Shown here: one piece after another, positions 1 to 64,000 of the stretch
Position numbering within the stretch: the first letter of the stretch is position 1
Layout of the letters: the number at the start of each line of letters is the position of its first letter
Assembly (NCBI GenBank): GCA_937871505.1
Contig: CALMPF010000068.1
Location: forward strand, 1-64,000
Length of the DNA: 64,000 bases
Source of the DNA: an uncultured Planctomycetia bacterium
GTDB taxonomy: Bacteria > Planctomycetota > Phycisphaerae > Phycisphaerales > SM1A02
Direction of reading: 5' to 3'
Translations under genes and position numbers: made by a program
Notes under the pieces: model-generated
Seen by the model: only the letters and a program-made list of their open reading frames with translations
Told to the model about the DNA's origin: nothing
The model's database searches: none

Positions 1-63
1 TTCTCCTTGCAGAACATCCGCTTCCGACCGCCTCGCGACGGACCCAAGGGGCGCTTCAGTGCT
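1..63. repeat. Right half of a dispersed palindromic (MITE-like) repeat, cut by the window edge
   Basis: These bases match the right end of the element at 35689-35871 almost exactly (about three differences) and, in reverse complement, the left end of the element at 29737-29831. The outer terminus lies at 45-63 and reads as the 19-bp terminal inverted repeat with two changes. Only the part up to the window edge is visible, so the left end and full length are unknown. It lies inside the open 3' end of the minus-strand membrane-protein gene. Confidence 0.8.
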
Positions 64-807
64 CGCCGCGCCGTCTCGCGGAGCTCGGTGACTCCGCGCG
101 TCGCTCGCATGCCCCCAGCCGGTCTCGGGAGCCCAGGCTGAGCTCATCAGGCGCGATCGGCGACGGCGCGCCGCCCCCGCGCCGCTGCACTCGATCGCAG
201 CGAGCATGCCGAGCACCGAACCGGGCAGCCAGAGCCAGGCTCCCTGACTCAGGATCGATGCGATCTCGGCCATGAAGTAGACCGGAAGGACAGCGGCGAG
301 CAGCGGCGGAAGCTGCCACGGTCGTGTCCACGCCGCCGGTGGGTCCATGTTGAAGAGGCCCACCGCGAACCCCAGCGCCGCCGCGGTGGCCGGCAGCGGA
401 GCGTGCGCGATCAGCGCGCGTGCGACATCTCCGGACTGAATCGCCACGCCGTCGGCGAGCGTGATCGCGAGCCCGCCGCCGGCGCCTGCGAGGAGGACCG
501 CGAGAGCGCCGGCCGCGCGCAGCTCCCGCGTCGCGCGGCGGAGGAGCCCCGGCTGATCCCACGCAAACGGGCACGTTCGGACCTGCCAGATCGCCGCAGA
601 GAGGATGGCGCCGAGGAGCCCGGCCGCGAGGAAGGAGACCACCCCGACGCGCACCGCAGCGAGCAGCGCCGGGTCGGCGATCGGCTGCGACCACTCGCGG
701 AACCTGTCCACCACGACGAGTATGCCGAACGTCACGCAGGCGAGCCCGAAGCAGCGGAGCGCGGGTTCCCCGCCGCGAAGGAGACGGAGGGTCATGGGAA
801 GGCTCAT
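1..807 (-). CDS. Integral membrane protein, probable permease partner of the ABC ATPase (3' end beyond the window)
   Basis: The reading frame is open from ATG at 807 to the window edge (269 codons seen). It starts MSLPMTLRLLRGGEPALRC and has hydrophobic segments at about residues 15-34, 48-74, 97-118, 128-151 and 165-207. The ATG overlaps the TGA of the upstream ABC ATPase by 4 bp (ATGA), so the two are probably translationally coupled. By position in a gntR-ATPase-membrane protein operon it should be the membrane subunit of a YtrA-type ABC system, but I see no family signature. The last roughly 20 codons are made of the dispersed repeat at 1-63, so the natural C terminus may have been replaced. 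Confidence 0.7.
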   Translation of the reverse strand, partial: MSLPMTLRLLRGGEPALRCFGLACVTFGILVVVDRFREWSQPIADPALLAAVRVGVVSFLAAGLLGAILSAAIWQVRTCPFAWDQPGLLRRATRELRAAGALAVLLAGAGGGLAITLADGVAIQSGDVARALIAHAPLPATAAALGFAVGLFNMDPPAAWTRPWQLPPLLAAVLPVYFMAEIASILSQGAWLWLPGSVLGMLAAIECSGAGAARRRRSRLMSSAWAPETGWGHASDARSHRAPRDGAASTEAPLGSVARRSEADVLQGE

Positions 808-1799
808 CGAGCGCCCCCCGTTCTTCGCGGCGGCTGGAGCCAGATTCGGAACATCTGGCCGAGACCGATCGGCTGCGCATCGACGACGACGCCATGTCTC
901 GCTTCGAAGGCGGTGCGGCGGTCATCGGCGTCCTCGACGATGAGCAGCGCTCCCCGCTGATCGACCGTCGCCTGCCGGATCCACGGCTCGGTGAAGTCGC
1001 TCGGAAATGGCCGGGGATCTCCGGGAGCGGGGAGCACGCGCCACTGCGCGAAGCGCTCCTGGAGAACGTCGAGCGCCTCGTCGCAGACCACCCGGCCCTG
1101 ATCGAGGCAGAGGATCCAGTCGACCCGCCGCTCGATGTCGTCGAGCTGGTGCGATGAGATGATGATCGCAGGCGAGTCCTCGCTCAGCAGGTCGAAGAGC
1201 GTCGCGTAGAGCGCCTCGCGACTCGGCGGGTCCAGCGACGCCGCCGGCTCGTCGAGCAGGAGCACTTCGGGACGGTGACAGACGGCGGTGATGATCGCCA
1301 GCTTCTGGATCGATCCGGGAGACATCGACCCGATCCGCTGGCGCTGATCGAGCTCGAAGTCATCGATCAGCCGCCGCTCGCGCGTGCGGTCCCACTCCTC
1401 ATGGAAGGAGCGCACGAAGTCCAGATGCGTCCGCGCGGTCATCCAGGGCAGGAACCGGGACTCCTGATGCACGACGCCAAGACGGGCCAGGGTCGCGTCG
1501 CTGAGCGTCGCGGATTCCTCGCCAAGGAGCGTGCTGCGCCCGGAGGTCGGGAGCGTCAGCCCCTGGAGCGATCGCAGCAGCGTCGTCTTGCCGCTGCCGT
1601 TGCGGCCGAGGAGCCCGACGACGCGCCCGCGCTGCACGGTGAAGCTCACGCGGTCGAGGGCAAGCCGGTCATCGAAGCGCTTCGTGAGATCGGTCGCGCT
1701 CGCGGCGTGCGCGTCGCCACGAAGGGTGCGCTCTCGCGATGCCGCGAGGGCCCCGCCAGCAGACAGGCGGCCGTCCTGTTCATGCGTCGTCGTGGTCAT
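804..1799 (-). CDS. ABC transporter ATP-binding protein
   Basis: 331 residues. The Walker A motif GRNGSGKT is at about 65-72, a Q-loop at about 111-112 (HQE), and Walker B VLLLDEP at about 179-185 followed by ASLDP. The H-loop (SSH) is near 217. The signature motif is atypical: MSPGSIQKL stands where LSGGQ is usual, a variant seen in GntR-linked ATPases. The protein would hydrolyse ATP to drive the adjacent membrane subunit; the substrate cannot be told. The N-terminal 35 residues are not part of the domain, so a later start is possible, but the given ATG overlaps the gntR stop (ATGA at 1796-1799), which supports it. Confidence 0.85.
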   Translation of the reverse strand: MTTTTHEQDGRLSAGGALAASRERTLRGDAHAASATDLTKRFDDRLALDRVSFTVQRGRVVGLLGRNGSGKTTLLRSLQGLTLPTSGRSTLLGEESATLSDATLARLGVVHQESRFLPWMTARTHLDFVRSFHEEWDRTRERRLIDDFELDQRQRIGSMSPGSIQKLAIITAVCHRPEVLLLDEPAASLDPPSREALYATLFDLLSEDSPAIIISSHQLDDIERRVDWILCLDQGRVVCDEALDVLQERFAQWRVLPAPGDPRPFPSDFTEPWIRQATVDQRGALLIVEDADDRRTAFEARHGVVVDAQPIGLGQMFRIWLQPPRRTGGAR

Positions 1800-2182
1800 C
1801 GCTCTTCTCCCGGCGCTCGCAGCGCCGCTCGGTAGATCTCAACGGCCTCCTCCTCGGCAATGCCGAGCTGGCGCGCCGCGACTGCGGCGGGCTGAAGCAG
1901 CCGGGTCAACTCCTCGCGTCTCGACTCCAGGCGAGACGAGTCGCTCTGACGGCGCACCACGAGCGAGAGCCCCGGTCGCCGCTCCAGAACCCCTTGCTGT
2001 TCGAGCAGCGCGTACGCCTTGCTGATGGTCATCGGGTTGATCCCCAATTCGGCGGCGAGGTCGCGGGTCGAGGGAATCTCGCTCCCCGGCGGGAGCACAC
2101 CTGCCGCGACCTGGAAGCGCACCTGCTCGCAGATCTGCCTGAAGACGGGGGTGCCGGAACTTCGGTCGAGCGCGATCAGCAT
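1796..2182 (-). CDS. GntR-family transcriptional regulator, YtrA subfamily
   Basis: 128 residues, the usual length of YtrA-type regulators, which carry only a short C-terminal helical part after the DNA-binding domain. The winged helix is at about residues 10-75 (PVFRQICEQVRFQVAAG, then IPSTRDLAAELGINPMTISK, ending GVLERRPG). It is first in an operon with the ABC ATPase and membrane protein, as in the YtrA family, where the regulator represses its own transporter operon. A quasi-palindrome about 120 bp upstream is the likely operator. The ATG at 2182 has no strong ribosome binding site. Confidence 0.85.
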   Translation of the reverse strand: MLIALDRSSGTPVFRQICEQVRFQVAAGVLPPGSEIPSTRDLAAELGINPMTISKAYALLEQQGVLERRPGLSLVVRRQSDSSRLESRREELTRLLQPAAVAARQLGIAEEEAVEIYRAALRAPGEER

Positions 2183-2209
2183 GGTTCCGCAGGGGGAGGT
2201 CGCCGCGGG

Positions 2210-2272
2210 GGTCGCGGGGGTCGCGGGGGTCGCGGGGGTCGCGGGGGTCGCGGGGGTCGCGGGCAGGACGGT
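2210..2272. repeat. Seven perfect tandem copies of a 9-bp unit (ggtcgcggg)
   Basis: Seven uninterrupted copies of ggtcgcggg lie 28-90 bp upstream of the gntR start codon, between it and the predicted operator. The unit length is a multiple of three, and read on the minus strand the tract would encode Arg-Asp-Pro repeats, but I see no gene there. It most likely sits in the 5' leader of the gntR transcript. Copy number may vary by slippage. Confidence 0.9.
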
Positions 2273-2301
2273 CGAGGCGGCCCCGGAGAACCTCAGTGAA
2301 C

Positions 2302-2321
2302 TGTATTACTGACAGTATACA
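2302..2321 (-). promoter_or_regulatory. Predicted GntR operator and core promoter of the gntR-ABC operon
   Basis: The plus strand reads tgtattactgacagtataca, a quasi-palindrome (TGTAT..ACT / AGT.ATACA, arms offset by one base) in one of the few AT-rich patches of the region. On the minus strand it contains TAATAC and TATACT, either usable as a -10 box, with TTGTGT upstream as a weak -35. GntR-family operators are palindromes of this size. Assignment is by position and symmetry only. Confidence 0.5.
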
Positions 2322-2503
2322 CCAATACACAAAGTCGGCAAGGGGCTCTCGGGGTTTTTCTCCGGGTGCGCTGAAGCCGCCGCACGCGCCAGCGCCCTTC
2401 GGCGTCGCCGCGCGGGTGGCGGCGGAGGAGGCGCCGGGCGCGCCGAACGGCCGCAGGGGTCGGCGCCGAGGGTCGCCTGCGACGTCGGTCGGGAGCGGCG
2501 ATC

Positions 2504-5302
2504 TCAGCCCGGGGGGCCGATGTTCATGATCTGGAGGAGCACGTCGCGCTCCCGCGGAAGCGAGCGACCCACGAGACCCCGGATCGCCAGCCCCTTCGAG
2601 CGGGAGGAGGATGGCGGCAGGACAGCGGCGAGCGCCATGTCGCAGCGGATCTTGATCTCCTCGGCTTCGAATCGAAGCCACGTGAGCTCCCGGTTGATCC
2701 GGGCGTGCGCCGTCGGCCGGAGCTTCCAGTCGTCGCCGAACATCGAGCCATGCTCGAGCACGGAGCGGATCATCCGATCGGCGACGGTGTCCAGCCGCCG
2801 ACGGCGCTCGGCTTCAATCCACTCAGCCATGGCCACGATCGTCGTGGCGTCCTCGTGCTCGGACCACTCCCGATGATCGAGCGGCGTCCGGTCGACCTCC
2901 ACGCTCTCCCTCAGGTCGCCTTGGACGCTGACGATGGAGATCGCCCGCCTGATCCGCTCCGCCGAGTCGGGTGGCAGGCGCGCCGCGATCTCCTCGGTCA
3001 CGTGCCGTTGCAGTCGAAGCTCCTCGAGCAGCGCGGCTGAAAGGTCCTGTTGGCGCAGCGTGCGGCGCCTGAGTTCAACGGAGTCCTCACGGTCGAAATC
3101 GCGGTCCGATGCGACGCGCACCAGTTCGAGGAACGCCTCGCCCGTGCGCTCGGTCGCCGCCAGAAGCGCGTCGCTGCGCGCGAGCAGCGCTGCTGCCGCC
3201 GCGGCGTGCGGATCGCTCGCCTCGATCTGCCTCGCCCCGAACTCGGCGAGCAGCACGCGTGCGAGGTCGACCGGCTGCACCAGCGGCACGGTCATCGACG
3301 GCGCGTGCACGAGTGGCCACTTCGCCCGCTGGAACCGAGTCGAGAGCTGAAGCAGGCGAAGCCGGAGCGTGGCGTCGTCACCTTCGACGATCGAACCGGC
3401 ATCGGAAAGGAGGCGCTCCTCGGCCCCGGCGACGGCCTGACGGATGGTCCGGATCGCGGCGATCGCCCACTCGACGGCAGCTCGATTCATCGGCGTCCTC
3501 GTGCGCTCCTCGATCTCCGAGAGCACACGTGCGATCGTCGGCCACGCGGCGCTGAGGGCGTCCGCCCGAAGGACGGCCAGCACGACGAGCAGATCGCGCT
3601 GATCGGGATCGAGAGCGGAATCCAGGCCACGACGGCCCTCGGCCGGCCACTCGGCCGCGAGGCCCTCATCCGCACCCTCCCCGGAAGGACAGGAACCGTC
3701 TTCGTCAGTCGGCGCGATGATCGTCGGCATGAGGGTCGCTGCGACGCGGGCGAGCGTGAGCGGCGGGGCAAGGATGTCCTCCATCAGCGAGGCGAATCGC
3801 TCCGGGTCGAAGGACCCGGAGTCGTCGGGCGTCTCCCCGCCCATGCGCTGGTCGAATGCCTGCGCGAGCAGCTCCTCATCGAGGAGCATGCGGCCCCAAT
3901 GGCGTCCGGCTCGATCGGACACGACACGCTTGATCGCTTCGACGAGTGCATGCAGGATGCCCTCCCCCTCCACGACCGGGATCCGCACCGGCTGCGGCGG
4001 CGCGGGCCCTTGCCCGGGGAGGCGTGCGAGAGCGTCGAGCCCGTCCGCGACGACGGGACGAAGCTGCCGCAGGGCCGCGACTCGTCGTCGCTCGGAATCC
4101 GCCTGCTGACGCTCATTCTGAGGGGCGCGACGGCCGACCTGCGCGTCGACGCGCTGCCAAGAGATCCGCAGCAGCTCCTCGGTGAGCCCGACGCTGCTGC
4201 TCCACACCGACTCGGCGACCGCGTCAAGCTCCCCGCGGTCCACCGCGGGTTCCCCGCAGGGATCGAGGAGCTGCGAGAGCGTCGATCCCATCTGCCACAG
4301 CGACGTGCGAACCGGCTGGTCCGTCGTCATCATCCGCCTCGAACCCATCCTCCGGTCGTCGGCCTGCCGCTCCCGGTCCATGAAGTCGACGACCTGAATC
4401 AGGAGTCGGATGCGGAAGAGCAGCCTCGTGGAAGGATCCATCGCCGCTTCGACTTGCCGGTGAGCGCCTCGTCCGAGCGACTCAAGGGCCGCGCCCTTGG
4501 CCTGCCAGAATGGATCGTCGCCTTCGAACTCGAGTGCTGCCCCGGGCTGCGGCTGCTCCATTTCCTGCCCTTGGTCATCGAGCACATCGATCAACTTCGC
4601 CGACTCAGGGAGGCCCGCAGCCTCCTCCGAGTCATCCGCGGGCGAGCCCAGAGCGGAGGACGACTCGATCGCCTCCCGCCACGCGCGATGGGTCCGGAGG
4701 AACGCGCGACCCGACGCCAGCACCTGGCGGTCGTACGCCGCCAGTGGACCGGCCGCTGCGGGCGACGACCAGACGACCGGCAGGTGACGCGCCGCGAGCT
4801 CGCTCACCGAGAACAGCGAGAAGCTCACCTCCTGGGTCTGGACGTCGAGCCCACACTCGCAGGTCACGAGCTGGCGATTGACGCGCAGCCAGTCGACGAC
4901 GGGGACGACTTCGTGAACTGCGATTCCAGCGAGCCTGTCGAAGAGCTGCCCGTCGATCGCCTCGATGCGCCCCAGCAGCCGCCGACGCGCCCGCTCCCGC
5001 GACGGAGTGAGCGCCGCCTCGGCGATGTCGCGGCCTTCGCCAGCCCTCACCCACGGCTCGACCTCCTCACGGTGGAATCGCGCTTGCGCCCTGAGATACT
5101 CACTGTGGGCATCGAGAGCGCGAGCCCAGGCTCCCTCGCGCGCTCCGAGGAGCGGACCGAACCACATGGCAAGCTGATCCGCCGAGATCGGATGGGGGAG
5201 GCGGGGGTCGAGACCCTGCCCGGCGCTCGCCGGGCAGAGCGACGCCGCCGCGCAGAGCGCAAGGAGGCGCGCGAACCGAAGTCGGTTGACGGACAAGCCC
5301 AT
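2504..5302 (-). CDS. Large secreted protein of unknown function
   Basis: 932 residues from ATG at 5302. I chose this start because it begins with a clear signal peptide (basic start MGLSVNRLRFAR, hydrophobic LLALCAAASLCPASA, cleavage before GQGLDP); the open frame upstream runs through the tRNA-Leu gene. The remainder is mostly helical and charged, with many Arg/Glu/Ala-rich stretches and two short acidic linkers. No catalytic motif or known domain is recognised. It is flanked by the gntR operon downstream and by tRNA-Leu upstream, neither of which suggests a function. GC-rich third positions match the neighbouring genes. Confidence 0.7.
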   Translation of the reverse strand: MGLSVNRLRFARLLALCAAASLCPASAGQGLDPRLPHPISADQLAMWFGPLLGAREGAWARALDAHSEYLRAQARFHREEVEPWVRAGEGRDIAEAALTPSRERARRRLLGRIEAIDGQLFDRLAGIAVHEVVPVVDWLRVNRQLVTCECGLDVQTQEVSFSLFSVSELAARHLPVVWSSPAAAGPLAAYDRQVLASGRAFLRTHRAWREAIESSSALGSPADDSEEAAGLPESAKLIDVLDDQGQEMEQPQPGAALEFEGDDPFWQAKGAALESLGRGAHRQVEAAMDPSTRLLFRIRLLIQVVDFMDRERQADDRRMGSRRMMTTDQPVRTSLWQMGSTLSQLLDPCGEPAVDRGELDAVAESVWSSSVGLTEELLRISWQRVDAQVGRRAPQNERQQADSERRRVAALRQLRPVVADGLDALARLPGQGPAPPQPVRIPVVEGEGILHALVEAIKRVVSDRAGRHWGRMLLDEELLAQAFDQRMGGETPDDSGSFDPERFASLMEDILAPPLTLARVAATLMPTIIAPTDEDGSCPSGEGADEGLAAEWPAEGRRGLDSALDPDQRDLLVVLAVLRADALSAAWPTIARVLSEIEERTRTPMNRAAVEWAIAAIRTIRQAVAGAEERLLSDAGSIVEGDDATLRLRLLQLSTRFQRAKWPLVHAPSMTVPLVQPVDLARVLLAEFGARQIEASDPHAAAAAALLARSDALLAATERTGEAFLELVRVASDRDFDREDSVELRRRTLRQQDLSAALLEELRLQRHVTEEIAARLPPDSAERIRRAISIVSVQGDLRESVEVDRTPLDHREWSEHEDATTIVAMAEWIEAERRRRLDTVADRMIRSVLEHGSMFGDDWKLRPTAHARINRELTWLRFEAEEIKIRCDMALAAVLPPSSSRSKGLAIRGLVGRSLPRERDVLLQIMNIGPPG

Positions 5303-5485
5303 GAAGATGAACCCAGGGAGTGCGGTGCGGACGCGCCGGAACGGTATCGCCGCGGCGACATCCGAACGACCACTCGAGCGCGAGAGCGGAGCGAACTCCG
5401 GCCTCCGACCCCGGAGCGAGACGCAGCGGCGCCTCCGCTCTGCGGCGCGCGGCACTCCGATCAGCGGCATCGCTCGCTCCCTCAG

Positions 5486-5571
5486 TGGCCCCGGTGGGTC
5501 TCGAACCCACACGTCCGTTTCCGAACTGCGGATTTTAAGTCCGCTGCGTCTGCCAGTTTCGCCACGGGGCC
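5486..5571 (-). tRNA. tRNA-Leu (anticodon UAA)
   Basis: On the minus strand the acceptor stem GGCCCCG (5565-5571) pairs with CGGGGCC (5487-5493), with A as discriminator at 5486. The anticodon stem GCGGA/TCCGC encloses the loop CTTAAAA, giving anticodon TAA at 5535-5537. A long variable arm, typical of leucine tRNA, precedes the T-arm GTGGGTTCGAGACCCAC. The total is 86 nt and CCA is not encoded. Confidence 0.95.
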
Positions 5572-5926
5572 GCGGCGCTCTCGCGCTCCATTGTGGCCGA
5601 GTCTGGGCCGTCCGGCGCCCGGGAGCGGCGTTCTGATGCGCCGAAGCGCTCGTCGGGGGGAGCACCGGTCTTGGACGATGGACGCTCCACGCCGGCGCCG
5701 AGCGCTCGGCGGATCCCGGCGACGGAAGCCGGCAGGCGGCGCATCCCGTGGCTCACGCGCATCCTCCGCCTTCGAGCAGTTCGCAGGGCGCGGCACCGTT
5801 CGCCTTACGCTTCGGATGCGCCAATCCGTTCCGACGCCTGGCCCCGTGCTCTGGCCCAGCCTTTCGGCCCAGCTCTTCGGGTTCGCCGTCCACTTGGCTC
5901 GTCGCACCGCTCAACTCAACGCCGCC
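5572..5926. other. Intergenic region, no gene recognised
   Basis: 355 bp between the tRNA-Leu 5' end and the SDR gene. It should hold the tRNA promoter (minus) and the promoter of the downstream plus-strand gene, but I see no convincing -35/-10 pair, terminator hairpin or small gene. Confidence 0.5.
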
Positions 5927-7216
5927 ATGCCAACGTCACTTCGCTCGTCTCTCCGTCGCCTCGGCCACCGAACGTGGATCGGCGGGTCGCTCCTTCTCAG
6001 CCTTGCCGCGGCGCCAACGATGGCGTCGCAGGCAGATCCCCCGCAGCCGGAGCGGAAGCCGGAGCAGGCTCCTGCGCCCCCGGCTTCTGCGCACCCGGAT
6101 GCGGCCGCTCAGGAGCGCGCCGCCGAACCGCTCAAGATCCTCGTGCTCGGCGGCACGGCGTTCCTGGGACCGGAGTTCGTGGAGGCAGCGGTCGCACGGG
6201 GTCATGAGGTGACGCTCTTCAACCGAGGGCGGACGCGGGCGGATCTCTTCCCGGATCTCGAGAAGCTCCGCGGCGATCGCGACCCGCTTCGAGGGGAGGG
6301 TCTTGCAGCGCTCGAGGGCGATCGGCGCTGGGATGTCGTGGTGGACACGAGCGGCTACTACCCCCGGCATGTCAAGGCGTCGGCCGAACTGCTCGCTCCG
6401 CGCGTCCGGCAGTACATCTACATCTCGAGCGTCAGCGCGTTCAAGGAAGGCGCTCCTCCGAACTCGGATGAGACGTACGGCATCGCGGTGCTCGACGACC
6501 CTGAGGTCGAGTCGATGGGTGAGGGCTTCCGCAACTACGGCGGGCTCAAGGCGGCATGCGAGGCTGCCGCCGAGGCGGCGCTGCCGGGGCGCGTGACCAA
6601 CATCCGCCCGGGGTTCATCGTCGGCCCCGGCGACCGCACCGGACGATTCAACTACTGGCCGCTCCGCGCCCGCGAGGGCGGCGAGATGCTCGGGCCGGGA
6701 TCGCCCGCGGACCCCGTGCAGTGGATCGACGTGCGCGATCTCGCCGAGTGGATGGTCCATTGCGCCGAAGAGAACGCCGTCGGCGTCTTCCTCGCGACCG
6801 GGCCGGACTCCGCGGGACTCCCCGGGACGATCGGCGACGTGATCGAGACGAGCATCGACGTCGCCCGCAGGCGCGCCGCCTCGGCGAAGCCCTCAGGCGA
6901 GCCCGCAGCCGCGATCGACACGCGCGTGACATGGGTGCCCGCCGCGTTCCTGCGCGAGCAGGGAGTCGGACCAGGCGCCGACCTTCCGATCTGGATCCCG
7001 GCGGAGGGCGCGTACGCGGGGTTCCATCGATGGAACAACGCCAAGGCGGTCGCCGCTGGACTCCGCTTCCGCCCCCTCGCCGAGACCATCGACGCGCTGC
7101 TGACGTGGTACGACGCGCAGTCGCCGGAGGATCAGCGGCGCTTCCGCGCGGGAATGTCGCGCGAGCGCGAGCAGGGCGTGCTCAAGGCGTGGCGAGACGC
7201 CAACGTTCCGGAGTGA
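5927..7216 (+). CDS. NAD(P)-dependent epimerase/reductase of the SDR family with an export signal
   Basis: 429 residues from ATG at 5927. The N terminus (SLRRLGHRTWIGG then LLLSLAAAPTMA) looks like a signal peptide with a twin arginine, followed by a Pro/Ala-rich linker. The Rossmann dinucleotide motif GGTAFLG is at about residues 78-84. The conserved regions DVVVDTSGYYP and YIYISSVSAF follow, then the NIRPGFIVGPGD segment of extended SDR enzymes. Such Tat-signal epimerase-like proteins are common in planctomycetes; the substrate is unknown. A Tat signal would make sense of a folded, cofactor-loaded enzyme outside the cytoplasm. It is transcribed toward the convergent HlyD gene. Confidence 0.8.
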   Translation: MPTSLRSSLRRLGHRTWIGGSLLLSLAAAPTMASQADPPQPERKPEQAPAPPASAHPDAAAQERAAEPLKILVLGGTAFLGPEFVEAAVARGHEVTLFNRGRTRADLFPDLEKLRGDRDPLRGEGLAALEGDRRWDVVVDTSGYYPRHVKASAELLAPRVRQYIYISSVSAFKEGAPPNSDETYGIAVLDDPEVESMGEGFRNYGGLKAACEAAAEAALPGRVTNIRPGFIVGPGDRTGRFNYWPLRAREGGEMLGPGSPADPVQWIDVRDLAEWMVHCAEENAVGVFLATGPDSAGLPGTIGDVIETSIDVARRRAASAKPSGEPAAAIDTRVTWVPAAFLREQGVGPGADLPIWIPAEGAYAGFHRWNNAKAVAAGLRFRPLAETIDALLTWYDAQSPEDQRRFRAGMSREREQGVLKAWRDANVPE

Positions 7217-7223
7217 CCGGGCC

Positions 7224-7237
7224 CGGCCCTCGGGCCG
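7224..7237. terminator. Short GC-rich hairpin between convergent genes
   Basis: CGGCC-CTCG-GGCCG style palindrome 7 bp after the SDR stop codon, followed by a short T-containing stretch (gttccgattt). It lies between two convergent genes and could stop transcription from either side. There is no true T-run. Confidence 0.4.
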
Positions 7238-7321
7238 TTCCGATTTCATGAGAACGCCGGTCGACGCGACTGCGCTGCCGCGTCGGCGGCGCGGCGTCCC
7301 GGGAACGCCGCTGCGGCTCGA

Positions 7322-9193
7322 TCACGACGTGGGTTGCGGCGCGGTCGCCGCGACATCGCGACCCTGCTGACCGCCGCGCGGTCTTCCGTTGCCCGGACGC
7401 GGACCATCGCCCCCGCGGCGCGGCTGAGCGCCCTCGGCCGCTCCGCCACCCTCCGCGGTCGCCCGGTCGGCGCCGGTCGGCTCCGCGCCACCCAGCTCGC
7501 CGGGGCGCGCCGGGGCCTGCGTCGCCGCGCTGGCGACCTGCGTCGGCTGCCGTCCGAGCTCCGAGGCGTCGGGGGCCCGAAGGAGCACGCGCTCGCCCTC
7601 GCGCAGGCCGTCGACGATCTCGATCTTGAGCTCGCTCGCGCGGTCCGCGACGACCTGCCTTCGAGCGACGCCCGCGCCTTCAGAGACGTAGACGAACGTC
7701 GAACGGCCATCGCGGAAGACCGCCTGGATCGGCACGTGAAGGACATCGGCGACCTCCTCGATGACGATCTCAGCCCGGCAGCGCATAGAGGGCTTGAGAT
7801 TGAGGCGGGGATCCATGTCCGCCAGCTCGATGCGCACGGTGTAGTCGCGCCGGTTCGGGTCGCGCCAACCGCCCTGCTCCGCGAGGACGCCGATGTTCAC
7901 GACCGTCCCCTCGATCACGTCGTTGGGTCGGGCATCCGGAATGATCGTCGCCCGCTGCCCGCGCCGGACGCGCCCGACGAGCGCTTCGCTGACCTTGACG
8001 GCGGCGACCATCTGCGTCGTGTCCGGCAGGATGATCACGTCCTCGTTCGGGCGCAGCTCGGTGCCCACCTGGAGCGTCCGCTCGCCTCCGCCGCCCCAGC
8101 GCCCGCTCTCCAGGCTCGTGGCGTAGACGACCAGGCCGCTCGATGGAGCCGTCACCGCGCAGTGACCGAGCTGCCGCTGGAGATCCTCCAGCCTCTCGCG
8201 GGCGCTCGTCAGGCGATGCTCCGCGCTGGCCAGGGTCGCCTTGGCGTTGCCGATCTCGGCGTCGTTGCGCTGCTGCACGCGGCCAAGCTCCGCTCGGGCC
8301 TGGTCGACATCGGACTCGCGCTTGGCCTTGTCCTGGAGAAACGTGTACTGCTCGTAGACGTCGAGATCGAGCCGCGCCGTCTGGAACCTGGCCCGCGCCT
8401 CGATCATCGCGATCCGGTCGCGCTCGCATTCATCGAGGCTGATGTGTTCATCCGCGACCAGCCCCTGCGACTCCTCGTACTTCTTCACGAGCCGCTCGTA
8501 GTTGATCTGCGCCGTCTCCAGCGCCGATCTGAGATTGTCGCGGCGGGCCTGCTCCTCGGCCTTCTCCCACGCTTCGAGAGCCAGCTCGGCGAGCTTGACG
8601 GCCAGCTCCGCGCGGGAGTACTCGCTCGCGGCGGCGCTCTCGCGAACGCTCAGGCCCGTCTGCGCCGCGACCAGGTTGGCTTCAGCGGACTTGAAGGCGT
8701 CGTCGGCGTCCTTGATTCGGTTCCTGATCTCCTCGTCGGCGAGCGTGAACAGGAGATCGCCTTTCGAGACCATCTCGCCTTCGGGCTTGATCCACGTGAG
8801 GACCGCGCGGCTCTCGAGCTTGTTCGCGACCTTGATCGACGACCGCGCCTCCAGCTCCCCGGAGGAGGGGACGACGATCCGGAAGTCGCCGCGCGCCACG
8901 GTGTGCACGTCCCGCGCCGCCGATCCCGCCGAGCGACTTCGGCCGGAGTCCAGGGCCAGCCAGCCAAGAGCGCCGAGGCCCCCGACGACCACCAGACCGA
9001 CGAGCAGGGCCACCGCCGCCTTGCCGCGGCGCGGGCCCGCACCACGGACTGCGTCGCGGACTGCATCGCGGCGTCGACCGCGCGAGCGCGCGGATGACGG
9101 CTGCCCGGCGACGGCCGACCGAGCTGCGATCAGGCTCGACCCCGTGGTTGCCGAGGACTGCGGGAAGAGGGTGGAGAGCGGACTCGCGGGCAT
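7322..9193 (-). CDS. HlyD/RND-type periplasmic adaptor (membrane fusion protein)
   Basis: 623 residues from ATG at 9193. After a basic N-terminal region there is one membrane anchor (VALLVGLVVVGGLGALGWLAL, near residues 85-105). Next comes the first half of a biotinyl-lipoyl-like domain (RDVHTVARGDFRIVVPSSGELEA). A long coiled coil of about 200 residues follows, rich in Glu/Ala/Arg, and then the second lipoyl half (LGHCAVTAPSSGLVVYA) and beta-barrel segments. The C terminus is a low-complexity Ala/Gly/Pro/Arg tail. Adaptors of this type link an inner-membrane ABC or RND pump to an outer-membrane channel; no pump gene lies next to it. The long coiled coil resembles MacA-type adaptors. Confidence 0.85.
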   Translation of the reverse strand: MPASPLSTLFPQSSATTGSSLIAARSAVAGQPSSARSRGRRRDAVRDAVRGAGPRRGKAAVALLVGLVVVGGLGALGWLALDSGRSRSAGSAARDVHTVARGDFRIVVPSSGELEARSSIKVANKLESRAVLTWIKPEGEMVSKGDLLFTLADEEIRNRIKDADDAFKSAEANLVAAQTGLSVRESAAASEYSRAELAVKLAELALEAWEKAEEQARRDNLRSALETAQINYERLVKKYEESQGLVADEHISLDECERDRIAMIEARARFQTARLDLDVYEQYTFLQDKAKRESDVDQARAELGRVQQRNDAEIGNAKATLASAEHRLTSARERLEDLQRQLGHCAVTAPSSGLVVYATSLESGRWGGGGERTLQVGTELRPNEDVIILPDTTQMVAAVKVSEALVGRVRRGQRATIIPDARPNDVIEGTVVNIGVLAEQGGWRDPNRRDYTVRIELADMDPRLNLKPSMRCRAEIVIEEVADVLHVPIQAVFRDGRSTFVYVSEGAGVARRQVVADRASELKIEIVDGLREGERVLLRAPDASELGRQPTQVASAATQAPARPGELGGAEPTGADRATAEGGGAAEGAQPRRGGDGPRPGNGRPRGGQQGRDVAATAPQPTS

Positions 9194-9334
9194 GGATTGG
9201 AGTCTACGGGCGCCGATGGAGCCGGTTCCGGCAGGCCGCCGGGAGCGGCCCGCCACCGGGACGAAGAACCCTGGAGCGGGAGGGGATGGAGCGCGGGCGT
9301 GACCGGAAGGCTCTCCGGCCACCCGCCTTCGTCG

Positions 9335-10579
9335 TCATGGCGTCGGCGGCTTCACGCTGCTGACCAGCCCGGACTCGACGATCACGATGTCGCCGATGGG
9401 GCCATTCTCCGCCTCGCCGAGCTCGACATCGAGGTATCGACCGGCAACCTCGACATCCACCAAGACTCGCCGTCGGTTCCCGTCGAGGACACCGTTGTAG
9501 CGGACTCCTTCCACATCCCGGATGGTGACCTCGACACTTCCCCACGGGAGCGCCTCGTCCGGAAGTCGGAGCTCCGCGACCAGCCTCCGAGCCTCGGCAG
9601 GAAGGGCGAGCCGCAGAGACATCGGCCCGGCGAGCCGAAGCCTCGAAAGACCCAGCGGCGCGTCGAAGTCGAGCACGGTCGGCGGGGGTGCGGAGAAGCG
9701 CTCGGGCGGGGCCTCGATCGCGAGCGGTTCGAGGCGTGCCACCGGCGTGATCGCGGCATCGACAAAGCGGACGCCGCGAACCAGCGGGAGAGGCACCGCG
9801 AGGGACGCGACATCGAGGCGGCGACGCTGCGGGTCCTCGCCGGAGCCTCCGGGGAGCGCAAGCGCAATCCCCGCTACGTGGAGAATCCCCGATGCGATCG
9901 TCGGACGCTGGGCGTCGAGCACCGTCCCGTCGCGGAACCAGATGCGCGAACCGCTTCCGGCCCGCGGCGGCGCGACGAAGGCGATGTTCGCGACCCGCTC
10001 AAAGGGGATCCGAAGTCGCCCGGCCTCGGCGCCGACCTCCTCGGCGAGCACGATCTCGGGACCGAGCGACTCGACGATCCCCTCGAGCCGATCGCCGTTG
10101 CGGAGCACGATGACGTCCTTCTCGGTCGCGACGGGCAGCGGCGTCGAGAGACTCAGCACGATCGCGTCGACCCACTCGAGATCGAGGTCGATGCTTCCGA
10201 GCGTCTCGTGCCGCCAGAGCAGGCGTCCGCCGCGCAGCTCCGGACGGCCTGGGAGGCGCTGGCCGTCCGAGAGCAGCAGGAGCCCGCCGTCCGGGGCGAG
10301 CTGAATGCCGACGCCGAGGTCGATGAACCCGACGCAGGAGGCGCTTGGGAGCAACTCGATCGCCTCCTCCGCGCCGAGCGTCCCGGAAGGCACGAACGCG
10401 ATCCCGCGTCCGTCGGCGGAGAGGATCGTGCCGCGATGCAGGGCGAGGTCCTCGGTGAGGATCACCTGCTCGGCGGCGAGCGACCCGGCGAGACCGGCGG
10501 CAACGCCGAGGCCGGCGAGCAGGCCGACTCGGCGCCGCAGTCGGAAACGTGAACGGAGTCTCGCGGGGCTGAGGTGCAC
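9335..10579 (-). CDS. Secreted protein with repeated small beta domains, unknown function
   Basis: 414 residues with a signal peptide (RRRVGLLAGLGVAAGLAGSLAAE). The middle holds repeated short beta units of the LxxGxxLxGxV type (for example VLRNGDRLEGIVESLGPE and IWFRDGTVLDAQ), resembling the small SH3/Sm-like units common in planctomycete secreted proteins. The C-terminal 120 residues (DFDAPLGLSRLRLAGPMSLR to GRYLDVELGEAENG) resemble a galactose-binding or NPCBM-like beta sandwich. It is the penultimate gene of the minus-strand block headed by moxR. Function unknown; binding to glycans or proteins would be a guess. Confidence 0.7.
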   Translation of the reverse strand: MHLSPARLRSRFRLRRRVGLLAGLGVAAGLAGSLAAEQVILTEDLALHRGTILSADGRGIAFVPSGTLGAEEAIELLPSASCVGFIDLGVGIQLAPDGGLLLLSDGQRLPGRPELRGGRLLWRHETLGSIDLDLEWVDAIVLSLSTPLPVATEKDVIVLRNGDRLEGIVESLGPEIVLAEEVGAEAGRLRIPFERVANIAFVAPPRAGSGSRIWFRDGTVLDAQRPTIASGILHVAGIALALPGGSGEDPQRRRLDVASLAVPLPLVRGVRFVDAAITPVARLEPLAIEAPPERFSAPPPTVLDFDAPLGLSRLRLAGPMSLRLALPAEARRLVAELRLPDEALPWGSVEVTIRDVEGVRYNGVLDGNRRRVLVDVEVAGRYLDVELGEAENGPIGDIVIVESGLVSSVKPPTP

Positions 10580-10736
10580 GGGTACGAGGGCTCGGGCGAG
10601 GGGGAGCGGTGTGCGCGAGGGCGATCGCCGGGCTTCCTGCCGGGCGACCCGTCTGCCCGCTGCCGCGGCGTGACTGATGGTGGCCGCAGGGCGGAAGCCG
10701 GCACCGCGTGATGAGAGGATCGACGGCGGCGATGAT

Positions 10737-11858
10737 TCAGCGCTGGAAGATCGGAAGATAGCGCTTGGGCATCTGAAGCACGATGAGGCTCATGGCTGTC
10801 GCGTAGGCGCTGCCGTGATGCTGGTCGATCCAGCCTCCGTCGGAGCCCTGCGAGGCGAGCAGCTCCGTGCGAATCGCGCCCCACCAGCGGTCCCAGTGCT
10901 GTCCACCAGCCAGGTACATGGCCTGGACGGCGTAGTACTGGCCGTAGAAATAGTGCGTGCGCCTCGCTCCGGGGCTGCCGGGCAGGGCGGTCCGCACCAG
11001 GTACTCCAGACCGCGGTCGATGGCGTCGTCTTCGTAGATGCCGGCGTAGAAGAGCGCCGCGACCCCCGCCGCCGTTCGCGGCCAGTCGCTCGTGCCGCCG
11101 CGGAGCATGTACTTGAAGCCGCCATCCGGATTCTGGCACTCGCGCACATACTGGACGGCGCGGTCGATCGTCTCCTTCGGCACCTTGATCCCGGCGTTGC
11201 GCGCCGACCGGAGCGCCATCACCTCGCAGATCGTCACCGAGACGTCGGCGTCGAAGGGCACGGGGTTGTAGCGCCAGCCACCTTCGTCGTTCTGCGTCGT
11301 GACGATGAGCTGAACCGCCCGGACGAGGGCGTCGCGCACCCGCGTGTCCTGGGGGTTCATGCCGTAGATCTCACCGAGGAAGAGCGTTGCGAAGCCGTGG
11401 CCGTACATGACCTGATCGGAGCCCTCGGTGGCGATCAGGCCGCTCTCGGTCGAGTTGGCGAGGACGAACTCCAGCGCTCGGGCGACCGCCTCGCCATGCT
11501 CTCCCCGGCCGGGAAGGTGACCGTCGGCCATGAACGCCAGCGCCGCGAGCGAAGTGATCGCCACGTGCCGTCCGTACCGACCCCGCCCGAACGAGCCGTC
11601 GGCGTTTTGCATCCCGCGAAGCGCCGTGAGCCCGCGAGAGACGGCATCGACGAGCGCAGGCGTCATCTCGTCGCGCCCGGGCTGGTTCTCCGCTCCCGGC
11701 AGCGCCGGCGGCGGCGCGGCCTCCTGCGTCGGAGCGCTCGCGAGCGGGATCGACGCAGCGAGGGCCGCGCCGGCCGCTGCGGACGCGGAGGCGATCCAGA
11801 GAGCCGCGATCGACCCGGCGACGGCCCGCAGGGAAGGCAAGCGCACGGAAGACCTCAT
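10737..11858 (-). CDS. Prenyltransferase/squalene-cyclase-like repeat protein, secreted
   Basis: 373 residues from ATG at 11858, which overlaps the preceding stop by 4 bp (ATGA). A signal peptide (LRAVAGSIAALWIASASAAAGAALAA) leads into an alpha/alpha-toroid built from QW-like repeats: ALRGMQNADGSFG, IVTTQNDEGGWRYNP, VRECQNPDGGFKYM and LLASQGSDGGWID. The DxDD motif of true squalene-hopene cyclases is absent, so a cyclase reaction is unlikely. Homologous repeat proteins are regular members of planctomycete MoxR/BatA loci, where their role is undefined. A scaffold or peptide-binding role is inference. Confidence 0.85.
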   Translation of the reverse strand: MRSSVRLPSLRAVAGSIAALWIASASAAAGAALAASIPLASAPTQEAAPPPALPGAENQPGRDEMTPALVDAVSRGLTALRGMQNADGSFGRGRYGRHVAITSLAALAFMADGHLPGRGEHGEAVARALEFVLANSTESGLIATEGSDQVMYGHGFATLFLGEIYGMNPQDTRVRDALVRAVQLIVTTQNDEGGWRYNPVPFDADVSVTICEVMALRSARNAGIKVPKETIDRAVQYVRECQNPDGGFKYMLRGGTSDWPRTAAGVAALFYAGIYEDDAIDRGLEYLVRTALPGSPGARRTHYFYGQYYAVQAMYLAGGQHWDRWWGAIRTELLASQGSDGGWIDQHHGSAYATAMSLIVLQMPKRYLPIFQR

Positions 11859-12832
11859 CGAGCGCTCTCCTCGGCAAGTCGCCGGTAGTAGTCCTCGGTC
11901 ATGCGCCGGTACAGCCCCGACGGTCGCTCGCGCAGCCCCTGCCGCACCAGATCGCGCACCCGGGCCGGGAGGTTCCCCCAATCGGCCCCGGCGCCCTCGA
12001 GGAGCTCCTCAAGCGTCGCCTCCGCGAGCGGAGGACCTCCGATCCCGTCCGCCGTGCTCGACGCCTGCTGCGATGCCTCTCGCTGCTCCGAAGGGGACGA
12101 CGCCGAGGATGAAGGGTTGTTCGGGACGTTCTGCTGGGAGGACTGCTGCTGGCTCGACGAGCTGCTGCTGCTGGATCCGCGCGAGCGCCGCGGCGGCTGA
12201 TTGAGGAGGAAGTCGAGCTTGGCGACGATCTCCTCCTGAAGTCGCTGGGTCCCGATGCTGGTATCGAGCCGGACATCGAGAAGCGACGCGCTCTGCGCCA
12301 TCGCGTCGATCGCCTGGGTGAAGGCGTCGCCGATCTGCCGCTCCTCGAGCGCTCGGCGCAGTTCGTCCCGGCGCCGTTCCGCCGCGACATCCGCGGGATC
12401 GCCCCCGGCGTCGGACGGTCGCGGCGGCGCATCCTCGATCGTCGAGCGATCGTCGCCGCCCCGAGGCGGAGTCTCGGGACGTGACTCTCCGCTCGGCCCC
12501 GCGCCGGGACCGGTCTCCAGCAGCTCGTCAAGCGACCGGCGGCGCGGCGGCGCCGATCGTGCAGCCGGAGCAGACGTCCCGGGAGAAGCCTGCGCGGCCG
12601 GCGGCGCCTCGGTGGCGCCCGCTGCGCTCTTCGGCGGTGCCGCGGTGTCGGAGGGCGCGGCCTCGCAGAGGACGAGAACCGCCGCCGCGACCGCGATGAG
12701 CGCCGCGGCGCCGCCGCTCCCGGACCGGAGACGACGCGCTCGGCCGGAGCGCGGAATCGCCCGCGAGCCGCGCTGCGGATCGAACGGCACGACGGCGCTC
12801 TCGAACCAGTTCCGTGACGGCGGGATGCTCAT
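11855..12832 (-). CDS. Membrane-anchored low-complexity protein of the MoxR/BatA locus
   Basis: 325 residues. One transmembrane segment (AAALIAVAAAVLVLCEAA, about 42-59) is followed by a Pro/Ala/Ser-rich linker, a helical region (DELRRALEERQIGDAFTQAI), a Ser/Gln-rich stretch and a conserved-looking C-terminal end WGNLPARVRDLVRQGLRE then YRRMTEDYYRRLAE. That C-terminal signature recurs in planctomycete operons of this kind next to the DUF4175-like protein. It overlaps both neighbours by 4 bp, at 12829-12832 and 11855-11858, so it is almost certainly co-translated with them. Function unknown; probably a subunit of the same envelope complex. Confidence 0.75.
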   Translation of the reverse strand: MSIPPSRNWFESAVVPFDPQRGSRAIPRSGRARRLRSGSGGAAALIAVAAAVLVLCEAAPSDTAAPPKSAAGATEAPPAAQASPGTSAPAARSAPPRRRSLDELLETGPGAGPSGESRPETPPRGGDDRSTIEDAPPRPSDAGGDPADVAAERRRDELRRALEERQIGDAFTQAIDAMAQSASLLDVRLDTSIGTQRLQEEIVAKLDFLLNQPPRRSRGSSSSSSSSQQQSSQQNVPNNPSSSASSPSEQREASQQASSTADGIGGPPLAEATLEELLEGAGADWGNLPARVRDLVRQGLRERPSGLYRRMTEDYYRRLAEESAR

Positions 12833-15800
12833 CGATTCACCTCGGCAGGACTCTTCGCACGCCGGGGCGTCGCGGCTGCGATGGCGTTGAACGCGAACCC
12901 GGGCGGCGGCGGGCGCCGCGTCGACGGGCGCTGGTCGATCGGGGCCGCGCCGTCGATGGCCGCATCGTCGAGTTCGGATGATCTCGAGCCGCCCAGCGCC
13001 TCCAGCAGCTCGGTCGCCAGCTCGACGAGGTCGCGCTGCTGCCGACCGAGCTCGAGCAGACGTTCCCGGCGGAGCGCCGCCGGCAGCCCCGCTTCGTCGA
13101 TCTCGCGGGTCTCCTGGTTGATCGCCACCTGAAGCCCGCGGAGCAGCAGAAGCTCGGCGCGCGGCGGGATCACCGGCGGAGGACCGCCTTCGCCGCCGCC
13201 GCCGCCATCCTCATCGCCGGGCTGCTGGCCGTCGTCGAAGGGCTCGTCGTCCGGCGCCGTCGACTGAAGGGCGTCGATGAGCAGGTCGAGCAGGTCGAGA
13301 ACTCGGCGCTGCGGCGCGGTGGCCGCGGGACCTGCATCGCCGCCCGCGAGCGACGCCTCCGCGCTCCGGGACCAGTCGTCCATGAGGGCATGGCCGCGGG
13401 TGAAGACGCGCGATGACGCGACCGCCTCGGCGTCGTCGCGGATGGAGGCGATCAGGTCGCGCACCTGTCCCTGAACCGCCCCGAGCCGCCGCGCCTCGAG
13501 CAGCGCGCGGCGGGAACCGTCGGCCGTCCGCGCCAGCGCCGTCGTCTGCTCGTGCGTCGACTCCTGCCGGCCGCGCGCCTCTCGATACCGCTCGATCAGC
13601 TCGGCGCGCTGGCGCTCGGCCTCCTCCCGCTCGGCCTGCTCGCGCGCCTCCTGCGAGGCGTCGAGCGCCTCCTGGAGGCGCTCCAGCGCCCGCAGCTCCG
13701 CCTCGAGCGCGGCGTCGAGCCGCGCCGGATCGGCGCGGAGGTGTCCGATGGCATCCCCCTGCGCAACCGAAGCGCGTCCCAGCATCCTGGCGATGCGCTC
13801 GACCTCGCCTCCCGCGGCGCGGGCCTCGTCGGTGACGCCGTCGGTGTTCTGGCGCAGACGGATCATCGCGCGGCCGCGATCGTCGATGGCCATCAGGCGG
13901 GCCCGATCCTCGCCTGCGGCACCGGCTCCCTCCGCCAGCGGCTCAAGCAGCGCGATCTCGTTTCCCTGAGCGATGACGAGCCGTTCGATGGACTCGGTCA
14001 GGCTTGCAAGCTGCCGCTGAAGATCCCGGGCGCGGGCGCGGCGACCTTCGCGGAGCTCCTCGAGCATCTGCTGGAGCGTCTGCGCCGCGGCCGCCTGCGC
14101 TCCCTGCGCGTTCTGAAGGCGGTTCGCCTGCACGTCGCGCGCCGCCTGCTCGAGATCGCGCTGGAGCTCCTGCTCCTCGGCGGTCTGAGCGGCACGCCGG
14201 AGGACCCCGGCATCGTTGGACCCGGGATTCCGCTCGGCTCTGGCGCGAAGGCCCTCGGCAAGCTCGCGCGCGCGATCTGCCGCGTCGCGCTGGGCGGCGG
14301 CGATGCGTTCGAGATCCGTGAGCTCCTGCTGCGTGAGCTCCTCGCGGTCGCGCCCCACGGTCTCCTCTCCGAGGCGCCGAGTCTCGCGCCGGACCTGCTC
14401 GACCTGCTCCGAAAGCCGCTCGACCTGGCGGGTGAGCGACCACGCGTCCGCGTCGCGATCGAGCAGCTCGATCAGGCTTGCCAGCTCGTCGCGCACCCGC
14501 TCCTGCTCGCGCTGCGCATCTTCCGCGAGGCGCTCGAGCTCCTCGCTGCGCTCCGGCCGCTCGCCGGAGGCTCGCTGCGTGTGCGGAGTGCTGCCTCCAT
14601 CGCTCCCCCTGGACTCCTGTTCCCTGCCGGATGCGCGGTCGCCGCCGGCCGGTGAAGGGGGGGCTTCGCCCGTCGATCGCGCGGCCTCGCCGGCGCGGTC
14701 GCCTCCGCCCGTCGGGTCTTCTTGTCCGCTCTGCCCACTCTGCCCGAGTTGCCCAGCTTGTCCTGCTTGCCCAGCTTGCCCGGCTCGTCCCGCTTGCCCC
14801 TGTTGGCCCTGCTGGCCCGGTTGGCCTGCCTCCCCGGGATCGTCCGGACGCGCCGCTCCGTCCCGGTCGCCTGACTGAGCTCCCGTTCGTCCATCGTCGT
14901 CGCGCGCGGGTCTCCGCTCAGCGGACGACCCGCTGCGCTCGCCGACCTGCGGCTCGGAGCGCTCTCGGTCGCTCGCTGCGCCGGAGCCTCCAATCGCCTG
15001 TTCAGCGCCGCCTCGCGCCGCAGCCTCCTCCTCGGCGCGAAGCGCCTCGGCAGCAGCGTTCGAGGCCCGCCCGGCGGCGGCGAGATGATCCCGCGCCAGC
15101 TCGAGCGTGACGGCGAGCTCGGGGTCGTCGAGGCGATTGCGCGTCAGCCGCTCCATGATCGCCTCGATCGACTCGCCCTGACCGGCGATCCGCTCACCGA
15201 CCTGCGCCTGCCTCCGATCACCCCCTGGCAGCGCACCCAGCCGCTCGCGAGCGGCCTCGGCGGCGGCGCCGATCTCCGCCTGCTGCGCGTCGAGACGGAT
15301 CGCCGACTGGCGGATCGCTGCGAGCTGTCGGCGAAGCTGCTCGGAGAGCTCCGACTCGCCGACCACGCGCAGCGTTCGGATCGCCGACCGGGCTTCGTCG
15401 TGCCGGGCTCCATCGAGCTCGAACCGGTCGGACGAGACCGCCTGGATCGTGAGCACCTGGCCGGGAGCTGCATTCACCGCCTGGAGCGCCAGCCGCTCCT
15501 CGAGCCGCAACGCGAGCGTTCCGGGCGCTTCGGCTTCGCGCTCAAACGCCGCGATCACGTCCCCCTGAGCGCCACCCTCCGCGAGCCTGCGCACCTCGAT
15601 GGCCAGCCGCCCGAGACCGACATCGTCGCGCGCCTCGGCGACCAGCGCGACCGCGGCGCCCGGCGCGACGACGTCATCCGACGCCGGATCGACGATCGTC
15701 GCGGAAGGCTGGCTGTCGCGGAGGACGTTGAACCGATACGCGATCTCGTCGAGCGACTCGATCCCGTGCTCGTCGACAAGCCGGACCTGCAAGTCAAGCG

Positions 15801-17046
15801 GTCCCGCGTGTCGCCAGGAGAGAGTCCAGCGAGCCGGGTCGGCGGCGTCCGCCCGGAAGCCGGGAAGGAAGCCGGGAAGGAAGCCGGGAAGGACGCCGGG
15901 ATCTGGCGCGTCCGATCCCGGTGCGGCTGCATCGATCGATGCGCCCGGGAGGGCGGCTCCGAGGCCGAACGTCCGACGCATCCAGCGATCGAGCGCCGCC
16001 GCCTCGCACTCGTCGCCCGTCGTCGCCGATGATGGAACCGGCAGGGGCTTTCCGAGGAGGATCTCGAGCTCGACAGCGGAGCCTTCGAGGATCGGTGGCG
16101 GAACCGCGCGGGCATCGAGTCCCGGCCCGAGCGGTTCATCCCGCTCCGCAAGGTGCGGGGCGTACTCGGGCGGCCGCACCCGAAGCCTGCTGTCGCGGAT
16201 CGTCGGCGGCGGCACGAGCGCGATGCGCTGGAGCGGCGTCTCGCCGTCGGCCGTCGTGAAGCGGAACTCGATCGCCTCGGCGTCCGTCTCGAGCAGCCGC
16301 TCATGAACGCCGTCGGATTGATGCGTGAGCAGCGCCGTCTTCCACGGGCCCGTCCGACCGTCGGCGGTCGCGCGGTAGCGCACGCCGACGCGCGTCTTCG
16401 CGGGATCGCCGAGGGTCACCTTGGCACGGAGCGGAAGTGCCGGCCCGCGCGGTCGCACGTCGACTCCGCCCATGAGCGACTCGACGCCGGTTCGCGGCGG
16501 CCACGGCGTGTCCGTCCACGGCATGAGGAGGCGCTTTGCACCCACCGCTGCAAGAGCAGGCTGGAACAGCGCAACCACCGAGATGGCCACCGCGATCAGG
16601 CCGAGGGCGCCGAGCGACCGCAGGAGGCGTTGCGGGCGGGCGACGCCCGACGCGGCGCCTTCGGCGCTTCGCTGGGTATCGCGGACGACGCGGGCCGCCA
16701 AGGCGTTGCTGAGATCAAGCCCCGAGGATGAGAACTCGACGCTCGAGGCGAGCCGCCCGCGGAGCGTCGGAACCGCCCGCTCGACGCGGAGCGCCAGCGT
16801 GGTCAGATCCGGCGCGAAGCCGAAGGCCGGCCCGAGGTAGCTCCAGGCAGCCGCCGCAAGTCCGCCGAGCCCCGCGAGCAGGAAGAGCCCCCGCATCGGG
16901 GCGGGGAACCGGACGACGAAGTCGAGGATCACCAGCCCGGCGAAGAGCGCCAGCGCCACGGCAGCGACGCGAGCGCCGCGCTGCGCCACCAGCATTGATC
17001 GGCCGACGCGACGCAGCCGCTCGAGCTCGCGGATGACCGGCTCCAT
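12829..17046 (-). CDS. Very large DUF4175-like membrane and coiled-coil protein
   Basis: 1405 residues. Two or three N-terminal membrane segments (VAAVALALFAGLVILDFVV, about 28-46; GLFLLAGLGGLAAAAWSYL, about 53-71; and near 145-165) are followed by beta-rich extracytoplasmic domains. There is then about 700 residues of Glu/Arg/Gln coiled coil. Two low-complexity tracts stand out: PGFL tandem repeats near residue 385, and a collagen-like Gly-Gln repeat near residues 740-770 (14730-14830). Homologues, usually annotated DUF4175, lie in planctomycete MoxR/BatA operons. A structural role spanning the periplasm is inference. It overlaps the next gene by 4 bp. Confidence 0.8.
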   Translation of the reverse strand: MEPVIRELERLRRVGRSMLVAQRGARVAAVALALFAGLVILDFVVRFPAPMRGLFLLAGLGGLAAAAWSYLGPAFGFAPDLTTLALRVERAVPTLRGRLASSVEFSSSGLDLSNALAARVVRDTQRSAEGAASGVARPQRLLRSLGALGLIAVAISVVALFQPALAAVGAKRLLMPWTDTPWPPRTGVESLMGGVDVRPRGPALPLRAKVTLGDPAKTRVGVRYRATADGRTGPWKTALLTHQSDGVHERLLETDAEAIEFRFTTADGETPLQRIALVPPPTIRDSRLRVRPPEYAPHLAERDEPLGPGLDARAVPPPILEGSAVELEILLGKPLPVPSSATTGDECEAAALDRWMRRTFGLGAALPGASIDAAAPGSDAPDPGVLPGFLPGFLPGFRADAADPARWTLSWRHAGPLDLQVRLVDEHGIESLDEIAYRFNVLRDSQPSATIVDPASDDVVAPGAAVALVAEARDDVGLGRLAIEVRRLAEGGAQGDVIAAFEREAEAPGTLALRLEERLALQAVNAAPGQVLTIQAVSSDRFELDGARHDEARSAIRTLRVVGESELSEQLRRQLAAIRQSAIRLDAQQAEIGAAAEAARERLGALPGGDRRQAQVGERIAGQGESIEAIMERLTRNRLDDPELAVTLELARDHLAAAGRASNAAAEALRAEEEAAARGGAEQAIGGSGAASDRERSEPQVGERSGSSAERRPARDDDGRTGAQSGDRDGAARPDDPGEAGQPGQQGQQGQAGRAGQAGQAGQAGQLGQSGQSGQEDPTGGGDRAGEAARSTGEAPPSPAGGDRASGREQESRGSDGGSTPHTQRASGERPERSEELERLAEDAQREQERVRDELASLIELLDRDADAWSLTRQVERLSEQVEQVRRETRRLGEETVGRDREELTQQELTDLERIAAAQRDAADRARELAEGLRARAERNPGSNDAGVLRRAAQTAEEQELQRDLEQAARDVQANRLQNAQGAQAAAAQTLQQMLEELREGRRARARDLQRQLASLTESIERLVIAQGNEIALLEPLAEGAGAAGEDRARLMAIDDRGRAMIRLRQNTDGVTDEARAAGGEVERIARMLGRASVAQGDAIGHLRADPARLDAALEAELRALERLQEALDASQEAREQAEREEAERQRAELIERYREARGRQESTHEQTTALARTADGSRRALLEARRLGAVQGQVRDLIASIRDDAEAVASSRVFTRGHALMDDWSRSAEASLAGGDAGPAATAPQRRVLDLLDLLIDALQSTAPDDEPFDDGQQPGDEDGGGGGEGGPPPVIPPRAELLLLRGLQVAINQETREIDEAGLPAALRRERLLELGRQQRDLVELATELLEALGGSRSSELDDAAIDGAAPIDQRPSTRRPPPPGFAFNAIAAATPRRAKSPAEVNR
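14735..14830. repeat. Collagen-like Gly-Gln coding repeat
   Basis: Imperfect triplet-based tandem repeat inside the DUF4175-like gene, encoding runs such as GQAGQAGQAGQLGQSGQ. Unit sizes of 9 bases keep the frame, so copy number can change without disrupting the protein. It lies in the linker before the main coiled coil. Confidence 0.85.
15850..15900. repeat. 12-bp tandem repeat encoding PGFL units
   Basis: Three to four near-perfect copies of gccgggaaggaa inside the DUF4175-like gene, read on the minus strand as PGFLPGFLPGFLPGF. In-frame slippage products are the likely origin. Confidence 0.85.
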
Positions 17047-17301
17047 GCGGGAGGGTATCGAACCTCCGCCCCCCGCGGATGCTCTCTTCCGTCACGCGAA
17101 GGTCACGGCCGACCTCCGGCGCTCGCGGGGGATGTCGATGCACCGGGCCCAGCCCTGTGTGACCAGCTCTTTGGGGCGGGCTCTCTGGGGCTGGCGTTCT
17201 GGGGACAGCTCTTCGCAGCTCCGCGCTCCGGGGCCAGCCCACCAAGGCCCTGCCCGAAGATGATCGCAGGGAGCTCTCGCCGCCGAGCCTGCTGCGCGCG
17301 C

Positions 17302-18003
17302 TCAGCGCCCGCGGGACGCGATTGCGTCAGCGATCTGGGTCGCGAGCGATTCGGCGTCGTCGCTCAGCTCCGCCTGCGTCAGAACGAGCTTGATGGGCAG
17401 GGTCGCCGGGGCCGGAACACCACCCGGCTTGCCCGCGCCGGCGCCATCGGCGCCGATCTCGAAGATCGGCCGGAGCCCGGCGGCGAGATCGTCCACCGAG
17501 ACGAAGAGCCCGACCCGGCCCGTGTTTCCCGAGCCGAACAGCGGGATGCTGATGTGTTCCGCCGAAGCGGGATCGTTCAGCTCGACGAACGAGCCGCGCA
17601 CAAGCCACCCCGCCGACGGCAGCGGCGCTCCGGATGCCGCTCTTCGTGCGTCAAAACCGCGCTTCTGGAGGTCCCGCACGAGCGCGTCGGTGAAACGCTC
17701 GGCCATCGTCTCGTCGTCGCTTGCCTGCCGCCTCGCGAGCCGCTGCTCGCGCCGAGCGAGGAACCCGAACCCGGCGCTGGTCCCGGATGCGGCGGCCGCC
17801 TGCATGTCCCCGGCTCCGAACATGAACGGGACGACGACGATCCGTTCCGGAGGATGATCGGGCCACGCCCCGTCGACAACCCGAAGCGAAGTACCCAGCG
17901 GCGCGCTCTGGTCATGGCCGGTCTGCGAACCGGGGGAGCACCCTGCGGCGAGGGCGGCCACAAGAGCGACCGCAAGGGCACGATCAGACAAGCCGGGTTT
18001 CAT
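17302..18003 (-). CDS. Predicted lipoprotein, DUF4410-like
   Basis: 233 residues. The signal peptide ends in a lipobox LAAGC with Cys at residue 22, so the mature protein should be lipid-anchored. A mixed alpha/beta domain follows, with RIVVVPFMFG, then FTDALVRDLQKRGFDARR, WLVRGSFVELND and VGLFVSVDDLAAG. This pattern resembles the DUF4410 family of small envelope lipoproteins that share a fold with TolB-N/CsgG-like domains. It lies between the von Willebrand and DUF4175 genes, with 212-255 bp gaps on each side, so it may be transcribed separately. Family assignment is by pattern only. Confidence 0.6.
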   Translation of the reverse strand: MKPGLSDRALAVALVAALAAGCSPGSQTGHDQSAPLGTSLRVVDGAWPDHPPERIVVVPFMFGAGDMQAAAASGTSAGFGFLARREQRLARRQASDDETMAERFTDALVRDLQKRGFDARRAASGAPLPSAGWLVRGSFVELNDPASAEHISIPLFGSGNTGRVGLFVSVDDLAAGLRPIFEIGADGAGAGKPGGVPAPATLPIKLVLTQAELSDDAESLATQIADAIASRGR

Positions 18004-18215
18004 CGGCCGAGCGTAGCGGGTCTCGGCCCCTCGGCCGCGACGGCTCGGAGAACGAGGTGGAGCGGCGCTCCCGCGATCGGCCCCATGCGCTGTCGGCGAG
18101 ACCGACAGAGCGGGCTCGAGTGCGCGCAGCGCGCTCCGGGCCGCGTGTGGCGAGCGTCATCGCGGCTGCGGGCGAGCGGGCAGCCGAAGCGTCGCTTCGG
18201 CGCGGCGCCTGACGA

Positions 18216-20570
18216 TCACAGCAAGCCCATCCGCCGCCGCGCCGCCCACTCGGCGACGCCGAGAAGCACCACCAGCGCCAACGCCAGCGGGGTGTTCCAG
18301 ATCCGTTCGGTCACCGGATCCTCGGTGCGGATCTCGCGCCGCGGCAGCGCGTCGAGCTGGTCAAGCTCGTCGGGGAGAAGGAACCGGCCTCCGGTCTCCG
18401 CCGCGAGCGTGCGCAGCAGCGGGTGATCGGTCTCCGGCCGGCGACGCTCCTCATCCGGCGGGAGCAGCTCGATCTCCGCGAAGGCGTCGGCGGCCTCCGG
18501 AAGCGTGGTGTCGCTGACCCGGACGCGATGCGTCCCGATGGAGCCGCCTCCGAGACCGGACGCGTCCGCCTCGGCGGCGATCCACATCGCGGTGTACTCC
18601 CCGCCGCGTCCGGTCGAACGAAGCTCGAGCTCCCCGACGCGATCGCCCGCCGCATTCTCGATCACCGCGACGACGCCGCCAAGCTCCAGCCCCGCGAGCG
18701 CGGCGTCGAGGAGGCGCAGCGTGACGCGAACCGGCTGTCCCGGCGCGACCCGGCGCGGCTCCGCTTCGAGAAGCACCGTCTCCGCGCCGCCGGCGATCCG
18801 CTCGCGGGCGAGCAGCCGGACCATCTGGATCCAGAAGCGCTCCGGGAGCAGCTCTCCCCGGCCGAACCGCCAGCGCCAGATCTCGTCGGTGGCGACGTAG
18901 AGCGACATTCCGGCGCCGTAGCGCATCGAGATCACCATCGGCAGCGGCGCCCCGGAGAAGGACTCTGTCGTCTCGGCGAGCACCTCGGCAGCGGGCTTGA
19001 GCTGTGCGGGCTCGATCCGCTGCGCCCACTGAAGGGCCGACCATCCGGCGGCAGCGTCGGCGAGCTCGCGCGGCCAGCCCGCGGCCTCCTCGTCGGAGAG
19101 CCGAAGCACGCCCAGCCGCGCCGCCAGCGGCGTCGAGCGCATCTGGACCGGACCACCGGCGCCGGGCAGGTCGAGCGGCGCCCGCATCGGAAGCAGGTCG
19201 GCAAGCGGCGAATCGCCCCACGACGACGGCATCGAGCGCTGACCCCCGATGAAGAGCAGTCCCATCCCGCGCTCGGCGACGGCGGTGCGGATGATCTCGA
19301 GCTGCGCCGCCGTGAAGAAGCTCGAGGGAACATCGCCGAGGACGACGAGATCGTACGGCGCAAACTCATCCGCCGTGCGCGGCAGGCGCAGCAGCGGCAT
19401 GTTGCCCTCCTGGGCGAAGTCGCGATCGGCCGAGAGCAGCAGGACCGAGCTCTCAATCGACGGTTCCCGCACCAGGAGGTTCTTGAGATAGCGATACTCC
19501 CAGCGCGGGTATCCGTCGACGTAGAGCACGCGCACCGGCCTGTCGACCAGGCCGACGAGGAGCGCCCGGCGGTTGTTCTCCTCGACGAGGTCTTCACCTT
19601 CGACGTCGAGCACGACCGCCCACGACGCCTCGCCCGCCACGTCGCTGCGGCCGATCAGTGTGACCGTCTCCAGGTCGCGACCGGCCGCTCCTCCGGGAAG
19701 CCTCGTCCGGTCGAGCTCCGCTCCGGTGCGCAGATCGACGAGCCGGACCTCCGCGCCCAGCTCCCGTGCCGCGACCCCGAGACGTTCGACGTCGACGACC
19801 ACGGGGACGGTGTCGCGCACGAAGGCTTGCAGGGGAGCCGCGGCACGGCGGATCGCCAGATCTCCGACCGGTTCGGCCGACCCGAGGCCGACCCCGAAGA
19901 CCGGCACCGCGAGATCCTGAAGCCGCCTCACGACGCTGCGCGACGGAGGCTCCGTGGTGCGGCCATCCGAGATCAGCACGATGCCCGCAAGCGGTCGGCC
20001 CGCGCCGCGCTGAAGGGCCTGTTCCAGCGCCGTACCGATCCGGGTGCGCCAGCCCGATGCCTCGCCGAGCAGGGGCGATGCGTCATCCGCTTCGCGGCGG
20101 AGATCGAAGCTGCTGCCGTCGAAGCCGAGCCAGAGGACAACCCGTTCGGACTCGAGACGATCGAGCATGGGACGCGCCGACTCGAGCGCCGCGCGAAGCT
20201 GCTCGTCGCGGCTGATCCGGGCGCGGCGCGCCGGCGAGGGCGCATCGGCGACCTCGAGCGAGGCGCTGCGATCGACGAGCATGATCACCCAGTCGCGCTC
20301 GACCTGTTCGCGCGGCTCGACCAGCAGCGGTCCGCAGAGCAGGATCACCAGGAGAAGCAGCAGCGCCCCGCGCACGGCTCCGAGGACCGCCCGGGCCGCC
20401 GTCGGACCGCGCATGCGCCGGTAGGCCCACCACCCCAGCCCCACGGCGACCACGACGACGAGGAACCACGCCCACGTCGGAAGCGGGTGCTCCCATCCGA
20501 GGCGCACGTCGGCCGCATCGGCGGGGATCGTCTCGATCCCGAGCAGTCGTCGCAGCAGGCCGGAGTTCAT
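18216..20570 (-). CDS. Membrane protein with von Willebrand A-like and glutamine-amidotransferase-like domains
   Basis: 784 residues from ATG at 20570, which overlaps the BatA stop by 4 bp. Two membrane helices are near the start (FLVVVVAVGLGWWAY, about 36-50; VRGALLLLLVILLCGPLLV, about 66-84). The vWA domain opens with WVIMLVDRSAS (a MIDAS-type DxSxS) near residue 100. It is followed by a beta domain and a class I amidotransferase-like fold (VRVLYVDGYPRWEYRYLKNL and GLLFIGGQRSMPSSWGDSPL), probably without catalytic Cys. A C-terminal helix (ALALVVLLGVAEWAAR) re-enters the membrane. This architecture is standard for planctomycete MoxR/BatA loci; the molecular role is not known. Confidence 0.85.
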   Translation of the reverse strand: MNSGLLRRLLGIETIPADAADVRLGWEHPLPTWAWFLVVVVAVGLGWWAYRRMRGPTAARAVLGAVRGALLLLLVILLCGPLLVEPREQVERDWVIMLVDRSASLEVADAPSPARRARISRDEQLRAALESARPMLDRLESERVVLWLGFDGSSFDLRREADDASPLLGEASGWRTRIGTALEQALQRGAGRPLAGIVLISDGRTTEPPSRSVVRRLQDLAVPVFGVGLGSAEPVGDLAIRRAAAPLQAFVRDTVPVVVDVERLGVAARELGAEVRLVDLRTGAELDRTRLPGGAAGRDLETVTLIGRSDVAGEASWAVVLDVEGEDLVEENNRRALLVGLVDRPVRVLYVDGYPRWEYRYLKNLLVREPSIESSVLLLSADRDFAQEGNMPLLRLPRTADEFAPYDLVVLGDVPSSFFTAAQLEIIRTAVAERGMGLLFIGGQRSMPSSWGDSPLADLLPMRAPLDLPGAGGPVQMRSTPLAARLGVLRLSDEEAAGWPRELADAAAGWSALQWAQRIEPAQLKPAAEVLAETTESFSGAPLPMVISMRYGAGMSLYVATDEIWRWRFGRGELLPERFWIQMVRLLARERIAGGAETVLLEAEPRRVAPGQPVRVTLRLLDAALAGLELGGVVAVIENAAGDRVGELELRSTGRGGEYTAMWIAAEADASGLGGGSIGTHRVRVSDTTLPEAADAFAEIELLPPDEERRRPETDHPLLRTLAAETGGRFLLPDELDQLDALPRREIRTEDPVTERIWNTPLALALVVLLGVAEWAARRRMGLL

Positions 20571-22828
20571 GCCGCCGCCTCCGCTGGGCCGGTGGCCCGG
20601 CCCTCGACGTGCGAGAACCGTCGCGAGAGGATGGTCTCGGCCACTGCGCACGCGAGCGCCAGCGCGAGCAGGAACCAGGGAAGCGGCAGGGCGCTCTCGG
20701 CGCTGCGCAGGGCCTCGCCCGGGTCGTCGAGATCGAGCACGCTCCAGGCCCCGCTGCTGCGGAGCCACCCCTCGACGCTCTCGACCGACTGCGGCGTCGT
20801 GTCGCCGGCGGCAGGATCGACGTTGACGGCGAGCAGGCCGACCTCGACCTCGGCGGCGTCGAGCTGGCGGTAGAGGCCGGATCGCTCGACGATCCCGGCG
20901 CGGCGCGTCCCCGTGGCGTCCTCCGCTGGGCGCAGGTCGATCCGCGGGACCGGTCGTTCGGCGCGACCGCCGACATCGTCGGGAACGACCGCGACCAGGG
21001 CCGTCGTCGACGGGCCGGTGATCGGCCGCTCGCCGACCCGGCCTCGCAGCCCCTCCTGACCAAGCCCGACTCCCTGGCGGACGATCTCCTGCACCAGCGG
21101 CACCATCAGCGGCTTCACCGGCAGGTCGGTCCATCCAAGCTCCGGAGCCGTCGCAAGCAGGACGACCGTCCCCGGAAGCGGTGCGTCGCGCTCGTCGCGG
21201 GCGAGCCCGGCGACGAGAATCGGCGCTCCCGACGCTTCGAGCACGCGCTCGCCTCCGCCATCGGCGAGCTCGATCGGAATTCGACGGTGGATGCGCACCG
21301 GCGCGATCAGCGCCGGAAGCTCGGCCTCGATCAGGCGAAGCAGCGGCGATGAGCGCTGGCGCTCGTCGAGGACAAGTCCCTCCGGCGACTCGACGACTTC
21401 GATGCCGATGCGCCAAGGGAGGCGCATCGCCTCGACGAACCGCTCGGCCCAGAGGTGGACCGTCGCCTCGCCCGGCGGAACCACGAAGACGAGCCCGCCT
21501 CGGCGCAGCAGCTCGCGGAGCGCCGCAAGCCCATCGGCCTGAAGCAGGTCGGGCCGGACGACGATCGCCGCATCCGCCGCGCGCAGGGCCGCGGCGGAGA
21601 GGCGCGTGGGATCCTCGACGAAGAGCTCCATCGGCGCCGCATCCGTCGGTCGCAGCGCCCGCGCCAGCCACTGTCCCGCGGAAAGCCGCTCGACGGAGAG
21701 CTCTGCACCGAAGGTCCGCCGGTCGATCATCGCCACCCGCACCGCGCGCCGGGCCTGAAGCACCGCCGCGAAACGATCGTCCGGGAGCAGCGCGTCGGGA
21801 GCGACCGAGGCGACGACGCCCAGAGCGCCGCCGAACTCCCCGCCCGGCAATCGACCCGCCGAGCCGGCTCCGTCACTGCGGGGCTCGATCCGGAACTCGA
21901 CCGAGAGCGTGGAGCGCCCCGGCTCCCACCGGACCTCGCGCGGCGCCGTGGGCGCAAGCCCCTCGCCCTCGAGGGCGACGCGCGTGCGCCCGCCGTCAAG
22001 GGGCCCGAACCGCGCCAGGCGCACCGTCACCTGGCCGCTCCCGTCACCTTGGCCGGGAATCAGCAGCGAACGCAGGGGATCGATCCCGACAACCTGGACG
22101 TTGGCGACCTCGTCGGTGGCGGGCGTCGAGAAGCGAAGAAAGAGCTCCCGGGGGCGCGATGAGCTCGCGCCGGCCGGCGCCGCCGCAAGCGGATCCTCCA
22201 GCGTCGTCGTCCCGCGGCGGAAGTCGCTGAGGAGATTGACCACCACGGCGCGACCATCGACCTCGTCGCGCCCGACGGCGGCCCATGCCGCCGCGAGCGC
22301 TTCGGGGATCGACGCGGGCGTCTCGAGCGGGCGCAGCGACCGGAGCACCGCCGAAGCCGCTGCGTGATCCGAGGTCGGCGGCAGCAGGAGGTCGCGGACC
22401 GGCACCGCAGCGCCGACGATGCCGATCTGGTCGCCGGGGCGGGCCCGCTCGACGACCGCGGCCGCCGCGTCGACGTGCCGCTCGAGCGCCGATGGCGCAT
22501 CGGCGGACGGGCGCAGCCCCGAAGTCATCGAGTCATCCACGACGAAGAGGATGAGCCGGCCTCCGGCGCGGTCGCCGACGATCGACCCGCGCAGCATCGG
22601 TTCGGCGACGGCAGCCCCGACGAAGGCAAGCACCAGGCACCGCAGCGCGAGGACGACGAGCTGCTCCAGTCGGCGGCGACGGCGCTGGCGGCGGAGGACC
22701 TCCTCGAGCAGCCGCATCGCGCCCCAGCGGACCGGCTCGCGGCGGCGGCGCAGGAAGAGGTGGATCGCGATCGGCAGCGCCGCCGCCGCGACTCCAGCCA
22801 CCGCCAGCCATGCCGTGACGAAGGTCAT
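20567..22828 (-). CDS. BatA-type membrane protein with von Willebrand A domain
   Basis: 753 residues. The N terminus matches the aerotolerance-regulator BatA domain: a membrane helix (WLAVAGVAAAALPIAIHLFL), then RREPVRWGAMRLLEEVLRRQ and a second helix (LVVLALRCLVLAFVGAAVAE). A vWA domain follows at about residues 90-230, with LILFVVDDSMTSG as its MIDAS-like motif. Later beta domains end in a last helix (LPWFLLALALACAVAETIL) near the C terminus. It overlaps both neighbours by 4 bp. In other bacteria Bat proteins work with a MoxR ATPase on envelope stress or maturation processes. Confidence 0.85.
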   Translation of the reverse strand: MTFVTAWLAVAGVAAAALPIAIHLFLRRRREPVRWGAMRLLEEVLRRQRRRRRLEQLVVLALRCLVLAFVGAAVAEPMLRGSIVGDRAGGRLILFVVDDSMTSGLRPSADAPSALERHVDAAAAVVERARPGDQIGIVGAAVPVRDLLLPPTSDHAAASAVLRSLRPLETPASIPEALAAAWAAVGRDEVDGRAVVVNLLSDFRRGTTTLEDPLAAAPAGASSSRPRELFLRFSTPATDEVANVQVVGIDPLRSLLIPGQGDGSGQVTVRLARFGPLDGGRTRVALEGEGLAPTAPREVRWEPGRSTLSVEFRIEPRSDGAGSAGRLPGGEFGGALGVVASVAPDALLPDDRFAAVLQARRAVRVAMIDRRTFGAELSVERLSAGQWLARALRPTDAAPMELFVEDPTRLSAAALRAADAAIVVRPDLLQADGLAALRELLRRGGLVFVVPPGEATVHLWAERFVEAMRLPWRIGIEVVESPEGLVLDERQRSSPLLRLIEAELPALIAPVRIHRRIPIELADGGGERVLEASGAPILVAGLARDERDAPLPGTVVLLATAPELGWTDLPVKPLMVPLVQEIVRQGVGLGQEGLRGRVGERPITGPSTTALVAVVPDDVGGRAERPVPRIDLRPAEDATGTRRAGIVERSGLYRQLDAAEVEVGLLAVNVDPAAGDTTPQSVESVEGWLRSSGAWSVLDLDDPGEALRSAESALPLPWFLLALALACAVAETILSRRFSHVEGRATGPAEAAA

Positions 22829-23814
22829 GAGCGCTTGCCCCGACGCGCCTGCGCGCCGCGCCGCGCCAGCAGCCGCGAGAGCGCCGGACCGACGCTCTCA
22901 TGGCTGTCGAGCCGGAGGTAGTCGAAGCCGAAGCTCCGCGCCGCCGCGGCGACGGCATCGCACTGGCGGCGGAGCGCTTCCAGATAGGCGCCGCGAAACG
23001 CATCCGGCTCGACGACGATCCGCGCCTCTCCCTCGAGTCCCTCGAAGGGGGCCTCCGCGTCGAAGTCGAAGAGGATCTCGCGACGATCGAGCATCTGGAG
23101 CAGCACGACGTCGTCGCGCCGGTGGCGAAACCGCGCCAGCGCCGAACGGATCGCCTCGGGATCGTCGAGGAAGTCGGAGATGACCATGAAGAGCGCCCGG
23201 TTGGTCACCTTTCCGAGCGCCTGCTCGGCGCTCTTGACCAGATTCGCGCGGGACTCGACCGGTTGAGTCGAGAGCGTCTGGACGATCGTCTTCCATTGGT
23301 CGCGGGCGCTGCTCCGCCGCAGCGGCGTCCGCAGCTCGTCGGCGTAGACCGCCACGCCGATGCGGTCGCCCTGCCCGAGGCAGAGGCACGCGATCGCGAC
23401 GGCGAGGGCGGTCGCGGCGTCGTACTTCGTCCAGGTGCCGGTCGTCGCCCCCGCGATCGTCCCGCCCCATCCCTCTTTCGTCTTCAGCGATCCGTACGTC
23501 ATCGATCCGGAGCCGTCGACGAGAACGACCACATCGAGGTTCGTCTCCTGGTGGTACTGCTTGAGATAGAGCTTGTCGGAGCGGCCGAAGACCTTCCAGT
23601 CAAGGTGTCGGAGAGGATCTCCGGGGACGTAGGCGCGGTGCTGCGCGAACTCGACCGCCTGCCCCTGATAGGGCGAGCGGTGCATGCCGCTCATCAGCCC
23701 CTCGACGATCATCTTCGCCCGAAGCTCGAAGGGGGCGATCTGCGCAAGCGTCTCGGGGGCGAGATACTGCTCGGCCTGGATCGCCCGGGGGGTGGTCGAC
23801 GGTGTGGTGGCCAT
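22825..23814 (-). CDS. DUF58 protein with von Willebrand A fold
   Basis: 329 residues. The DUF58 hallmark QAVEFAQHRAYVPGDPLRHL with DWKVFGRSDKLYLKQY is at about residues 50-88. The MIDAS motif is VVVLVDGSGSM at about 93-103 (DxSxS complete). No signal peptide or membrane helix, so it is cytoplasmic. DUF58 proteins are constant partners of MoxR AAA+ ATPases and probably bind them or a metal-dependent client. It lies 18 bp after moxR and overlaps the BatA gene by 4 bp, so the three are one transcription unit. Confidence 0.92.
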   Translation of the reverse strand: MATTPSTTPRAIQAEQYLAPETLAQIAPFELRAKMIVEGLMSGMHRSPYQGQAVEFAQHRAYVPGDPLRHLDWKVFGRSDKLYLKQYHQETNLDVVVLVDGSGSMTYGSLKTKEGWGGTIAGATTGTWTKYDAATALAVAIACLCLGQGDRIGVAVYADELRTPLRRSSARDQWKTIVQTLSTQPVESRANLVKSAEQALGKVTNRALFMVISDFLDDPEAIRSALARFRHRRDDVVLLQMLDRREILFDFDAEAPFEGLEGEARIVVEPDAFRGAYLEALRRQCDAVAAAARSFGFDYLRLDSHESVGPALSRLLARRGAQARRGKRS

Positions 23815-23832
23815 GGCCCAGCGGCTCGGGAG

Positions 23833-24909
23833 CTATCGCATCACCGCGTCCATCCGGCGCGTCAGCGCCGGATCGCTCCGATCGAGCGGCGTGGTCTCGA
23901 GCAGGTGCCGCACGATCGCATCGGACGTGACGCCGTCGGCCTCCGCGTTGAAGTTCGTGATGATCCGGTGCCTCATCACCGGCAGGGCAACGGACTGGAC
24001 GTGCTCCGGAAGCACGTGCGTCGCCCCTGCGAGGATCGCCTTCGCCTTCGCTGCCAGGACGAGGAACTGGCTTGCCCTCGGTCCGGCGCCCCACGCAAGG
24101 TACTGCCGGACCATCTGCGGCAGCTCCGCGTCGGCTTCCGCGACGCGCGTCGCCCTGACGATCCGCAGCGCGTAGCGGACGACGTGGTCCGCCACGGGCA
24201 CGATGCGAACAAGCTCCTGCATCCGCAGGACCTCCGGACCGCCGACGATCCGCGGTGGCTCGGCCGGCCTGCCGGTGGTCGTCTGCTGGACGATTCGCAG
24301 TTCCTGCTCCTCGGTCGGGTAGCTCACCCGGATGTTGAACATGAACCGATCGAGCTGCGCCTCCGGGAGCGGATAGGTGCCTTCCTGCTCGATGGGATTC
24401 TGCGTCGCGAGCACGAAGAAGGGGGCCGGAAGCCGATGCTGCACGCCGCCGACGGAGACCTGCCGCTCCTGCATCGCCTCGAGCAGGGCCGACTGCGTCT
24501 TCGGCGGCGTGCGGTTGATCTCGTCGGCGAGGATCACGTTCGAGAAGATCGGACCCTTGACGAAGCGCAGCTCGCGCGATCCCGACGTCCGGTCCTCCTC
24601 GATCACCTCGGTCCCCGTCATGTCCGAAGGCATGAGGTCCGGCGTGAACTGGATCCTGGAGAACCCGAGGCTCATCGTGCGGGCGAGGGTCGAGATCAGG
24701 AGCGTCTTGGCAAGACCGGGCACCCCCTCGAGCAGGGCATGTCCCCCGCAGAGAAGACAGATCAGGACCTCGTCGAGGACTTCGTCCTGGCCGACGATCA
24801 CGGTGTGAACCGCGTCCCGAAGCCGTCCGAAGGTGGCCTGCACCTCCGCGGCGGCGGCCTCGGGGTCGGTCGGCATCGACGGGCTGCCTGTCTGGGTGGT
24901 TTCGGACAT
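23833..24909 (-). CDS. MoxR-family AAA+ ATPase
   Basis: 358 residues from ATG at 24909. Walker A is GVPGLAKT (about 59-66), Walker B is ILADEINR with the following TPPKTQSALLEAMQERQV, and sensor 1 is LATQNPIEQEGTYPLPEAQL. The arginine-finger region DRFMF follows, and the C-terminal lid carries the RASQFLVLAAKAKA segment typical of MoxR. MoxR ATPases act as chaperones for metal-binding or vWA proteins, and here the vWA partners follow directly. It is the first gene of the long minus-strand block; its promoter must lie in the 276 bp shared with the divergent mutM. Confidence 0.95.
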   Translation of the reverse strand: MSETTQTGSPSMPTDPEAAAAEVQATFGRLRDAVHTVIVGQDEVLDEVLICLLCGGHALLEGVPGLAKTLLISTLARTMSLGFSRIQFTPDLMPSDMTGTEVIEEDRTSGSRELRFVKGPIFSNVILADEINRTPPKTQSALLEAMQERQVSVGGVQHRLPAPFFVLATQNPIEQEGTYPLPEAQLDRFMFNIRVSYPTEEQELRIVQQTTTGRPAEPPRIVGGPEVLRMQELVRIVPVADHVVRYALRIVRATRVAEADAELPQMVRQYLAWGAGPRASQFLVLAAKAKAILAGATHVLPEHVQSVALPVMRHRIITNFNAEADGVTSDAIVRHLLETTPLDRSDPALTRRMDAVMR

Positions 24910-25185
24910 TGGGCGAAGCTCGGATCTGCGTGACTCGCGATTGACGGGACCGGCCGCTCGACCGATTGCCGCTGGACGGATCGATGGAACTCGGGGACGC
25001 GACCTGGGTGTCGCGCCCGGCGACCGCCCCCTCAGCGCCTGCCGAGGGTAGCGCCGCGACGCTGCACGAAGCGTCGATGCCCACGCGCTGCGAGCGGGCA
25101 TTGCGAGTCGGCACGGTGCGCGGGCGCATGCGCAACGGCGTCGCAGGGCGCATCGCCTGCGGAAGCGTCTCTATCCTCCGCGAGA

Positions 25186-26175
25186 ATGCCCGAACTGCCC
25201 GAAGTCGAGCATGTCCGACGCGGTCTCCGAGCGCGTCTGATCGGCGCGGTCGTCGTCGATGCGACGCTGATCCGCGCCGACATGCTGCGCTTCAGCGCGT
25301 TCGCGCCGGCTCCGGACCCGCTGGGACGTCTTCGCGGCACCGAGCTTCGCGAGGTGCATCGGCATGGGAAATTCCTCGCGCTGGAGTTCACCCGCGGGTC
25401 GGACGAAGGCCCGCGCCGCGGCCGAGGGATCGAGCCGGAGGAAACGAGCGCAGCGGTCTTGGGCCTGCATCTGGGCATGGCCGGGCGGATCATCCTCGCG
25501 GCGCCTGCAAGCCGTCCGCTGCCGCATGCCCATGCGCAGGTTCGGTTCGAACTCGGCGAGGGCGGCTCGACGGCAACCGAGCTGCGCTTTCACGATCCGC
25601 GTCGGTTCGGCGGGCTCTGGATGAACCGAACGCTCGACGAGCATCGCCGGCAGGCGTGGTGCGCGCTCGGCCCCGATGCGCTCGAGAGCGATCCCGCCGA
25701 GCTTGCCGCCCACATGGCGCAGTCGCTTCGGCGCACTCGACGGACCATCAAGGCGGTGCTGCTCGACCAGCGCGTCATCGCGGGAATCGGCAACATCTAC
25801 GCCGACGAGATCCTGCATCGATCCGGGATCGATCCGCGGTCGATCGCGCGGCGCCTCCCGACCCGTTCCGTCGGATCGCTCCTGCGGGCGGCGCGGGAAA
25901 TCCTCGCGAGCGCCGTCGAAGCCGGCGGCTCCACGATCCGAGATCACATCGGGGTCGACGGAATCGCCGGTACCTATCGGACGCAGCATGCGGTCTACGG
26001 ACAGGCAGGCGCTCCGTGCCCCCGCTGCGGCTCGACCATCCGACAAGCGAGCATTGCCGGTCGGACGACCGCCTTCTGTCCCTTCTGTCAGAGTCGCGGC
26101 GGAACCCGTCGGTTGAGCCGATCTCAGAGCGCCCGCGTGGTCCAAGCCCCGGATTCCCCTACCCGTGCCCCGTGA
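25186..26175 (+). CDS. mutM: Formamidopyrimidine-DNA glycosylase (Fpg/MutM)
   Basis: 329 residues. The N terminus MPELPEVE supplies the catalytic proline and glutamate. The conserved lysine is in REVHRHGKFLALEF, and the helix-two-turn-helix carries QRVIAGIGNIYADEILHRSG. The C-terminal zinc finger has CPRC and CPFC pairs with IAGRTTAFC between them, including the DNA-contacting Arg. The enzyme removes 8-oxoguanine and formamidopyrimidines and nicks the strand by beta/delta elimination. It is slightly longer than the usual 270-290 residues because of a loop near residue 75 and a C-terminal tail. Divergent from moxR and convergent with dnaA. Confidence 0.95.
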   Translation: MPELPEVEHVRRGLRARLIGAVVVDATLIRADMLRFSAFAPAPDPLGRLRGTELREVHRHGKFLALEFTRGSDEGPRRGRGIEPEETSAAVLGLHLGMAGRIILAAPASRPLPHAHAQVRFELGEGGSTATELRFHDPRRFGGLWMNRTLDEHRRQAWCALGPDALESDPAELAAHMAQSLRRTRRTIKAVLLDQRVIAGIGNIYADEILHRSGIDPRSIARRLPTRSVGSLLRAAREILASAVEAGGSTIRDHIGVDGIAGTYRTQHAVYGQAGAPCPRCGSTIRQASIAGRTTAFCPFCQSRGGTRRLSRSQSARVVQAPDSPTRAP

Positions 26176-26672
26176 CGATCGGGCATCTCGCCGGGGAGCC
26201 GGCAGATCGCCCGTCGGAGCCGACCGACACCGGTTGTCCACAGCGCTGGCTCGGGACGCCGAGCTGTGATGAGAAGGGTGAGAGTAATTCTCATCACCCT
26301 CATAGAGCCCGCGGCGGGTGGTGCACAACCTGTGAACGCGATCATAAAGACCTCTCTCTCATAAGGACTTGCATCACAGGCATAGGTGTGCAGAACCTTC
26401 CTTGAACCTGTCGGATTGCTGTCGCTGGCAGTCGGCTGCTGTCGACAGGACCTTGCCACCCTGGAGTTCTCGTCAAGTTGTCCACCACCAGAAGCAACCA
26501 CGCGGGGCGCTGCCCGACGGCAGACGACAGCAGTTGACAGGCCCAACCCTCGGGGCCCAAACCCCGGAAGCCAGACCCCGGAAGCCAGACCCCGGAAGCC
26601 AGACCCCGGAAGCCAGACCCCGGAAGCCAGCGCTCGGAACCCAGTCTTCATCACCCAGCGCCCGAGACCCGT
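26176..26672. other. Candidate replication origin (oriC) next to dnaA
   Basis: 497 bp without a gene between the ends of mutM and dnaA. It holds a DnaA-box-like TTGTCCACA at 26234-26242 (one change from TTATCCACA), a weaker TTGTCCACC at 26478-26486, and a patch at 26260-26400 poorer in GC than its surroundings. There is also an inverted repeat TGATGAGAA/TTCTCATCA at 26267-26296 and a 14-bp tandem repeat array. Gene orientation switches from mainly minus on the left to mainly plus on the right near here, as expected around an origin. All of this is suggestive; two good boxes are few for an oriC. Confidence 0.45.
26561..26630. repeat. Five perfect tandem copies of a 14-bp unit (accccggaagccag)
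   Basis: Five identical uninterrupted copies, flanked on the right by a degenerate sixth (26631-26644) and on the left by a degenerate partial copy. It lies 43-112 bp beyond the dnaA stop codon. The reading frame across it on the minus strand is only a translated repeat (Leu-Ala-Ser-Gly-Val-Trp type) and not a gene. It could be an iteron-like element of the origin or a neutral minisatellite. Confidence 0.9.
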
Positions 26673-28067
26673 TCAGCCCGCAGCGATCTGCGGCGTGGTT
26701 GTGTTCGAAGCCGCCTGGGGTGCAACCCGCTGCTGAAGATGCTGCTCGATCTGCTCCAGGTTTCGGACCAGGTCGGCACTGACAGCGACGCGCTCTGAGA
26801 TCGTCCGATATCCATGAAGCACCGTGGTGTGATCGCGCCCGCCGATGCAGGCGCCGATGTCCGCGAAGCTCATGTGGGTCAGCTTCTTGGCGAGATACAT
26901 CGCGACCTGCCGCGGAAGGACGATCGAGCGCGGGCGATGCCGGCCGGTGAGCTCGGCGAGCCGGACGTTGAAGTAGCTCGAAACGACTTCGAGAATGTCG
27001 TGGATCGTGATCGCGCGGGCACCGCCGCCGTGCTCGCCGAGCACGGTGAGGGTGAGCTCCCGCGTGATCGCGTGGCCGCCCGCCTGCGCGTGCAGGAGCA
27101 GCGTGAGAAGCACGTTCTCGAGTTCGCGAACGCTCCCGTGGCGGCGGTCGGCGATCAGCTCGACCGCGTCATCGGGAAGCGCGAGATTGCGCAGGGCGGC
27201 CTTGCGCCGCAGGATGCGCTTTCGGGTCTCGAAGCAGGGCCTCTCCAGCTCGGCGACGAGCCCGGATCCGAAACGGCTCACCAGCCGGACCTCGATCTGA
27301 GGAATCTCGTCGGGCTTCGCGTCGGAGCTGAGGATCACCTGACGCCCGGACTGCTGGAGCTCGTTGAACGTGTGGAAGAACTCCTCCTGGCTCTGGGCGT
27401 TCCTGCTCAGGTCGTGGATGTCGTCGATGACGAGGACGTCGAAGCCGCGGAAGCGGTGGCGGAACTCGCTCATCCGCGAACTCTGCACGCACTCGGTGAA
27501 CCGCTCCATGAAGCTGTTGCAGGAGAGGTAGCCGATCTTCCGTCGCGGATCGTCGGTCAGCAGCTTCCGGCAGATCGCCTGGAGAAGATGGGTCTTCCCG
27601 AGGCCGACGCCCGCATGCACGAAGAGGGGGTTGTAGGTGTTCCCCGGACGCTCGGCGACCGCGACCGATGCCGCGTGCGCAAGCTGGTTGCAGGGGCCGA
27701 CGACGAAGTTCTCGAACGTGTTGTCCGGCAGCAGGACCGGAGCATCGTCGGATTCCGCTCCGGCGCCCGCCGGCGCCCGCGGCGCCAGCGCGCCGGACGC
27801 CGACCGCAGCTCCTCGGCGCGCTTCTCGTCGACGAACTCCACGCCGACGAGCTGAGTGGTGATCGCCTGCACCGCCTCGGTGAACGGCTGCACGCAGTTC
27901 CGCCGCAGGAAGTTGAGCTGAACCGGCTCGCGAACGAGCAGGAAGACCGTGCCCGACGCGATCAGGACCGGCTCGATCTCGTCGAACCAGTGCCGGCAGA
28001 TCTCAGGCCGATGCTTCCGAAGATACGCGAGGATCGCGCTCCGGAACTCGGGCTCCGGTCGAGCCAT
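26673..28067 (-). CDS. dnaA: Chromosomal replication initiator protein DnaA
   Basis: 464 residues from ATG at 28067 (MARPEPEF), preceded by GGAAGG. Domain I (about 1-75) is followed by a short Ala-rich domain II. The AAA+ domain begins at TFENFVVGPCNQLAHAA, with Walker A GVGLGKTH at about 153-160 and Walker B VLVIDDIHDL near 218. Domain IV carries the DNA-binding signature: RHRPRSIVLPRQVAMYLAKK and IGGRDHTTVLHGYRTI. DnaA binds 9-mer boxes and melts the origin. The gene is convergent with mutM, with the candidate origin between their 3' ends, which is not the common dnaA arrangement. Confidence 0.97.
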   Translation of the reverse strand: MARPEPEFRSAILAYLRKHRPEICRHWFDEIEPVLIASGTVFLLVREPVQLNFLRRNCVQPFTEAVQAITTQLVGVEFVDEKRAEELRSASGALAPRAPAGAGAESDDAPVLLPDNTFENFVVGPCNQLAHAASVAVAERPGNTYNPLFVHAGVGLGKTHLLQAICRKLLTDDPRRKIGYLSCNSFMERFTECVQSSRMSEFRHRFRGFDVLVIDDIHDLSRNAQSQEEFFHTFNELQQSGRQVILSSDAKPDEIPQIEVRLVSRFGSGLVAELERPCFETRKRILRRKAALRNLALPDDAVELIADRRHGSVRELENVLLTLLLHAQAGGHAITRELTLTVLGEHGGGARAITIHDILEVVSSYFNVRLAELTGRHRPRSIVLPRQVAMYLAKKLTHMSFADIGACIGGRDHTTVLHGYRTISERVAVSADLVRNLEQIEQHLQQRVAPQAASNTTTPQIAAG

Positions 28068-28303
28068 GGAGGACCTTCCCCGACGCACTGATCCGCAGGC
28101 CGACGGCGTGGCCCGAAGCAATCTTCGCGTCGCTGCTGCTGACGGGACGAAGGGCGACCGAACGCGACGAAGGGTGCGACGACGGCGCGCGGAGCATCAC
28201 GCCACGCTCGTCGACGCTTCTCCGATGACTCCGATGCCGCTCGTCCCATCCTGGAGCGGTCGGAGCCGGGAGGGGGGCACCATACGACGCGCCACGGCGA
28301 GCG

Positions 28304-29239
28304 TCAACCATCCGCCGGCGCGTCCGCCGCTCCCTCGTTCACGCTCGCCTCGGCGGCCTGCCGCTCAAGCCGCTGACGGTTGGTGCGATGGTCCATCAGC
28401 AGGTGGGCTCGCGCCGCGTGGTCGCCGAGCACCGCGGCGATCCGCTCCCGCGCGTGGGCCATCGTCGTCCGGCGCGAGACATGCACGAGCACGACGTCGG
28501 GCGCCCGCCACGCCTGGAAGAGTCCGACGAGATCCTCGACGTGGATGTGCTTGCCGATCCTGGCCCGCGACCGGTGGTCGGCGTCGAAGAAGGTGCACTC
28601 CGTGATGACGATGCCGGCGTTGGCGAACTCGTCGCGGAAGAGGAAGGGACCCGGCTCCGTGTCGCCGGTCATCGCGACGAGGGGGATCTCCACGGTCTGC
28701 GTGATCTGCTCGCCGCGCGACTTCAGCTCGCGGATCCGCTCCTGCGGGAGATCGCGGAACTCGGCGCGGAGCTTGCTCCGCCGCTCGATGACGGCGTACC
28801 CCAGCGCCGGCGCGGTGTGGCTGACCTCGATCGCCCGGAGCCAGATGTTGTTCTTGAGCATGATCTCCGCTTCCGGAGCCAGGGGGACGATCTCGTGCGG
28901 CGTCCGCTGCCCTTCGACGTCGATCCAGGCCCGCATCATCGCCGCCAGCGCCGGGGCCGTCTCGGGGTGGCAGACGCACCGCCCGGGACCGAGCTTCTGG
29001 AACGCCCGCTGGCTGAACCAGTAGGGCAGACCGCCGACATGATCCATGTGCGCATGCGTCAGCGCCACCGTCGGCGACGGAAGGGCGATCCTCGGGCAGA
29101 GACCGATGTCGAAGCAGACGTCGAGTTCCGGAACCTGCACCACGGTCTCCTCGCCCGCGACGCTGATCCCCTGGACGCGGAACGGAGGAAGGTACAGAAA
29201 GCCCGCCTGCCCCTCGCGGGGCGGGAAGCTTGGAATCAT
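28304..29239 (-). CDS. Metallo-beta-lactamase-fold hydrolase, RNase Z-like
   Basis: 311 residues from ATG at 29239 with GGAG 8-9 bases upstream. The metal-binding motif THAHMDHVGG is at about residue 60. Later ligands are a His in IEVSHTAPALGYAVIE, an Asp in AMTGDTEPG and a His in VLVHVSRRTT. The arrangement (HxHxDH, a long middle helix, then GxxxE/D) is close to RNase Z and related arylsulfatase-like enzymes. tRNA 3' processing is possible: the CCA end is not encoded in the tRNA genes here, and tRNA-Glu lies 330 bp upstream on the other strand. The exact substrate is not certain. Confidence 0.8.
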   Translation of the reverse strand: MIPSFPPREGQAGFLYLPPFRVQGISVAGEETVVQVPELDVCFDIGLCPRIALPSPTVALTHAHMDHVGGLPYWFSQRAFQKLGPGRCVCHPETAPALAAMMRAWIDVEGQRTPHEIVPLAPEAEIMLKNNIWLRAIEVSHTAPALGYAVIERRSKLRAEFRDLPQERIRELKSRGEQITQTVEIPLVAMTGDTEPGPFLFRDEFANAGIVITECTFFDADHRSRARIGKHIHVEDLVGLFQAWRAPDVVLVHVSRRTTMAHARERIAAVLGDHAARAHLLMDHRTNRQRLERQAAEASVNEGAADAPADG

Positions 29240-29570
29240 CGGGAAATCTCCGGCGCCGCAGCCTTCGCCGCGACGGGGGTGCTGGGTGGCGAAAGACGGG
29301 CCGATGGTAGCCGCGGCCTGTCGGCGATCGTCCCCCGCAGGAACGGCTCCGCCAAGCACCCCCCGCGTCGGGACGCGGGGCCAGTCTCCACCGGGCATCT
29401 GTGGTTGAATTCCGCACCGAGCCGAACCGGCCGGGCCCTCCCGACGCACCACATGTGTTGACCGTCGCGGTTGCCGGGCTATCCTCGCTTCCCGTCGACG
29501 CGACGCAGGCTTCACCCCGTCCCGGGTCCCTGAAGTCCGCGGCAGCGTTCGACAGGCGCACGCCGCTCCC

Positions 29571-29645
29571 GGCCCCTTCGTCTAGCCTGGTCCAGGACAC
29601 CAGGTTCTCATCCTGGTAACAGGGGTTCGAATCCCCTAGGGGTCA
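29571..29645 (+). tRNA. tRNA-Glu (anticodon CUC)
   Basis: 75 nt. Acceptor stem GGCCCCT (29571-29577) pairs with AGGGGTC (29638-29644), including one G-U pair, and discriminator A is at 29645. The anticodon stem CCAGG/CCTGG encloses TTCTCAT, giving anticodon CTC at 29607-29609. The T-arm reads AGGGGTTCGAATCCCCT. CCA is not encoded. Confidence 0.95.
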
Positions 29646-29650
29646 TCACC

Positions 29651-29678
29651 GACGGCCGCCCTCGCGAGGGCGGCCGTC
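29651..29678 (+). terminator. Perfect 28-bp palindrome just after tRNA-Glu
   Basis: Two perfect 14-base arms (GACGGCCGCCCTCG and its complement) start 5 bases after the tRNA 3' end. The RNA would form a very stable GC hairpin. There is no T-run after it, so intrinsic termination would be inefficient by the classical model, but its position suggests a tRNA transcript end or processing barrier. Confidence 0.6.
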
Positions 29679-29736
29679 GTGCCGCGCGGAGCGGTGTGGA
29701 GACGTCGACTCGAGAGCCCATCGCGAGAACCCACCG

Positions 29737-29831
29737 AGCACTCCAGCGCCCCTTGGGTCCGTCGCGAGGCGGTCGGAAGCGGAACGCCGCTTCCGGACGC
29801 CGCAGCAGGAGACAAGGGGCGCTGGAGTGCT
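29737..29831. mobile_element. MITE-like palindromic element, compact 95-bp copy
   Basis: Perfect 19-bp terminal inverted repeats AGCACTCCAGCGCCCCTTG (29737-29755) and its complement (29813-29831). The centre is itself a palindrome (GGAAGCGG/CCGCTTCC at 29775-29794). The left ~47 bp match, inverted, the right end of the copy at 35689-35871; the right ~50 bp match its left end exactly. It lacks the ~90-bp interior of that copy. No coding capacity, so it would move only with a transposase supplied elsewhere. No target duplication is evident. Confidence 0.85.
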
Positions 29832-30119
29832 ACGAGCCTGCGACGCAAGCTCCTGGCGGCGCCTCCACCGCGGGATGAAGGGCCGGGGCGCGCGATGTGC
29901 GCTGTGCGGACGCGACGTCCCGAACTCCCGCACCGCACTCGTCGGACCCCTGCGTCGAGTTGCGATTCTCGGAGGCGACGGTACCTTGCCTGCGTCCTGA
30001 GGCGTCCCTCTCGGGACGAGCTTCGCCACGCGTCGCACCTCCGCAGCCACGTGTGAATGCGCCGACTCCCCCCCGCATCCGAGATCCGGCGTGCGGGCCT
30101 TTGCGGACCCTCTCTGCCG

Positions 30120-31106
30120 ATGCCATCCGCCCGCCACTTCGCCACCGCCCTGATCGCCTTGGCGGGAGCTGCGCTCGCACCGGCCTCTGCGGCCGAGAGC
30201 ATCCAGCTCTCCAACGGCGACGTCCTGACGGTCGACATCGTCGACGTCGGGGAGGACTTCGTCACCTTCACCCATGCGGTCTTCGGCACGGTGACCGTGC
30301 CGCGGGCGACCGTGACGTTTCTCTCGCGCCCGGCGGCCGAAGCGGCCCGCGCGGCGCAGCTCGAGACCGCTGTTCCGCCGCCTGCTCCGCCCGCGGCAGA
30401 CGCCCCGGCGGCGGCGCCGCCGCCCGCGGCCGAGATCCCGGCGCCCCCGCCGCGCGAGTGGAAGTTCCGCTTCACGCTCGCCGGTTCGGGCACCGCGGGC
30501 AACACGCAGGACATCTCGGTGACGACGCGGCTGACCGCGCTGCGCGAGGTCCCGACGATGCGGACCTTTCTCGAAGGGACGTACTTCTTCGGCAGCAGCG
30601 GCGGCGACAAGAGCGACAACAAGTTCTCGATCGCGGGCCGCAACGACTTCCTGTTCCCCGAGAAGCGCTACTTCTTCTTCGTCGACAGCCGCTTCGACTA
30701 CGACGAGTTCAACTCCTGGCTGTACCGGCTGACCGGGCACGTCGGCGTCGGCTACAAGCTCCTCGTCGACGAGCCGTTCACGCTCAGCGCGCTGGGCGGC
30801 ATCGGCTTCAACAAGGAGTGGAAGAGCGTCAACGACGACATCCAGCTCGAAGGTCTGCTCGGCGCCGAGGGCAAGTGGACGATCGCGCCGGACAATGCGA
30901 TCGTCTTCAGCAGCATCTGGTATCCGCAGCTCACGGACTGGCCGGAGTACCGCTGGGTGAACACCGCGGGCTGGAACTGGAAGTTCTCGAACGACTCGCC
31001 GCTGAGCCTCACGGCCGGAATCCGCCACGAGTACGACTCTGACGTCGATCCCGGACAGGACCACAATGACTTCCGCTTCTTCGCGGGAGTCGACTACGAG
31101 TTCTGA
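30120..31106 (+). CDS. DUF481 outer-membrane-like beta-barrel protein
   Basis: 328 residues from ATG at 30120. A signal peptide (FATALIALAGAALAPASAAE) leads to a small beta domain (IQLSNGDVLTVDIVDVGEDF with VFGTVTVPRATVTFL). A Pro/Ala-rich linker follows, then about 230 residues of alternating beta strands ending in FRFFAGVDYEF. A terminal Phe after alternating residues is the usual signal for outer-membrane barrel assembly. This matches the DUF481 family of predicted outer-membrane proteins, whose function is not established. It is the first of three closely spaced plus-strand genes (72 bp before mscL). Confidence 0.8.
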   Translation: MPSARHFATALIALAGAALAPASAAESIQLSNGDVLTVDIVDVGEDFVTFTHAVFGTVTVPRATVTFLSRPAAEAARAAQLETAVPPPAPPAADAPAAAPPPAAEIPAPPPREWKFRFTLAGSGTAGNTQDISVTTRLTALREVPTMRTFLEGTYFFGSSGGDKSDNKFSIAGRNDFLFPEKRYFFFVDSRFDYDEFNSWLYRLTGHVGVGYKLLVDEPFTLSALGGIGFNKEWKSVNDDIQLEGLLGAEGKWTIAPDNAIVFSSIWYPQLTDWPEYRWVNTAGWNWKFSNDSPLSLTAGIRHEYDSDVDPGQDHNDFRFFAGVDYEF

Positions 31107-31178
31107 GTCGGTCCGCCCGTGCGCCGCGCAGCGGCGACGGCGGCGGTCCGCACACCGCAGCAGCCAGGAGACGACGAC

Positions 31179-31613
31179 ATGGGCATCCTCAAGGAGTTCC
31201 GCGACTTCGCCATCCGCGGCAACGTCATCGACATGGCCGTCGGCATCATCATCGGCGGCGCCTTCGGGACGATCGTCACGTCGCTGGTGAACGATGTCCT
31301 CAAGCCGCCGCTGGACTACGTCGTCGCCCGGGGCCAGCCGGATCCCGCGGGCATGAAGGCGAAGGTCGGAGACGTGATCGTCGGCGAGGGCGCCGAGGCG
31401 AAGGTCGCATCGTTCTTCATCGACTACGGCAAGTTCATGAACGCCGTGATCAGCTTCGTGATCGTCGCGTTCGCGGTCTTCCTCCTCGTCAAGGCGATCA
31501 ACACCGCGCGGAAGTACGCCGAGCGCGAGCAGGCCGCCGCGCCGCCGGCGGAGCCTGCCGCGGACGTCAAGCTGCTGACGGAGATCCGCGATCTTCTCGC
31601 TTCGCGAAAGTGA
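31179..31613 (+). CDS. mscL: Large-conductance mechanosensitive channel
   Basis: 144 residues from ATG at 31179, with AGGAG at 31166-31170. The family signature is at the N terminus (GILKEFRDFAIRGNVIDMAVG then IIIGGAFGTIVTSLVNDVLK), giving TM1. TM2 is FMNAVISFVIVAFAVFLLVKA, and the C-terminal helix LLTEIRDLLASRK forms the cytoplasmic bundle. The homopentamer opens under membrane tension and releases solutes on hypo-osmotic shock. Length is normal. Its stop codon overlaps the GTG start of the sigma factor gene by 4 bp, an unusual coupling for mscL. Confidence 0.97.
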   Translation: MGILKEFRDFAIRGNVIDMAVGIIIGGAFGTIVTSLVNDVLKPPLDYVVARGQPDPAGMKAKVGDVIVGEGAEAKVASFFIDYGKFMNAVISFVIVAFAVFLLVKAINTARKYAEREQAAAPPAEPAADVKLLTEIRDLLASRK

Positions 31614-32185
31614 CGCGGAGCTCCGACGAAGCGACCCGCCTGCTTGGAGAGATCGCCGCGGGCGATGCGGACGCCGCGCGGCGCCTGCTTCCGATCGTCT
31701 ACGACCAGCTCCGCGCGCTCGCTGCGGGGCTCTTCCGCGGGCAGCCCGCGGACCACACCCTCCAGCCGACGATTCTCGTCCACGAGGCCTTTCTTCGTCT
31801 CGTCGACCAATCGAGCGGCGCCTTTCGCGATCGGGCGCACTTCATCGCGGTCGCGGCCACCGCGATGCGGCAGATCCTGACGGACCACGCCCGCCGCGTC
31901 CGGGCGGCGAAGCGCGGCGGCGGCTGGAACCGCGTCGACGTCGACCCGCCGCAGGAGCTTGGCCCGGCCCTGGTCGACCTGGTGGCCCTTGACGACGCGC
32001 TCGCGGAGCTTGCCGCCCTCGACGAGCGCAAGCACCGCATCGTCGAGCTTCGCTACTTCGGCGGGCTCACCGTCGAAGAGGTGGCCGATCTGCTCGGGCT
32101 CTCCAAGCGGACGATCGAGAGCGACTGGCGTGCAGCCCGGGCGTGGCTGGGCGCTCGGCTCGGCGACTCGCGGAGGACGGAGTGA
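31610..32185 (+). CDS. ECF-type RNA polymerase sigma factor
   Basis: 191 residues from GTG at 31610, overlapping the mscL stop (GTGA). Region 2 is at about residues 17-90 (LLPIVYDQLRALAAGLFRGQ, then LVHEAFLRLVDQSSGAFRDR and AATAMRQILTDHARRVRAAK). Region 4 is at about 125-180 (LAALDERKHRIVELRYFGGL then TVEEVADLLGLSKRTIESDW). This is the ECF group abundant in planctomycetes and often linked to Ser/Thr protein kinases. No anti-sigma factor follows. The kinase-WD40 gene 4.5 kb downstream on the same strand is a possible functional partner, but that is inference. Confidence 0.93.
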   Translation: MTRSSDEATRLLGEIAAGDADAARRLLPIVYDQLRALAAGLFRGQPADHTLQPTILVHEAFLRLVDQSSGAFRDRAHFIAVAATAMRQILTDHARRVRAAKRGGGWNRVDVDPPQELGPALVDLVALDDALAELAALDERKHRIVELRYFGGLTVEEVADLLGLSKRTIESDWRAARAWLGARLGDSRRTE

Positions 32186-32363
32186 GTCGAGGCGGGCAGC
32201 GCCGGGGAGGGCATCCGGGGCGCTTGAACAGGCCGCAGAGTACGATCCCGGAGCCCGCCCTCGGAAAAAAGTCAAGTTGCCGCGCGCAGCGCCCGCTTGG
32301 GAGTCCCTCTTCGGCGACGGCCCCATCTCGGGGCCACCGCTTCTCCCCGGAGGGATACGGGCG

Positions 32364-33212
32364 ATGAAGAGCGTCGTCGAGGCGGGCGTCCTCGAGTCAA
32401 CTTCTCCCCGGTCCGCTCCGGGGTCCTGCACACGCGGCGAGCGACCGCCCGTGCGACCGGTCCCGATCCGCCATGTGTCAGATCCAAGCGCCGTGAAGTC
32501 TGTCGACCAGAGCGCCGATCGCTTTCCGAACGCGACGGAATCGGTGCGCGAACTGCTTGCCGTTGGAAGCGAGCCCGATGCGGCGGCCCTGGTGATGTCG
32601 CTCTACGGCGGTGCGCTGGCCATCTACTTCCTCGGCAGCAGCTTCCGCCGCAGCCTCCCCTCGGACGAGTCGGCGGAGTCGGTCGTGAACGACTTCTTCG
32701 CGGAGAAGGTCGGTCGGCCCGGGTTCCTCAGTTCGTGGCTCGGACGAGGCTGCAAGTTCAGGCACTGGCTGCTGGTCGCGTTCGCGAACCACCTTCGTCA
32801 CCGCATCCGTCGGGAGCGATCGGAGCAGCGACGGCGCGAGATCGTCGCCGGGCGCGATGCGGCGTGCCCGGGGCGCATGCCGCGCGACGTCGTCCGCGAT
32901 CGCTTCGACGCCGAGTTCGCCCGCAGCGCCGCCCGCGAAGTGATGCGGGTCGGACAGGAGTCCTGCGAGCGCGCGGGGCGCGGCGATGACTGGCGCACGT
33001 TCACGGAGCACGTCATCGACGGCCGGACCTATGGCGAACTCGCCGATCGCGACGGCCTGACGCAGCGGCAGGTCGCGAACCGGGTGCGCTTCGCCGGAAG
33101 CAGGCTCCAGCTTGCGGTCCGCCGCGTGCTCTCGGTGACCGGAACCCCGGAAGCGGAGCTCTCTCGGGAGGTCGACCGGTGGCTGGAGGCGCTTGAGCGA
33201 TGTCGGACCTGA
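32364..33212 (+). CDS. Second, divergent sigma-70-like (ECF-type) factor
   Basis: 282 residues from ATG at 32364, with GGAGGG upstream. Later GTG starts (for example just before KSVDQSADRFPN) are possible. Region 2 resembles a planctomycete sigma subgroup: DESAESVVNDFFAEKVGRPG, LSSWLGRGCKFRHWLLVAFA and NHLRHRIRRERSEQRRREIV. Region 4-like sequence is TYGELADRDGLTQRQVANRV, followed by a recognition helix. The middle contains the FDAEFARSAAREVMRVGQES segment seen in these proteins between the two regions. It overlaps the next gene by 13 bp. Family assignment is confident at the level of sigma-like; the promoters it reads are unknown. Confidence 0.7.
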   Translation: MKSVVEAGVLESTSPRSAPGSCTRGERPPVRPVPIRHVSDPSAVKSVDQSADRFPNATESVRELLAVGSEPDAAALVMSLYGGALAIYFLGSSFRRSLPSDESAESVVNDFFAEKVGRPGFLSSWLGRGCKFRHWLLVAFANHLRHRIRRERSEQRRREIVAGRDAACPGRMPRDVVRDRFDAEFARSAAREVMRVGQESCERAGRGDDWRTFTEHVIDGRTYGELADRDGLTQRQVANRVRFAGSRLQLAVRRVLSVTGTPEAELSREVDRWLEALERCRT

Positions 33213-33718
33213 CTGGACCACCCCACGAATCCGCGAAGTTCGAGCGCCCCGATCAGGGCGGCGCGACCTTCGACGACGAGCGGTCGATCGCGCTGCTCCG
33301 CGTCGCTGCGCGCGGACGTCCGCTGGAGTCGATCGCGGTGCGCCTGGCAGCTCCGGATGCCGGAGCATGGATCGTCGCGCAGGTCGATCGGGCTGCGCTG
33401 ACCGTGGGCGGCTCGGCCGCAGCGCTGCTCGAAGGAGCGATGGCCCTCGATGCGCTCCGAGCGATCCGCAGCAGCGCCTCCCGGAGGGCGCAGGAGAGCC
33501 TCAACGAGCGCGATCGACTTGCGGCGCTGATCGTCTACACGGTGGCGACAGCGGCCGCGATGGTCCACCACCGCGTGCTCCCGAGCAGAGCCCCGCGGGA
33601 GGAGTGGGACGAGCGCCTGGTGGCGCTCTCCGCCGTCGCTCCGCCGCCATGGGGAGCCCTCTTCCGAAACGCAGCGGACACCGAGACGGACTCGGATGGG
33701 ACCGCGACCGCAGGCTGA
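33200..33718 (+). CDS. Small helical protein coupled to the sigma-like gene, unknown function
   Basis: 172 residues, starting at ATG 33200, 13 bp inside the end of the sigma-like gene. It is Ala/Arg/Leu-rich and predicted mostly helical; residues 95-125 (ALRAIRSSASRRAQES then LAALIVYTVATAAAMVHH) are moderately hydrophobic but not a convincing membrane helix. No known domain is recognised. The overlap with a sigma gene suggests a regulatory partner such as an anti-sigma factor, but no zinc-binding HxxxCxxC motif is present. A hairpin follows the stop codon. Confidence 0.6.
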   Translation: MSDLTGPPHESAKFERPDQGGATFDDERSIALLRVAARGRPLESIAVRLAAPDAGAWIVAQVDRAALTVGGSAAALLEGAMALDALRAIRSSASRRAQESLNERDRLAALIVYTVATAAAMVHHRVLPSRAPREEWDERLVALSAVAPPPWGALFRNAADTETDSDGTATAG

Positions 33719-33723
33719 CCTCT

Positions 33724-33738
33724 GCGGCGGGCCGCCGC
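33724..33738 (+). terminator. Short GC hairpin after the sigma-like operon
   Basis: GCGGC-GGGCC-GCCGC, 5 bases beyond the stop codon at 33718. Five-base-pair stem, loop of five, no T-run. Plausible as a weak terminator only. Confidence 0.35.
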
Positions 33739-34303
33739 GCCAGCCGCATCGCGCGGGGAGCGTCGATCGGCCTCGATCGTCGGGGGGCCTCGCTCGCCAG
33801 CATCCGTCGCCCGTCGAGGAACGTCCCTCGTCAGGAGTCTCCGCTGATCCGCGGATCTCACGCTCGCTCCGGCGGACGGCCACTTCAGCGAGCCGCGAGC
33901 GCAGCGCCCCTCGCCGTGCATCGAGGCTGCGTCGGAGATCTGAGCGGCAGTGCTGGCGATGGAGCGCCAGGAGTCAGCGTCACGGAAGGCGCGCGGCCAC
34001 AGTGAGGGGCTTCCGGCACCTCAGGACCCCTGTGGGGTTCTCGATGGTCGCATGGCCCTGGAGCGGGTGTCGACTTTGCCGCGACGCAGACTCCTGGCAG
34101 ATGCTCTGAGTCTGTACGGGGGGCCCGCGGCCTCCGACAACGACTGACTCTCGACTCTCATGGCAAGATCGTCCCCCGCCCTTGACGTTCCCCGCGGACG
34201 CGGTACGTTGACGCGCTGAAGCAACGGGCGTCCTTGCCGCGAAGGCTGCGAGGGCGTCCACCCAGGTCGCTCCCTCGATGCTCTCGAAGAAGGGTCCAGT
34301 TCC
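33739..34303. other. 565-bp intergenic region with the promoter of the PEP-CTERM-like gene
   Basis: No gene with convincing codon use on either strand. The right end carries the promoter candidate at 34182-34209 and the leader of the secreted protein gene. A 13-bp sequence GACGCAGACTCCT at 34083-34095 recurs inverted at 35074-35086, flanking that gene, and a variant lies beside the MITE-like copy at 29840-29857. Confidence 0.5.
34182..34209 (+). promoter_or_regulatory. Sigma-70-like promoter of the PEP-CTERM-like gene
   Basis: TTGACG (34182-34187), spacer of 16, then TACGTT (34204-34209), about 95 bp upstream of the start codon. The -35 box is near consensus and the -10 is weak. This is the clearest such pair in the window. 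Confidence 0.5.
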
Positions 34304-35023
34304 ATGAAGAACTTCATCATCTCGAGCCTCGGCTCTCTCGTCGTCGCGGGTGCCGCGTCGGCCGCCTTCACCGGCGTCGCCTTGAACGAGTACGTCGTCG
34401 GCGACAAGTGCGTCGCCGACATCTACATGACGTTCGACGGCACGAACGGCCTCGCCGACGTGCTCCTGAACATCTACAACGTCCAGTTCTCGCTTACGAC
34501 CCACGACGGCAACAACGCTATCCCGTTGCTGATTCACAGCAACCTCGTCCCGGGTCCGAGCTGGTCGCCCCAGTTCGTCACCCCCGGCATGGAGAACATG
34601 GACACCTTCGTCACCATCGGTGGCGCGGCTGGCTTCAACAACAGCACCCAGGCCGATCCGAACTGGGGCGGCGCCGGCTTCAACCAGGCCGGCATCCCGG
34701 CCCTCGCCGGCTGGTTCAACAGCAACCCGCCGAACCTCCAGGGCCAGTCCTCGTTCGTCGACATCTCCAACCTGTTCGGCAACAAGACCTATCAAGGCGC
34801 CGCGACCTTCGTGATGCGGCTTGTCGCCCTTGCCAGCGACCTCGCCGCGAACCCTGTCAGCATCAGCTTCTCGGGATCGCTAACCTACAACCAGGGCCTC
34901 GGCACCGCGCCGATCCAGCCGAACTTCTCGTTCCAGAACAACCTCTGGGCGATCCCGGCTCCTGGCGCTCTCACGCTCCTCGCCCTCGCCGGCCTCGCTG
35001 CCGGCCGCCGTCGTCGCGCGTGA
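34304..35023 (+). CDS. Secreted protein with PEP-CTERM-like sorting tail
   Basis: 239 residues. A signal peptide (MKNFIISSLGSLVVAGAASA) is followed by about 190 residues of beta-rich, Asn/Gly-rich sequence with few charges. The C terminus is PAPGALTLLALAGLAAGRRRRA, which I read as a sorting signal: a PAPGA motif, a hydrophobic helix and an arginine cluster. In PEP-CTERM systems exosortase cleaves this tail and the protein goes to the envelope or extracellular matrix. No exosortase is in the window. Base composition is less GC-rich and the residues more polar than in neighbouring genes, as is common for surface proteins. AAGAAGGG upstream is the likely ribosome binding site. Confidence 0.85.
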   Translation: MKNFIISSLGSLVVAGAASAAFTGVALNEYVVGDKCVADIYMTFDGTNGLADVLLNIYNVQFSLTTHDGNNAIPLLIHSNLVPGPSWSPQFVTPGMENMDTFVTIGGAAGFNNSTQADPNWGGAGFNQAGIPALAGWFNSNPPNLQGQSSFVDISNLFGNKTYQGAATFVMRLVALASDLAANPVSISFSGSLTYNQGLGTAPIQPNFSFQNNLWAIPAPGALTLLALAGLAAGRRRRA

Positions 35024-35220
35024 TCGCTCGCCGACTCGGTACTCCTGCCGAACGTCAGCGAGTCCGCTGACCGAGGAGTCTGCGTCACGGAGCGCCTTCA
35101 GCCTCCGAGATGTCGTGAGCCCGGAGGTTCGTCATCTTCGGCGCCGACGCGGCCCGCACGCTCCGCCAGAGTCTTCACGAATTCCGGGTTTCCAAAGACA
35201 CAATCGGGTGGCTGGCGCGA

Positions 35221-35490
35221 ATGGTCTGGCCTGGGAAGCGTCTACAGGCCGTAGAGCCCGATCAGGTGCTGCTGCCGCCGTCGCTGCGGGCGATGGCGGC
35301 CGGCAACGCACCTGGCCGTCGGACGATCTGCCGCTTCCGGGAGCGTCATCTGAAGGACTTCGAGAACGCGTTCGTCCAGCTCGCGCAGCTCGCGCGTGAG
35401 GCGGAACTGGTGAGTATGGGGACGATCGCGGTCGACGGCACGAAGATCCGTGCCGACGCGAGCAAGCGGAAGGCGAAGCGCTCAAGGCCA
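35221..35490 (+). pseudogene. Decayed IS1182-family transposase with internal deletion
   Basis: About 90 codons survive. The N-terminal signature VEPDQVLLPPSLR of IS1182 transposases is joined directly to GRRTICRFRERHLKDFENAF and LVSMGTIAVDGTKIRADASK. Between them roughly 80-100 residues expected in this family are missing, and the catalytic C-terminal half after ASKRKAKR is lost. The sequence then continues as unrelated Arg/Pro-rich translation. It cannot encode an active enzyme. It lies about 200 bp from a MITE-like copy, but nothing shows that this transposase moved that element. Confidence 0.8.
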
Positions 35491-35688
35491 TCGCGGCGCC
35501 CGCTGCGGCGTCGCTTGACGACCCGATCGGGCCGAGAGTGGGACGCACGCCGTGCAGGTCGAGCGCACACCTCGCGCAGGATGAGCGAGCGAGGTCCGCC
35601 CGGACGCTCCATGGAGACTTGTCCCGCTGGAGAGGTGCATGCCGAACGCCCGACCTGGCGCCGGGCGGCTCCGCGACGCAGACTCTCG

Positions 35689-35871
35689 AGCACTCCAGCG
35701 CCCCTTGTCTCCTGCTGCGGCGTCCGGAAGCGGCGTTCTGCTGCGTCGAAGCTCGCAGCTGGTGCTTGATGGCCCGCAGCGGGGCCACCGGCGCCCCATC
35801 TGCTTCGCTTCTCCTTGCAGAACATCCGCTTCCGATCGCCTCGCGACGGACCCAAGGGGCGCTGGAGCGCT
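35689..35871. mobile_element. MITE-like palindromic element, 183-bp copy
   Basis: Left terminus AGCACTCCAGCGCCCCTTG at 35689-35707; right terminus, with one change, at 35853-35871. The first 50 bp equal the right end of the 95-bp copy in reverse; the last ~60 bp match the element at the window start. An interior of about 90 bp, absent from the short copy, separates the ends. There is no coding capacity. Its right edge overlaps the stop codon of the minus-strand globin-like gene (35870-35872). Confidence 0.85.
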
Positions 35872-36415
35872 AGCCAGTCGATCGACCGAACCAACTGCGG
35901 GGCGCGCCTGTTCCGGAGCCTCGGGGCGCGGTGCGCGCGGCGGGATCCGCCTCGAGCATCGTCGCCATCGCCACGTCGAGGGCGCGGCGGAGCTCTTCAG
36001 CGAACATCGGCGTCCATGCCTCGCCGAGCGACTCGGCGACGGCGTCCTGAAACACCGCGGCGAGCAGGGCGCACTCGGCGCGCCGGATCTCGGCGGCGGT
36101 GATCCGGAGTCCGAGCTCGCGCAGCAGGTCATGGACCGGTTCATGGGCGCTCACGCGATCGAAGATCAGTTCGAGCGTCGCGCGGACGCTCCGCCGGAGC
36201 ACCGCTGCGCGCTCCCGTCCCTGCTCGCCGCGCAGCATGGCGGCGATGGCGGGAACCAGCGCCGCGGCGCGGTCGAGGACGCGGTCGATCACGGAGTCGA
36301 GGACCGGTCGTACGAGGGCGTGGCTCTCGCCGAGCCTGGCGATGACGAGCTCGTCGGGGGGGATCACGTGAAGGCCGTCGACCGGCGCGAGCAGTGGATG
36401 GCGGGTGATCCGCAT
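35870..36415 (-). CDS. Globin-like protein
   Basis: 181 residues from ATG at 36415. The segment from LVRPVLDSVIDRVLDRAAAL to WTPMFAEELRRALDVAMATM follows the pattern of single-domain bacterial globins: helix A, then IPAIAAMLRGEQGRERAAVL, a helix with the proximal-His region weakly kept (RVSAHEPVHDLLRELGLRIT), then AECALLAAVFQDAVAESLGE. Haem binding cannot be confirmed. The start is uncertain because the frame stays open upstream with no clear ribosome binding site. The stop codon is formed at the edge of the MITE-like element, so the native C terminus may have been altered. Divergent from the kinase gene. Confidence 0.55.
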   Translation of the reverse strand: MRITRHPLLAPVDGLHVIPPDELVIARLGESHALVRPVLDSVIDRVLDRAAALVPAIAAMLRGEQGRERAAVLRRSVRATLELIFDRVSAHEPVHDLLRELGLRITAAEIRRAECALLAAVFQDAVAESLGEAWTPMFAEELRRALDVAMATMLEADPAARTAPRGSGTGAPRSWFGRSTG

Positions 36416-36714
36416 GGGACGATCTGGTCGGCGGGGCGCGTGCGGCGATGGCCGCGCTCCGACGGACGCCCGGCGCAGCCGCGAGGGCCGCGGGCGCAGG
36501 GGTGGCCATGGAGTCGCAGGCTCCTCCCGTTCAACGAAAGCAGGGCCCGCAGTCCGCAGTGGACGGGCGCGAACCGCGTCCGGCGGCCCCTCCGCCGCGC
36601 TGCTCCCCTCGGGATCGTCAGCGCCGAACAGCGTGACGTCGAACCCGCAGGGCGGCGACCTCGGAGGGCGCCGGGCGCTCGGGCGAGCGAAGATCGCCTC
36701 GGCGTGGGCGAAGA

Positions 36715-39700
36715 GTGCGCGTCGGATCCGTACCATCGACCGTGCAGGACGTTCCGATCCCATCCGGCGCATCCCGCGGGGGCGAACGGCGACGGACCCC
36801 GGGCGGCGGGGCGACCCCTGCCTCGGGTGGCGAGCCTCAGCCAGCCTCCAAGACGCAGATCGGCGCGGAGGATCCGGCGCGGCATCGCTTCGACCGCCTG
36901 ATGAAGGGGTTCGAGGAGGCGATCGGACTCGACCTTCGCGCTCGCGCGGAGCTCCTTCAGAACTGTCGCGCGAACGACCCCGCGCTCGCCGACGAGCTCG
37001 CCGCCATGCTTGCCGCGGATGAAGGCCCGGGACTTGGGGTCGGCACCGGCGCCGCCCGGCTGGCCGAGGCGGTCGGCGGCGATCGAGAGGGGCGCCACGC
37101 AAGCCCCGATCCAGGCTTCGCGCCGTCGGGCGCTCCGGAAGGAGCTGCCGGCCCGGGTGTGCGACCGCGCACGATCGGCCGCAGCGCGGCATCGGGGCGC
37201 GAGCGGCTTCCCCGAGAGCCGATCCCGCTCCTCGCCGGCGAGTACCGGCTGATCCGGCTCCTTGGCGAGGGCGGCATGGGCACGGTCTACGAAGCGGAGC
37301 AGGCGATCCCGCGGCGGCGCGTCGCGGTGAAGGTGATCCGCTCGAGCTTCGCGTCGCGGCGGATGCTCCGCCGCTTCGCCCACGAGGCCCATGTCCTCGG
37401 GCGTCTCCAGCACCCGGGCATCGCCCAGATTTTCGAGGCCGGTGCCGGCGATGCCGATCGGCCCGATCAGGCCTTCTTCGTGATGGAGTACGTCGACGGT
37501 GTCTCGCTTGTCGAGTATGCGCGGGAGCGCTCGCTCGACCAGCGCGAACGCCTCGGCCTGGTCGCGGCGGTCGGCGACGCGGTGGCGCACGCCCATCAGC
37601 GCGGGGTGATTCACCGCGATCTCAAGCCTGCGAACATCCTCGTCGATGCGGGAGGACAGCCGAAAGTCCTCGACTTCGGAGTCGCGCGCGTCGTCGAAGG
37701 GGATGCCGACGTCTCGACGCAGCTCACGTCGATCGGACAGCTCGTCGGCACGCTGCCCTACATGAGCCCTGAACAGGTCTCCGGCGACCCCGACGAGGTC
37801 GACGTTCGCTGCGATGTCTACGCGCTCGGAGTGATCCTGTACGAGCTGCTCGCCGGGAGGCTGCCGCATGATCTCGCCCGGAAGTCGATCCCCGAGTCGG
37901 CCCGCATCATCCGCGAGGTCGATCCGCCGAGACTCGGCTCCATTCGCCGCGAGTGCCGCGGAGACATCGAGACCATCGTCCACAAGGCGCTCGACAAGGA
38001 GAAGCAGCGTCGCTACCAGTCCGCGCAGGAGCTCGTCGCGGACATCCGTCGCTGGATGGACGGCGAGCCGATCCAGGCGCGGCAGCACTCGGCGTACTAC
38101 GTCCTGCGCAAGGCCATCCGCCGGCATCGCGGGCCGGTGGCCGCCGCCGCACTCCTGCTCGTCGGCCTCGCCTCGTTCTCCCTCTACGCCCTGGGTCAGT
38201 CGCGGCTCAACGCGCGCCTGGCGAGGATCGCGTCAGAGGAGCTCAGCGCGAGCAACGTCGAGCGCGGGCGGCTCTTCGCGCGGACGGGGAAGCTCCGGGC
38301 CGCAGAGGCGCTGATCTGGCCCGAACTGCTGCGTACGGCGACCGCGGAGAGCGCGTATCACGCGCTCTGGGAGATGTACGAGCGCCAGGCGTGCGTCGCG
38401 ACCTGGCGGCCGTTCGACCTGCCGATCCGGGCGATCGCGGCGATGGGCCGGGGCGAAGCGGTCGCCGTGGGAGAGCGCGGCCCGCTCGCGCGGATCCGGC
38501 TCGCCGACGGAGCCGTCCTCAGCCGATCGGAGCAGATGTTCGCAGGCGAGGTCGCGGGCGCGGTGGTGCTCGACGATGGAACGTTGATCGTCGCCGATGG
38601 CGAAGGGTTGCTCTCGACCTTCGATGCCTCCGACCTTGCTGCCGAGGGCTCGGTTCGGGCGCATCGCGGCGGCGTTCGCGGGATCGCGGTCACCGGACCC
38701 TCGGAGTTCGTCTCGGTCGGGCCGGACGGAGCGATGCGGCGCTGGTCGAGTGCGCTGGATCCGCTCGGCGAGGTCGCCATCGGCGCCGGGGCGACGGCGG
38801 TGGCCTTCGATCCGACGCGGCGGCTCGTGGCGGTCGCCCTGGCCGGCGGTCTCATCCGGCTCCTCAAGCCAGACGGCGAGGTTGTCGCGACGCTCGCCGG
38901 TCACGCAGCCGGGGTCCCTGCGCTGGCGTTCTCGCCGGATGGATCGACCCTGGCCTCGGGTTCGAGCGATCGGACCATTCGCTTCTGGTCGGTTCCCGAC
39001 GGAGCGTCGCGCGCGAGCGTCCGTCGGCCCAATGGAACGACGCGCGGCCTGGCCTTCGACGGCGACGAGCGCCTGTTCAGCACGGGGTGGTGGCGCTTGG
39101 AGGTCTGGAATGCGGCGGAGCACGAAGTCGTCCGGACGATCGCGAGCGCCGAGGGACAGCTTGCGTTCGAGCATGTCGGCGAGGGGGTCGTCGTCACCGG
39201 TCACGCAGACGGGACGCTCCGCGTCTGGGAGCTCGCCGGACACGGCGCACGGCGCGAGGTTCACTCGGGGAGCGGTCCAGGCACGTCGATCTTCACGCCG
39301 GACGGCCGCGGCATCGTGCACGGAACCTCGGCGGGCCTGGTCGAGCTGGTCGACTCGGCAACCCTCGAACCGATTCGCCGCTTTCCGGGCCTCGCCGCCC
39401 GCGTGGCGACGCTCGCGCTCTCGCCCGATGGACGGATGCTCGCAGGCGTGGCGCGCGACGGTTCGCTCATCCTCTGGGACTTCGAGAATGGCGCCGAGCT
39501 CGGGCGCAGCGCCGGAATCAACAGCGCCACCGGCGCCGGTGTCGCGTGGCACCCTGGTTCCGCGCTGCTCGTCGCCTGCGGACGCGACCGGGCGTTTCAC
39601 GTCCTCGCCGCGCCGTCGCTCCAGCGACTGACGACGCTTCCGGCGTCGAACGAGGCGCTGGGCGTCGCGGTGGCCCCGGATGGCGAGTCATTCATCGCCG

Positions 39701-40350
39701 TCAGCCGCGAGGATCGCATCGTCCGCGCCGGCTTCGATGGGGTGGTCCTCGAGAGCGTTGCGGCAGGAGACTCGGGGACGGCCGCGTGGATGCCTGGGAT
39801 CAGCCCCGACGGGACCACGCTCGCGGTCGGTGCGTGGGATCGAACGGTCCGGCTCCTCGACGCGCAGACGCTTCGTCCGCTCGAGACGCTCGTCGGACAC
39901 TCGGCGCTGGTCTCAAGCGTCGCATGGCGCCCCGGTCGCCCGCAGCACCTGCTGACGGTGGGGTGGGATGGGGAGATCCGACTGTGGAATGTCGGCAGCG
40001 GCCAGGCGCTGCTGGCGCTCGATGTCTCCCCGGGCTGGGAGCTGCTCGATGCGGCGTGGAGTCCCGAGGGCGACAGGTTCGTCGTCTCGGATGCGCGCGG
40101 CCTGGTGACGCTCTGGGATCTCCGCGCCGGCGACCGGGCCATCGCCGGCCACGTCCGCGCGACGATGGCCGAGCTTGAACACGGCGCGCTGAGCGGAGTG
40201 GGAGAGCCGCGCTCAGCGGCGATCGATCGGTCGGCGCTCCGCGATCGCCGCGCTGCGCTGGAGGCCTGGGCGGACGCGGTCCTCGCAGGCGAGCGCCCCG
40301 ACCCGCCGCCAGAGCCGGGGCCGGAGCCGGCTGCGATCCGGGAGCGATAG
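36715..40350 (+). CDS. Membrane Ser/Thr protein kinase with C-terminal WD40 repeats
   Basis: 1211 residues from GTG at 36715; an ATG at 36901 is an alternative. After a low-complexity start comes the helical RFDRLMKGFEEAIGLD segment found before many planctomycete kinases. The kinase domain has its Gly loop LLGEGGMGTVYE near residue 182, AVKVIR lysine, catalytic HRDLKPAN near 299 and DFG near 321. One membrane helix (AAAALLLVGLASFSLYAL) is near 478-496. The rest is about twelve WD40-type repeats (VPALAFSPDGSTLASGSSDR, LVSSVAWRPGRPQHLLTVGW), probably a beta-propeller outside the cytoplasm. All catalytic residues are present. It probably senses an envelope or periplasmic ligand. Confidence 0.93.
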   Translation: MRVGSVPSTVQDVPIPSGASRGGERRRTPGGGATPASGGEPQPASKTQIGAEDPARHRFDRLMKGFEEAIGLDLRARAELLQNCRANDPALADELAAMLAADEGPGLGVGTGAARLAEAVGGDREGRHASPDPGFAPSGAPEGAAGPGVRPRTIGRSAASGRERLPREPIPLLAGEYRLIRLLGEGGMGTVYEAEQAIPRRRVAVKVIRSSFASRRMLRRFAHEAHVLGRLQHPGIAQIFEAGAGDADRPDQAFFVMEYVDGVSLVEYARERSLDQRERLGLVAAVGDAVAHAHQRGVIHRDLKPANILVDAGGQPKVLDFGVARVVEGDADVSTQLTSIGQLVGTLPYMSPEQVSGDPDEVDVRCDVYALGVILYELLAGRLPHDLARKSIPESARIIREVDPPRLGSIRRECRGDIETIVHKALDKEKQRRYQSAQELVADIRRWMDGEPIQARQHSAYYVLRKAIRRHRGPVAAAALLLVGLASFSLYALGQSRLNARLARIASEELSASNVERGRLFARTGKLRAAEALIWPELLRTATAESAYHALWEMYERQACVATWRPFDLPIRAIAAMGRGEAVAVGERGPLARIRLADGAVLSRSEQMFAGEVAGAVVLDDGTLIVADGEGLLSTFDASDLAAEGSVRAHRGGVRGIAVTGPSEFVSVGPDGAMRRWSSALDPLGEVAIGAGATAVAFDPTRRLVAVALAGGLIRLLKPDGEVVATLAGHAAGVPALAFSPDGSTLASGSSDRTIRFWSVPDGASRASVRRPNGTTRGLAFDGDERLFSTGWWRLEVWNAAEHEVVRTIASAEGQLAFEHVGEGVVVTGHADGTLRVWELAGHGARREVHSGSGPGTSIFTPDGRGIVHGTSAGLVELVDSATLEPIRRFPGLAARVATLALSPDGRMLAGVARDGSLILWDFENGAELGRSAGINSATGAGVAWHPGSALLVACGRDRAFHVLAAPSLQRLTTLPASNEALGVAVAPDGESFIAVSREDRIVRAGFDGVVLESVAAGDSGTAAWMPGISPDGTTLAVGAWDRTVRLLDAQTLRPLETLVGHSALVSSVAWRPGRPQHLLTVGWDGEIRLWNVGSGQALLALDVSPGWELLDAAWSPEGDRFVVSDARGLVTLWDLRAGDRAIAGHVRATMAELEHGALSGVGEPRSAAIDRSALRDRRAALEAWADAVLAGERPDPPPEPGPEPAAIRER

Positions 40351-40478
40351 CGCGCGAGGGCCGGGCGCTCCGGCACCAGCTCACTCCGGGCTCGGGCCAC
40401 TGGAGGCTCCGCGCTGCGCCGCTGCCCGCGACCGCGCGAGGGGGCGTCGAAGTCCTTGATACGCTTTCGCCCGACCCG

Positions 40479-41393
40479 ATGCCAACGCTCACCGACGAGG
40501 CGATCTGCGTGCGGCACTGGGACTTTTCCGAAACCAGCCAGACCGTGAGCCTCCTCACCCGTGGCCACGGGCTGCTGCGCGGGCTCGCCAAGGGAGCGAA
40601 GCGCGAGCGAGCTCGATTCAGCGGCGGGATCGATCTGCTGGCGCGCGGTCGGGTGATCGCCCTGACGAAGCCGGGCCGCGAACTCGCCACCCTCACCGAC
40701 TGGGACCTGCTCGAAGCCCACCGGCATCTGCGCGAGTCTCTGGGCGCGAACTCCGCGGGCTTCTACATGGCGGAGCTGGCCTGTCGACTCGTCGCCGAGG
40801 GAGAGTCGCGCCCGCGGTCGTACGACGCGTTCGCCGCCGGGCTCCGCGCCCTCGCCGATCGCGAGCTCCTCGACGCGACGCTCGTCCGCTTCCAGTGGAC
40901 GCTCTTGGAAGAGGGCGGCGTCCGTCCGACCCTCGACCCTGACGACGGGTCGATGCCGCCGCCTGCGACGGGGAGCGACGTCGCGGACGCGGAGGAGGGC
41001 GCGCCGTCGGTCCAACAGGGCGACGAGCGCCGCGAATCGAGCGCGACCAGCCGCGAGCGGTCGCCCGGAAGCGGCGGGCCGAGCGGGGTCGAAGGGGCAT
41101 CGCCCTCAACGGCGGAACGTTCACCGCTGGTGGTGATCTTCGCGCCGCACGAGGGCGGCGTGATCGCCGGACCCGGCCGCGCTGCTCCGCGCCCGGCGGG
41201 AGCCTCGCGGCGCTGGCGCGTCAGGCTGGAGACGATCGACGTGCTTCGACGGCTCGAGCGAGAAGGGGTCGTCGCGCCCGCGAGCGGTCCAGCGGTCCGG
41301 CGGGCCGGCCGGCTGCTGGCAGCCTGCCTGCGCGAGCTCATCGGACAGGAGCCCGTGACGCTGCGCTCCGTCTACGGCGCGATTCCGACCTGA
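40479..41393 (+). CDS. recO: DNA repair protein RecO
   Basis: 304 residues. The N-terminal OB fold is typical: DEAICVRHWDFSETSQTVSL, TRGHGLLRGLAKGAKRERAR and FSGGIDLLARGRVIALTKPG. Then come the helical LLEAHRHLRESLGANSAGFY and MAELACRLVAEGESRPRSYD segments. RecO anneals single strands and, with RecR, loads RecA in gap repair. Two oddities: the four-Cys zinc ribbon of many RecO proteins is absent, and residues 150-235 are a low-complexity Ser/Gly/Pro/Glu insertion before a final helical end. Some lineages lack the zinc site, so function is likely kept. It is 127 bp after the kinase gene. Confidence 0.88.
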   Translation: MPTLTDEAICVRHWDFSETSQTVSLLTRGHGLLRGLAKGAKRERARFSGGIDLLARGRVIALTKPGRELATLTDWDLLEAHRHLRESLGANSAGFYMAELACRLVAEGESRPRSYDAFAAGLRALADRELLDATLVRFQWTLLEEGGVRPTLDPDDGSMPPPATGSDVADAEEGAPSVQQGDERRESSATSRERSPGSGGPSGVEGASPSTAERSPLVVIFAPHEGGVIAGPGRAAPRPAGASRRWRVRLETIDVLRRLEREGVVAPASGPAVRRAGRLLAACLRELIGQEPVTLRSVYGAIPT

Positions 41394-41498
41394 GCCGTCC
41401 CCGACCGCGGGCCCCCTCCGCTCCGTTCAGGCCGGTTGATGCAAGCCGGGTCGCACGGGTGACCTGCGGCCGTCGTGCGGCCGCTACCCTCGTCGGCG

Positions 41499-42764
41499 AT
41501 GCCGCCCCGCTTCCATCATGCGACGCTCTCCAACGGCCTCACGGCCATCGCCGAGGTCGACGAAGCGGCGCACACCGCCGCCGCCGGCTTCTTCGTCCGC
41601 ACCGGAGCCCGCGACGAAGAGCAGCGCCTGATGGGCGTGAGCCACTTCCTCGAGCACATGATGTTCAAGGGCTCCGCGAAGCGCAGCGCCGAGGAGGTCA
41701 ATCGCGACTTCGACGATCTCGGAGCCGACCACAACGCCTTCACGACCTCGGAGCTCACGGCGTTCCACGCCCACACGCTCCCCGAGCGGCTCTCCGAGGC
41801 GGTGGAGATCCTCGCGGACATTCTCCGACCGGCGTTGCGGCAGGCCGATTTCGACGAGGAGAAGGGGGTGATCCTCGAGGAGATCGCGATGTACGACGAT
41901 CATCCCTTCTGGGTCCTCTACGAGCATGCGATGGAGGCACACTACGGCGCGCATCCGCTCGGTCATCGCGTTCTGGGGACGACGGAGTCGATCGCAGCCC
42001 TCCAGCGCGACGAGATGGAACGCTACTTCCGCGATCGCTACTCCGCCGACAACACCGTCGTGGCCCTGGCGGGCCGGCTCGACTTCGATTCGATCGTCGC
42101 GCAGCTCGAGTCGCTCTGCGGCCAGTGGCAGCGGACCGCCCCGACGCGGCTCCGGCCGGAGCCGCCGTGCGAACGGCGCGTCATCCACGTTCCCTTCGCC
42201 AAGGCGGGCCGCCACTACGAGATCATGGCGGTCCCGGCGCCCTCGGCGCAGGACGACCGGCGTCACGCGGCGGCGGTCCTTGCGGAGATCCTCGGCGGCA
42301 GCGACAGCTCGCGGCTCTACTGGGCCTTGGAGGAAACCGGCATCGCCGAGGAGGCGCAGGCGCAGTACGACGCCCGCGACGGGGACGGGTCGTTCCTGCT
42401 TTCGTTCGCATGCCCGCCCGAGCGCGCCGCGGAGGCCAGGGAGATCGTCCTGCGCGAGCTTGGCGCGCTGGCAGACTCGCTCGTCGACGACGATCTCGTC
42501 CGCGCCCGCAGCCGCTTCGCGACCGGGACGACCTTCGCCGGCGAGCGCCCCGCCGGGCGCATGGCGCGCCTCGGCCAGGTCTGGACGGCGCTCGGACGCT
42601 ACGAGAGCCTGGAGTCGGACCTGGCGCGGATCGAGGCGATTCGCGTCGAGGACCTCCGGGGCATCGTGAAGACGTTTCCCCTCGCGCCGCGCACGATCGC
42701 CAGCCTCTCGGCGGCGCCGGCGCACGATGGCGCGGTCACGATCGCGCGTCGCGCTGCGTCCTGA
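41499..42764 (+). CDS. M16-family zinc peptidase
   Basis: 421 residues from ATG at 41499. The inverted zinc motif HFLEHMMF (HxxEH) is at about residues 49-56 and the distal Glu lies in EEKGVILEEIAMYDD, near residue 128. The conserved ALAGRLDFDSIVAQL and the HYEIMAVPAPSAQDDRRHAA segments lead into the second, non-catalytic M16 domain, ending KTFPLAPRTIASL. This matches the single-chain processing-peptidase-like group (PqqL/YmxG). There is no signal peptide, so it is cytoplasmic. It is 105 bp after recO and convergent with pyrB, with one base between the two stop codons. Confidence 0.95.
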   Translation: MPPRFHHATLSNGLTAIAEVDEAAHTAAAGFFVRTGARDEEQRLMGVSHFLEHMMFKGSAKRSAEEVNRDFDDLGADHNAFTTSELTAFHAHTLPERLSEAVEILADILRPALRQADFDEEKGVILEEIAMYDDHPFWVLYEHAMEAHYGAHPLGHRVLGTTESIAALQRDEMERYFRDRYSADNTVVALAGRLDFDSIVAQLESLCGQWQRTAPTRLRPEPPCERRVIHVPFAKAGRHYEIMAVPAPSAQDDRRHAAAVLAEILGGSDSSRLYWALEETGIAEEAQAQYDARDGDGSFLLSFACPPERAAEAREIVLRELGALADSLVDDDLVRARSRFATGTTFAGERPAGRMARLGQVWTALGRYESLESDLARIEAIRVEDLRGIVKTFPLAPRTIASLSAAPAHDGAVTIARRAAS

Positions 42765-42765
42765 G

Positions 42766-43776
42766 TCAGGCGTCGCGAAGCGCCCACTCGAGGACTGCCA
42801 TCCGGACCGCGACGCCGAGCGCGACCTGGCGGAGGATCACGCTGCGGCCGGGGTGATCCGCCGCCTCGGAGTCGATCTCGACGCCGCGGTTGATCGGGCC
42901 CGGGTGCATGACGATCGCGTGCCCGGGGAGCTTCCGCATCCGCTCGGCGGTGAGCCCGTAGAGCTGGTGGAAGTCGTTGGAGATCGCCGATCCCGCCTGC
43001 CGTTCGAGCTGGACGCGCAGCATCATGATCGCATCGAGCGTGGGCAGTTCCGGATCGAGCGCATGGGCGACCCCGACGGCCCCGGGGCGCCCCCCCGGTC
43101 GATCGACGAGGGACTCGAAGCTGCGCGGCACCAGCGTCGGCGGTCCGATCAGGATCACCTCGGCCCCCATCGCCACGAGTCCATGCACGGCGGAGCGGGC
43201 GACGCGGCTGTTGCCGATGTCGCCCACGATCGCGACGCGGCGCCCGGAGATGGCGCCGAGCCGCTCGCGCAGCGCGAGCAGGTCCAGCAGCGCCTGCGTG
43301 GGGTGGGCGTGGCGGCCGTCTCCGGCGTTGATCACGCCGCAGGCGACGGCGCGGGCGAGCAGATGGGCGGCTCCGCTGGCGGCGTGGCGGACGACGATCG
43401 CGTCGACCCCCATCGCCTCGATCGAGCGGGCGGTATCCGCGAGGGTCTCTCCCTTGCGGATGCTCGAGCCCTCCTCGAAGAGATCGACCACTGCGGCGCC
43501 GAGGCGCTGGGCCGCGATCGAGAACGAGCAGCGCGTGCGGGTCGAATCCTCGAAGAAGAGGTTGGCGACGACGCGGCCGGCCAGCGGAGGGGGGTCGTCG
43601 CCGGTCGCGGCGGCGGCGTGCCGCGCCGCGGCGTCGAGCAGCGCGGTGATCTCGGCAGGGTCCATCCCGGCGAGGTCGAGCAGATCGCGCTTCGGCGCCC
43701 GGGGCGGCGCGTCGGGCGCGGACGTCCGATGCTCCCGAGGTGGATGATCGACCGTGCCGGAGCGCGAGGTCTTCAT
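42766..43776 (-). CDS. pyrB: Aspartate carbamoyltransferase, catalytic chain
   Basis: 336 residues from ATG at 43776. The carbamoyl-phosphate loop STRTR is at about 78-82 (LFFEDSTRTRCSF) and HPTQALLDL at about 158-166. The aspartate-binding region LDAIMMLRVQLERQ and the terminal MHPGPINRGVEI are complete. The enzyme condenses carbamoyl phosphate with aspartate in the second step of pyrimidine synthesis. It is about 25 residues longer at the N terminus than usual, a Pro/Arg-rich extension. It follows holA by 13 bp, so the two are one transcript. No pyrI or pyrC is nearby. Confidence 0.96.
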   Translation of the reverse strand: MKTSRSGTVDHPPREHRTSAPDAPPRAPKRDLLDLAGMDPAEITALLDAAARHAAAATGDDPPPLAGRVVANLFFEDSTRTRCSFSIAAQRLGAAVVDLFEEGSSIRKGETLADTARSIEAMGVDAIVVRHAASGAAHLLARAVACGVINAGDGRHAHPTQALLDLLALRERLGAISGRRVAIVGDIGNSRVARSAVHGLVAMGAEVILIGPPTLVPRSFESLVDRPGGRPGAVGVAHALDPELPTLDAIMMLRVQLERQAGSAISNDFHQLYGLTAERMRKLPGHAIVMHPGPINRGVEIDSEAADHPGRSVILRQVALGVAVRMAVLEWALRDA

Positions 43777-43789
43777 GGATGTCGCTCGT

Positions 43790-44881
43790 TCATCGGACCG
43801 AGGCGTGCGCGAGCGCGGCGGAGGAGGCCGGTCTGCGTCGCTCCGGCGCCAGGATCCGCGCGGCCTTGACGACGAAGGCCTCCAGCGCCATGCGCGCATC
43901 GAAGGCCGCTCCGCGGGTGCGCAGCTCGGCGGCGACGGCGTCGTCGAGGAGCCCGGCGAGGCGCTCGGGAGGCAGCGTCGAGGCGCGCTCGATCGCGGCG
44001 AGCATCGCCCGCTGCTCGGAGCCCCAGATGCCGACCGCGGCGGCGACCTCGCGGAGCTGCGCTCCGTCGCGCAGGAGCGCCGCGCCGCCCTGGAGCTTGC
44101 GGACCGCATCGACGATGGAGAATGCCAGCGGCACGTCGAGACGGCTGGGCGGGGTGCGGTCGTAGAGCTCGTCGATCGCCGTGAGCGTCGCCACCGCGTC
44201 GCCGGCCATGAGCGGTGCCTGCACCTTCCAGAAGACCTCCTCGCGGGTCGGCGCGGTCAGCGCTTCGACATGCTCGACGTCGATCTCGCGCCCCTCTCCG
44301 GCGAACGTCGCGAGCTTCTGGATCTCCATGTCAAGGCGTCCAAGCTCGAGGCCGCATCGGATCACGAGCAGCTCGGCCGCCGCCTTCGAGAGGCGCCGCC
44401 CGAGGGCGTCGCGGGCCCGCTGCGTCGCCCACGCGACCGCCTCCTCGCCGCGCTCGGGCGGGTCGCAGCGGACGATCCTGCCGACCCTCTCGATCAGCCC
44501 GTCCAGTCTGCCGCGGTTCCACTTCGCCGCCCGCAGGACCAGCGTCGCCTCCTCCATCGGGTTCTGGCAGTAGCTCTCGAAGAGGGCGCGGTTGGAGTCG
44601 CGCGCCAGGAACCGGTCCGCCTCGGAGACGACCACGAGCTTGTGGGCATCCATCAGGCCGAAGCTGCGGAGCTCATCGAGGACGTCGGCCGCCGAGAGGG
44701 ATGACGACTCGCCTTCGTAGGCGAAGCGGCTCACGTCGCCGTGCCGCTCGCGCAGCGCCGCGACCAGCTCCGCGAGGCGCTCCGTCGCGAGGAATGGCTC
44801 CGGACCTGCGAGCACCACGACGCGCAGCGAGGCGTCGAGCGTCGTCGGCGGGGGGGAGCCGGCACGGGCGGTTCGGGCCAT
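43790..44881 (-). CDS. holA: DNA polymerase III delta subunit
   Basis: 363 residues from ATG at 44881. Family segments in order: LRVVVLAGPEPFLATERLAE, SLSAADVLDELRSFGLMDAH and KLVVVSEADRFLARDSNRAL. The WATQRARDALGRRLSKAAAE segment and LDMEIQKLATFAGEGREIDV follow. The subunit opens the sliding clamp in the clamp-loader complex. No Walker A motif is present, which is normal for delta. The C terminus is Ala/Arg-rich and variable. It precedes pyrB in the same transcript; its start is 109 bp from the end of eboF. Confidence 0.9.
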   Translation of the reverse strand: MARTARAGSPPPTTLDASLRVVVLAGPEPFLATERLAELVAALRERHGDVSRFAYEGESSSLSAADVLDELRSFGLMDAHKLVVVSEADRFLARDSNRALFESYCQNPMEEATLVLRAAKWNRGRLDGLIERVGRIVRCDPPERGEEAVAWATQRARDALGRRLSKAAAELLVIRCGLELGRLDMEIQKLATFAGEGREIDVEHVEALTAPTREEVFWKVQAPLMAGDAVATLTAIDELYDRTPPSRLDVPLAFSIVDAVRKLQGGAALLRDGAQLREVAAAVGIWGSEQRAMLAAIERASTLPPERLAGLLDDAVAAELRTRGAAFDARMALEAFVVKAARILAPERRRPASSAALAHASVR

Positions 44882-44990
44882 CAGGAGCGATGGTAGCGAA
44901 TGCGCCGTGGCGCTCCGGAGCGCGTCCATTCGCACCGGCGCGAAGGGGCGCTCCGGGGCTGCCGGCCATCGCCACCGCGGCGTGCGCTCG

Positions 44991-46409
44991 TCAGGCCATC
45001 GCGGAGAGCGTCTCGGCGAGGATGAGATCGCGGATCGCCGTCGCAGGGACGGGCGCGTCGCCGTGCCGGCTGCGCGTGATCAGCACGGGAAAGAGCGACG
45101 GATCCTCGGGGATGCGCCCGTGGGAGCCGCGCACCAGCGCCGGGTCGAGCGGGATCACCTCCATCAGCGCCCGGAAGCCGAGCCGCCGCCGCAGCAGCGT
45201 CCAGGCGATGCGGAGCCTCGGCATGCGAAGCGCCGGGTCGATGAAGAGCTCGAGCGGGTCGTAGCCCGGCTTGCGGTGGATGTCGACGGTGCGCGCGTAG
45301 TCCGGGGCGAGCCGGTCGTCGGACCACCACCGATAGGAAAACCAGCGGCGCCGCGCCGCGACGAGTACGAGGTCGCCGCTGCGGGCGTGGTCGAGTCCCG
45401 CCCCGGCGAGCGAGCGGCGGAGCCCATCCTCGGCGCCCGGGGCGAGGCGCCGGTCGAGGATCATGGCGATCCCGGGAACCCCCGCGAGGCCTCCGACGAC
45501 GGCGTCGAGATCGCGCGGATCGCGCACGTAGACATGGGCGATCTGGTGATCGGCCACCGCGAAGGCCCGGCTGGCCCCCGCATCGAGAAGCTCGCGACCG
45601 AGCTCGGTGCGGATCGCGAGGAAGCCCGCGGAGCGAAGCGCCTCGTTGACGGCGACGGCGCCGTCGACCGGCTCGATGCCGTACTCGCTCAGGACGGTCA
45701 CGGCGCAGCCGCTGGACTCGAGGGTCTCGATCATCTCTCCGAGAAGCCCATCGAGGGCGACGAGCTCGGCGTCGATCGCCGGGTGATCGGGCCCGAGCTT
45801 CTGAAGCGGGTAGTCCAGGTGCGGCAGGTAGACGAGGGTGAGCCGCGGGCCCCGGCGCTCGACCACGTGCAGCGCGGCCGCGGCGATCCAGCGCGTGCTC
45901 TCGATCGAGGCGGCCGGTCCCCAGAAGCGAAAGAGCGGAAACGGACCGAAGCGCCGCTGGAGCTCGTCGCGCAGGTCGGAGGGGTTCGTCCAGAGATCGG
46001 GGATCTTGCGGCCGTCCGCTGGATAGCAGGGCCGCGGCGTCACGGTGATGTCGGCGCCGGAGTACATCGCGTACCACCAGAAGAGGTTCGCGACCGCGGG
46101 CCCGGTTGCGTTCGGGTCGGCGCGGCGGAGCAGATCCCAGAGCTTCTCGCCGCCCACGAGGTGGTTGCTCTGCTTCCAGAAGTGCACCTCGGCCAGAGCG
46201 CGGTCGTACCAGCCGTTGGCGACGATGCCATGCCCGGACGGATCGAGCCCGGTCGTGTAGGTCGCCTGCACCGATGTGGTCAGCCCCGGGAGCATCGGCG
46301 CCACCGCGTGGACGCTTCGTCGGGAGGCCCACGCGCCGAGGCGCTGCATCCGCGGCAGCAGCCCCATCGAGAGGCCGACGACGTTGAGCACGACGTGACG
46401 GGCCGCCAT
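44991..46409 (-). CDS. eboF: EboF-type phosphodiesterase/nucleotide pyrophosphatase
   Basis: 472 residues. The fold is the alkaline-phosphatase superfamily: N-terminal VVLNVVGLSMGLLPRM, then the nucleophile region MLPGLTTSVQATYTTGLDPS (Thr at about 45), NGWYDRALAEVHFWKQSNHL, and later metal ligands in YLPHLDYPLQKLGPDHPAID and VADHQIAHVYVRD. In ebo clusters of algae plastids, cyanobacteria and other bacteria EboF is this kind of enzyme. The substrate is not known. It is the last gene of the cluster, 54 bp after eboC, and reads in the same direction. Confidence 0.85.
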   Translation of the reverse strand: MAARHVVLNVVGLSMGLLPRMQRLGAWASRRSVHAVAPMLPGLTTSVQATYTTGLDPSGHGIVANGWYDRALAEVHFWKQSNHLVGGEKLWDLLRRADPNATGPAVANLFWWYAMYSGADITVTPRPCYPADGRKIPDLWTNPSDLRDELQRRFGPFPLFRFWGPAASIESTRWIAAAALHVVERRGPRLTLVYLPHLDYPLQKLGPDHPAIDAELVALDGLLGEMIETLESSGCAVTVLSEYGIEPVDGAVAVNEALRSAGFLAIRTELGRELLDAGASRAFAVADHQIAHVYVRDPRDLDAVVGGLAGVPGIAMILDRRLAPGAEDGLRRSLAGAGLDHARSGDLVLVAARRRWFSYRWWSDDRLAPDYARTVDIHRKPGYDPLELFIDPALRMPRLRIAWTLLRRRLGFRALMEVIPLDPALVRGSHGRIPEDPSLFPVLITRSRHGDAPVPATAIRDLILAETLSAMA

Positions 46410-46463
46410 CGGGCCGGAGCGTACGCGCGAAGCGGGACATTGCAGCGCGGCAACGCTCGTCGA

Positions 46464-47489
46464 TCAGCTTCCGGCGATCCGCCGCTGCGCCGCTGCGGTC
46501 GCCGCCCAGGCGCCGAGCGCGACCAGCGCAAGCAACGTGTGGTTCAGGAGCGCGAGATAGACCGCGTCGATGAGCGCGATCCCTGCGATCCACGCGGCCA
46601 CCGCACTCCCGACGCGTCCCGGCCCGGCGAGGCATCGGCTCGTGGCCCACTGACACCAGGCGACAAGCGCCATCGCGAAGGGGAGGGCGAGGAGCAGGCT
46701 CGATGAGGGCACGAATGCGGCGGCGGCGAGCGGCACCAGCGGGAGCAGGAACATCGCGGCAGCGCGGAGCGGGCTCTCTCGCTCTCCGCCGATCTCCCCG
46801 CGCGCGACCACCGAGAGCAGCGCGACATAGAGCCCCAGCCCGACCGCGGGCGCGAGCCACGTCCAACCGATCGGCCAGACGATTGCGGCGGCCGAGGTCG
46901 GATAGATGAGCGCCCGGCACGCGCCCATGAGCACTACCGCGCCCGCCGTGCGCAGGTGCAGGAGGTCGTAGGCGACGATGGCTGCGGCGAGCGCCGCGCC
47001 GAAGCAGAGCGCCGCGGTCGATGCGAGCCCGAGCAGGAGCAGCGCTGCGGCCCCCATCGCGCCCGCGGCGATCGCCGCGCTGCGCGGCGAGACTCTCCCG
47101 GACGGGATCGGCCGTCCCGGCCGCTCCCGCCGGTCGACGGCGCGATCGAGCAGATCGTTGAGGACCAGCCCCGCACCATAGAGAAGGAGGATCGCCGTCG
47201 CCGCCGCGACGCCGCGGAGGAGCACTCCTGCGGTGACCGCCGAGGCGCCGGGATCTCCCGCTGCGGTCGCCGCTGCGAGACCGAGCGCGATGCCGACGAG
47301 GGCGTTGGTGACGCAGGTCGGCGCGTTGGAGAGCCGCAGCAGTTCGAGCCACGCTCGAAGCCGATCGGGCGGCGGGGGCGCCTGCGGCCCGGTGCGGTCC
47401 GCCGGGCGCAGGTCGTCGCCCGGGCGTGCGCCTTCACGCGCGGGCGGCGCATCGGCCGCGCCTCTCCTCGCAGCGCCGCTTCCGCTCAT
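46464..47489 (-). CDS. eboC: EboC-type UbiA prenyltransferase
   Basis: 341 residues with eight to nine predicted membrane helices. The first aspartate motif is NDLLDRAVDRRERPGRPIPS, near residues 110-130, the classic NDxxDxxxD of UbiA enzymes. The second, YDLLH near residue 174, is weaker than the usual DxxxD. Such proteins move isoprenoid chains onto an acceptor in the membrane. In ebo clusters EboC is this family, probably modifying a precursor before export. It overlaps the eboE stop by 4 bp (ATGA at 47486-47489). The N terminus has a 40-residue Pro/Arg-rich extension. Confidence 0.87.
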   Translation of the reverse strand: MSGSGAARRGAADAPPAREGARPGDDLRPADRTGPQAPPPPDRLRAWLELLRLSNAPTCVTNALVGIALGLAAATAAGDPGASAVTAGVLLRGVAAATAILLLYGAGLVLNDLLDRAVDRRERPGRPIPSGRVSPRSAAIAAGAMGAAALLLLGLASTAALCFGAALAAAIVAYDLLHLRTAGAVVLMGACRALIYPTSAAAIVWPIGWTWLAPAVGLGLYVALLSVVARGEIGGERESPLRAAAMFLLPLVPLAAAAFVPSSSLLLALPFAMALVAWCQWATSRCLAGPGRVGSAVAAWIAGIALIDAVYLALLNHTLLALVALGAWAATAAAQRRIAGS

Positions 47490-48958
47490 GGTGCGTCAAC
47501 GGCCGCTGAGGGCGCGTCCCATCCGCGCCGCGAGAGCTCGCCGCGGAGCCAGCGCAGCTCGGTCGCGATCCCCTCGGCGAGCGACGCGGGACGCATCCCT
47601 CCGGGCAGGACACCCCACGCGTAGGTCTCGACCTCCAGCGTCGTGGAGCCCGCCGGGAGCGCGTCGAGGCACTCGATGAGCTCCTCGCGCGTCGTGCGCA
47701 GCGCCGGCAGCGCCGCATCGACGCGGTCGAGGTGGATCGGCACATGGAAGTGAACGCGGCACTCGCCGACGGGGTCGGAGAGCGCCGCGATCGCGTCGGG
47801 GAGATCCTCGTAGAAGCGAAGCTCCTCGTCCCGCTCGTCCCGTCCGTGCTGCGCCGTCGCGAGGCGCCGGCGCAGGATCGTCTGGTGGAGGTAGCGCGCC
47901 TCGGCGAAGCGGCCCAGGGCGGCGCGGGCAGCCGGACGTTCTGCGAAGGGCAGCGCATCGAAGTCCACGCGCAGCGCCGAGGAGAGCTGGACCTTCCCCA
48001 GCCGCAGCCCGGTGGCGGCATACGTCGCCAGCGCCGCGGACTGCGACTCGCCCATCACGGCCGCATGGCACGTGTCGTGACAGATCCCCACGTGATCGGC
48101 GAGCGTGGTCTCGTCGACCCCCCGCGCCCGCGCCGCCGGGCGCAGATGCTGCGCGACGAAGGTCGCCACGTCGGCGCTGCGCTGGAGGAGGCATCCAGGC
48201 TCCGGCTCGAGATCCACATGGACGCGGACGCCGCTGCGCATCCGCAGCGCCGCGAGGGACTCGGTCAGCGCCGCCAGCGCCGCCGCCGACTGCCGGACGA
48301 CCTGGTCTCGCAGACCGGCCTCCTCCGGCTCTGCGGCGACGCCGATCGACCCGGATGCGCCGCCGGCAGGAGCGGAGGGGACGGGGCGCCGGCGGCCCCG
48401 CTCCGGAGCGTCACGAGCCGACTCCGACCTCCGGCGCGGCAGCGCGTCGCTCTCGGATGCAGCAGCAGCGGACGCGGGGCGCCGAAGAGCGGGGTGATGC
48501 GACCCGTGCCAGGCCAACGGCAGCGTCGAGATGCCCATCGACGCGCCTTCGGGGGCGAGCTCCGCGGCGATCGCGGCGACGTCGAGCGTGTACTTCAGGC
48601 GCTCCGGCTCCGACCAGTCGGGCGAGTAGACCGCACGCTTGACGACGGCGCCGTGAAAGTCGCCATGGGGAAACGCATTGAAGGTCGCGATCCGCAGCCC
48701 CTCCGCCGCAAGCGCGGCGCGGAGCTCGGCGATGGCGCCGCTCCGGACGCGCGGAAGAGCCTCGCCCTCGCGGCGCTCGACGAGCGATGCTGCGGCGGCC
48801 GCCGGGAGCCACCAGCCGATTCCCAGCGGCGCGCTCCGTTCGAGATCGCCTGCGGCGACAAGCAGCGCCCGGACGGCTCCGGCATCCCTGCGCAGCGTCG
48901 CCAGCGACTCGTCGAGCGAGGCGCCGGGGTGGACGTTGGTGCAGTAGGCGGCGATCAC
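47486..48958 (-). CDS. eboE: EboE-type TIM-barrel protein of the ebo cluster
   Basis: 490 residues from GTG at 48958 (VIAAYCTNVHPG), 8 bases after the eboB stop. The barrel starts with YCTNVHPG and continues through LRIATFNAFPHGDFHGAVVK, YSPDWSEPERLKYTLDVAAI, VHVDLEPEPGCLLQ, VGICHDTCHAAVM and VHFHVPIHLDRVD. These elements match the xylose-isomerase-like metabolite-trafficking protein EboE. Residues around 175-225 form a low-complexity Ser/Ala/Arg/Pro insertion not expected in the family. The role in other bacteria is to pass a metabolite toward the periplasm. Overlaps eboC by 4 bp. Confidence 0.87.
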   Translation of the reverse strand: MIAAYCTNVHPGASLDESLATLRRDAGAVRALLVAAGDLERSAPLGIGWWLPAAAAASLVERREGEALPRVRSGAIAELRAALAAEGLRIATFNAFPHGDFHGAVVKRAVYSPDWSEPERLKYTLDVAAIAAELAPEGASMGISTLPLAWHGSHHPALRRPASAAAASESDALPRRRSESARDAPERGRRRPVPSAPAGGASGSIGVAAEPEEAGLRDQVVRQSAAALAALTESLAALRMRSGVRVHVDLEPEPGCLLQRSADVATFVAQHLRPAARARGVDETTLADHVGICHDTCHAAVMGESQSAALATYAATGLRLGKVQLSSALRVDFDALPFAERPAARAALGRFAEARYLHQTILRRRLATAQHGRDERDEELRFYEDLPDAIAALSDPVGECRVHFHVPIHLDRVDAALPALRTTREELIECLDALPAGSTTLEVETYAWGVLPGGMRPASLAEGIATELRWLRGELSRRGWDAPSAAVDAP

Positions 48959-48966
48959 CGCGGCGC

Positions 48967-49776
48967 TCAGGCCTTCGTGGCGACGGCGAACTTCCCCGAC
49001 TGACCGAGGAAGGTCAGCGGATTCTCGTAGGAGATGCGGCGGATGGTCTCGTCGCCGTGGCCGCGGCGCCGCATCTCGAGACGGGCCTTCGGCACCGCCA
49101 GCGGATCGCTGTGTCCCCAGTCCCCCGCGGAGTTGATCCAGATCCGCTCGCGCCCGTAGGTCTCGATGATGTCCGCGGCCCGCTGCGGCGTGCACTTGGT
49201 CTCCGGGTAGAGCGTCATCCCCGCCCAGAACCCCGCGTCGAGGACGGTGCGGACGGTGTGCTCCTCGACGTGATCGATGAGCACCCGTCCGGGATCGACG
49301 GCGCCGTTCCGCCGGAGGGCGTCGATGATGAGCTTCGTCCCCTTGAGCTTGTCCTCAAGGTGGGGTGTGTGGACGAGGATGAGCTGGTCATGCCTGGCGG
49401 CGAGGGCGATGTGCTCCTCGAGCACGGTCAGCTCGTTGCGGCTGTTCTTGTTCAGGCCGATCTCGCCGATCCCGAGCACCGTCGGGCACTCGAGGAACCG
49501 GGGGATGATCGCGAGGACCTCGCGTGCCAGACCCACGTCCTCGGACTCCTTCGGATTGATGCAGAGCCACGTGTGATGGCGAATGCCGTACTGGGCGGCG
49601 CGGCGCGGCTCGAAGTCCGTCAGGAGCGTGAAGTAGTCGTGGAACCCCTGCGCGGAGGAGCGGTCGTAGCCCGCCCAGAATGCAGGTTCGGTGATCGCCA
49701 CGCACCCCGCCAGCGCCATCCGCCGGTAGTCGTCGGTCGTGCGCGAGACCATGTGGATGTGCGGGTCGATGTACAT
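48967..49776 (-). CDS. eboB: EboB-type TatD-like metal-dependent hydrolase
   Basis: 269 residues. The metal site begins MYIDPHIHM (HxH near residue 7). The conserved TatD features [15 protein letters not shown] (with Glu ligand), [16 protein letters not shown] and [10 protein letters not shown] follow, with a final Asp in [15 protein letters not shown]. Metal-binding residues are complete. TatD-like EboB proteins are a constant part of ebo clusters. It lies 8 bases before the eboE start, so it is translationally linked. The N terminus has no signal, so it is cytoplasmic. Confidence 0.92.
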
Positions 49777-49834
49777 GGACTGGGCGGATGCGGCGGCGGG
49801 GTCGGAGCGGGCGTCCAGCGTTCCGGCGGCGCGT

Positions 49835-50167
49835 TCAGGAGGGCGAGACCGCGGCGCACTCCGCGGCGCCGAGGGCGCCCTTCATCGGCGCACGCGCGAT
49901 CGGCTCGGTCGAGCGGTCGCTGAAGAGCTCGAGGATGCGCCGCGCCCGGTCGGGCACGCCGTCGACGAGGATGCCCGCGGCGCGGCGGAGCGCCGCCACT
50001 CGGAAGTCGTCGCCCGCCGTGTCGTCCTCGGCGCGGTCGAGACGGTCGAGGAACGCAGCGAGATCGAGGAGCTTGGCGCGGTGTTCGAGAAAATAGAGCT
50101 CGACCACCTTCGACCGCGGCACCGGGCATGTCAGGCGTACCGAGCTTGATGAGGTCTGCGCGGCCAT
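49835..50167 (-). CDS. Small helical protein in the eboA position of the cluster
   Basis: 110 residues. It contains [20 protein letters not shown] with [20 protein letters not shown], then [20 protein letters not shown] and [10 protein letters not shown]. It is soluble and mostly helical. It lies between eboD and eboB on the same strand, 58 bp before eboB. In ebo clusters eboA is the remaining member, but I see no resemblance to EboA domains. It may be a diverged or lineage-specific subunit. Similar small proteins probably exist in related planctomycetes; that is inference. Confidence 0.65.
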
Positions 50168-50483
50168 GTCGCGATGGTAGCGAACTGCGCATCGTCGCCC
50201 GGCCCGTCTGCGCTCGAGTGCCGCCCCGTCGCGCCAACCCGTCCTGAAGCCCGCGCGACCCCCGTCTCAGCGAGCGCCGCCGAGGGAACTCCGCGCCGAC
50301 CGATCCGGGTGTGCGTTCGGAGCGATCGATGCCGACCGGCGCCGACTTCGCATCGCCGAAGCGGAGGGCGGCGATCGCCCGCACGGGGGAGGCGGACCGG
50401 CGGAATTCTGCCGGAGAACTGCACCCGCAAGCCGGCGCAGGTGAAAGGGCGGCGGTGAGCCGGCACCGGCGGATCGGGAGCGA
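50168..50483. other. 316-bp gap between eboD and the small ebo gene, nothing recognised
   Basis: No coding region with matching composition, no terminator hairpin and no repeat were seen. It may hold an internal promoter for the downstream minus-strand genes. Confidence 0.5.
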
Positions 50484-51740
50484 TCACGCGCCTGCGGCGC
50501 TCTCGGCGAAAGCCGCAAGCTCCTCGGCGCAGGCCACCATCGTGTCGATGTCCACGACATGGACATCGCTCGCGGCGCCGAGCCGATCGAGGACGGAGAT
50601 CGTCACCCGTCCCCCGAGGTGCTCGCGGAAATCCTCGAGGCCGCCGCGGAGCACCTCCGGGTCGAGGAGCTTCGGATGGGAGATGGGAAGTCGCATCGCG
50701 CGGAGGCAGCGAAGCACGCGCAGCGCGTCGGCGCCGTCGATGCGGCCGGTGCGCGCCGAGTAGAGCGTGTCGAGGGCGACGCCGATGGCGACCGCCTCGC
50801 CATGCCGCAGCGCGAAGCGCGTCTCCTGCTCGAGACGGTGCGCCGACCAGTGACCGAAGTCCAGCGGCCGCGCCTCCTTGACCTCGAACGGGTCGCCTCC
50901 GGAGACGATGTGGCCCAGGTGCAGCTCGGCCGAGCGGCGGATCGCGGCCCCGACAAACGGCATCTCGCGCGCCGCGAGCCGCTCGGCCTCGCGCTCGATC
51001 CACTCGAAGAAGCCGCCGTCCTTCACCAGCGCCACCTTGACGATCTCGCTCAGTCCGGCGAGGAACTCCCGGTCGGGGAGCGTATCGAGAAAGCGCTCGT
51101 CGTTGAGCACTGCCCAGGGGACCGCGAAGGTGCCGAAGTAGTTCTTCTTCCCGAAGAGGTTGATCCCGTTCTTCACCCCGACGGCGGCGTCGTCCTGTGC
51201 GAGCGTCGTGGTGGGGACGCGGATGATCCTGACCCCGCGGTGCGCCGTCGCCGCGGCGAGCCCGACGGCGTCGAGCATGGCGCCGCCGCCGATCGCGAGC
51301 ACGTACGAACGGCGGCAGATCCGCCGGAGATGGATCGCCGTGTGCACCTCGTCGAGGACGTGGGTCGTGTTCTTCGCATCCTCGCCGCCCTCGACGACGA
51401 TCGGTCGCGAAACCAGGCGCATCGACCCCGGATGCGCCGCGGAGTACGCCTCGATCAGGCGGTCGAGATCGGGCCGCGCCCTCGCCACGCCCGCGTCGAC
51501 GACGACCAGGACCCTCCGCGGGCTCTCTGGATCGAGCTCGACGATCTCGCGGAGGATCGGGTTCGCCGGATCGAAGAGGTCGCGGGTGAAGCGCAGCCGA
51601 TGCGTGAAGTCCACCGAGATCGGCGCGTCGATCCGGGCGTGGCCATCGTCGCCGTCGCGCCAGCCGACCGATGGGTCGAGGCGGGACGCGCTGGGCAGTG
51701 CGGCAGCGGGCGGGTTCGCGAGAGGGTCGACGTGCTGCAC
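50484..51740 (-). CDS. eboD: EboD-type 3-dehydroquinate synthase-like protein
   Basis: 418 residues. The cofactor-binding part has VLAIGGGAMLDAVGLAAATA and IIRVPTTTLAQDDAAVGVKN, then GKKNYFGTFAVPWAVLND. The metal-binding part has LAGLSEIVKVALVKDGGFFE, ARPLDFGHWSAHRLEQETRF and LRHGEAVAIG. These match AroB folds, but the cluster context and sequence character suit the EboD branch rather than the shikimate enzyme; no other aro gene is nearby. Most metal and NAD residues appear kept. It is the first gene of the minus-strand ebo series and divergent from the sugar transferase gene. Confidence 0.85.
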   Translation of the reverse strand: MQHVDPLANPPAAALPSASRLDPSVGWRDGDDGHARIDAPISVDFTHRLRFTRDLFDPANPILREIVELDPESPRRVLVVVDAGVARARPDLDRLIEAYSAAHPGSMRLVSRPIVVEGGEDAKNTTHVLDEVHTAIHLRRICRRSYVLAIGGGAMLDAVGLAAATAHRGVRIIRVPTTTLAQDDAAVGVKNGINLFGKKNYFGTFAVPWAVLNDERFLDTLPDREFLAGLSEIVKVALVKDGGFFEWIEREAERLAAREMPFVGAAIRRSAELHLGHIVSGGDPFEVKEARPLDFGHWSAHRLEQETRFALRHGEAVAIGVALDTLYSARTGRIDGADALRVLRCLRAMRLPISHPKLLDPEVLRGGLEDFREHLGGRVTISVLDRLGAASDVHVVDIDTMVACAEELAAFAESAAGA

Positions 51741-51955
51741 AGGGAAGGGCGGCGCGATCGTCGGCGCCGAGCGAGCGGCCGCAACGATAGACCGTTACAC
51801 TGGTGCCAGTTCCCTCCCTGACCCGCACGGAGTGCGGGTCGCGTGCCCCGGAAGCCGGCGGCGAACGCCATCGGGGCCGCTGGGACAGTTCACGATCGAT
51901 GCCATCCCCACGCCGGACGCGCCCCGCTTCGCACTTCGGAAGGACCCTGCCGACG

Positions 51956-53347
51956 ATGCGCGCCGAGGCCATCCCGGTGCTTCCAGGCCTCGCGGGCGCG
52001 GCTCCGGGCCAGACCGCGAGCCCGAGCTCCGGTCAGGGTCCGCTCCGCGGTCCGCTCCGGGAGCGGGCCATTCCTGATGACTGCTTCGTCGGCCCCGCTC
52101 CGGCAGCCACGCGCGGCTCGCCGTGGCGGCGGCTGGTCGCGAGCCATGCCGTTGCGCTGGCCGGGGTGCTTCCCGCCCTCGCCGTCGGCCTCTCGGTCTC
52201 GTTCGGGCTGGATCCGTCGCGCTGGACATCCGGGCAGTGGATCAACATCCTCGCCTTCGTCGGCGCGTATCTGGCGGCCTGGCTCGTCGCTCGGCGCTCC
52301 TCGATGCTGACGGCGTCGAGCAGCATCGCCGCGACCTCGATGGCGGCGGCGGGCGTGCTGGTGATGGCCGGGTTCTTCGCGACGCGCAGCTACTACTCCC
52401 TCTCGTTCCTGGGCGTCGCCTTCGCGATCGGATCGACGTGGATGGTGGTGCTCTGGCACGCATCCCAGCGCTTCGCGATGCCGACGCTCGCCGTCGTGCC
52501 GGGGGGGCACGTCGACATTCTCGACGGGCTTCCCGGCATCCGGCTGCTCCCGCTTCGCCGTCCGCCGACGCGGACGCTTCCCGTCGACGGCATCGTCGTC
52601 GATCGCCACGCGCCCCATGCGGCGGAGTGGCATCGGTTCGTGATCGACCGCGGCATCGAGGGAACGCCGATTCACCACTGCGCCGATGTCTACGAGCGCT
52701 TCGCGCAGAAGGTCTCGATCGTCCACCTCCGGGAGAACGATCTCGACCAGCCGGTGCCGCCCCCGTACGCCGCGTTCAAGCGCGTCGTCGACGTGATCGG
52801 CGCCGTGATCGGTCTCGTGGCGGCGGCGCCCGTGCTTCTGCTGGCCGCATGGCTCATCCGCCGCGAGGACCGGGGTCCGGCGCTCTTCGCCCAGGAGCGC
52901 GTCGGGCATCGGGGGGAGCGCTTCATGATGCTCAAGCTCCGGTCGATGCGTCCCGACGCAGAGGCGGACGGACCGCGCCTCGCGGTCGAGGACGACGCCC
53001 GCGCGACGCGCATCGGCGCCGTCCTTCGCCGCTGGCGCATTGACGAGCTGCCGCAGCTCTGGAACGTGCTCCGGGGCGAGATGAGCCTCGTCGGGCCGCG
53101 CCCGGAGCAGGTCGCGTTCGTGCGGCGGTTCGAGGAGGAGCTTCCCTTCTATGCGGCGAGGCACGCCGTCAAGCCGGGGATCACGGGCTGGGCGCAGGTG
53201 CGCGCCGGCTACGCAGGCGACCTGCCGGAGACGCAGCAGAAGCTGGTCCACGATCTCTACTACGTCCGGAACATGTCGCCCTGGCTCGATGCCTACATCG
53301 TGGGGCGGACGGCGTGGATCGTGCTCAGCGGGTTCGGCGCGAGGTAG
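51956..53347 (+). CDS. Polyprenyl-phosphate glycosylphosphotransferase (bacterial sugar transferase)
   Basis: 463 residues from ATG at 51956, with GGAAGGA about 11 bases upstream. Four N-terminal membrane helices (AGVLPALAVGLSVSFGL, WINILAFVGAYLAAWLV and two more) precede a variable cytoplasmic part. The C-terminal transferase domain has AFKRVVDVIGAVIGLVAAAP, GPALFAQERVGHRGERFMML, LRRWRIDELPQLWNVLRGEM and SLVGPRPEQVAFVRRFEEEL, then PGITGWAQVRAGYAGD. Such enzymes put the first sugar phosphate on a lipid carrier for exopolysaccharide synthesis. It is divergent from eboD and 48 bp before the adenosyltransferase. Confidence 0.93.
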   Translation: MRAEAIPVLPGLAGAAPGQTASPSSGQGPLRGPLRERAIPDDCFVGPAPAATRGSPWRRLVASHAVALAGVLPALAVGLSVSFGLDPSRWTSGQWINILAFVGAYLAAWLVARRSSMLTASSSIAATSMAAAGVLVMAGFFATRSYYSLSFLGVAFAIGSTWMVVLWHASQRFAMPTLAVVPGGHVDILDGLPGIRLLPLRRPPTRTLPVDGIVVDRHAPHAAEWHRFVIDRGIEGTPIHHCADVYERFAQKVSIVHLRENDLDQPVPPPYAAFKRVVDVIGAVIGLVAAAPVLLLAAWLIRREDRGPALFAQERVGHRGERFMMLKLRSMRPDAEADGPRLAVEDDARATRIGAVLRRWRIDELPQLWNVLRGEMSLVGPRPEQVAFVRRFEEELPFYAARHAVKPGITGWAQVRAGYAGDLPETQQKLVHDLYYVRNMSPWLDAYIVGRTAWIVLSGFGAR

Positions 53348-53395
53348 CGGCGCGCCGCGCGCATCACGTCGCGCCGGCCGGTCATACGCTGCGCC

Positions 53396-53989
53396 GTGAA
53401 GCTCTACACCCGAACCGGCGACGACGGCACCACGGGGCTCTTCTCGGGCGCCCGCGTGAGCAAGGATCATCCGCGCATCGAGGCCTACGGCACCGTCGAC
53501 GAGCTCAACTCGAGCCTCGGACTGGCGATCGCCGCGTGCGATCCGGGGCGGGCCTTCGAGTCTCGCCTGGCGGAGATCCTCGGCGAGATCCAGTCGCGGC
53601 TCTTCGACATCGGCGCCGACCTCGCCACGCCGGAGGGCAGCGCGAACGAGTCCCGGATCGTCCGCATCGACGACGATCATGTCGCCGAGAGCGAGCGCTG
53701 GATCGACGAGGTCGACGGCGGCAATCTCCCGATGCGGCACTTCGTGATGCCCGGCGGCACCGAGCTCGCGGCCCGGCTCCATCTCGCGCGGACCATCTGC
53801 CGCCGCGCGGAGCGCCTGGTGGTCTCGCTGAGCCACGTCGAGCCGGTCGGGACCGCATCGATCCGCTACCTCAACCGCGTCAGCGACCTGCTCTTCGCCT
53901 GTGCGCGGCGGGCGAACCGCGAGGCCGGGGTGGCCGATCTGCCGTGGAAGCCATCGGCCGGCGGCGCTCGCGGAGCGCGCCCGGAGTGA
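53396..53989 (+). CDS. ATP:cob(I)alamin adenosyltransferase (PduO type)
   Basis: 197 residues from GTG at 53396. The family signature opens MKLYTRTGDDGTTGLFSGAR then EAYGTVDELNSSLGLAIAAC. LFDIGADLATPEG and MRHFVMPGGTELAARLHLAR are present, followed by TICRRAERLVVSL and IRYLNRVSDLLFACARRANR. The trimeric helix bundle transfers the adenosyl group from ATP to cob(I)alamin, making coenzyme B12. No cobalamin riboswitch was seen upstream and no other B12 gene is near. It may share a transcript with the sugar transferase. Confidence 0.94.
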   Translation: MKLYTRTGDDGTTGLFSGARVSKDHPRIEAYGTVDELNSSLGLAIAACDPGRAFESRLAEILGEIQSRLFDIGADLATPEGSANESRIVRIDDDHVAESERWIDEVDGGNLPMRHFVMPGGTELAARLHLARTICRRAERLVVSLSHVEPVGTASIRYLNRVSDLLFACARRANREAGVADLPWKPSAGGARGARPE

Positions 53990-54002
53990 GATCGCGCGCT
54001 CC

Positions 54003-54037
54003 GCGCGCCGCGGGCGACTCAGTCCCGGGCGGCGCGC
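54003..54037. terminator. Hairpin between convergent genes
   Basis: GCGCGCCGC (54003-54011) and GCGGCGCGC (54029-54037) form a 9-bp stem with a 17-base loop, extended by a GGG/CCC pairing inside. It lies between the stop codons of the adenosyltransferase and the TPR-peptidase gene and could end transcription from both. No T-run. Confidence 0.45.
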
Positions 54038-54056
54038 CCGCCCCGCACGCTCGGCG

Positions 54057-56867
54057 TCAGCGTTCCGCCGCTTCCATCCGCGCCAGGGCCTCGAGGCGCC
54101 GACGGTGGATCTCCCGGTCCGGCTCGAGGATCGCCAGCGCCTCGAGATGCAGCCGCGCGAGATCGAGCCGGTCGGACTCGATCGCGATCGCCGCCGCCAG
54201 CTCGCGCCGCCCGGGCTCGTAGCCGTCGATCCGAACGGCCTTGGTCGCCGCGTCGAGCGCCGCTTCAAGGCGTCCCGCGTCGCGCTGGATCCGCGCAAGC
54301 TCCAGCGCGTATGCGGCCGAGTGGACCTCGAAGGCATCGAGGATCCGCAGGTGCTCGAGAGCGCGGTCGTCCTCGCCGCGTTCGAGGAAGTGCCGCGCGA
54401 GGACGCGGTGCGGGTACGGATCGGCCGGCCGCAGCCGGATGAACCGGCGGAGCAGCGCCTCGTGCTCCGCATCGAGCGCGGTCCCCGCAGCATCGAGCCG
54501 GCGCAGGCGGAGCTCGATCAGGTCGGGATGATCGGGGAACTCCCGCAGCCACGCGGCGAGCGTCGCGTCGTCGATGTCGACCGGCGGCTTCGACTCGGGC
54601 GGCCAGAGCGCCGATGCGTCCGCGTCGCGCCGCGCCTGCTCGGGCGTCGGGCCGTCGGGAGCGATGCGCACGCCGCCCGCAGCCTCCGCGAGCGCGTCGA
54701 CGACGCGCTGGGCCCGGGCCCGGCGCATCGCCTCCATCGCGCGGAGCACGGTCTCGTCCTGCGAGCGCAGGCGGTCGAGGAGCGTCTCCATCGAGGGCTC
54801 CGGCGCGAGCCCCCACGCGCGGACCTGATCACCGGCCCAGACGAGAAAGTCGCGGTGGAACTCCTCCCGGGAGATCCCGAGGGCCTGCGGCATCGCTTCG
54901 GCCTCGCGCACGCCGTCGAAGTAGCGCTCGATCAGCCGCACGAGGGCGCCCTCGCCGAAGCGCTCATCGATGTACTCGACCATCCAGGCCCCTTGGGCGT
55001 AGGCGAGGCTGCGGTCCTGCGGTCGGCGCGGTCGGGTGAACGCCCAGTTGATCGAGTCGAGGTCGAAGAGCGTTCCCGCCGTCCACTCGCGCGCGAGCAT
55101 GCTGCAGGTCTCGAAGCGGCGCGGAGCGGTCTCGATGCTGACGGCGGCGGCCTCGGTGAGCCAGTGCGGGATCCGGTTGCGCGTCTGGCTGAGGGTGATG
55201 GTGTGCGCGTACTCGTGCCGGAGCACCTGGAGCCAGTCGTAGGGACCGCGGTGCAGGTGCGGCGGTCCCTCGCGCGGCGTCTCCAGCGCGATGACCGGTC
55301 CGGTGCACGCGGCGATGGTGTGCACGGAGGGCATTCCCGTGATCCGCACCGCGAAGAAGCGGTGATCCGGCATCAGTTCGATGATCGTCTTGCGCTCAGG
55401 GGTGTGGGCGAAGCGCTCGACGAGATCCGCGTGCATCTCGTCCAGGGCCTCCGGCATCAGCGCCGCCACGACCGCGTCCTTGCCGGGTCTGTAGCGGATC
55501 CTGAAGTGCTCCGACTCCAGCTCGGTGAACTCCTCGAGCTGGCGCAGCAGCTCGAGCGAGTTCACCGCGCGGCGGTTGAACGGATCGAACGCGAGCACCG
55601 ACTCGAGGGCATATCGCGCCCGGCTGTCGCGGCCGGACTGCATCTCCAGCAGTCCGAGCTCGATCTGCGGGGCGGCCCAGCGCGGCCGGCGGCGGATCGC
55701 CTCGGCGAGGATCTCCGCCGCGGCCTCGTACTGGCGCTGGAGGCTCAGATGGCGCCCGACGAGGGCGTGCGCCTCGGCGCTCCCGGGGGAGAGTCGATCG
55801 TGCAGCGCGAGGACCTCGGCCGTCGCCTCCTCGTCGAAGGCGAGCGCGTGCGCAGCCGCCTCCATCGCGATCGCAGGCCGCATCAGCGGGTAGCGCCGAC
55901 GGACCGGGGCCAGCAGCCGCAGCGCGTCCTCGGGGTCGTCCTGGATGATCCGCATCTCCGCGGCGAGCAGCGCCGCGAGGGGATGCCCAGGGGCGACGCG
56001 CCGGATCGCGGCGACGGCGCGCTCGACGCCGTCGAAGTCGAAGACCTGAAGCCCCGCGCGACCGAGGAGATGCCACGCCTCGGTCGCGCGGGGGTTGAGC
56101 TCCAGCGCGGTGTGCAGCGCCGCCACGCCCTCGCGCAGGTTCTCCTTCTCCAGCAGCACCGAGCCCTCCGCGACCAGCGCGGGCCAGTACAGCCGGTCGA
56201 GATCCTGATGGGCCCTGCCGAGGAGGGTCACCATCGTCTGGAAGTCGCGCGCAGGCTGGCCCTGCACGCGGGCGCGGAGCTTGAGGGCGCGGATTCCATC
56301 CACGAGATCCGGGGCCGAGTCGATCGAGCGGCGCGAGAGCAGCGCCACCGGAGCGCTCACTTCGGCATCGGCCTCGTCGAGCCTTCCGAGCATCTCCAGC
56401 GCCTCGGCCCGCTGCCGGGCGGCGCGGACTCCGTCGATGCCGTCGAGCAGCGCCAGCGCCGCCTCCGCGTCGCCCGCGAGGAGCCGCGACTCTGCGCGGA
56501 GCGTCGGCGATGCCGCTTCGTCCTCGAAGACCGGGTGATCGAGATCGAAGCGAAGGAGCGCCGCGGCCGCGATCCGGTCCGGCGCGTCGAGGTCGCGTTC
56601 GTCCCAGACGCCGTGGAAGACGCGGAGGTCCTTGCGCTCGTCCTCGCGAAGCCACTCCGCCGCCACCGCCCGCGCCGCAGCCTCGCGCAGCGCAAAGGCG
56701 GCCGGAATCATCGGTCGCGACGGGGACTGCGCCACGGCGCTCGACGGCAGCGGCGCCGTCAGCGCGAGTGCGCAGCCGAAGAGCCATGCGTGCCGCCGCC
56801 GTGCGATCCTCGGGAGCCCGGGCGGCGCCGGAGCGCTCCTGCCGGAGTCGACGTCAGAGAGGGACAT
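54057..56867 (-). CDS. Secreted TPR-rich gluzincin-type metallopeptidase
   Basis: 936 residues with a signal peptide (HAWLFGCALALTAPLPSSAVAQ). Residues 80-480 and 780-930 contain many 34-residue TPR units (ALLRFDLDHPVFEDE; GVAALHTALELNPRATEAWHL; ILAEAIRRRPRWAAPQIELG). Between them, near residue 550, is the zinc motif HEYAHTITL (HExxH). It is followed by IPHWLTEAAAVSIE with the distant Glu, and ARAWMVEYIDERFG-like segments. This is the DUF1570/collagenase-like arrangement seen in planctomycete secreted peptidases. Zinc ligands are complete. Substrate unknown. Divergent from the aminotransferase gene. Confidence 0.85.
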   Translation of the reverse strand: MSLSDVDSGRSAPAPPGLPRIARRRHAWLFGCALALTAPLPSSAVAQSPSRPMIPAAFALREAAARAVAAEWLREDERKDLRVFHGVWDERDLDAPDRIAAAALLRFDLDHPVFEDEAASPTLRAESRLLAGDAEAALALLDGIDGVRAARQRAEALEMLGRLDEADAEVSAPVALLSRRSIDSAPDLVDGIRALKLRARVQGQPARDFQTMVTLLGRAHQDLDRLYWPALVAEGSVLLEKENLREGVAALHTALELNPRATEAWHLLGRAGLQVFDFDGVERAVAAIRRVAPGHPLAALLAAEMRIIQDDPEDALRLLAPVRRRYPLMRPAIAMEAAAHALAFDEEATAEVLALHDRLSPGSAEAHALVGRHLSLQRQYEAAAEILAEAIRRRPRWAAPQIELGLLEMQSGRDSRARYALESVLAFDPFNRRAVNSLELLRQLEEFTELESEHFRIRYRPGKDAVVAALMPEALDEMHADLVERFAHTPERKTIIELMPDHRFFAVRITGMPSVHTIAACTGPVIALETPREGPPHLHRGPYDWLQVLRHEYAHTITLSQTRNRIPHWLTEAAAVSIETAPRRFETCSMLAREWTAGTLFDLDSINWAFTRPRRPQDRSLAYAQGAWMVEYIDERFGEGALVRLIERYFDGVREAEAMPQALGISREEFHRDFLVWAGDQVRAWGLAPEPSMETLLDRLRSQDETVLRAMEAMRRARAQRVVDALAEAAGGVRIAPDGPTPEQARRDADASALWPPESKPPVDIDDATLAAWLREFPDHPDLIELRLRRLDAAGTALDAEHEALLRRFIRLRPADPYPHRVLARHFLERGEDDRALEHLRILDAFEVHSAAYALELARIQRDAGRLEAALDAATKAVRIDGYEPGRRELAAAIAIESDRLDLARLHLEALAILEPDREIHRRRLEALARMEAAER

Positions 56868-56961
56868 CGCGGGAGGGTAGGAGTTGAGCGACTGCGGCCC
56901 GGCCGCTGCGGGCGACTCTCACGGCGCCGAGAGGCGGACCGCGCCGCGTACGCTCCGAGCG

Positions 56962-58224
56962 ATGGAGCCCCAGCGCACTTCGCTGCCCGGGCGCCGATCG
57001 GCCGAAGGCATCCGCGCCGGCGCGGCGCCCGAGGCCCCGACGGCGTCGGCCGTCGGCGCTGCCGAGCGCCCCTCGATCGCGGGGAGCGTCGATCTCTTCC
57101 CCGTCCTCGCGGGCGACGCGCACCTGAATCACGCCGGCGTGGCGCCGCTGCCTGCGCCGGTCGCCGCTGCGATGCGGCGGGTCGTCGATGCGTGGTCGAC
57201 CGATGGCCCGCAGCCCTGGGGATACGTCGCCATCGATCGGCTCCGTCGGCTCGCGGCGGAGCTTCTCGGCGTCGCGAGCGACGAAGTCGCCATCGTGCCC
57301 AACACCTCGACGGGCCTTGCGATCGTCGCCGCAGGCCTCGCACTCGGCGCAGGCGACGTCGTGGTCACCACCGGGGTGGAGTTTCCGGCCAATCGCTATG
57401 CGTGGGAGCACCGGATTCAGGATGGCCTCGCGCTGACGATCGTGCCTCCCGGTCCGGATGGTCTCTTCGTCGACGATGACGCCGTCGTCGAAGCGATGCG
57501 CCGCGACTTTCCGGGGCGCCGCACGCGGCTCCTGGCGATCAGCCACGTGCAGTTCGCCAGCGGCCAGCGCCACGACATCGCCCGGCTCGCCGCCGCGGCC
57601 CACGAGCTCGGCGGGCTCATCTGCCTCGACGCGATCCAGTCCATCGGCGCCATCGACGTGCGCTGCGGCGCGTGGGAGGTGGACTTCGCCGCTGCCGACG
57701 GTCACAAGTGGATGCTCGGGCCCGAGGGCACCGGCATCCTCGTCGTCCGGCGGGCGCACCTCGAACGCCTCCGGCCGCCGCTGGTCGGATGCATGAGCAC
57801 GGCGTCGCCGCTCGACTACGACCGCTACGACGCGCGGCTGCATCCGAGCGCACGGCGCTACGAGCCGGGCTGCCACTCGATCGTCGGCATCGCCGGACTC
57901 GCCGCGGCGCTCGAGCTTCTGCTCGGCGAGCGCATCGACCGGGTCGAGCCGCAGGTCCTCCGCCGCGCTGCGGAGATCGCCGAGGCTCTTCGCGGCGCCG
58001 GACACCGCGTGCTCTCGCGCGGACATGACGGCGACGGCGACCGCGGCAGCGGGATCGTCGCGGCAGCGCCGCGGGAGGGCGGACCGCCGGAGGCGCTGCT
58101 GGCGCGGCTGCGTTCGGCCGGCATCCACGGCGTCGTGCGCCGCGGGCTGCTGCGGCTCTCGCCGCACTTCTACAACACACTTGAGCAGGTCGAGCGCGTC
58201 CGCGAGGCCCTCGCGCGCGGATGA
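56962..58224 (+). CDS. Class V (cysteine-desulfurase-like) aminotransferase
   Basis: 420 residues from ATG at 56962; the first 40 are a Pro/Ala/Arg-rich extension. The PLP fold shows LNHAGVAPLPAPVAAAMRRV, IVPNTSTGLAIVAAGLALGA, ICLDAIQSIGAIDVRCGAWE and the lysine motif AADGHKWMLGPEGTGILVVR (PLP-binding Lys near residue 255). It resembles the SufS/CsdA-type and kynureninase-related group, but no conserved Cys loop is evident, so desulfurase activity is uncertain. No Fe-S assembly gene is nearby. Reads toward convergent sucB. Confidence 0.87.
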   Translation: MEPQRTSLPGRRSAEGIRAGAAPEAPTASAVGAAERPSIAGSVDLFPVLAGDAHLNHAGVAPLPAPVAAAMRRVVDAWSTDGPQPWGYVAIDRLRRLAAELLGVASDEVAIVPNTSTGLAIVAAGLALGAGDVVVTTGVEFPANRYAWEHRIQDGLALTIVPPGPDGLFVDDDAVVEAMRRDFPGRRTRLLAISHVQFASGQRHDIARLAAAAHELGGLICLDAIQSIGAIDVRCGAWEVDFAAADGHKWMLGPEGTGILVVRRAHLERLRPPLVGCMSTASPLDYDRYDARLHPSARRYEPGCHSIVGIAGLAAALELLLGERIDRVEPQVLRRAAEIAEALRGAGHRVLSRGHDGDGDRGSGIVAAAPREGGPPEALLARLRSAGIHGVVRRGLLRLSPHFYNTLEQVERVREALARG

Positions 58225-58353
58225 GCCGGCTTCCGGATGGTCGCGGATGGGCGCGGCCGCGGCGCACGCCGTCGCGCGCTCCGCTCCGGAATGCTCGAGC
58301 GAACAGGCGCGCCGGCCCCGGCACCGTGAGCGCAGGCGTCGCGGCTGACCGTC

Positions 58354-59664
58354 CTACAGGCCCAGCAGCAGCCGCTCCGGCCTCTCGACGCAGTTGCGCA
58401 CGTGCACGAGGAAGCCGACCGCCTCCGCGCCGTCGAGGATGCGGTGGTCGTAGCTCAGCGCCAGGTACATCATCGGCCGGAGGACGATCTGCCCCGGGTT
58501 CGCCGGGTCCTCGACGGGGCGCCTCTTGATCGAGTGCATCCCGAGGATCGCCGACTGCGGCGGGTTCAGGATCGGCGTCGACATGAGCGATCCATAGACG
58601 CCGCCGTTGCTGATCGTGAAGGTGCCCCCGGTCATCTCCTCGACCGCGAGCTTTCCGTCGCGGGCGCGGAGCGCAAGCTCCTTGATTCCCTGCTCGATCT
58701 GGGCGAACGAGCGCGACTCGGCGTTGCGGAGGACCGGCACGACGAGGCCCTTGTCGGTGCCGACCGCGACGGCGATGTCGGCATGGTCGTGGTACTCGAC
58801 CTCCTCCCCGACGATCGACGCGTTCGCCTTGGGGAAGGCGCGCAGCGCCGACGCGCAGGCGGCGACGAAGAAGCTCATGAAGCCCAGGCCGATGCCGTGC
58901 CGCTTCTCGAAGGCCTCCTTGTGCTCGGCGCGGAGGCGCATGACCTCGGTCATGTCCGCCTCGTTGAAGGTCGTCAGCATCGCCGCCGTGCGCTGCGCCT
59001 CGACGAGGCGCTCGGCGATGCGGAGGCGGAGCTTGGTCATCCGCTCGCGGCGGACGCCGCGGCTCGCGTGGACGGCACCCGGCACCGTCGCTGCGCCTCC
59101 GCCGGGGGCGGCGGATGACGGCAGCGACGCCGACCCCGCACTTCGCGCTGCGGCGTCCCCCGCAGGCTGCCGCGCGACGCTCTCGACGTCCTCGCGCGTG
59201 ATCCGTCCCGAGGGGCCCGTCCCCTGCACCGAGGCGAGGTCGACGCCGCGCTCCGCGGCGATCTTGCGGGCGACGGAAGTGGCCCGCGGCTCACCGGAAC
59301 CCGATGCCGCGGACGAAGGTGACCCGGAAGCCGTCGTCCCGGAAGCGGCGCCGGCGATCGCGGTGGCGGAGGCGGTCGTCGCCCCGCCGACCGCCGGGCC
59401 GGATGTCGCGGCCGCCGCCGGGCGCTTCGACGCCGTGTCGATCTCGCCGACCACGGCGCCGACGGGGAGGTCGCTTCCCGTGGCGGCCTTCACGCCCAGC
59501 CGACCGGCCGCCGGCGCGCGGAGCTCGAGCGTCGCCTTGTCCGACTCGATCTCGACGAGCAGTTCATCCTTCTCGACCCAGTCGCCATCCTGCTTGTGCC
59601 AGGTGCCGAGGCGGACCTCGGAGATCGACTCGCCGGGACTGGGGATTGTGAGTTGAGTGGACAT
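58354..59664 (-). CDS. sucB: 2-oxoglutarate dehydrogenase E2, dihydrolipoamide succinyltransferase
   Basis: 436 residues from ATG at 59664. The lipoyl domain ([20 protein letters not shown] then [12 protein letters not shown], lipoyl Lys near 43) is followed by a Ser/Ala/Gly linker. The E1/E3-binding domain is [20 protein letters not shown]. The catalytic domain has [28 protein letters not shown]-like helix and the active site [18 protein letters not shown] near residue 400. The enzyme passes succinyl groups to CoA. It lies 276 bp downstream of sucA on the same strand, so the two are probably co-expressed; no E3 gene is in the window. Confidence 0.95.
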
Positions 59665-59940
59665 GGAATCGCTGAGGAATCGGAACGGCGCCGGGTCGGG
59701 GCGCATCGAGGGAGCGGGATCGGGGCCAGTCGGCGCCCAGCGGTGGAGTCGGCTGCGAGGTCAGGGCGGGGCCGGCCGCGGGGCCAGTTCGAGAGCCGAT
59801 CCGAAAGCCAGTCCGAGCGCCGGTTGCAGGGCGTCTCGTTCACGCCGGCGCTCCGGGTCAGACCGGCGTGAGAGGGTACACGCCGCGCGTTGGCGGTCGC
59901 GCCGTTGCCGCACCGCGCATCCGGCGAAGGGCTTCGACCG

Positions 59941-62760
59941 CTACACCACGTTGCTCGGCAGCCCGACGGCCTCCGTCAGCAGCTTCTCCTGTTCCTGAGC
60001 GTGCATCTTGCTGCTGCCCGCCGCCGGCGAGGCGTTGGCGGGCCGGGTGATCCCGACCACGTCGAGATCGAGGCGCTCGCGCAGGCACGCCTGCATGAAG
60101 CGCCAGGCGCCCATGTTCCGCGGCTCCTCCTGGGCCCAGACGACCTCGGCGTCGCCGTAGCGGGCCAGCACCGCGGCGAGCTGCTCCTCCGGGAAGGGGT
60201 AGAGCTGCTCGATGCGGACGATCGCGATGTCGTCGCGGCCCGACCTTCCGCGGTGGGCGACCAGCTCGTGGGCGACCTTGCCCGAGCAGAGCACGACGCG
60301 GTTGATCCGCTCCGGATCGGTCGCCGAGGCGTCATCGATGACGAACTCGAATCGACCCTCGGCGAGCTCGCGGACGCTCGAGGTCGAGGCGGCGCTGCGG
60401 AGGGCGCTCTTCGGCGTCATCACCACCAAGGGCTTGCGGAAGTCCACCTTGACCTGCCTTCTGAGCAGGTGGAAGAACTGCGCCGCCGTCGTCGGCTGGC
60501 AGACCTGCATGTTCTGGTGGGAGCAGAGCTGGAGGAAGCGCTCCAGCCGCGCCGAGGAGTGCTCCGGGCCCTGCCCCTCGTAGCCGTGCGGGAGCAGGAG
60601 CACGAGTCCGCTGTGCCGCTGCCACTTGATCTCCGCCGAGGCGATGAACTGATCGATGATCACCTGGGCGCCGTTCGCGAAGTCGCCGAACTGCGCCTCC
60701 CAGAGGATGAGCATCTTGGGGTCGGTCAGCGAGTACCCGTACTCGAACCCGACGCACGCGGCCTCGGTGAGCGGGCTGTTGTGCACGCAGAAGCGGGCCT
60801 GCTGCGGCCCGAGGTTGGAGAGTGCGACGAACGGCTCGCCGCTCTCCTGATCGAAGATGACCGCGTGGCGGTGGCTGAAGGTGCCGCGCTTGACATCCTG
60901 CCCCGTGAGCCGGACGGCGTGGCCTTCGCTCAGAAGGCTCGCGTACGCGAGCATCTCGCCCATCGCCCAGTCGATCGGCTCGTCGCGCTCCACCGCGGTG
61001 CGGCGATACTCCAGGAGCCGCTCGACGTTCCGGTGCGCCGAGTGGCCCGCGGGGAGCCTCCCCAGCGCGTTGGAGAGCTCCACCAGCCGGGGCCGCTCGA
61101 CCGCGGTGTGGACCTGATCGAACGAATATCGCGCGACGAAGCCCGCCCAGCGTCCCGAGAAGGGATCGATCGTCGGATCGACGGGGCGCTCCTTGGTCGA
61201 GCTCTGTGCGACGTCCATCTGCTCCGAGACCGCCGCTGCGAGCGCTTCGACGTCCTCGGGACCGATGAACCCCTCCGCCACGAGCTGCTCCGCGTAGCGC
61301 CTGAAGACCGGCGTCTGCGCCTTGATCTTCCGGTAGAGCGTCGGCTGGGTGAACATCGGCTCGTCGGTCTCGTTGTGCCCGTGCTTGCGGTAGCAGAGCA
61401 TGTCGATCACGACATCGTTGTGGAACGCCTGTCGATACTCCAGCGCCAGCCGGGCGACCCACGCGCAGGCTTCGGGATCGTCGCCGTTGACGTGGAAGAT
61501 CGGCGCATCGACCATCTTGGCGATGTCGGTGCAGTAGTGCCGGCCGCTGAAGCCGTCGCGCGGATCGGTGGTGAAGCCGACCTGGTTGTTGATGACCAGG
61601 TGCAGCGATCCGCCGACCGTGTAGCCCTCCAGGCGCATCAGGTTCAGGCACTCCGCGACCACGCCCTGCCCCGGGAACGCCGCGTCGCCGTGGATCAGGA
61701 CGGGAATGACAGCCTCGCGCTGCCCGTCGTCGCGAAGTCGCTGCCGCGCCCGCGTCCGGCCGAGGACGACGGAGCTGATGAACTCCAGGTGCGAAGGGTT
61801 CGCGGCGAGGGTGAGCTGCACGGGATGGCCCGAGCCGGTCGTCCGCACGCCGCTGTAGCCCTGGTGATACTTGACGTCACCGCCCCCGGAGACGAAGTCC
61901 TCGATCCACGCCTCCTCGAACTCGGTGAAGACCTGCGCGTACGTCTTGCCGACGATGTTGACGAGCACGTTGAGTCGGCCGCGATGGGCCATGCCGAGGG
62001 CGTACTCCTGCACGCCGTTGGGCGGGGCCAGCTCGAGGAACTGATCGAGCATCGCGATGAGCGACTCGCCGCCCTCGAGGCCGAAGCGCTTCTTGCCGAC
62101 GAAGCGGTTGGCGAGGAAGTTCTCGAAGGTGTCCGCGCGGGCGAGCTGCTCGAGCAGGCGCCGCTTCAGCTCGGGCGACGCCTGGGGCCGATTGCGCGTC
62201 CCCTCCATCCGGCGCTGGAGCCAGCGTCGCCGCTCCCGATCCTGGATGTGCATGTACTCCACCCCGATCGAGCGGCAGTACGTGTCCTCCATGAGCTCGA
62301 CGATCGACCGCAGCGTCGCGGGCGCGTCGAGCGGAAGGTCGCCCGGGTCGAAGCGCTCGTCGAGATCCGCCTCGGTCAGCTCGAGGGACTCGAGCATGAG
62401 CTCCTCGGGAAACGGCCGCACGCTGCCGAGGGGGTCGAGCGTCGCCGCGAGGTGGCCGATGTCGCGGTATTGGTAGATCAGCTCGTCGACGCGCTCCTGC
62501 CGGCGATGGCCGCCCTCGGTCCGCGCCGCGGCCGGCGAGGGAATGGGCGCCGCGCCGCCGCCGCGACGGTCGGCGCCGAGCGCAATCGCGAGGTCGAAGC
62601 CGCGGAAGAACTGCTGCCACTGCGGATCGACCGAGCCCGGATCGGCGAGCCATCGCCGATGCAGTTCCTCGACGTACTCGCCGTTCCAGCCGTTGACGGA
62701 ACCGCCATCCTGCTGCGCGTTGCGGGTCGGCGACCCGGGGTGGGACCCAGCCTGGGACAT
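59941..62760 (-). CDS. sucA: 2-oxoglutarate dehydrogenase E1
   Basis: 939 residues from ATG at 62760, near the usual 930. N-terminal NGWNGEYVEELHRRWLADPG binds E2. The thiamine diphosphate site holds VLIHGDAAFPGQGVVAECLN, HLVINNQVGFTTDPRDG, and GDDPEACAWVARLALEYRQA. The substrate site has YRKHGHNETDEPMFTQP, and the C-terminal half has HNSPLTEAACVGFEYGYSLT. Decarboxylates 2-oxoglutarate and transfers succinyl to the lipoyl arm of SucB. First gene of the sucAB transcript; its 5' region holds the structured stretch at 63173-63280. No clear ribosome binding site seen. Confidence 0.97.
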   Translation of the reverse strand: MSQAGSHPGSPTRNAQQDGGSVNGWNGEYVEELHRRWLADPGSVDPQWQQFFRGFDLAIALGADRRGGGAAPIPSPAAARTEGGHRRQERVDELIYQYRDIGHLAATLDPLGSVRPFPEELMLESLELTEADLDERFDPGDLPLDAPATLRSIVELMEDTYCRSIGVEYMHIQDRERRRWLQRRMEGTRNRPQASPELKRRLLEQLARADTFENFLANRFVGKKRFGLEGGESLIAMLDQFLELAPPNGVQEYALGMAHRGRLNVLVNIVGKTYAQVFTEFEEAWIEDFVSGGGDVKYHQGYSGVRTTGSGHPVQLTLAANPSHLEFISSVVLGRTRARQRLRDDGQREAVIPVLIHGDAAFPGQGVVAECLNLMRLEGYTVGGSLHLVINNQVGFTTDPRDGFSGRHYCTDIAKMVDAPIFHVNGDDPEACAWVARLALEYRQAFHNDVVIDMLCYRKHGHNETDEPMFTQPTLYRKIKAQTPVFRRYAEQLVAEGFIGPEDVEALAAAVSEQMDVAQSSTKERPVDPTIDPFSGRWAGFVARYSFDQVHTAVERPRLVELSNALGRLPAGHSAHRNVERLLEYRRTAVERDEPIDWAMGEMLAYASLLSEGHAVRLTGQDVKRGTFSHRHAVIFDQESGEPFVALSNLGPQQARFCVHNSPLTEAACVGFEYGYSLTDPKMLILWEAQFGDFANGAQVIIDQFIASAEIKWQRHSGLVLLLPHGYEGQGPEHSSARLERFLQLCSHQNMQVCQPTTAAQFFHLLRRQVKVDFRKPLVVMTPKSALRSAASTSSVRELAEGRFEFVIDDASATDPERINRVVLCSGKVAHELVAHRGRSGRDDIAIVRIEQLYPFPEEQLAAVLARYGDAEVVWAQEEPRNMGAWRFMQACLRERLDLDVVGITRPANASPAAGSSKMHAQEQEKLLTEAVGLPSNVV

Positions 62761-63172
62761 TGAAACCCTCGTTGCCTCGATCTCGCCGCCCGCCCCGCTC
62801 CGCGGCAACGGGCCGGGAGGCCAGGGATCGAGCGCACACGGAGCCCCGACCCGCACCGCACGGGGCCGGCAGGGCTCCAAACGGCGATTGTACGAAGCGA
62901 CGCAACCACGCGAACGGGTGGGAGTGCGGAGACCCGGTCTGGAGTCCGCTCGCGGTCCGCGCTCTCGCAGGACGCTCATCGCCGGCGCGATCCCGGAGCC
63001 GCCGCCGCTCGACCCCGCACGACACGCGCCGCGATGACGATGGGGCGGGGCTTTCCGCTTCCGCCGCTCCAGGCTCACGAGTGGGCAAGGCCTGCCGCCT
63101 TCAGCCGGCATGCGGGTGCGACGTCGCCGGAGGCGAGGGCCCCAGCCGGGTTCTCTGAGCCGGTCCAGCGGC
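62761..63172. other. Upstream region of sucA, no gene recognised
   Basis: 412 bp upstream of the sucA start with no gene-like reading frame on either strand. It should contain the sucAB promoter on the minus strand. No convincing -35/-10 pair identified. Confidence 0.5.
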
Positions 63173-63280
63173 GGGGGCTTCCGGGCCGCGTGGTCGTCCC
63201 GGGCCCCAAGGAGCCGGCTCTGGCCCGGCTGGAGGCGTCGGCCTGGGTGCCTCCAGCCAATTCAAGAGTCGGAAGCCCCC
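63173..63280. other. Nested inverted-repeat region, candidate structured RNA or regulatory element
   Basis: Outer arms GGGGGCTTCC (63173-63182) and GGAAGCCCCC (63271-63280) are a perfect 10-bp inverted repeat. Inside, GGCTGGAGGC (63227-63236) and GCCTCCAGCC (63249-63258) form a second perfect 10-bp stem with a 12-base loop. CCGGGCC-type repeats fill the space between. It lies between the divergent sucA and FG-GAP genes, so it could belong to either leader or be independent. Confidence 0.6.
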
Positions 63281-63446
63281 ACCTGAAGCTCACTTCCTCG
63301 CGTTTCCGATCGAGTTGTCGTGGACGCGGGGTGTGAGAGCGGGTAGTTTGCGACCAATGCGGGGGCTGCGCCAACCTGCTTCGGGAGCGATCCGGAGACG
63401 CTGGATGGGGCCGCAGCCCGCACCTCTGATTCAAGAAGGAGCCAGC

Positions 63447-63883
63447 ATGAGCTCGTCACCGCGCCGCGCCGCAGGGCGCAGTACTTCTCGGCCGCTTTGG
63501 CCGCGACGTTCCTCGTCGGTAGCGTTGCCACCGCGCAGACACCAGTGTGCGCCGAGCCACCGACCCAGAATGGCCTTTTCTTCGGCCGTTTCGTCGAGAT
63601 CAGCGGCAACAGGGTGATCGTCGGCGCTCCTGGCTTCGACGCCGGAGGCGGTCTGGACAACATCGGAAAGGCCTACCTCTATCAACGTGGAACGTCGGGC
63701 TGGTCGGAGATCAGGATTCTCAAGTCCTCGGAGGCTGCGATCGGAGATGGCGCCGGATCGACGCTCGCCCTCCGCGGCACCGTTGCGGTGCTGGGTGTCT
63801 TGGCCGACGAGGAATCGCCCGAATTGGCGCAGCAAGGTTCAGTGGTCTTCTTTGCGGATCTCCCCGATCCGTGCGAGGAGTGA
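63447..63883 (+). pseudogene. FG-GAP repeat secreted protein with an apparent frameshift
   Basis: The ATG at 63447 has a good ribosome binding site (AAGGAG, 5 bases upstream) and starts MSSSPRR. The signal-peptide core AALAATFLVGSVATAQ and the rest of the protein are in another frame, which has no start codon of its own upstream. A one-base indel near 63470 would join them as MSSSPRR...AQYFSAALAATFLV. The body has FG-GAP-like beta-propeller units (FFGRFVEISGNRVIVGAPGF; GKAYLYQRGTSGW; STLALRGTVAVLGV), and only two to three units are present, so it is also short. This is either a decayed gene or a sequencing error. Confidence 0.7.
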
Positions 63884-63969
63884 TGACCGTCGCTTGCCAC
63901 GGCGCACCGGGCGATCATGTCGACCGCCGGTGTCACGGTTCCGGTTCTGCTGTCCAATGAGGCACCGAT

Positions 63970-64000
63970 ATGAACCCCATGTCCCTCCTGTCACCACAGC
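63970..64000 (+). CDS. Possible start of a further gene, cut by the window edge
   Basis: ATG at 63970 with GAGG about 7 bases upstream, reading MNPMSLLSPQ to the edge. Ten codons are too few to judge, and the composition is unremarkable. Offered only as a possibility. Confidence 0.25.
   Translation, partial: MNPMSLLSPQ

Follow-up and report, generated by a model that had tools for sequence, protein, structure and literature searches.

RUP, NEMIS/Correia and Nezha, bacterial MITEs that IS transposases drive, have partner IS families other than IS701. These elements resemble the family described here in being short and non-coding, in carrying terminal inverted repeats (TIRs), in occurring in many copies, and in being foldable and mobilised in trans (PMC3733652). 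REP/REPIN elements with their RAYT transposases are also palindromic and multi-copy, some with a GTAG flank. In contrast, they are stem-loops of 20-40 bp with a fixed tetranucleotide, compared to 59-205 bp, variable flanking 4-mers and a probable DDE-type partner here; element size and variable 4-mers rule against REP/REPIN membership. The published ends of the IS701 family read ---YACT-Y--YR and its target duplication is exactly 4 bp (PMC2266710), and ISTth8 also makes a 4-bp duplication (PMC6352166).

The elements described here resemble the IS701 family (NCBIfam NF033540; Pfam PF13546, DDE_5) in their YACTACARCGC-type ends, in YTAR/CTAG flanks and, at a nested copy, in a 4-bp repeat, and through end-specific GCTCAAG at offset 18 of a longer element that shares their TIR. 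The end CACTMCAGCG together with YTAR fits the IS701 consensus YACT-Y--YR (PMC2266710). Unlike IS701 elements, they contain no transposase, share only approximately 17 bp with the longer element, and are flanked in their own genome by sequences that are not strictly YTAR. They form a family of non-autonomous DNA transposons (MITEs) that an IS701-family transposase very probably mobilises in trans; the same TIR class bounds transposase-bearing IS701 elements in relatives. A literature search found no paper linking MITEs to IS701 and no described IS701-associated MITE family. The impression of novelty from the sequence-only reading stands for the sequence family, as far as the literature searched shows; the kind of element is ordinary, with IS701-type ends and target repeats.

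The window, the whole 64,000-nt stretch that was analysed, comprises bases 1-64000 of contig C68 in a draft genome (G000) of 4.23 Mb in 72 contigs. The three copies of a palindromic element reported in the sequence-only reading were all found (Table 1), with inverted 19-bp ends (perfect in the compact copy, one mismatch in the 183-bp copy), two distinct ends (L, CACTCCAGCGCCCCTTGTCTCCTGCTGCGG..; R, CACTCCAGCGCCCCTTGGGTCCGTCGCGAGG..) and opposite orientations of the two complete copies. The fragment at 1-63 has the same orientation as the 183-bp copy. It is cut off by the start of contig C68, where the window also starts, so its shortness reflects an assembly break and is not natural. Folded as single-stranded DNA, the compact copy gave -46.7 kcal/mol (z -10.0 compared to shuffles), and the 183-bp copy gave z -5.6. 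No family match was found for the window copies in Rfam.

Table 1. Copies of the MITE family and their ends in the window, and complete IS701 elements of related genomes
Feature	Location	Strand	Description
MITE copy, R-end fragment	1..63	+	93% identity to 35809-35875 across 67 nt; right-end TIR, 2 mismatches
Possible decayed L-side interior remnant (weak)	5613..5647	+	89% identity to 35718-35752 across 35 nt; TIR not recognisable
Compact foldback MITE copy, 95 bp	29737..29831	-	R end left, L end right, interior deleted
19-bp TIR, R side, foldback copy	29737..29755	+	exact match to AGCACTCCAGCGCCCCTTG; 4-mer up to first base pair CGAG
19-bp TIR, L side, foldback copy	29813..29831	-	exact match; outward 4-mer GTAG
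Full-length MITE copy, 183 bp	35689..35871	+	left end L, right end R; 97-98% identity with copies at other places of the genome
TIR, L side, 183-bp copy	35689..35707	+	flanking 4-mer CGAG
TIR, R side, 183-bp copy	35853..35871	-	1 mismatch; flanking 4-mer CTAG
IS701 element L206	G324, 1,564 bp		CTAG both sides; TIR YACTACARCGC
IS701 element L207	G282		TIR YACTACARCGC, YTAR flanks both sides
IS701 element L208	G365		TIR YACTACARCGC, YTAR flanks both sides

Elsewhere in the window, a tRNA-Leu gene (5485-5571) adjoins the possible decayed piece, and 91 bp separate a tRNA-Glu gene (29571-29645) from the 95-bp copy downstream of it. Just downstream of the 183-bp copy, 36742-40350 encodes a large protein in which a serine/threonine kinase domain precedes WD40 repeats (Pfam), and a 14-bp unit (CCAGACCCCGGAAG) forms a tandem array at 26543-26640.

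When up to 3 mismatches were allowed, the 19-bp end was found 156 times in the genome (82 forward and 74 reverse) compared to twice (1 and 1) for the reversed control. BLAST of the 183-bp copy against the genome gave at least 72 matches at E <= 0.001 (40 of 262 candidates scored), and at least 42 distinct places matched it at 78-100% identity. The searches with the end and the full copy thus returned many dispersed copies, bearing out the high genome-wide number predicted from the window; that only the window copies exist is false. The copies were 59-217 bp long, mostly 179-205 bp with clusters at 178-179 and 191-205 bp, and foldback versions of 59, 64 and 91 bp were also present. Their TIRs measured 16-19 bp, and the elements are non-coding and shorter than any transposase gene. 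Both tips read CACTCCAGCGCCCCTT, with CACTAC in older copies, and past the TIR one end takes the L form (..GTCTCCTGCTGCGGCGTCC) and the other the R form (..GGGTCCGTCGCGAGGCGG). The TIRs, foldbacks and many dispersed copies agree with the designation as a palindromic MITE family.

A tree of 36 copies resolved two sequence subfamilies with full support. One copy (L018, G000:C18:77098-77286) sits at the junction of both and is apparently chimeric, with an L half of the older and an R half of the younger subfamily, which suggests recombination or gene conversion between copies. Copies nested in or abutting other copies were observed at L007, L008, L009, L016 and L030:1407-1699 (G000:C18). At L014:~780-820 (G000:C2), an 18-bp perfect palindrome, CACTCCAGCGCTGGAGTG, consists of two TIR tips only; it is flanked by TTAG and TTCA and adjoins another TIR. 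Two copies 4 kb apart (L057:999 and 4996, G000:C26) have near-identical left flanks, as if an insertion-bearing gene had been duplicated. On a 6243-bp contig (L050, G000:C37), the MITE copies at both ends have a 19-bp outer flank, GGGGTTTTCAGACAGAACC, in common; the two flanks are inverted relative to each other and may be the end of another repeat. This contig was rejected as a composite or autonomous transposon: it carries housekeeping genes (by ORF reading, trmD, murC and others) and is bounded by two separate MITEs.

At eight contig ends of the same genome, the 17-bp TIR of the MITE was followed by unrelated sequence, that is, by the ends of a longer element: end A (..CTTACTCCCGTTGACAACGCC) at C7, C17, C18 and C57, and end B (..CTTGCGCTCAAGTCCCGAGCC) at C31, C54, C61 and C63. 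All eight were preceded by CTAG, TTAG or CTAA (YTAR). These ends carry CACTACAGCGCCCCTT, and the bounding sequences are CACTACAGCGCCCCTTACTCCCGTTGAC ... and ... GCGCTCAAGTCCCGAGCC. The TIR is therefore common to the MITE and to a presumably autonomous longer element whose interior is absent from the assembly. Four A and four B ends are what four copies would leave if their identical interiors had collapsed and remained unbinned, and the transposase gene is probably missing from the bin for this reason. No match to an IS701 transposase was found in the window's genome at E <= 10; this is not decisive, because the interior of the longer element is missing there. GCTCAAG occurs at offset 18 in all four end-B copies and at the same offset in the transposase-proximal end of seven IS701 elements (L206, L207, L208, L212, L218, L157 and L159, the last listed at offset 21 as counted from 3 bases earlier), strong indirect evidence for an IS701 IS as the missing element. 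No sequence beyond the TIR was shared by the MITE and the longer element in the 50 bases available, and the origin of the MITE as a deletion derivative is thus without support.

The sequence-only reading had called for a transposase with matching ends, and one was found in relatives. Complete IS701 elements in other genomes of the class have the TIR YACTACARCGC inside YTAR/CTAG 4-bp target repeats, and the transposases of the three in Table 1 scored 296-319 bits against NF033540 (cut-off, 150 bits). A pattern search across the class turned up two TAGCACTACAGCGCACC ends separated by 1.57 kb in G324. The IS701 transposase between them gave 319 bits across the whole interval and contains one TGA. 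DDE_5/IS701 with this TIR class was first detected in L182. IS701-family elements of the same order had CTAG, CTAA or TTAG flanks, ends reading TACTACAG or TACGACAACGC, and transposases of 273-443 bits to NF033540. IS701 transposase matches were obtained in six of eight class genomes picked for the TIR (three above the cut-off), and PF13546 in 11 of 251 genomes across the order. The ends therefore match a known IS at the level of the IS701 family only. Two other candidates were rejected: L122 (NC_groundwater_805) as an autonomous element, having one end only and no recognised transposase, and ISAzo13 (PF07592) as the driver, with none in the own genome and a single match, with a different TIR, among 61 genomes.

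A scan of approximately 85,000 species genomes with TARCACTMCAGCGCCCCTT returned eight stretches, six in 'Phycisphaerae bacterium isolate new MAG-51', one in a groundwater planctomycete and one, probably a chance match, in Pseudoduganella. The MAG-51 MITEs (JAEUIU01; L119-L121, L123, L125 and L126) have the TIR and two unlike ends (..CTTCTGCTGCGG and ..TTCGTCGCGAGG) as here, are of similar length (61-191 bp) and include short foldbacks. They differ from the window family in their interior, in having mostly CTAG on both sides, and in CACTAC instead of mainly CACTCC. No IS701 transposase was found in G061, a genome with a homologous MITE. A few decayed copies were present in G019, a member of the family to which G000 belongs. 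One relative there (L082:1490-1600), 86 bp long with CCAG on both sides, follows an ATG in frame and precedes a signal-peptide-like stretch, and from its reading frame may now be the N-terminus of an exported protein. Differently built MITEs on the same TIR were seen in G273, G408 and G280, also members of the class. These matches point to a planctomycete, probably one of the Phycisphaerae, as the source of the window.

Judged from these shared ends, those of the MITE are very probably a substrate of an IS701 transposase. A DDE transposase of this family would recognise the shared end CACTMCAGCGCCCCTT and insert the MITE at short YTAR-like sites with duplication of 4 bp. The longer element would be the IS701 IS that supplies the transposase, its copies lost from the assembly through collapse. 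The foldbacks of 59-91 bp would be interior-deleted copies, and the adjacent copies and one nested copy would reflect insertion next to or into older copies.

Target duplications were the point on which the evidence was divided. When the L030 copy inside an older MITE end was removed together with one 4-bp repeat (CTTG/CTCG), a gap-free 55-bp match of 82% was restored, and tandem copies have exactly 4 bp between their CACTCC ends. A Tc1/IS630-type TA duplication, suggested by TA flanks, was dropped because the tandem spacing and the CTAG repeats of relatives indicate 4 bp. A 4-bp repeat is present at the nested site; among 38 complete copies of the own genome, however, identical left and right 4-mers were found in only three, not above chance (2.1 expected). 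Flanks in this genome are YNNR, often not YTAR. The left -4 base equalled the right +1 base in 27 of 38 copies (17.8 expected; 0 of 2000 shuffles), and in 32 of 36 the base adjacent to the TIR was a purine shared by both ends (GG in 24, AA in 8); these two left-right correlations, each with z of approximately 4, were the only strong ones. Of 76 ends, 53 had complementary outer bases (37.8 expected). At the two middle positions, left-right agreement in the 38 copies did not exceed chance, contrary to what a clean 4-bp duplication would give. Simple decay is no explanation, since young copies (approximately 97% identical) share this outer-base-only pattern.

Two improbable readings would account for the pattern differently. 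In one, the IS701-type reaction runs in a variant form: the element's own outer nucleotides pair up with those of the target (YNNR), and the donor 4-nt flank is kept and sealed on one side; if true, duplications would agree at the outer bases only, and a DDE transposon would leave scars like coupling sequences. The other, equally doubtful, is a recombinase of a different kind that makes no true 4-bp duplication, either joining a YnnR junction of a circular intermediate to a YNNR target, with only the outer bases matched and with the donor supplying one flank and the target the other, as in Tn916-like coupling sequences, or acting as an IS701-type enzyme that keeps donor 4-nt flanks. The excess of matching outer and TIR-adjacent bases, with middle bases at chance, speaks for such an enzyme, as does the observation that all eight A-type copies are of the short length variant (p 0.004, uncorrected), by which the terminal purine type may be heritable. 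Against such an enzyme, no more than 18 of 38 copies agree at both outer bases, a distance test of purine inheritance was not significant, the tree was too poorly resolved to test it, and no candidate enzyme was identified. Moreover, identical YTAR repeats flank seven of 16 MITE pairs of the relatives and the IS701 elements L206, L160, L161 and L174.

It is very unlikely that the elements are selected palindromes with a regulatory or structural host function (terminators, mRNA stabilisers or REP/BIME-like sequences) and not mobile. Both window copies fold back strongly, and by a home-made gene caller, whose calls are crude and suggestive only, convergent genes flank eight of 41 copies, and of 27 gene 3' ends that face a copy, 10 are no more than approximately 12 bp away from it. 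If stop codons make up most of the YTAR sites of a GC-rich genome, closeness of copies to them is to be expected. Against host palindromes, the same ends bound transposase-bearing elements, copies are nested and in tandem and occupy divergent, tandem and convergent gene positions, and most are 179-205 bp with two unlike ends compared to 20-40 bp for REPs (PMC3733652). The nested L030 insertion weakens this reading further, and it is kept solely as a secondary role that the copies might have. That the repeats stem from assembly, binning or a contaminant can be practically dismissed: many copies are at contig ends in a 72-contig draft, and contigs of short-read assemblies typically end at repeats, but copies inside long contigs have dispersed sites with unique flanks unlike one another, contamination is 1%, and a homologous family occurs in an independently deposited MAG.

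With mobilisation by an IS701-family transposase as the preferred reading, the IS701 family would gain a non-autonomous partner present in many copies. Related versions of it occur in at least one further Phycisphaerae genome, and other members of the class carry unrelated MITEs with the same TIR. The MITE family accounts for many of the breaks in this assembly, and the unmatched middle bases of its flanks present a concrete puzzle on how IS701-type elements insert.
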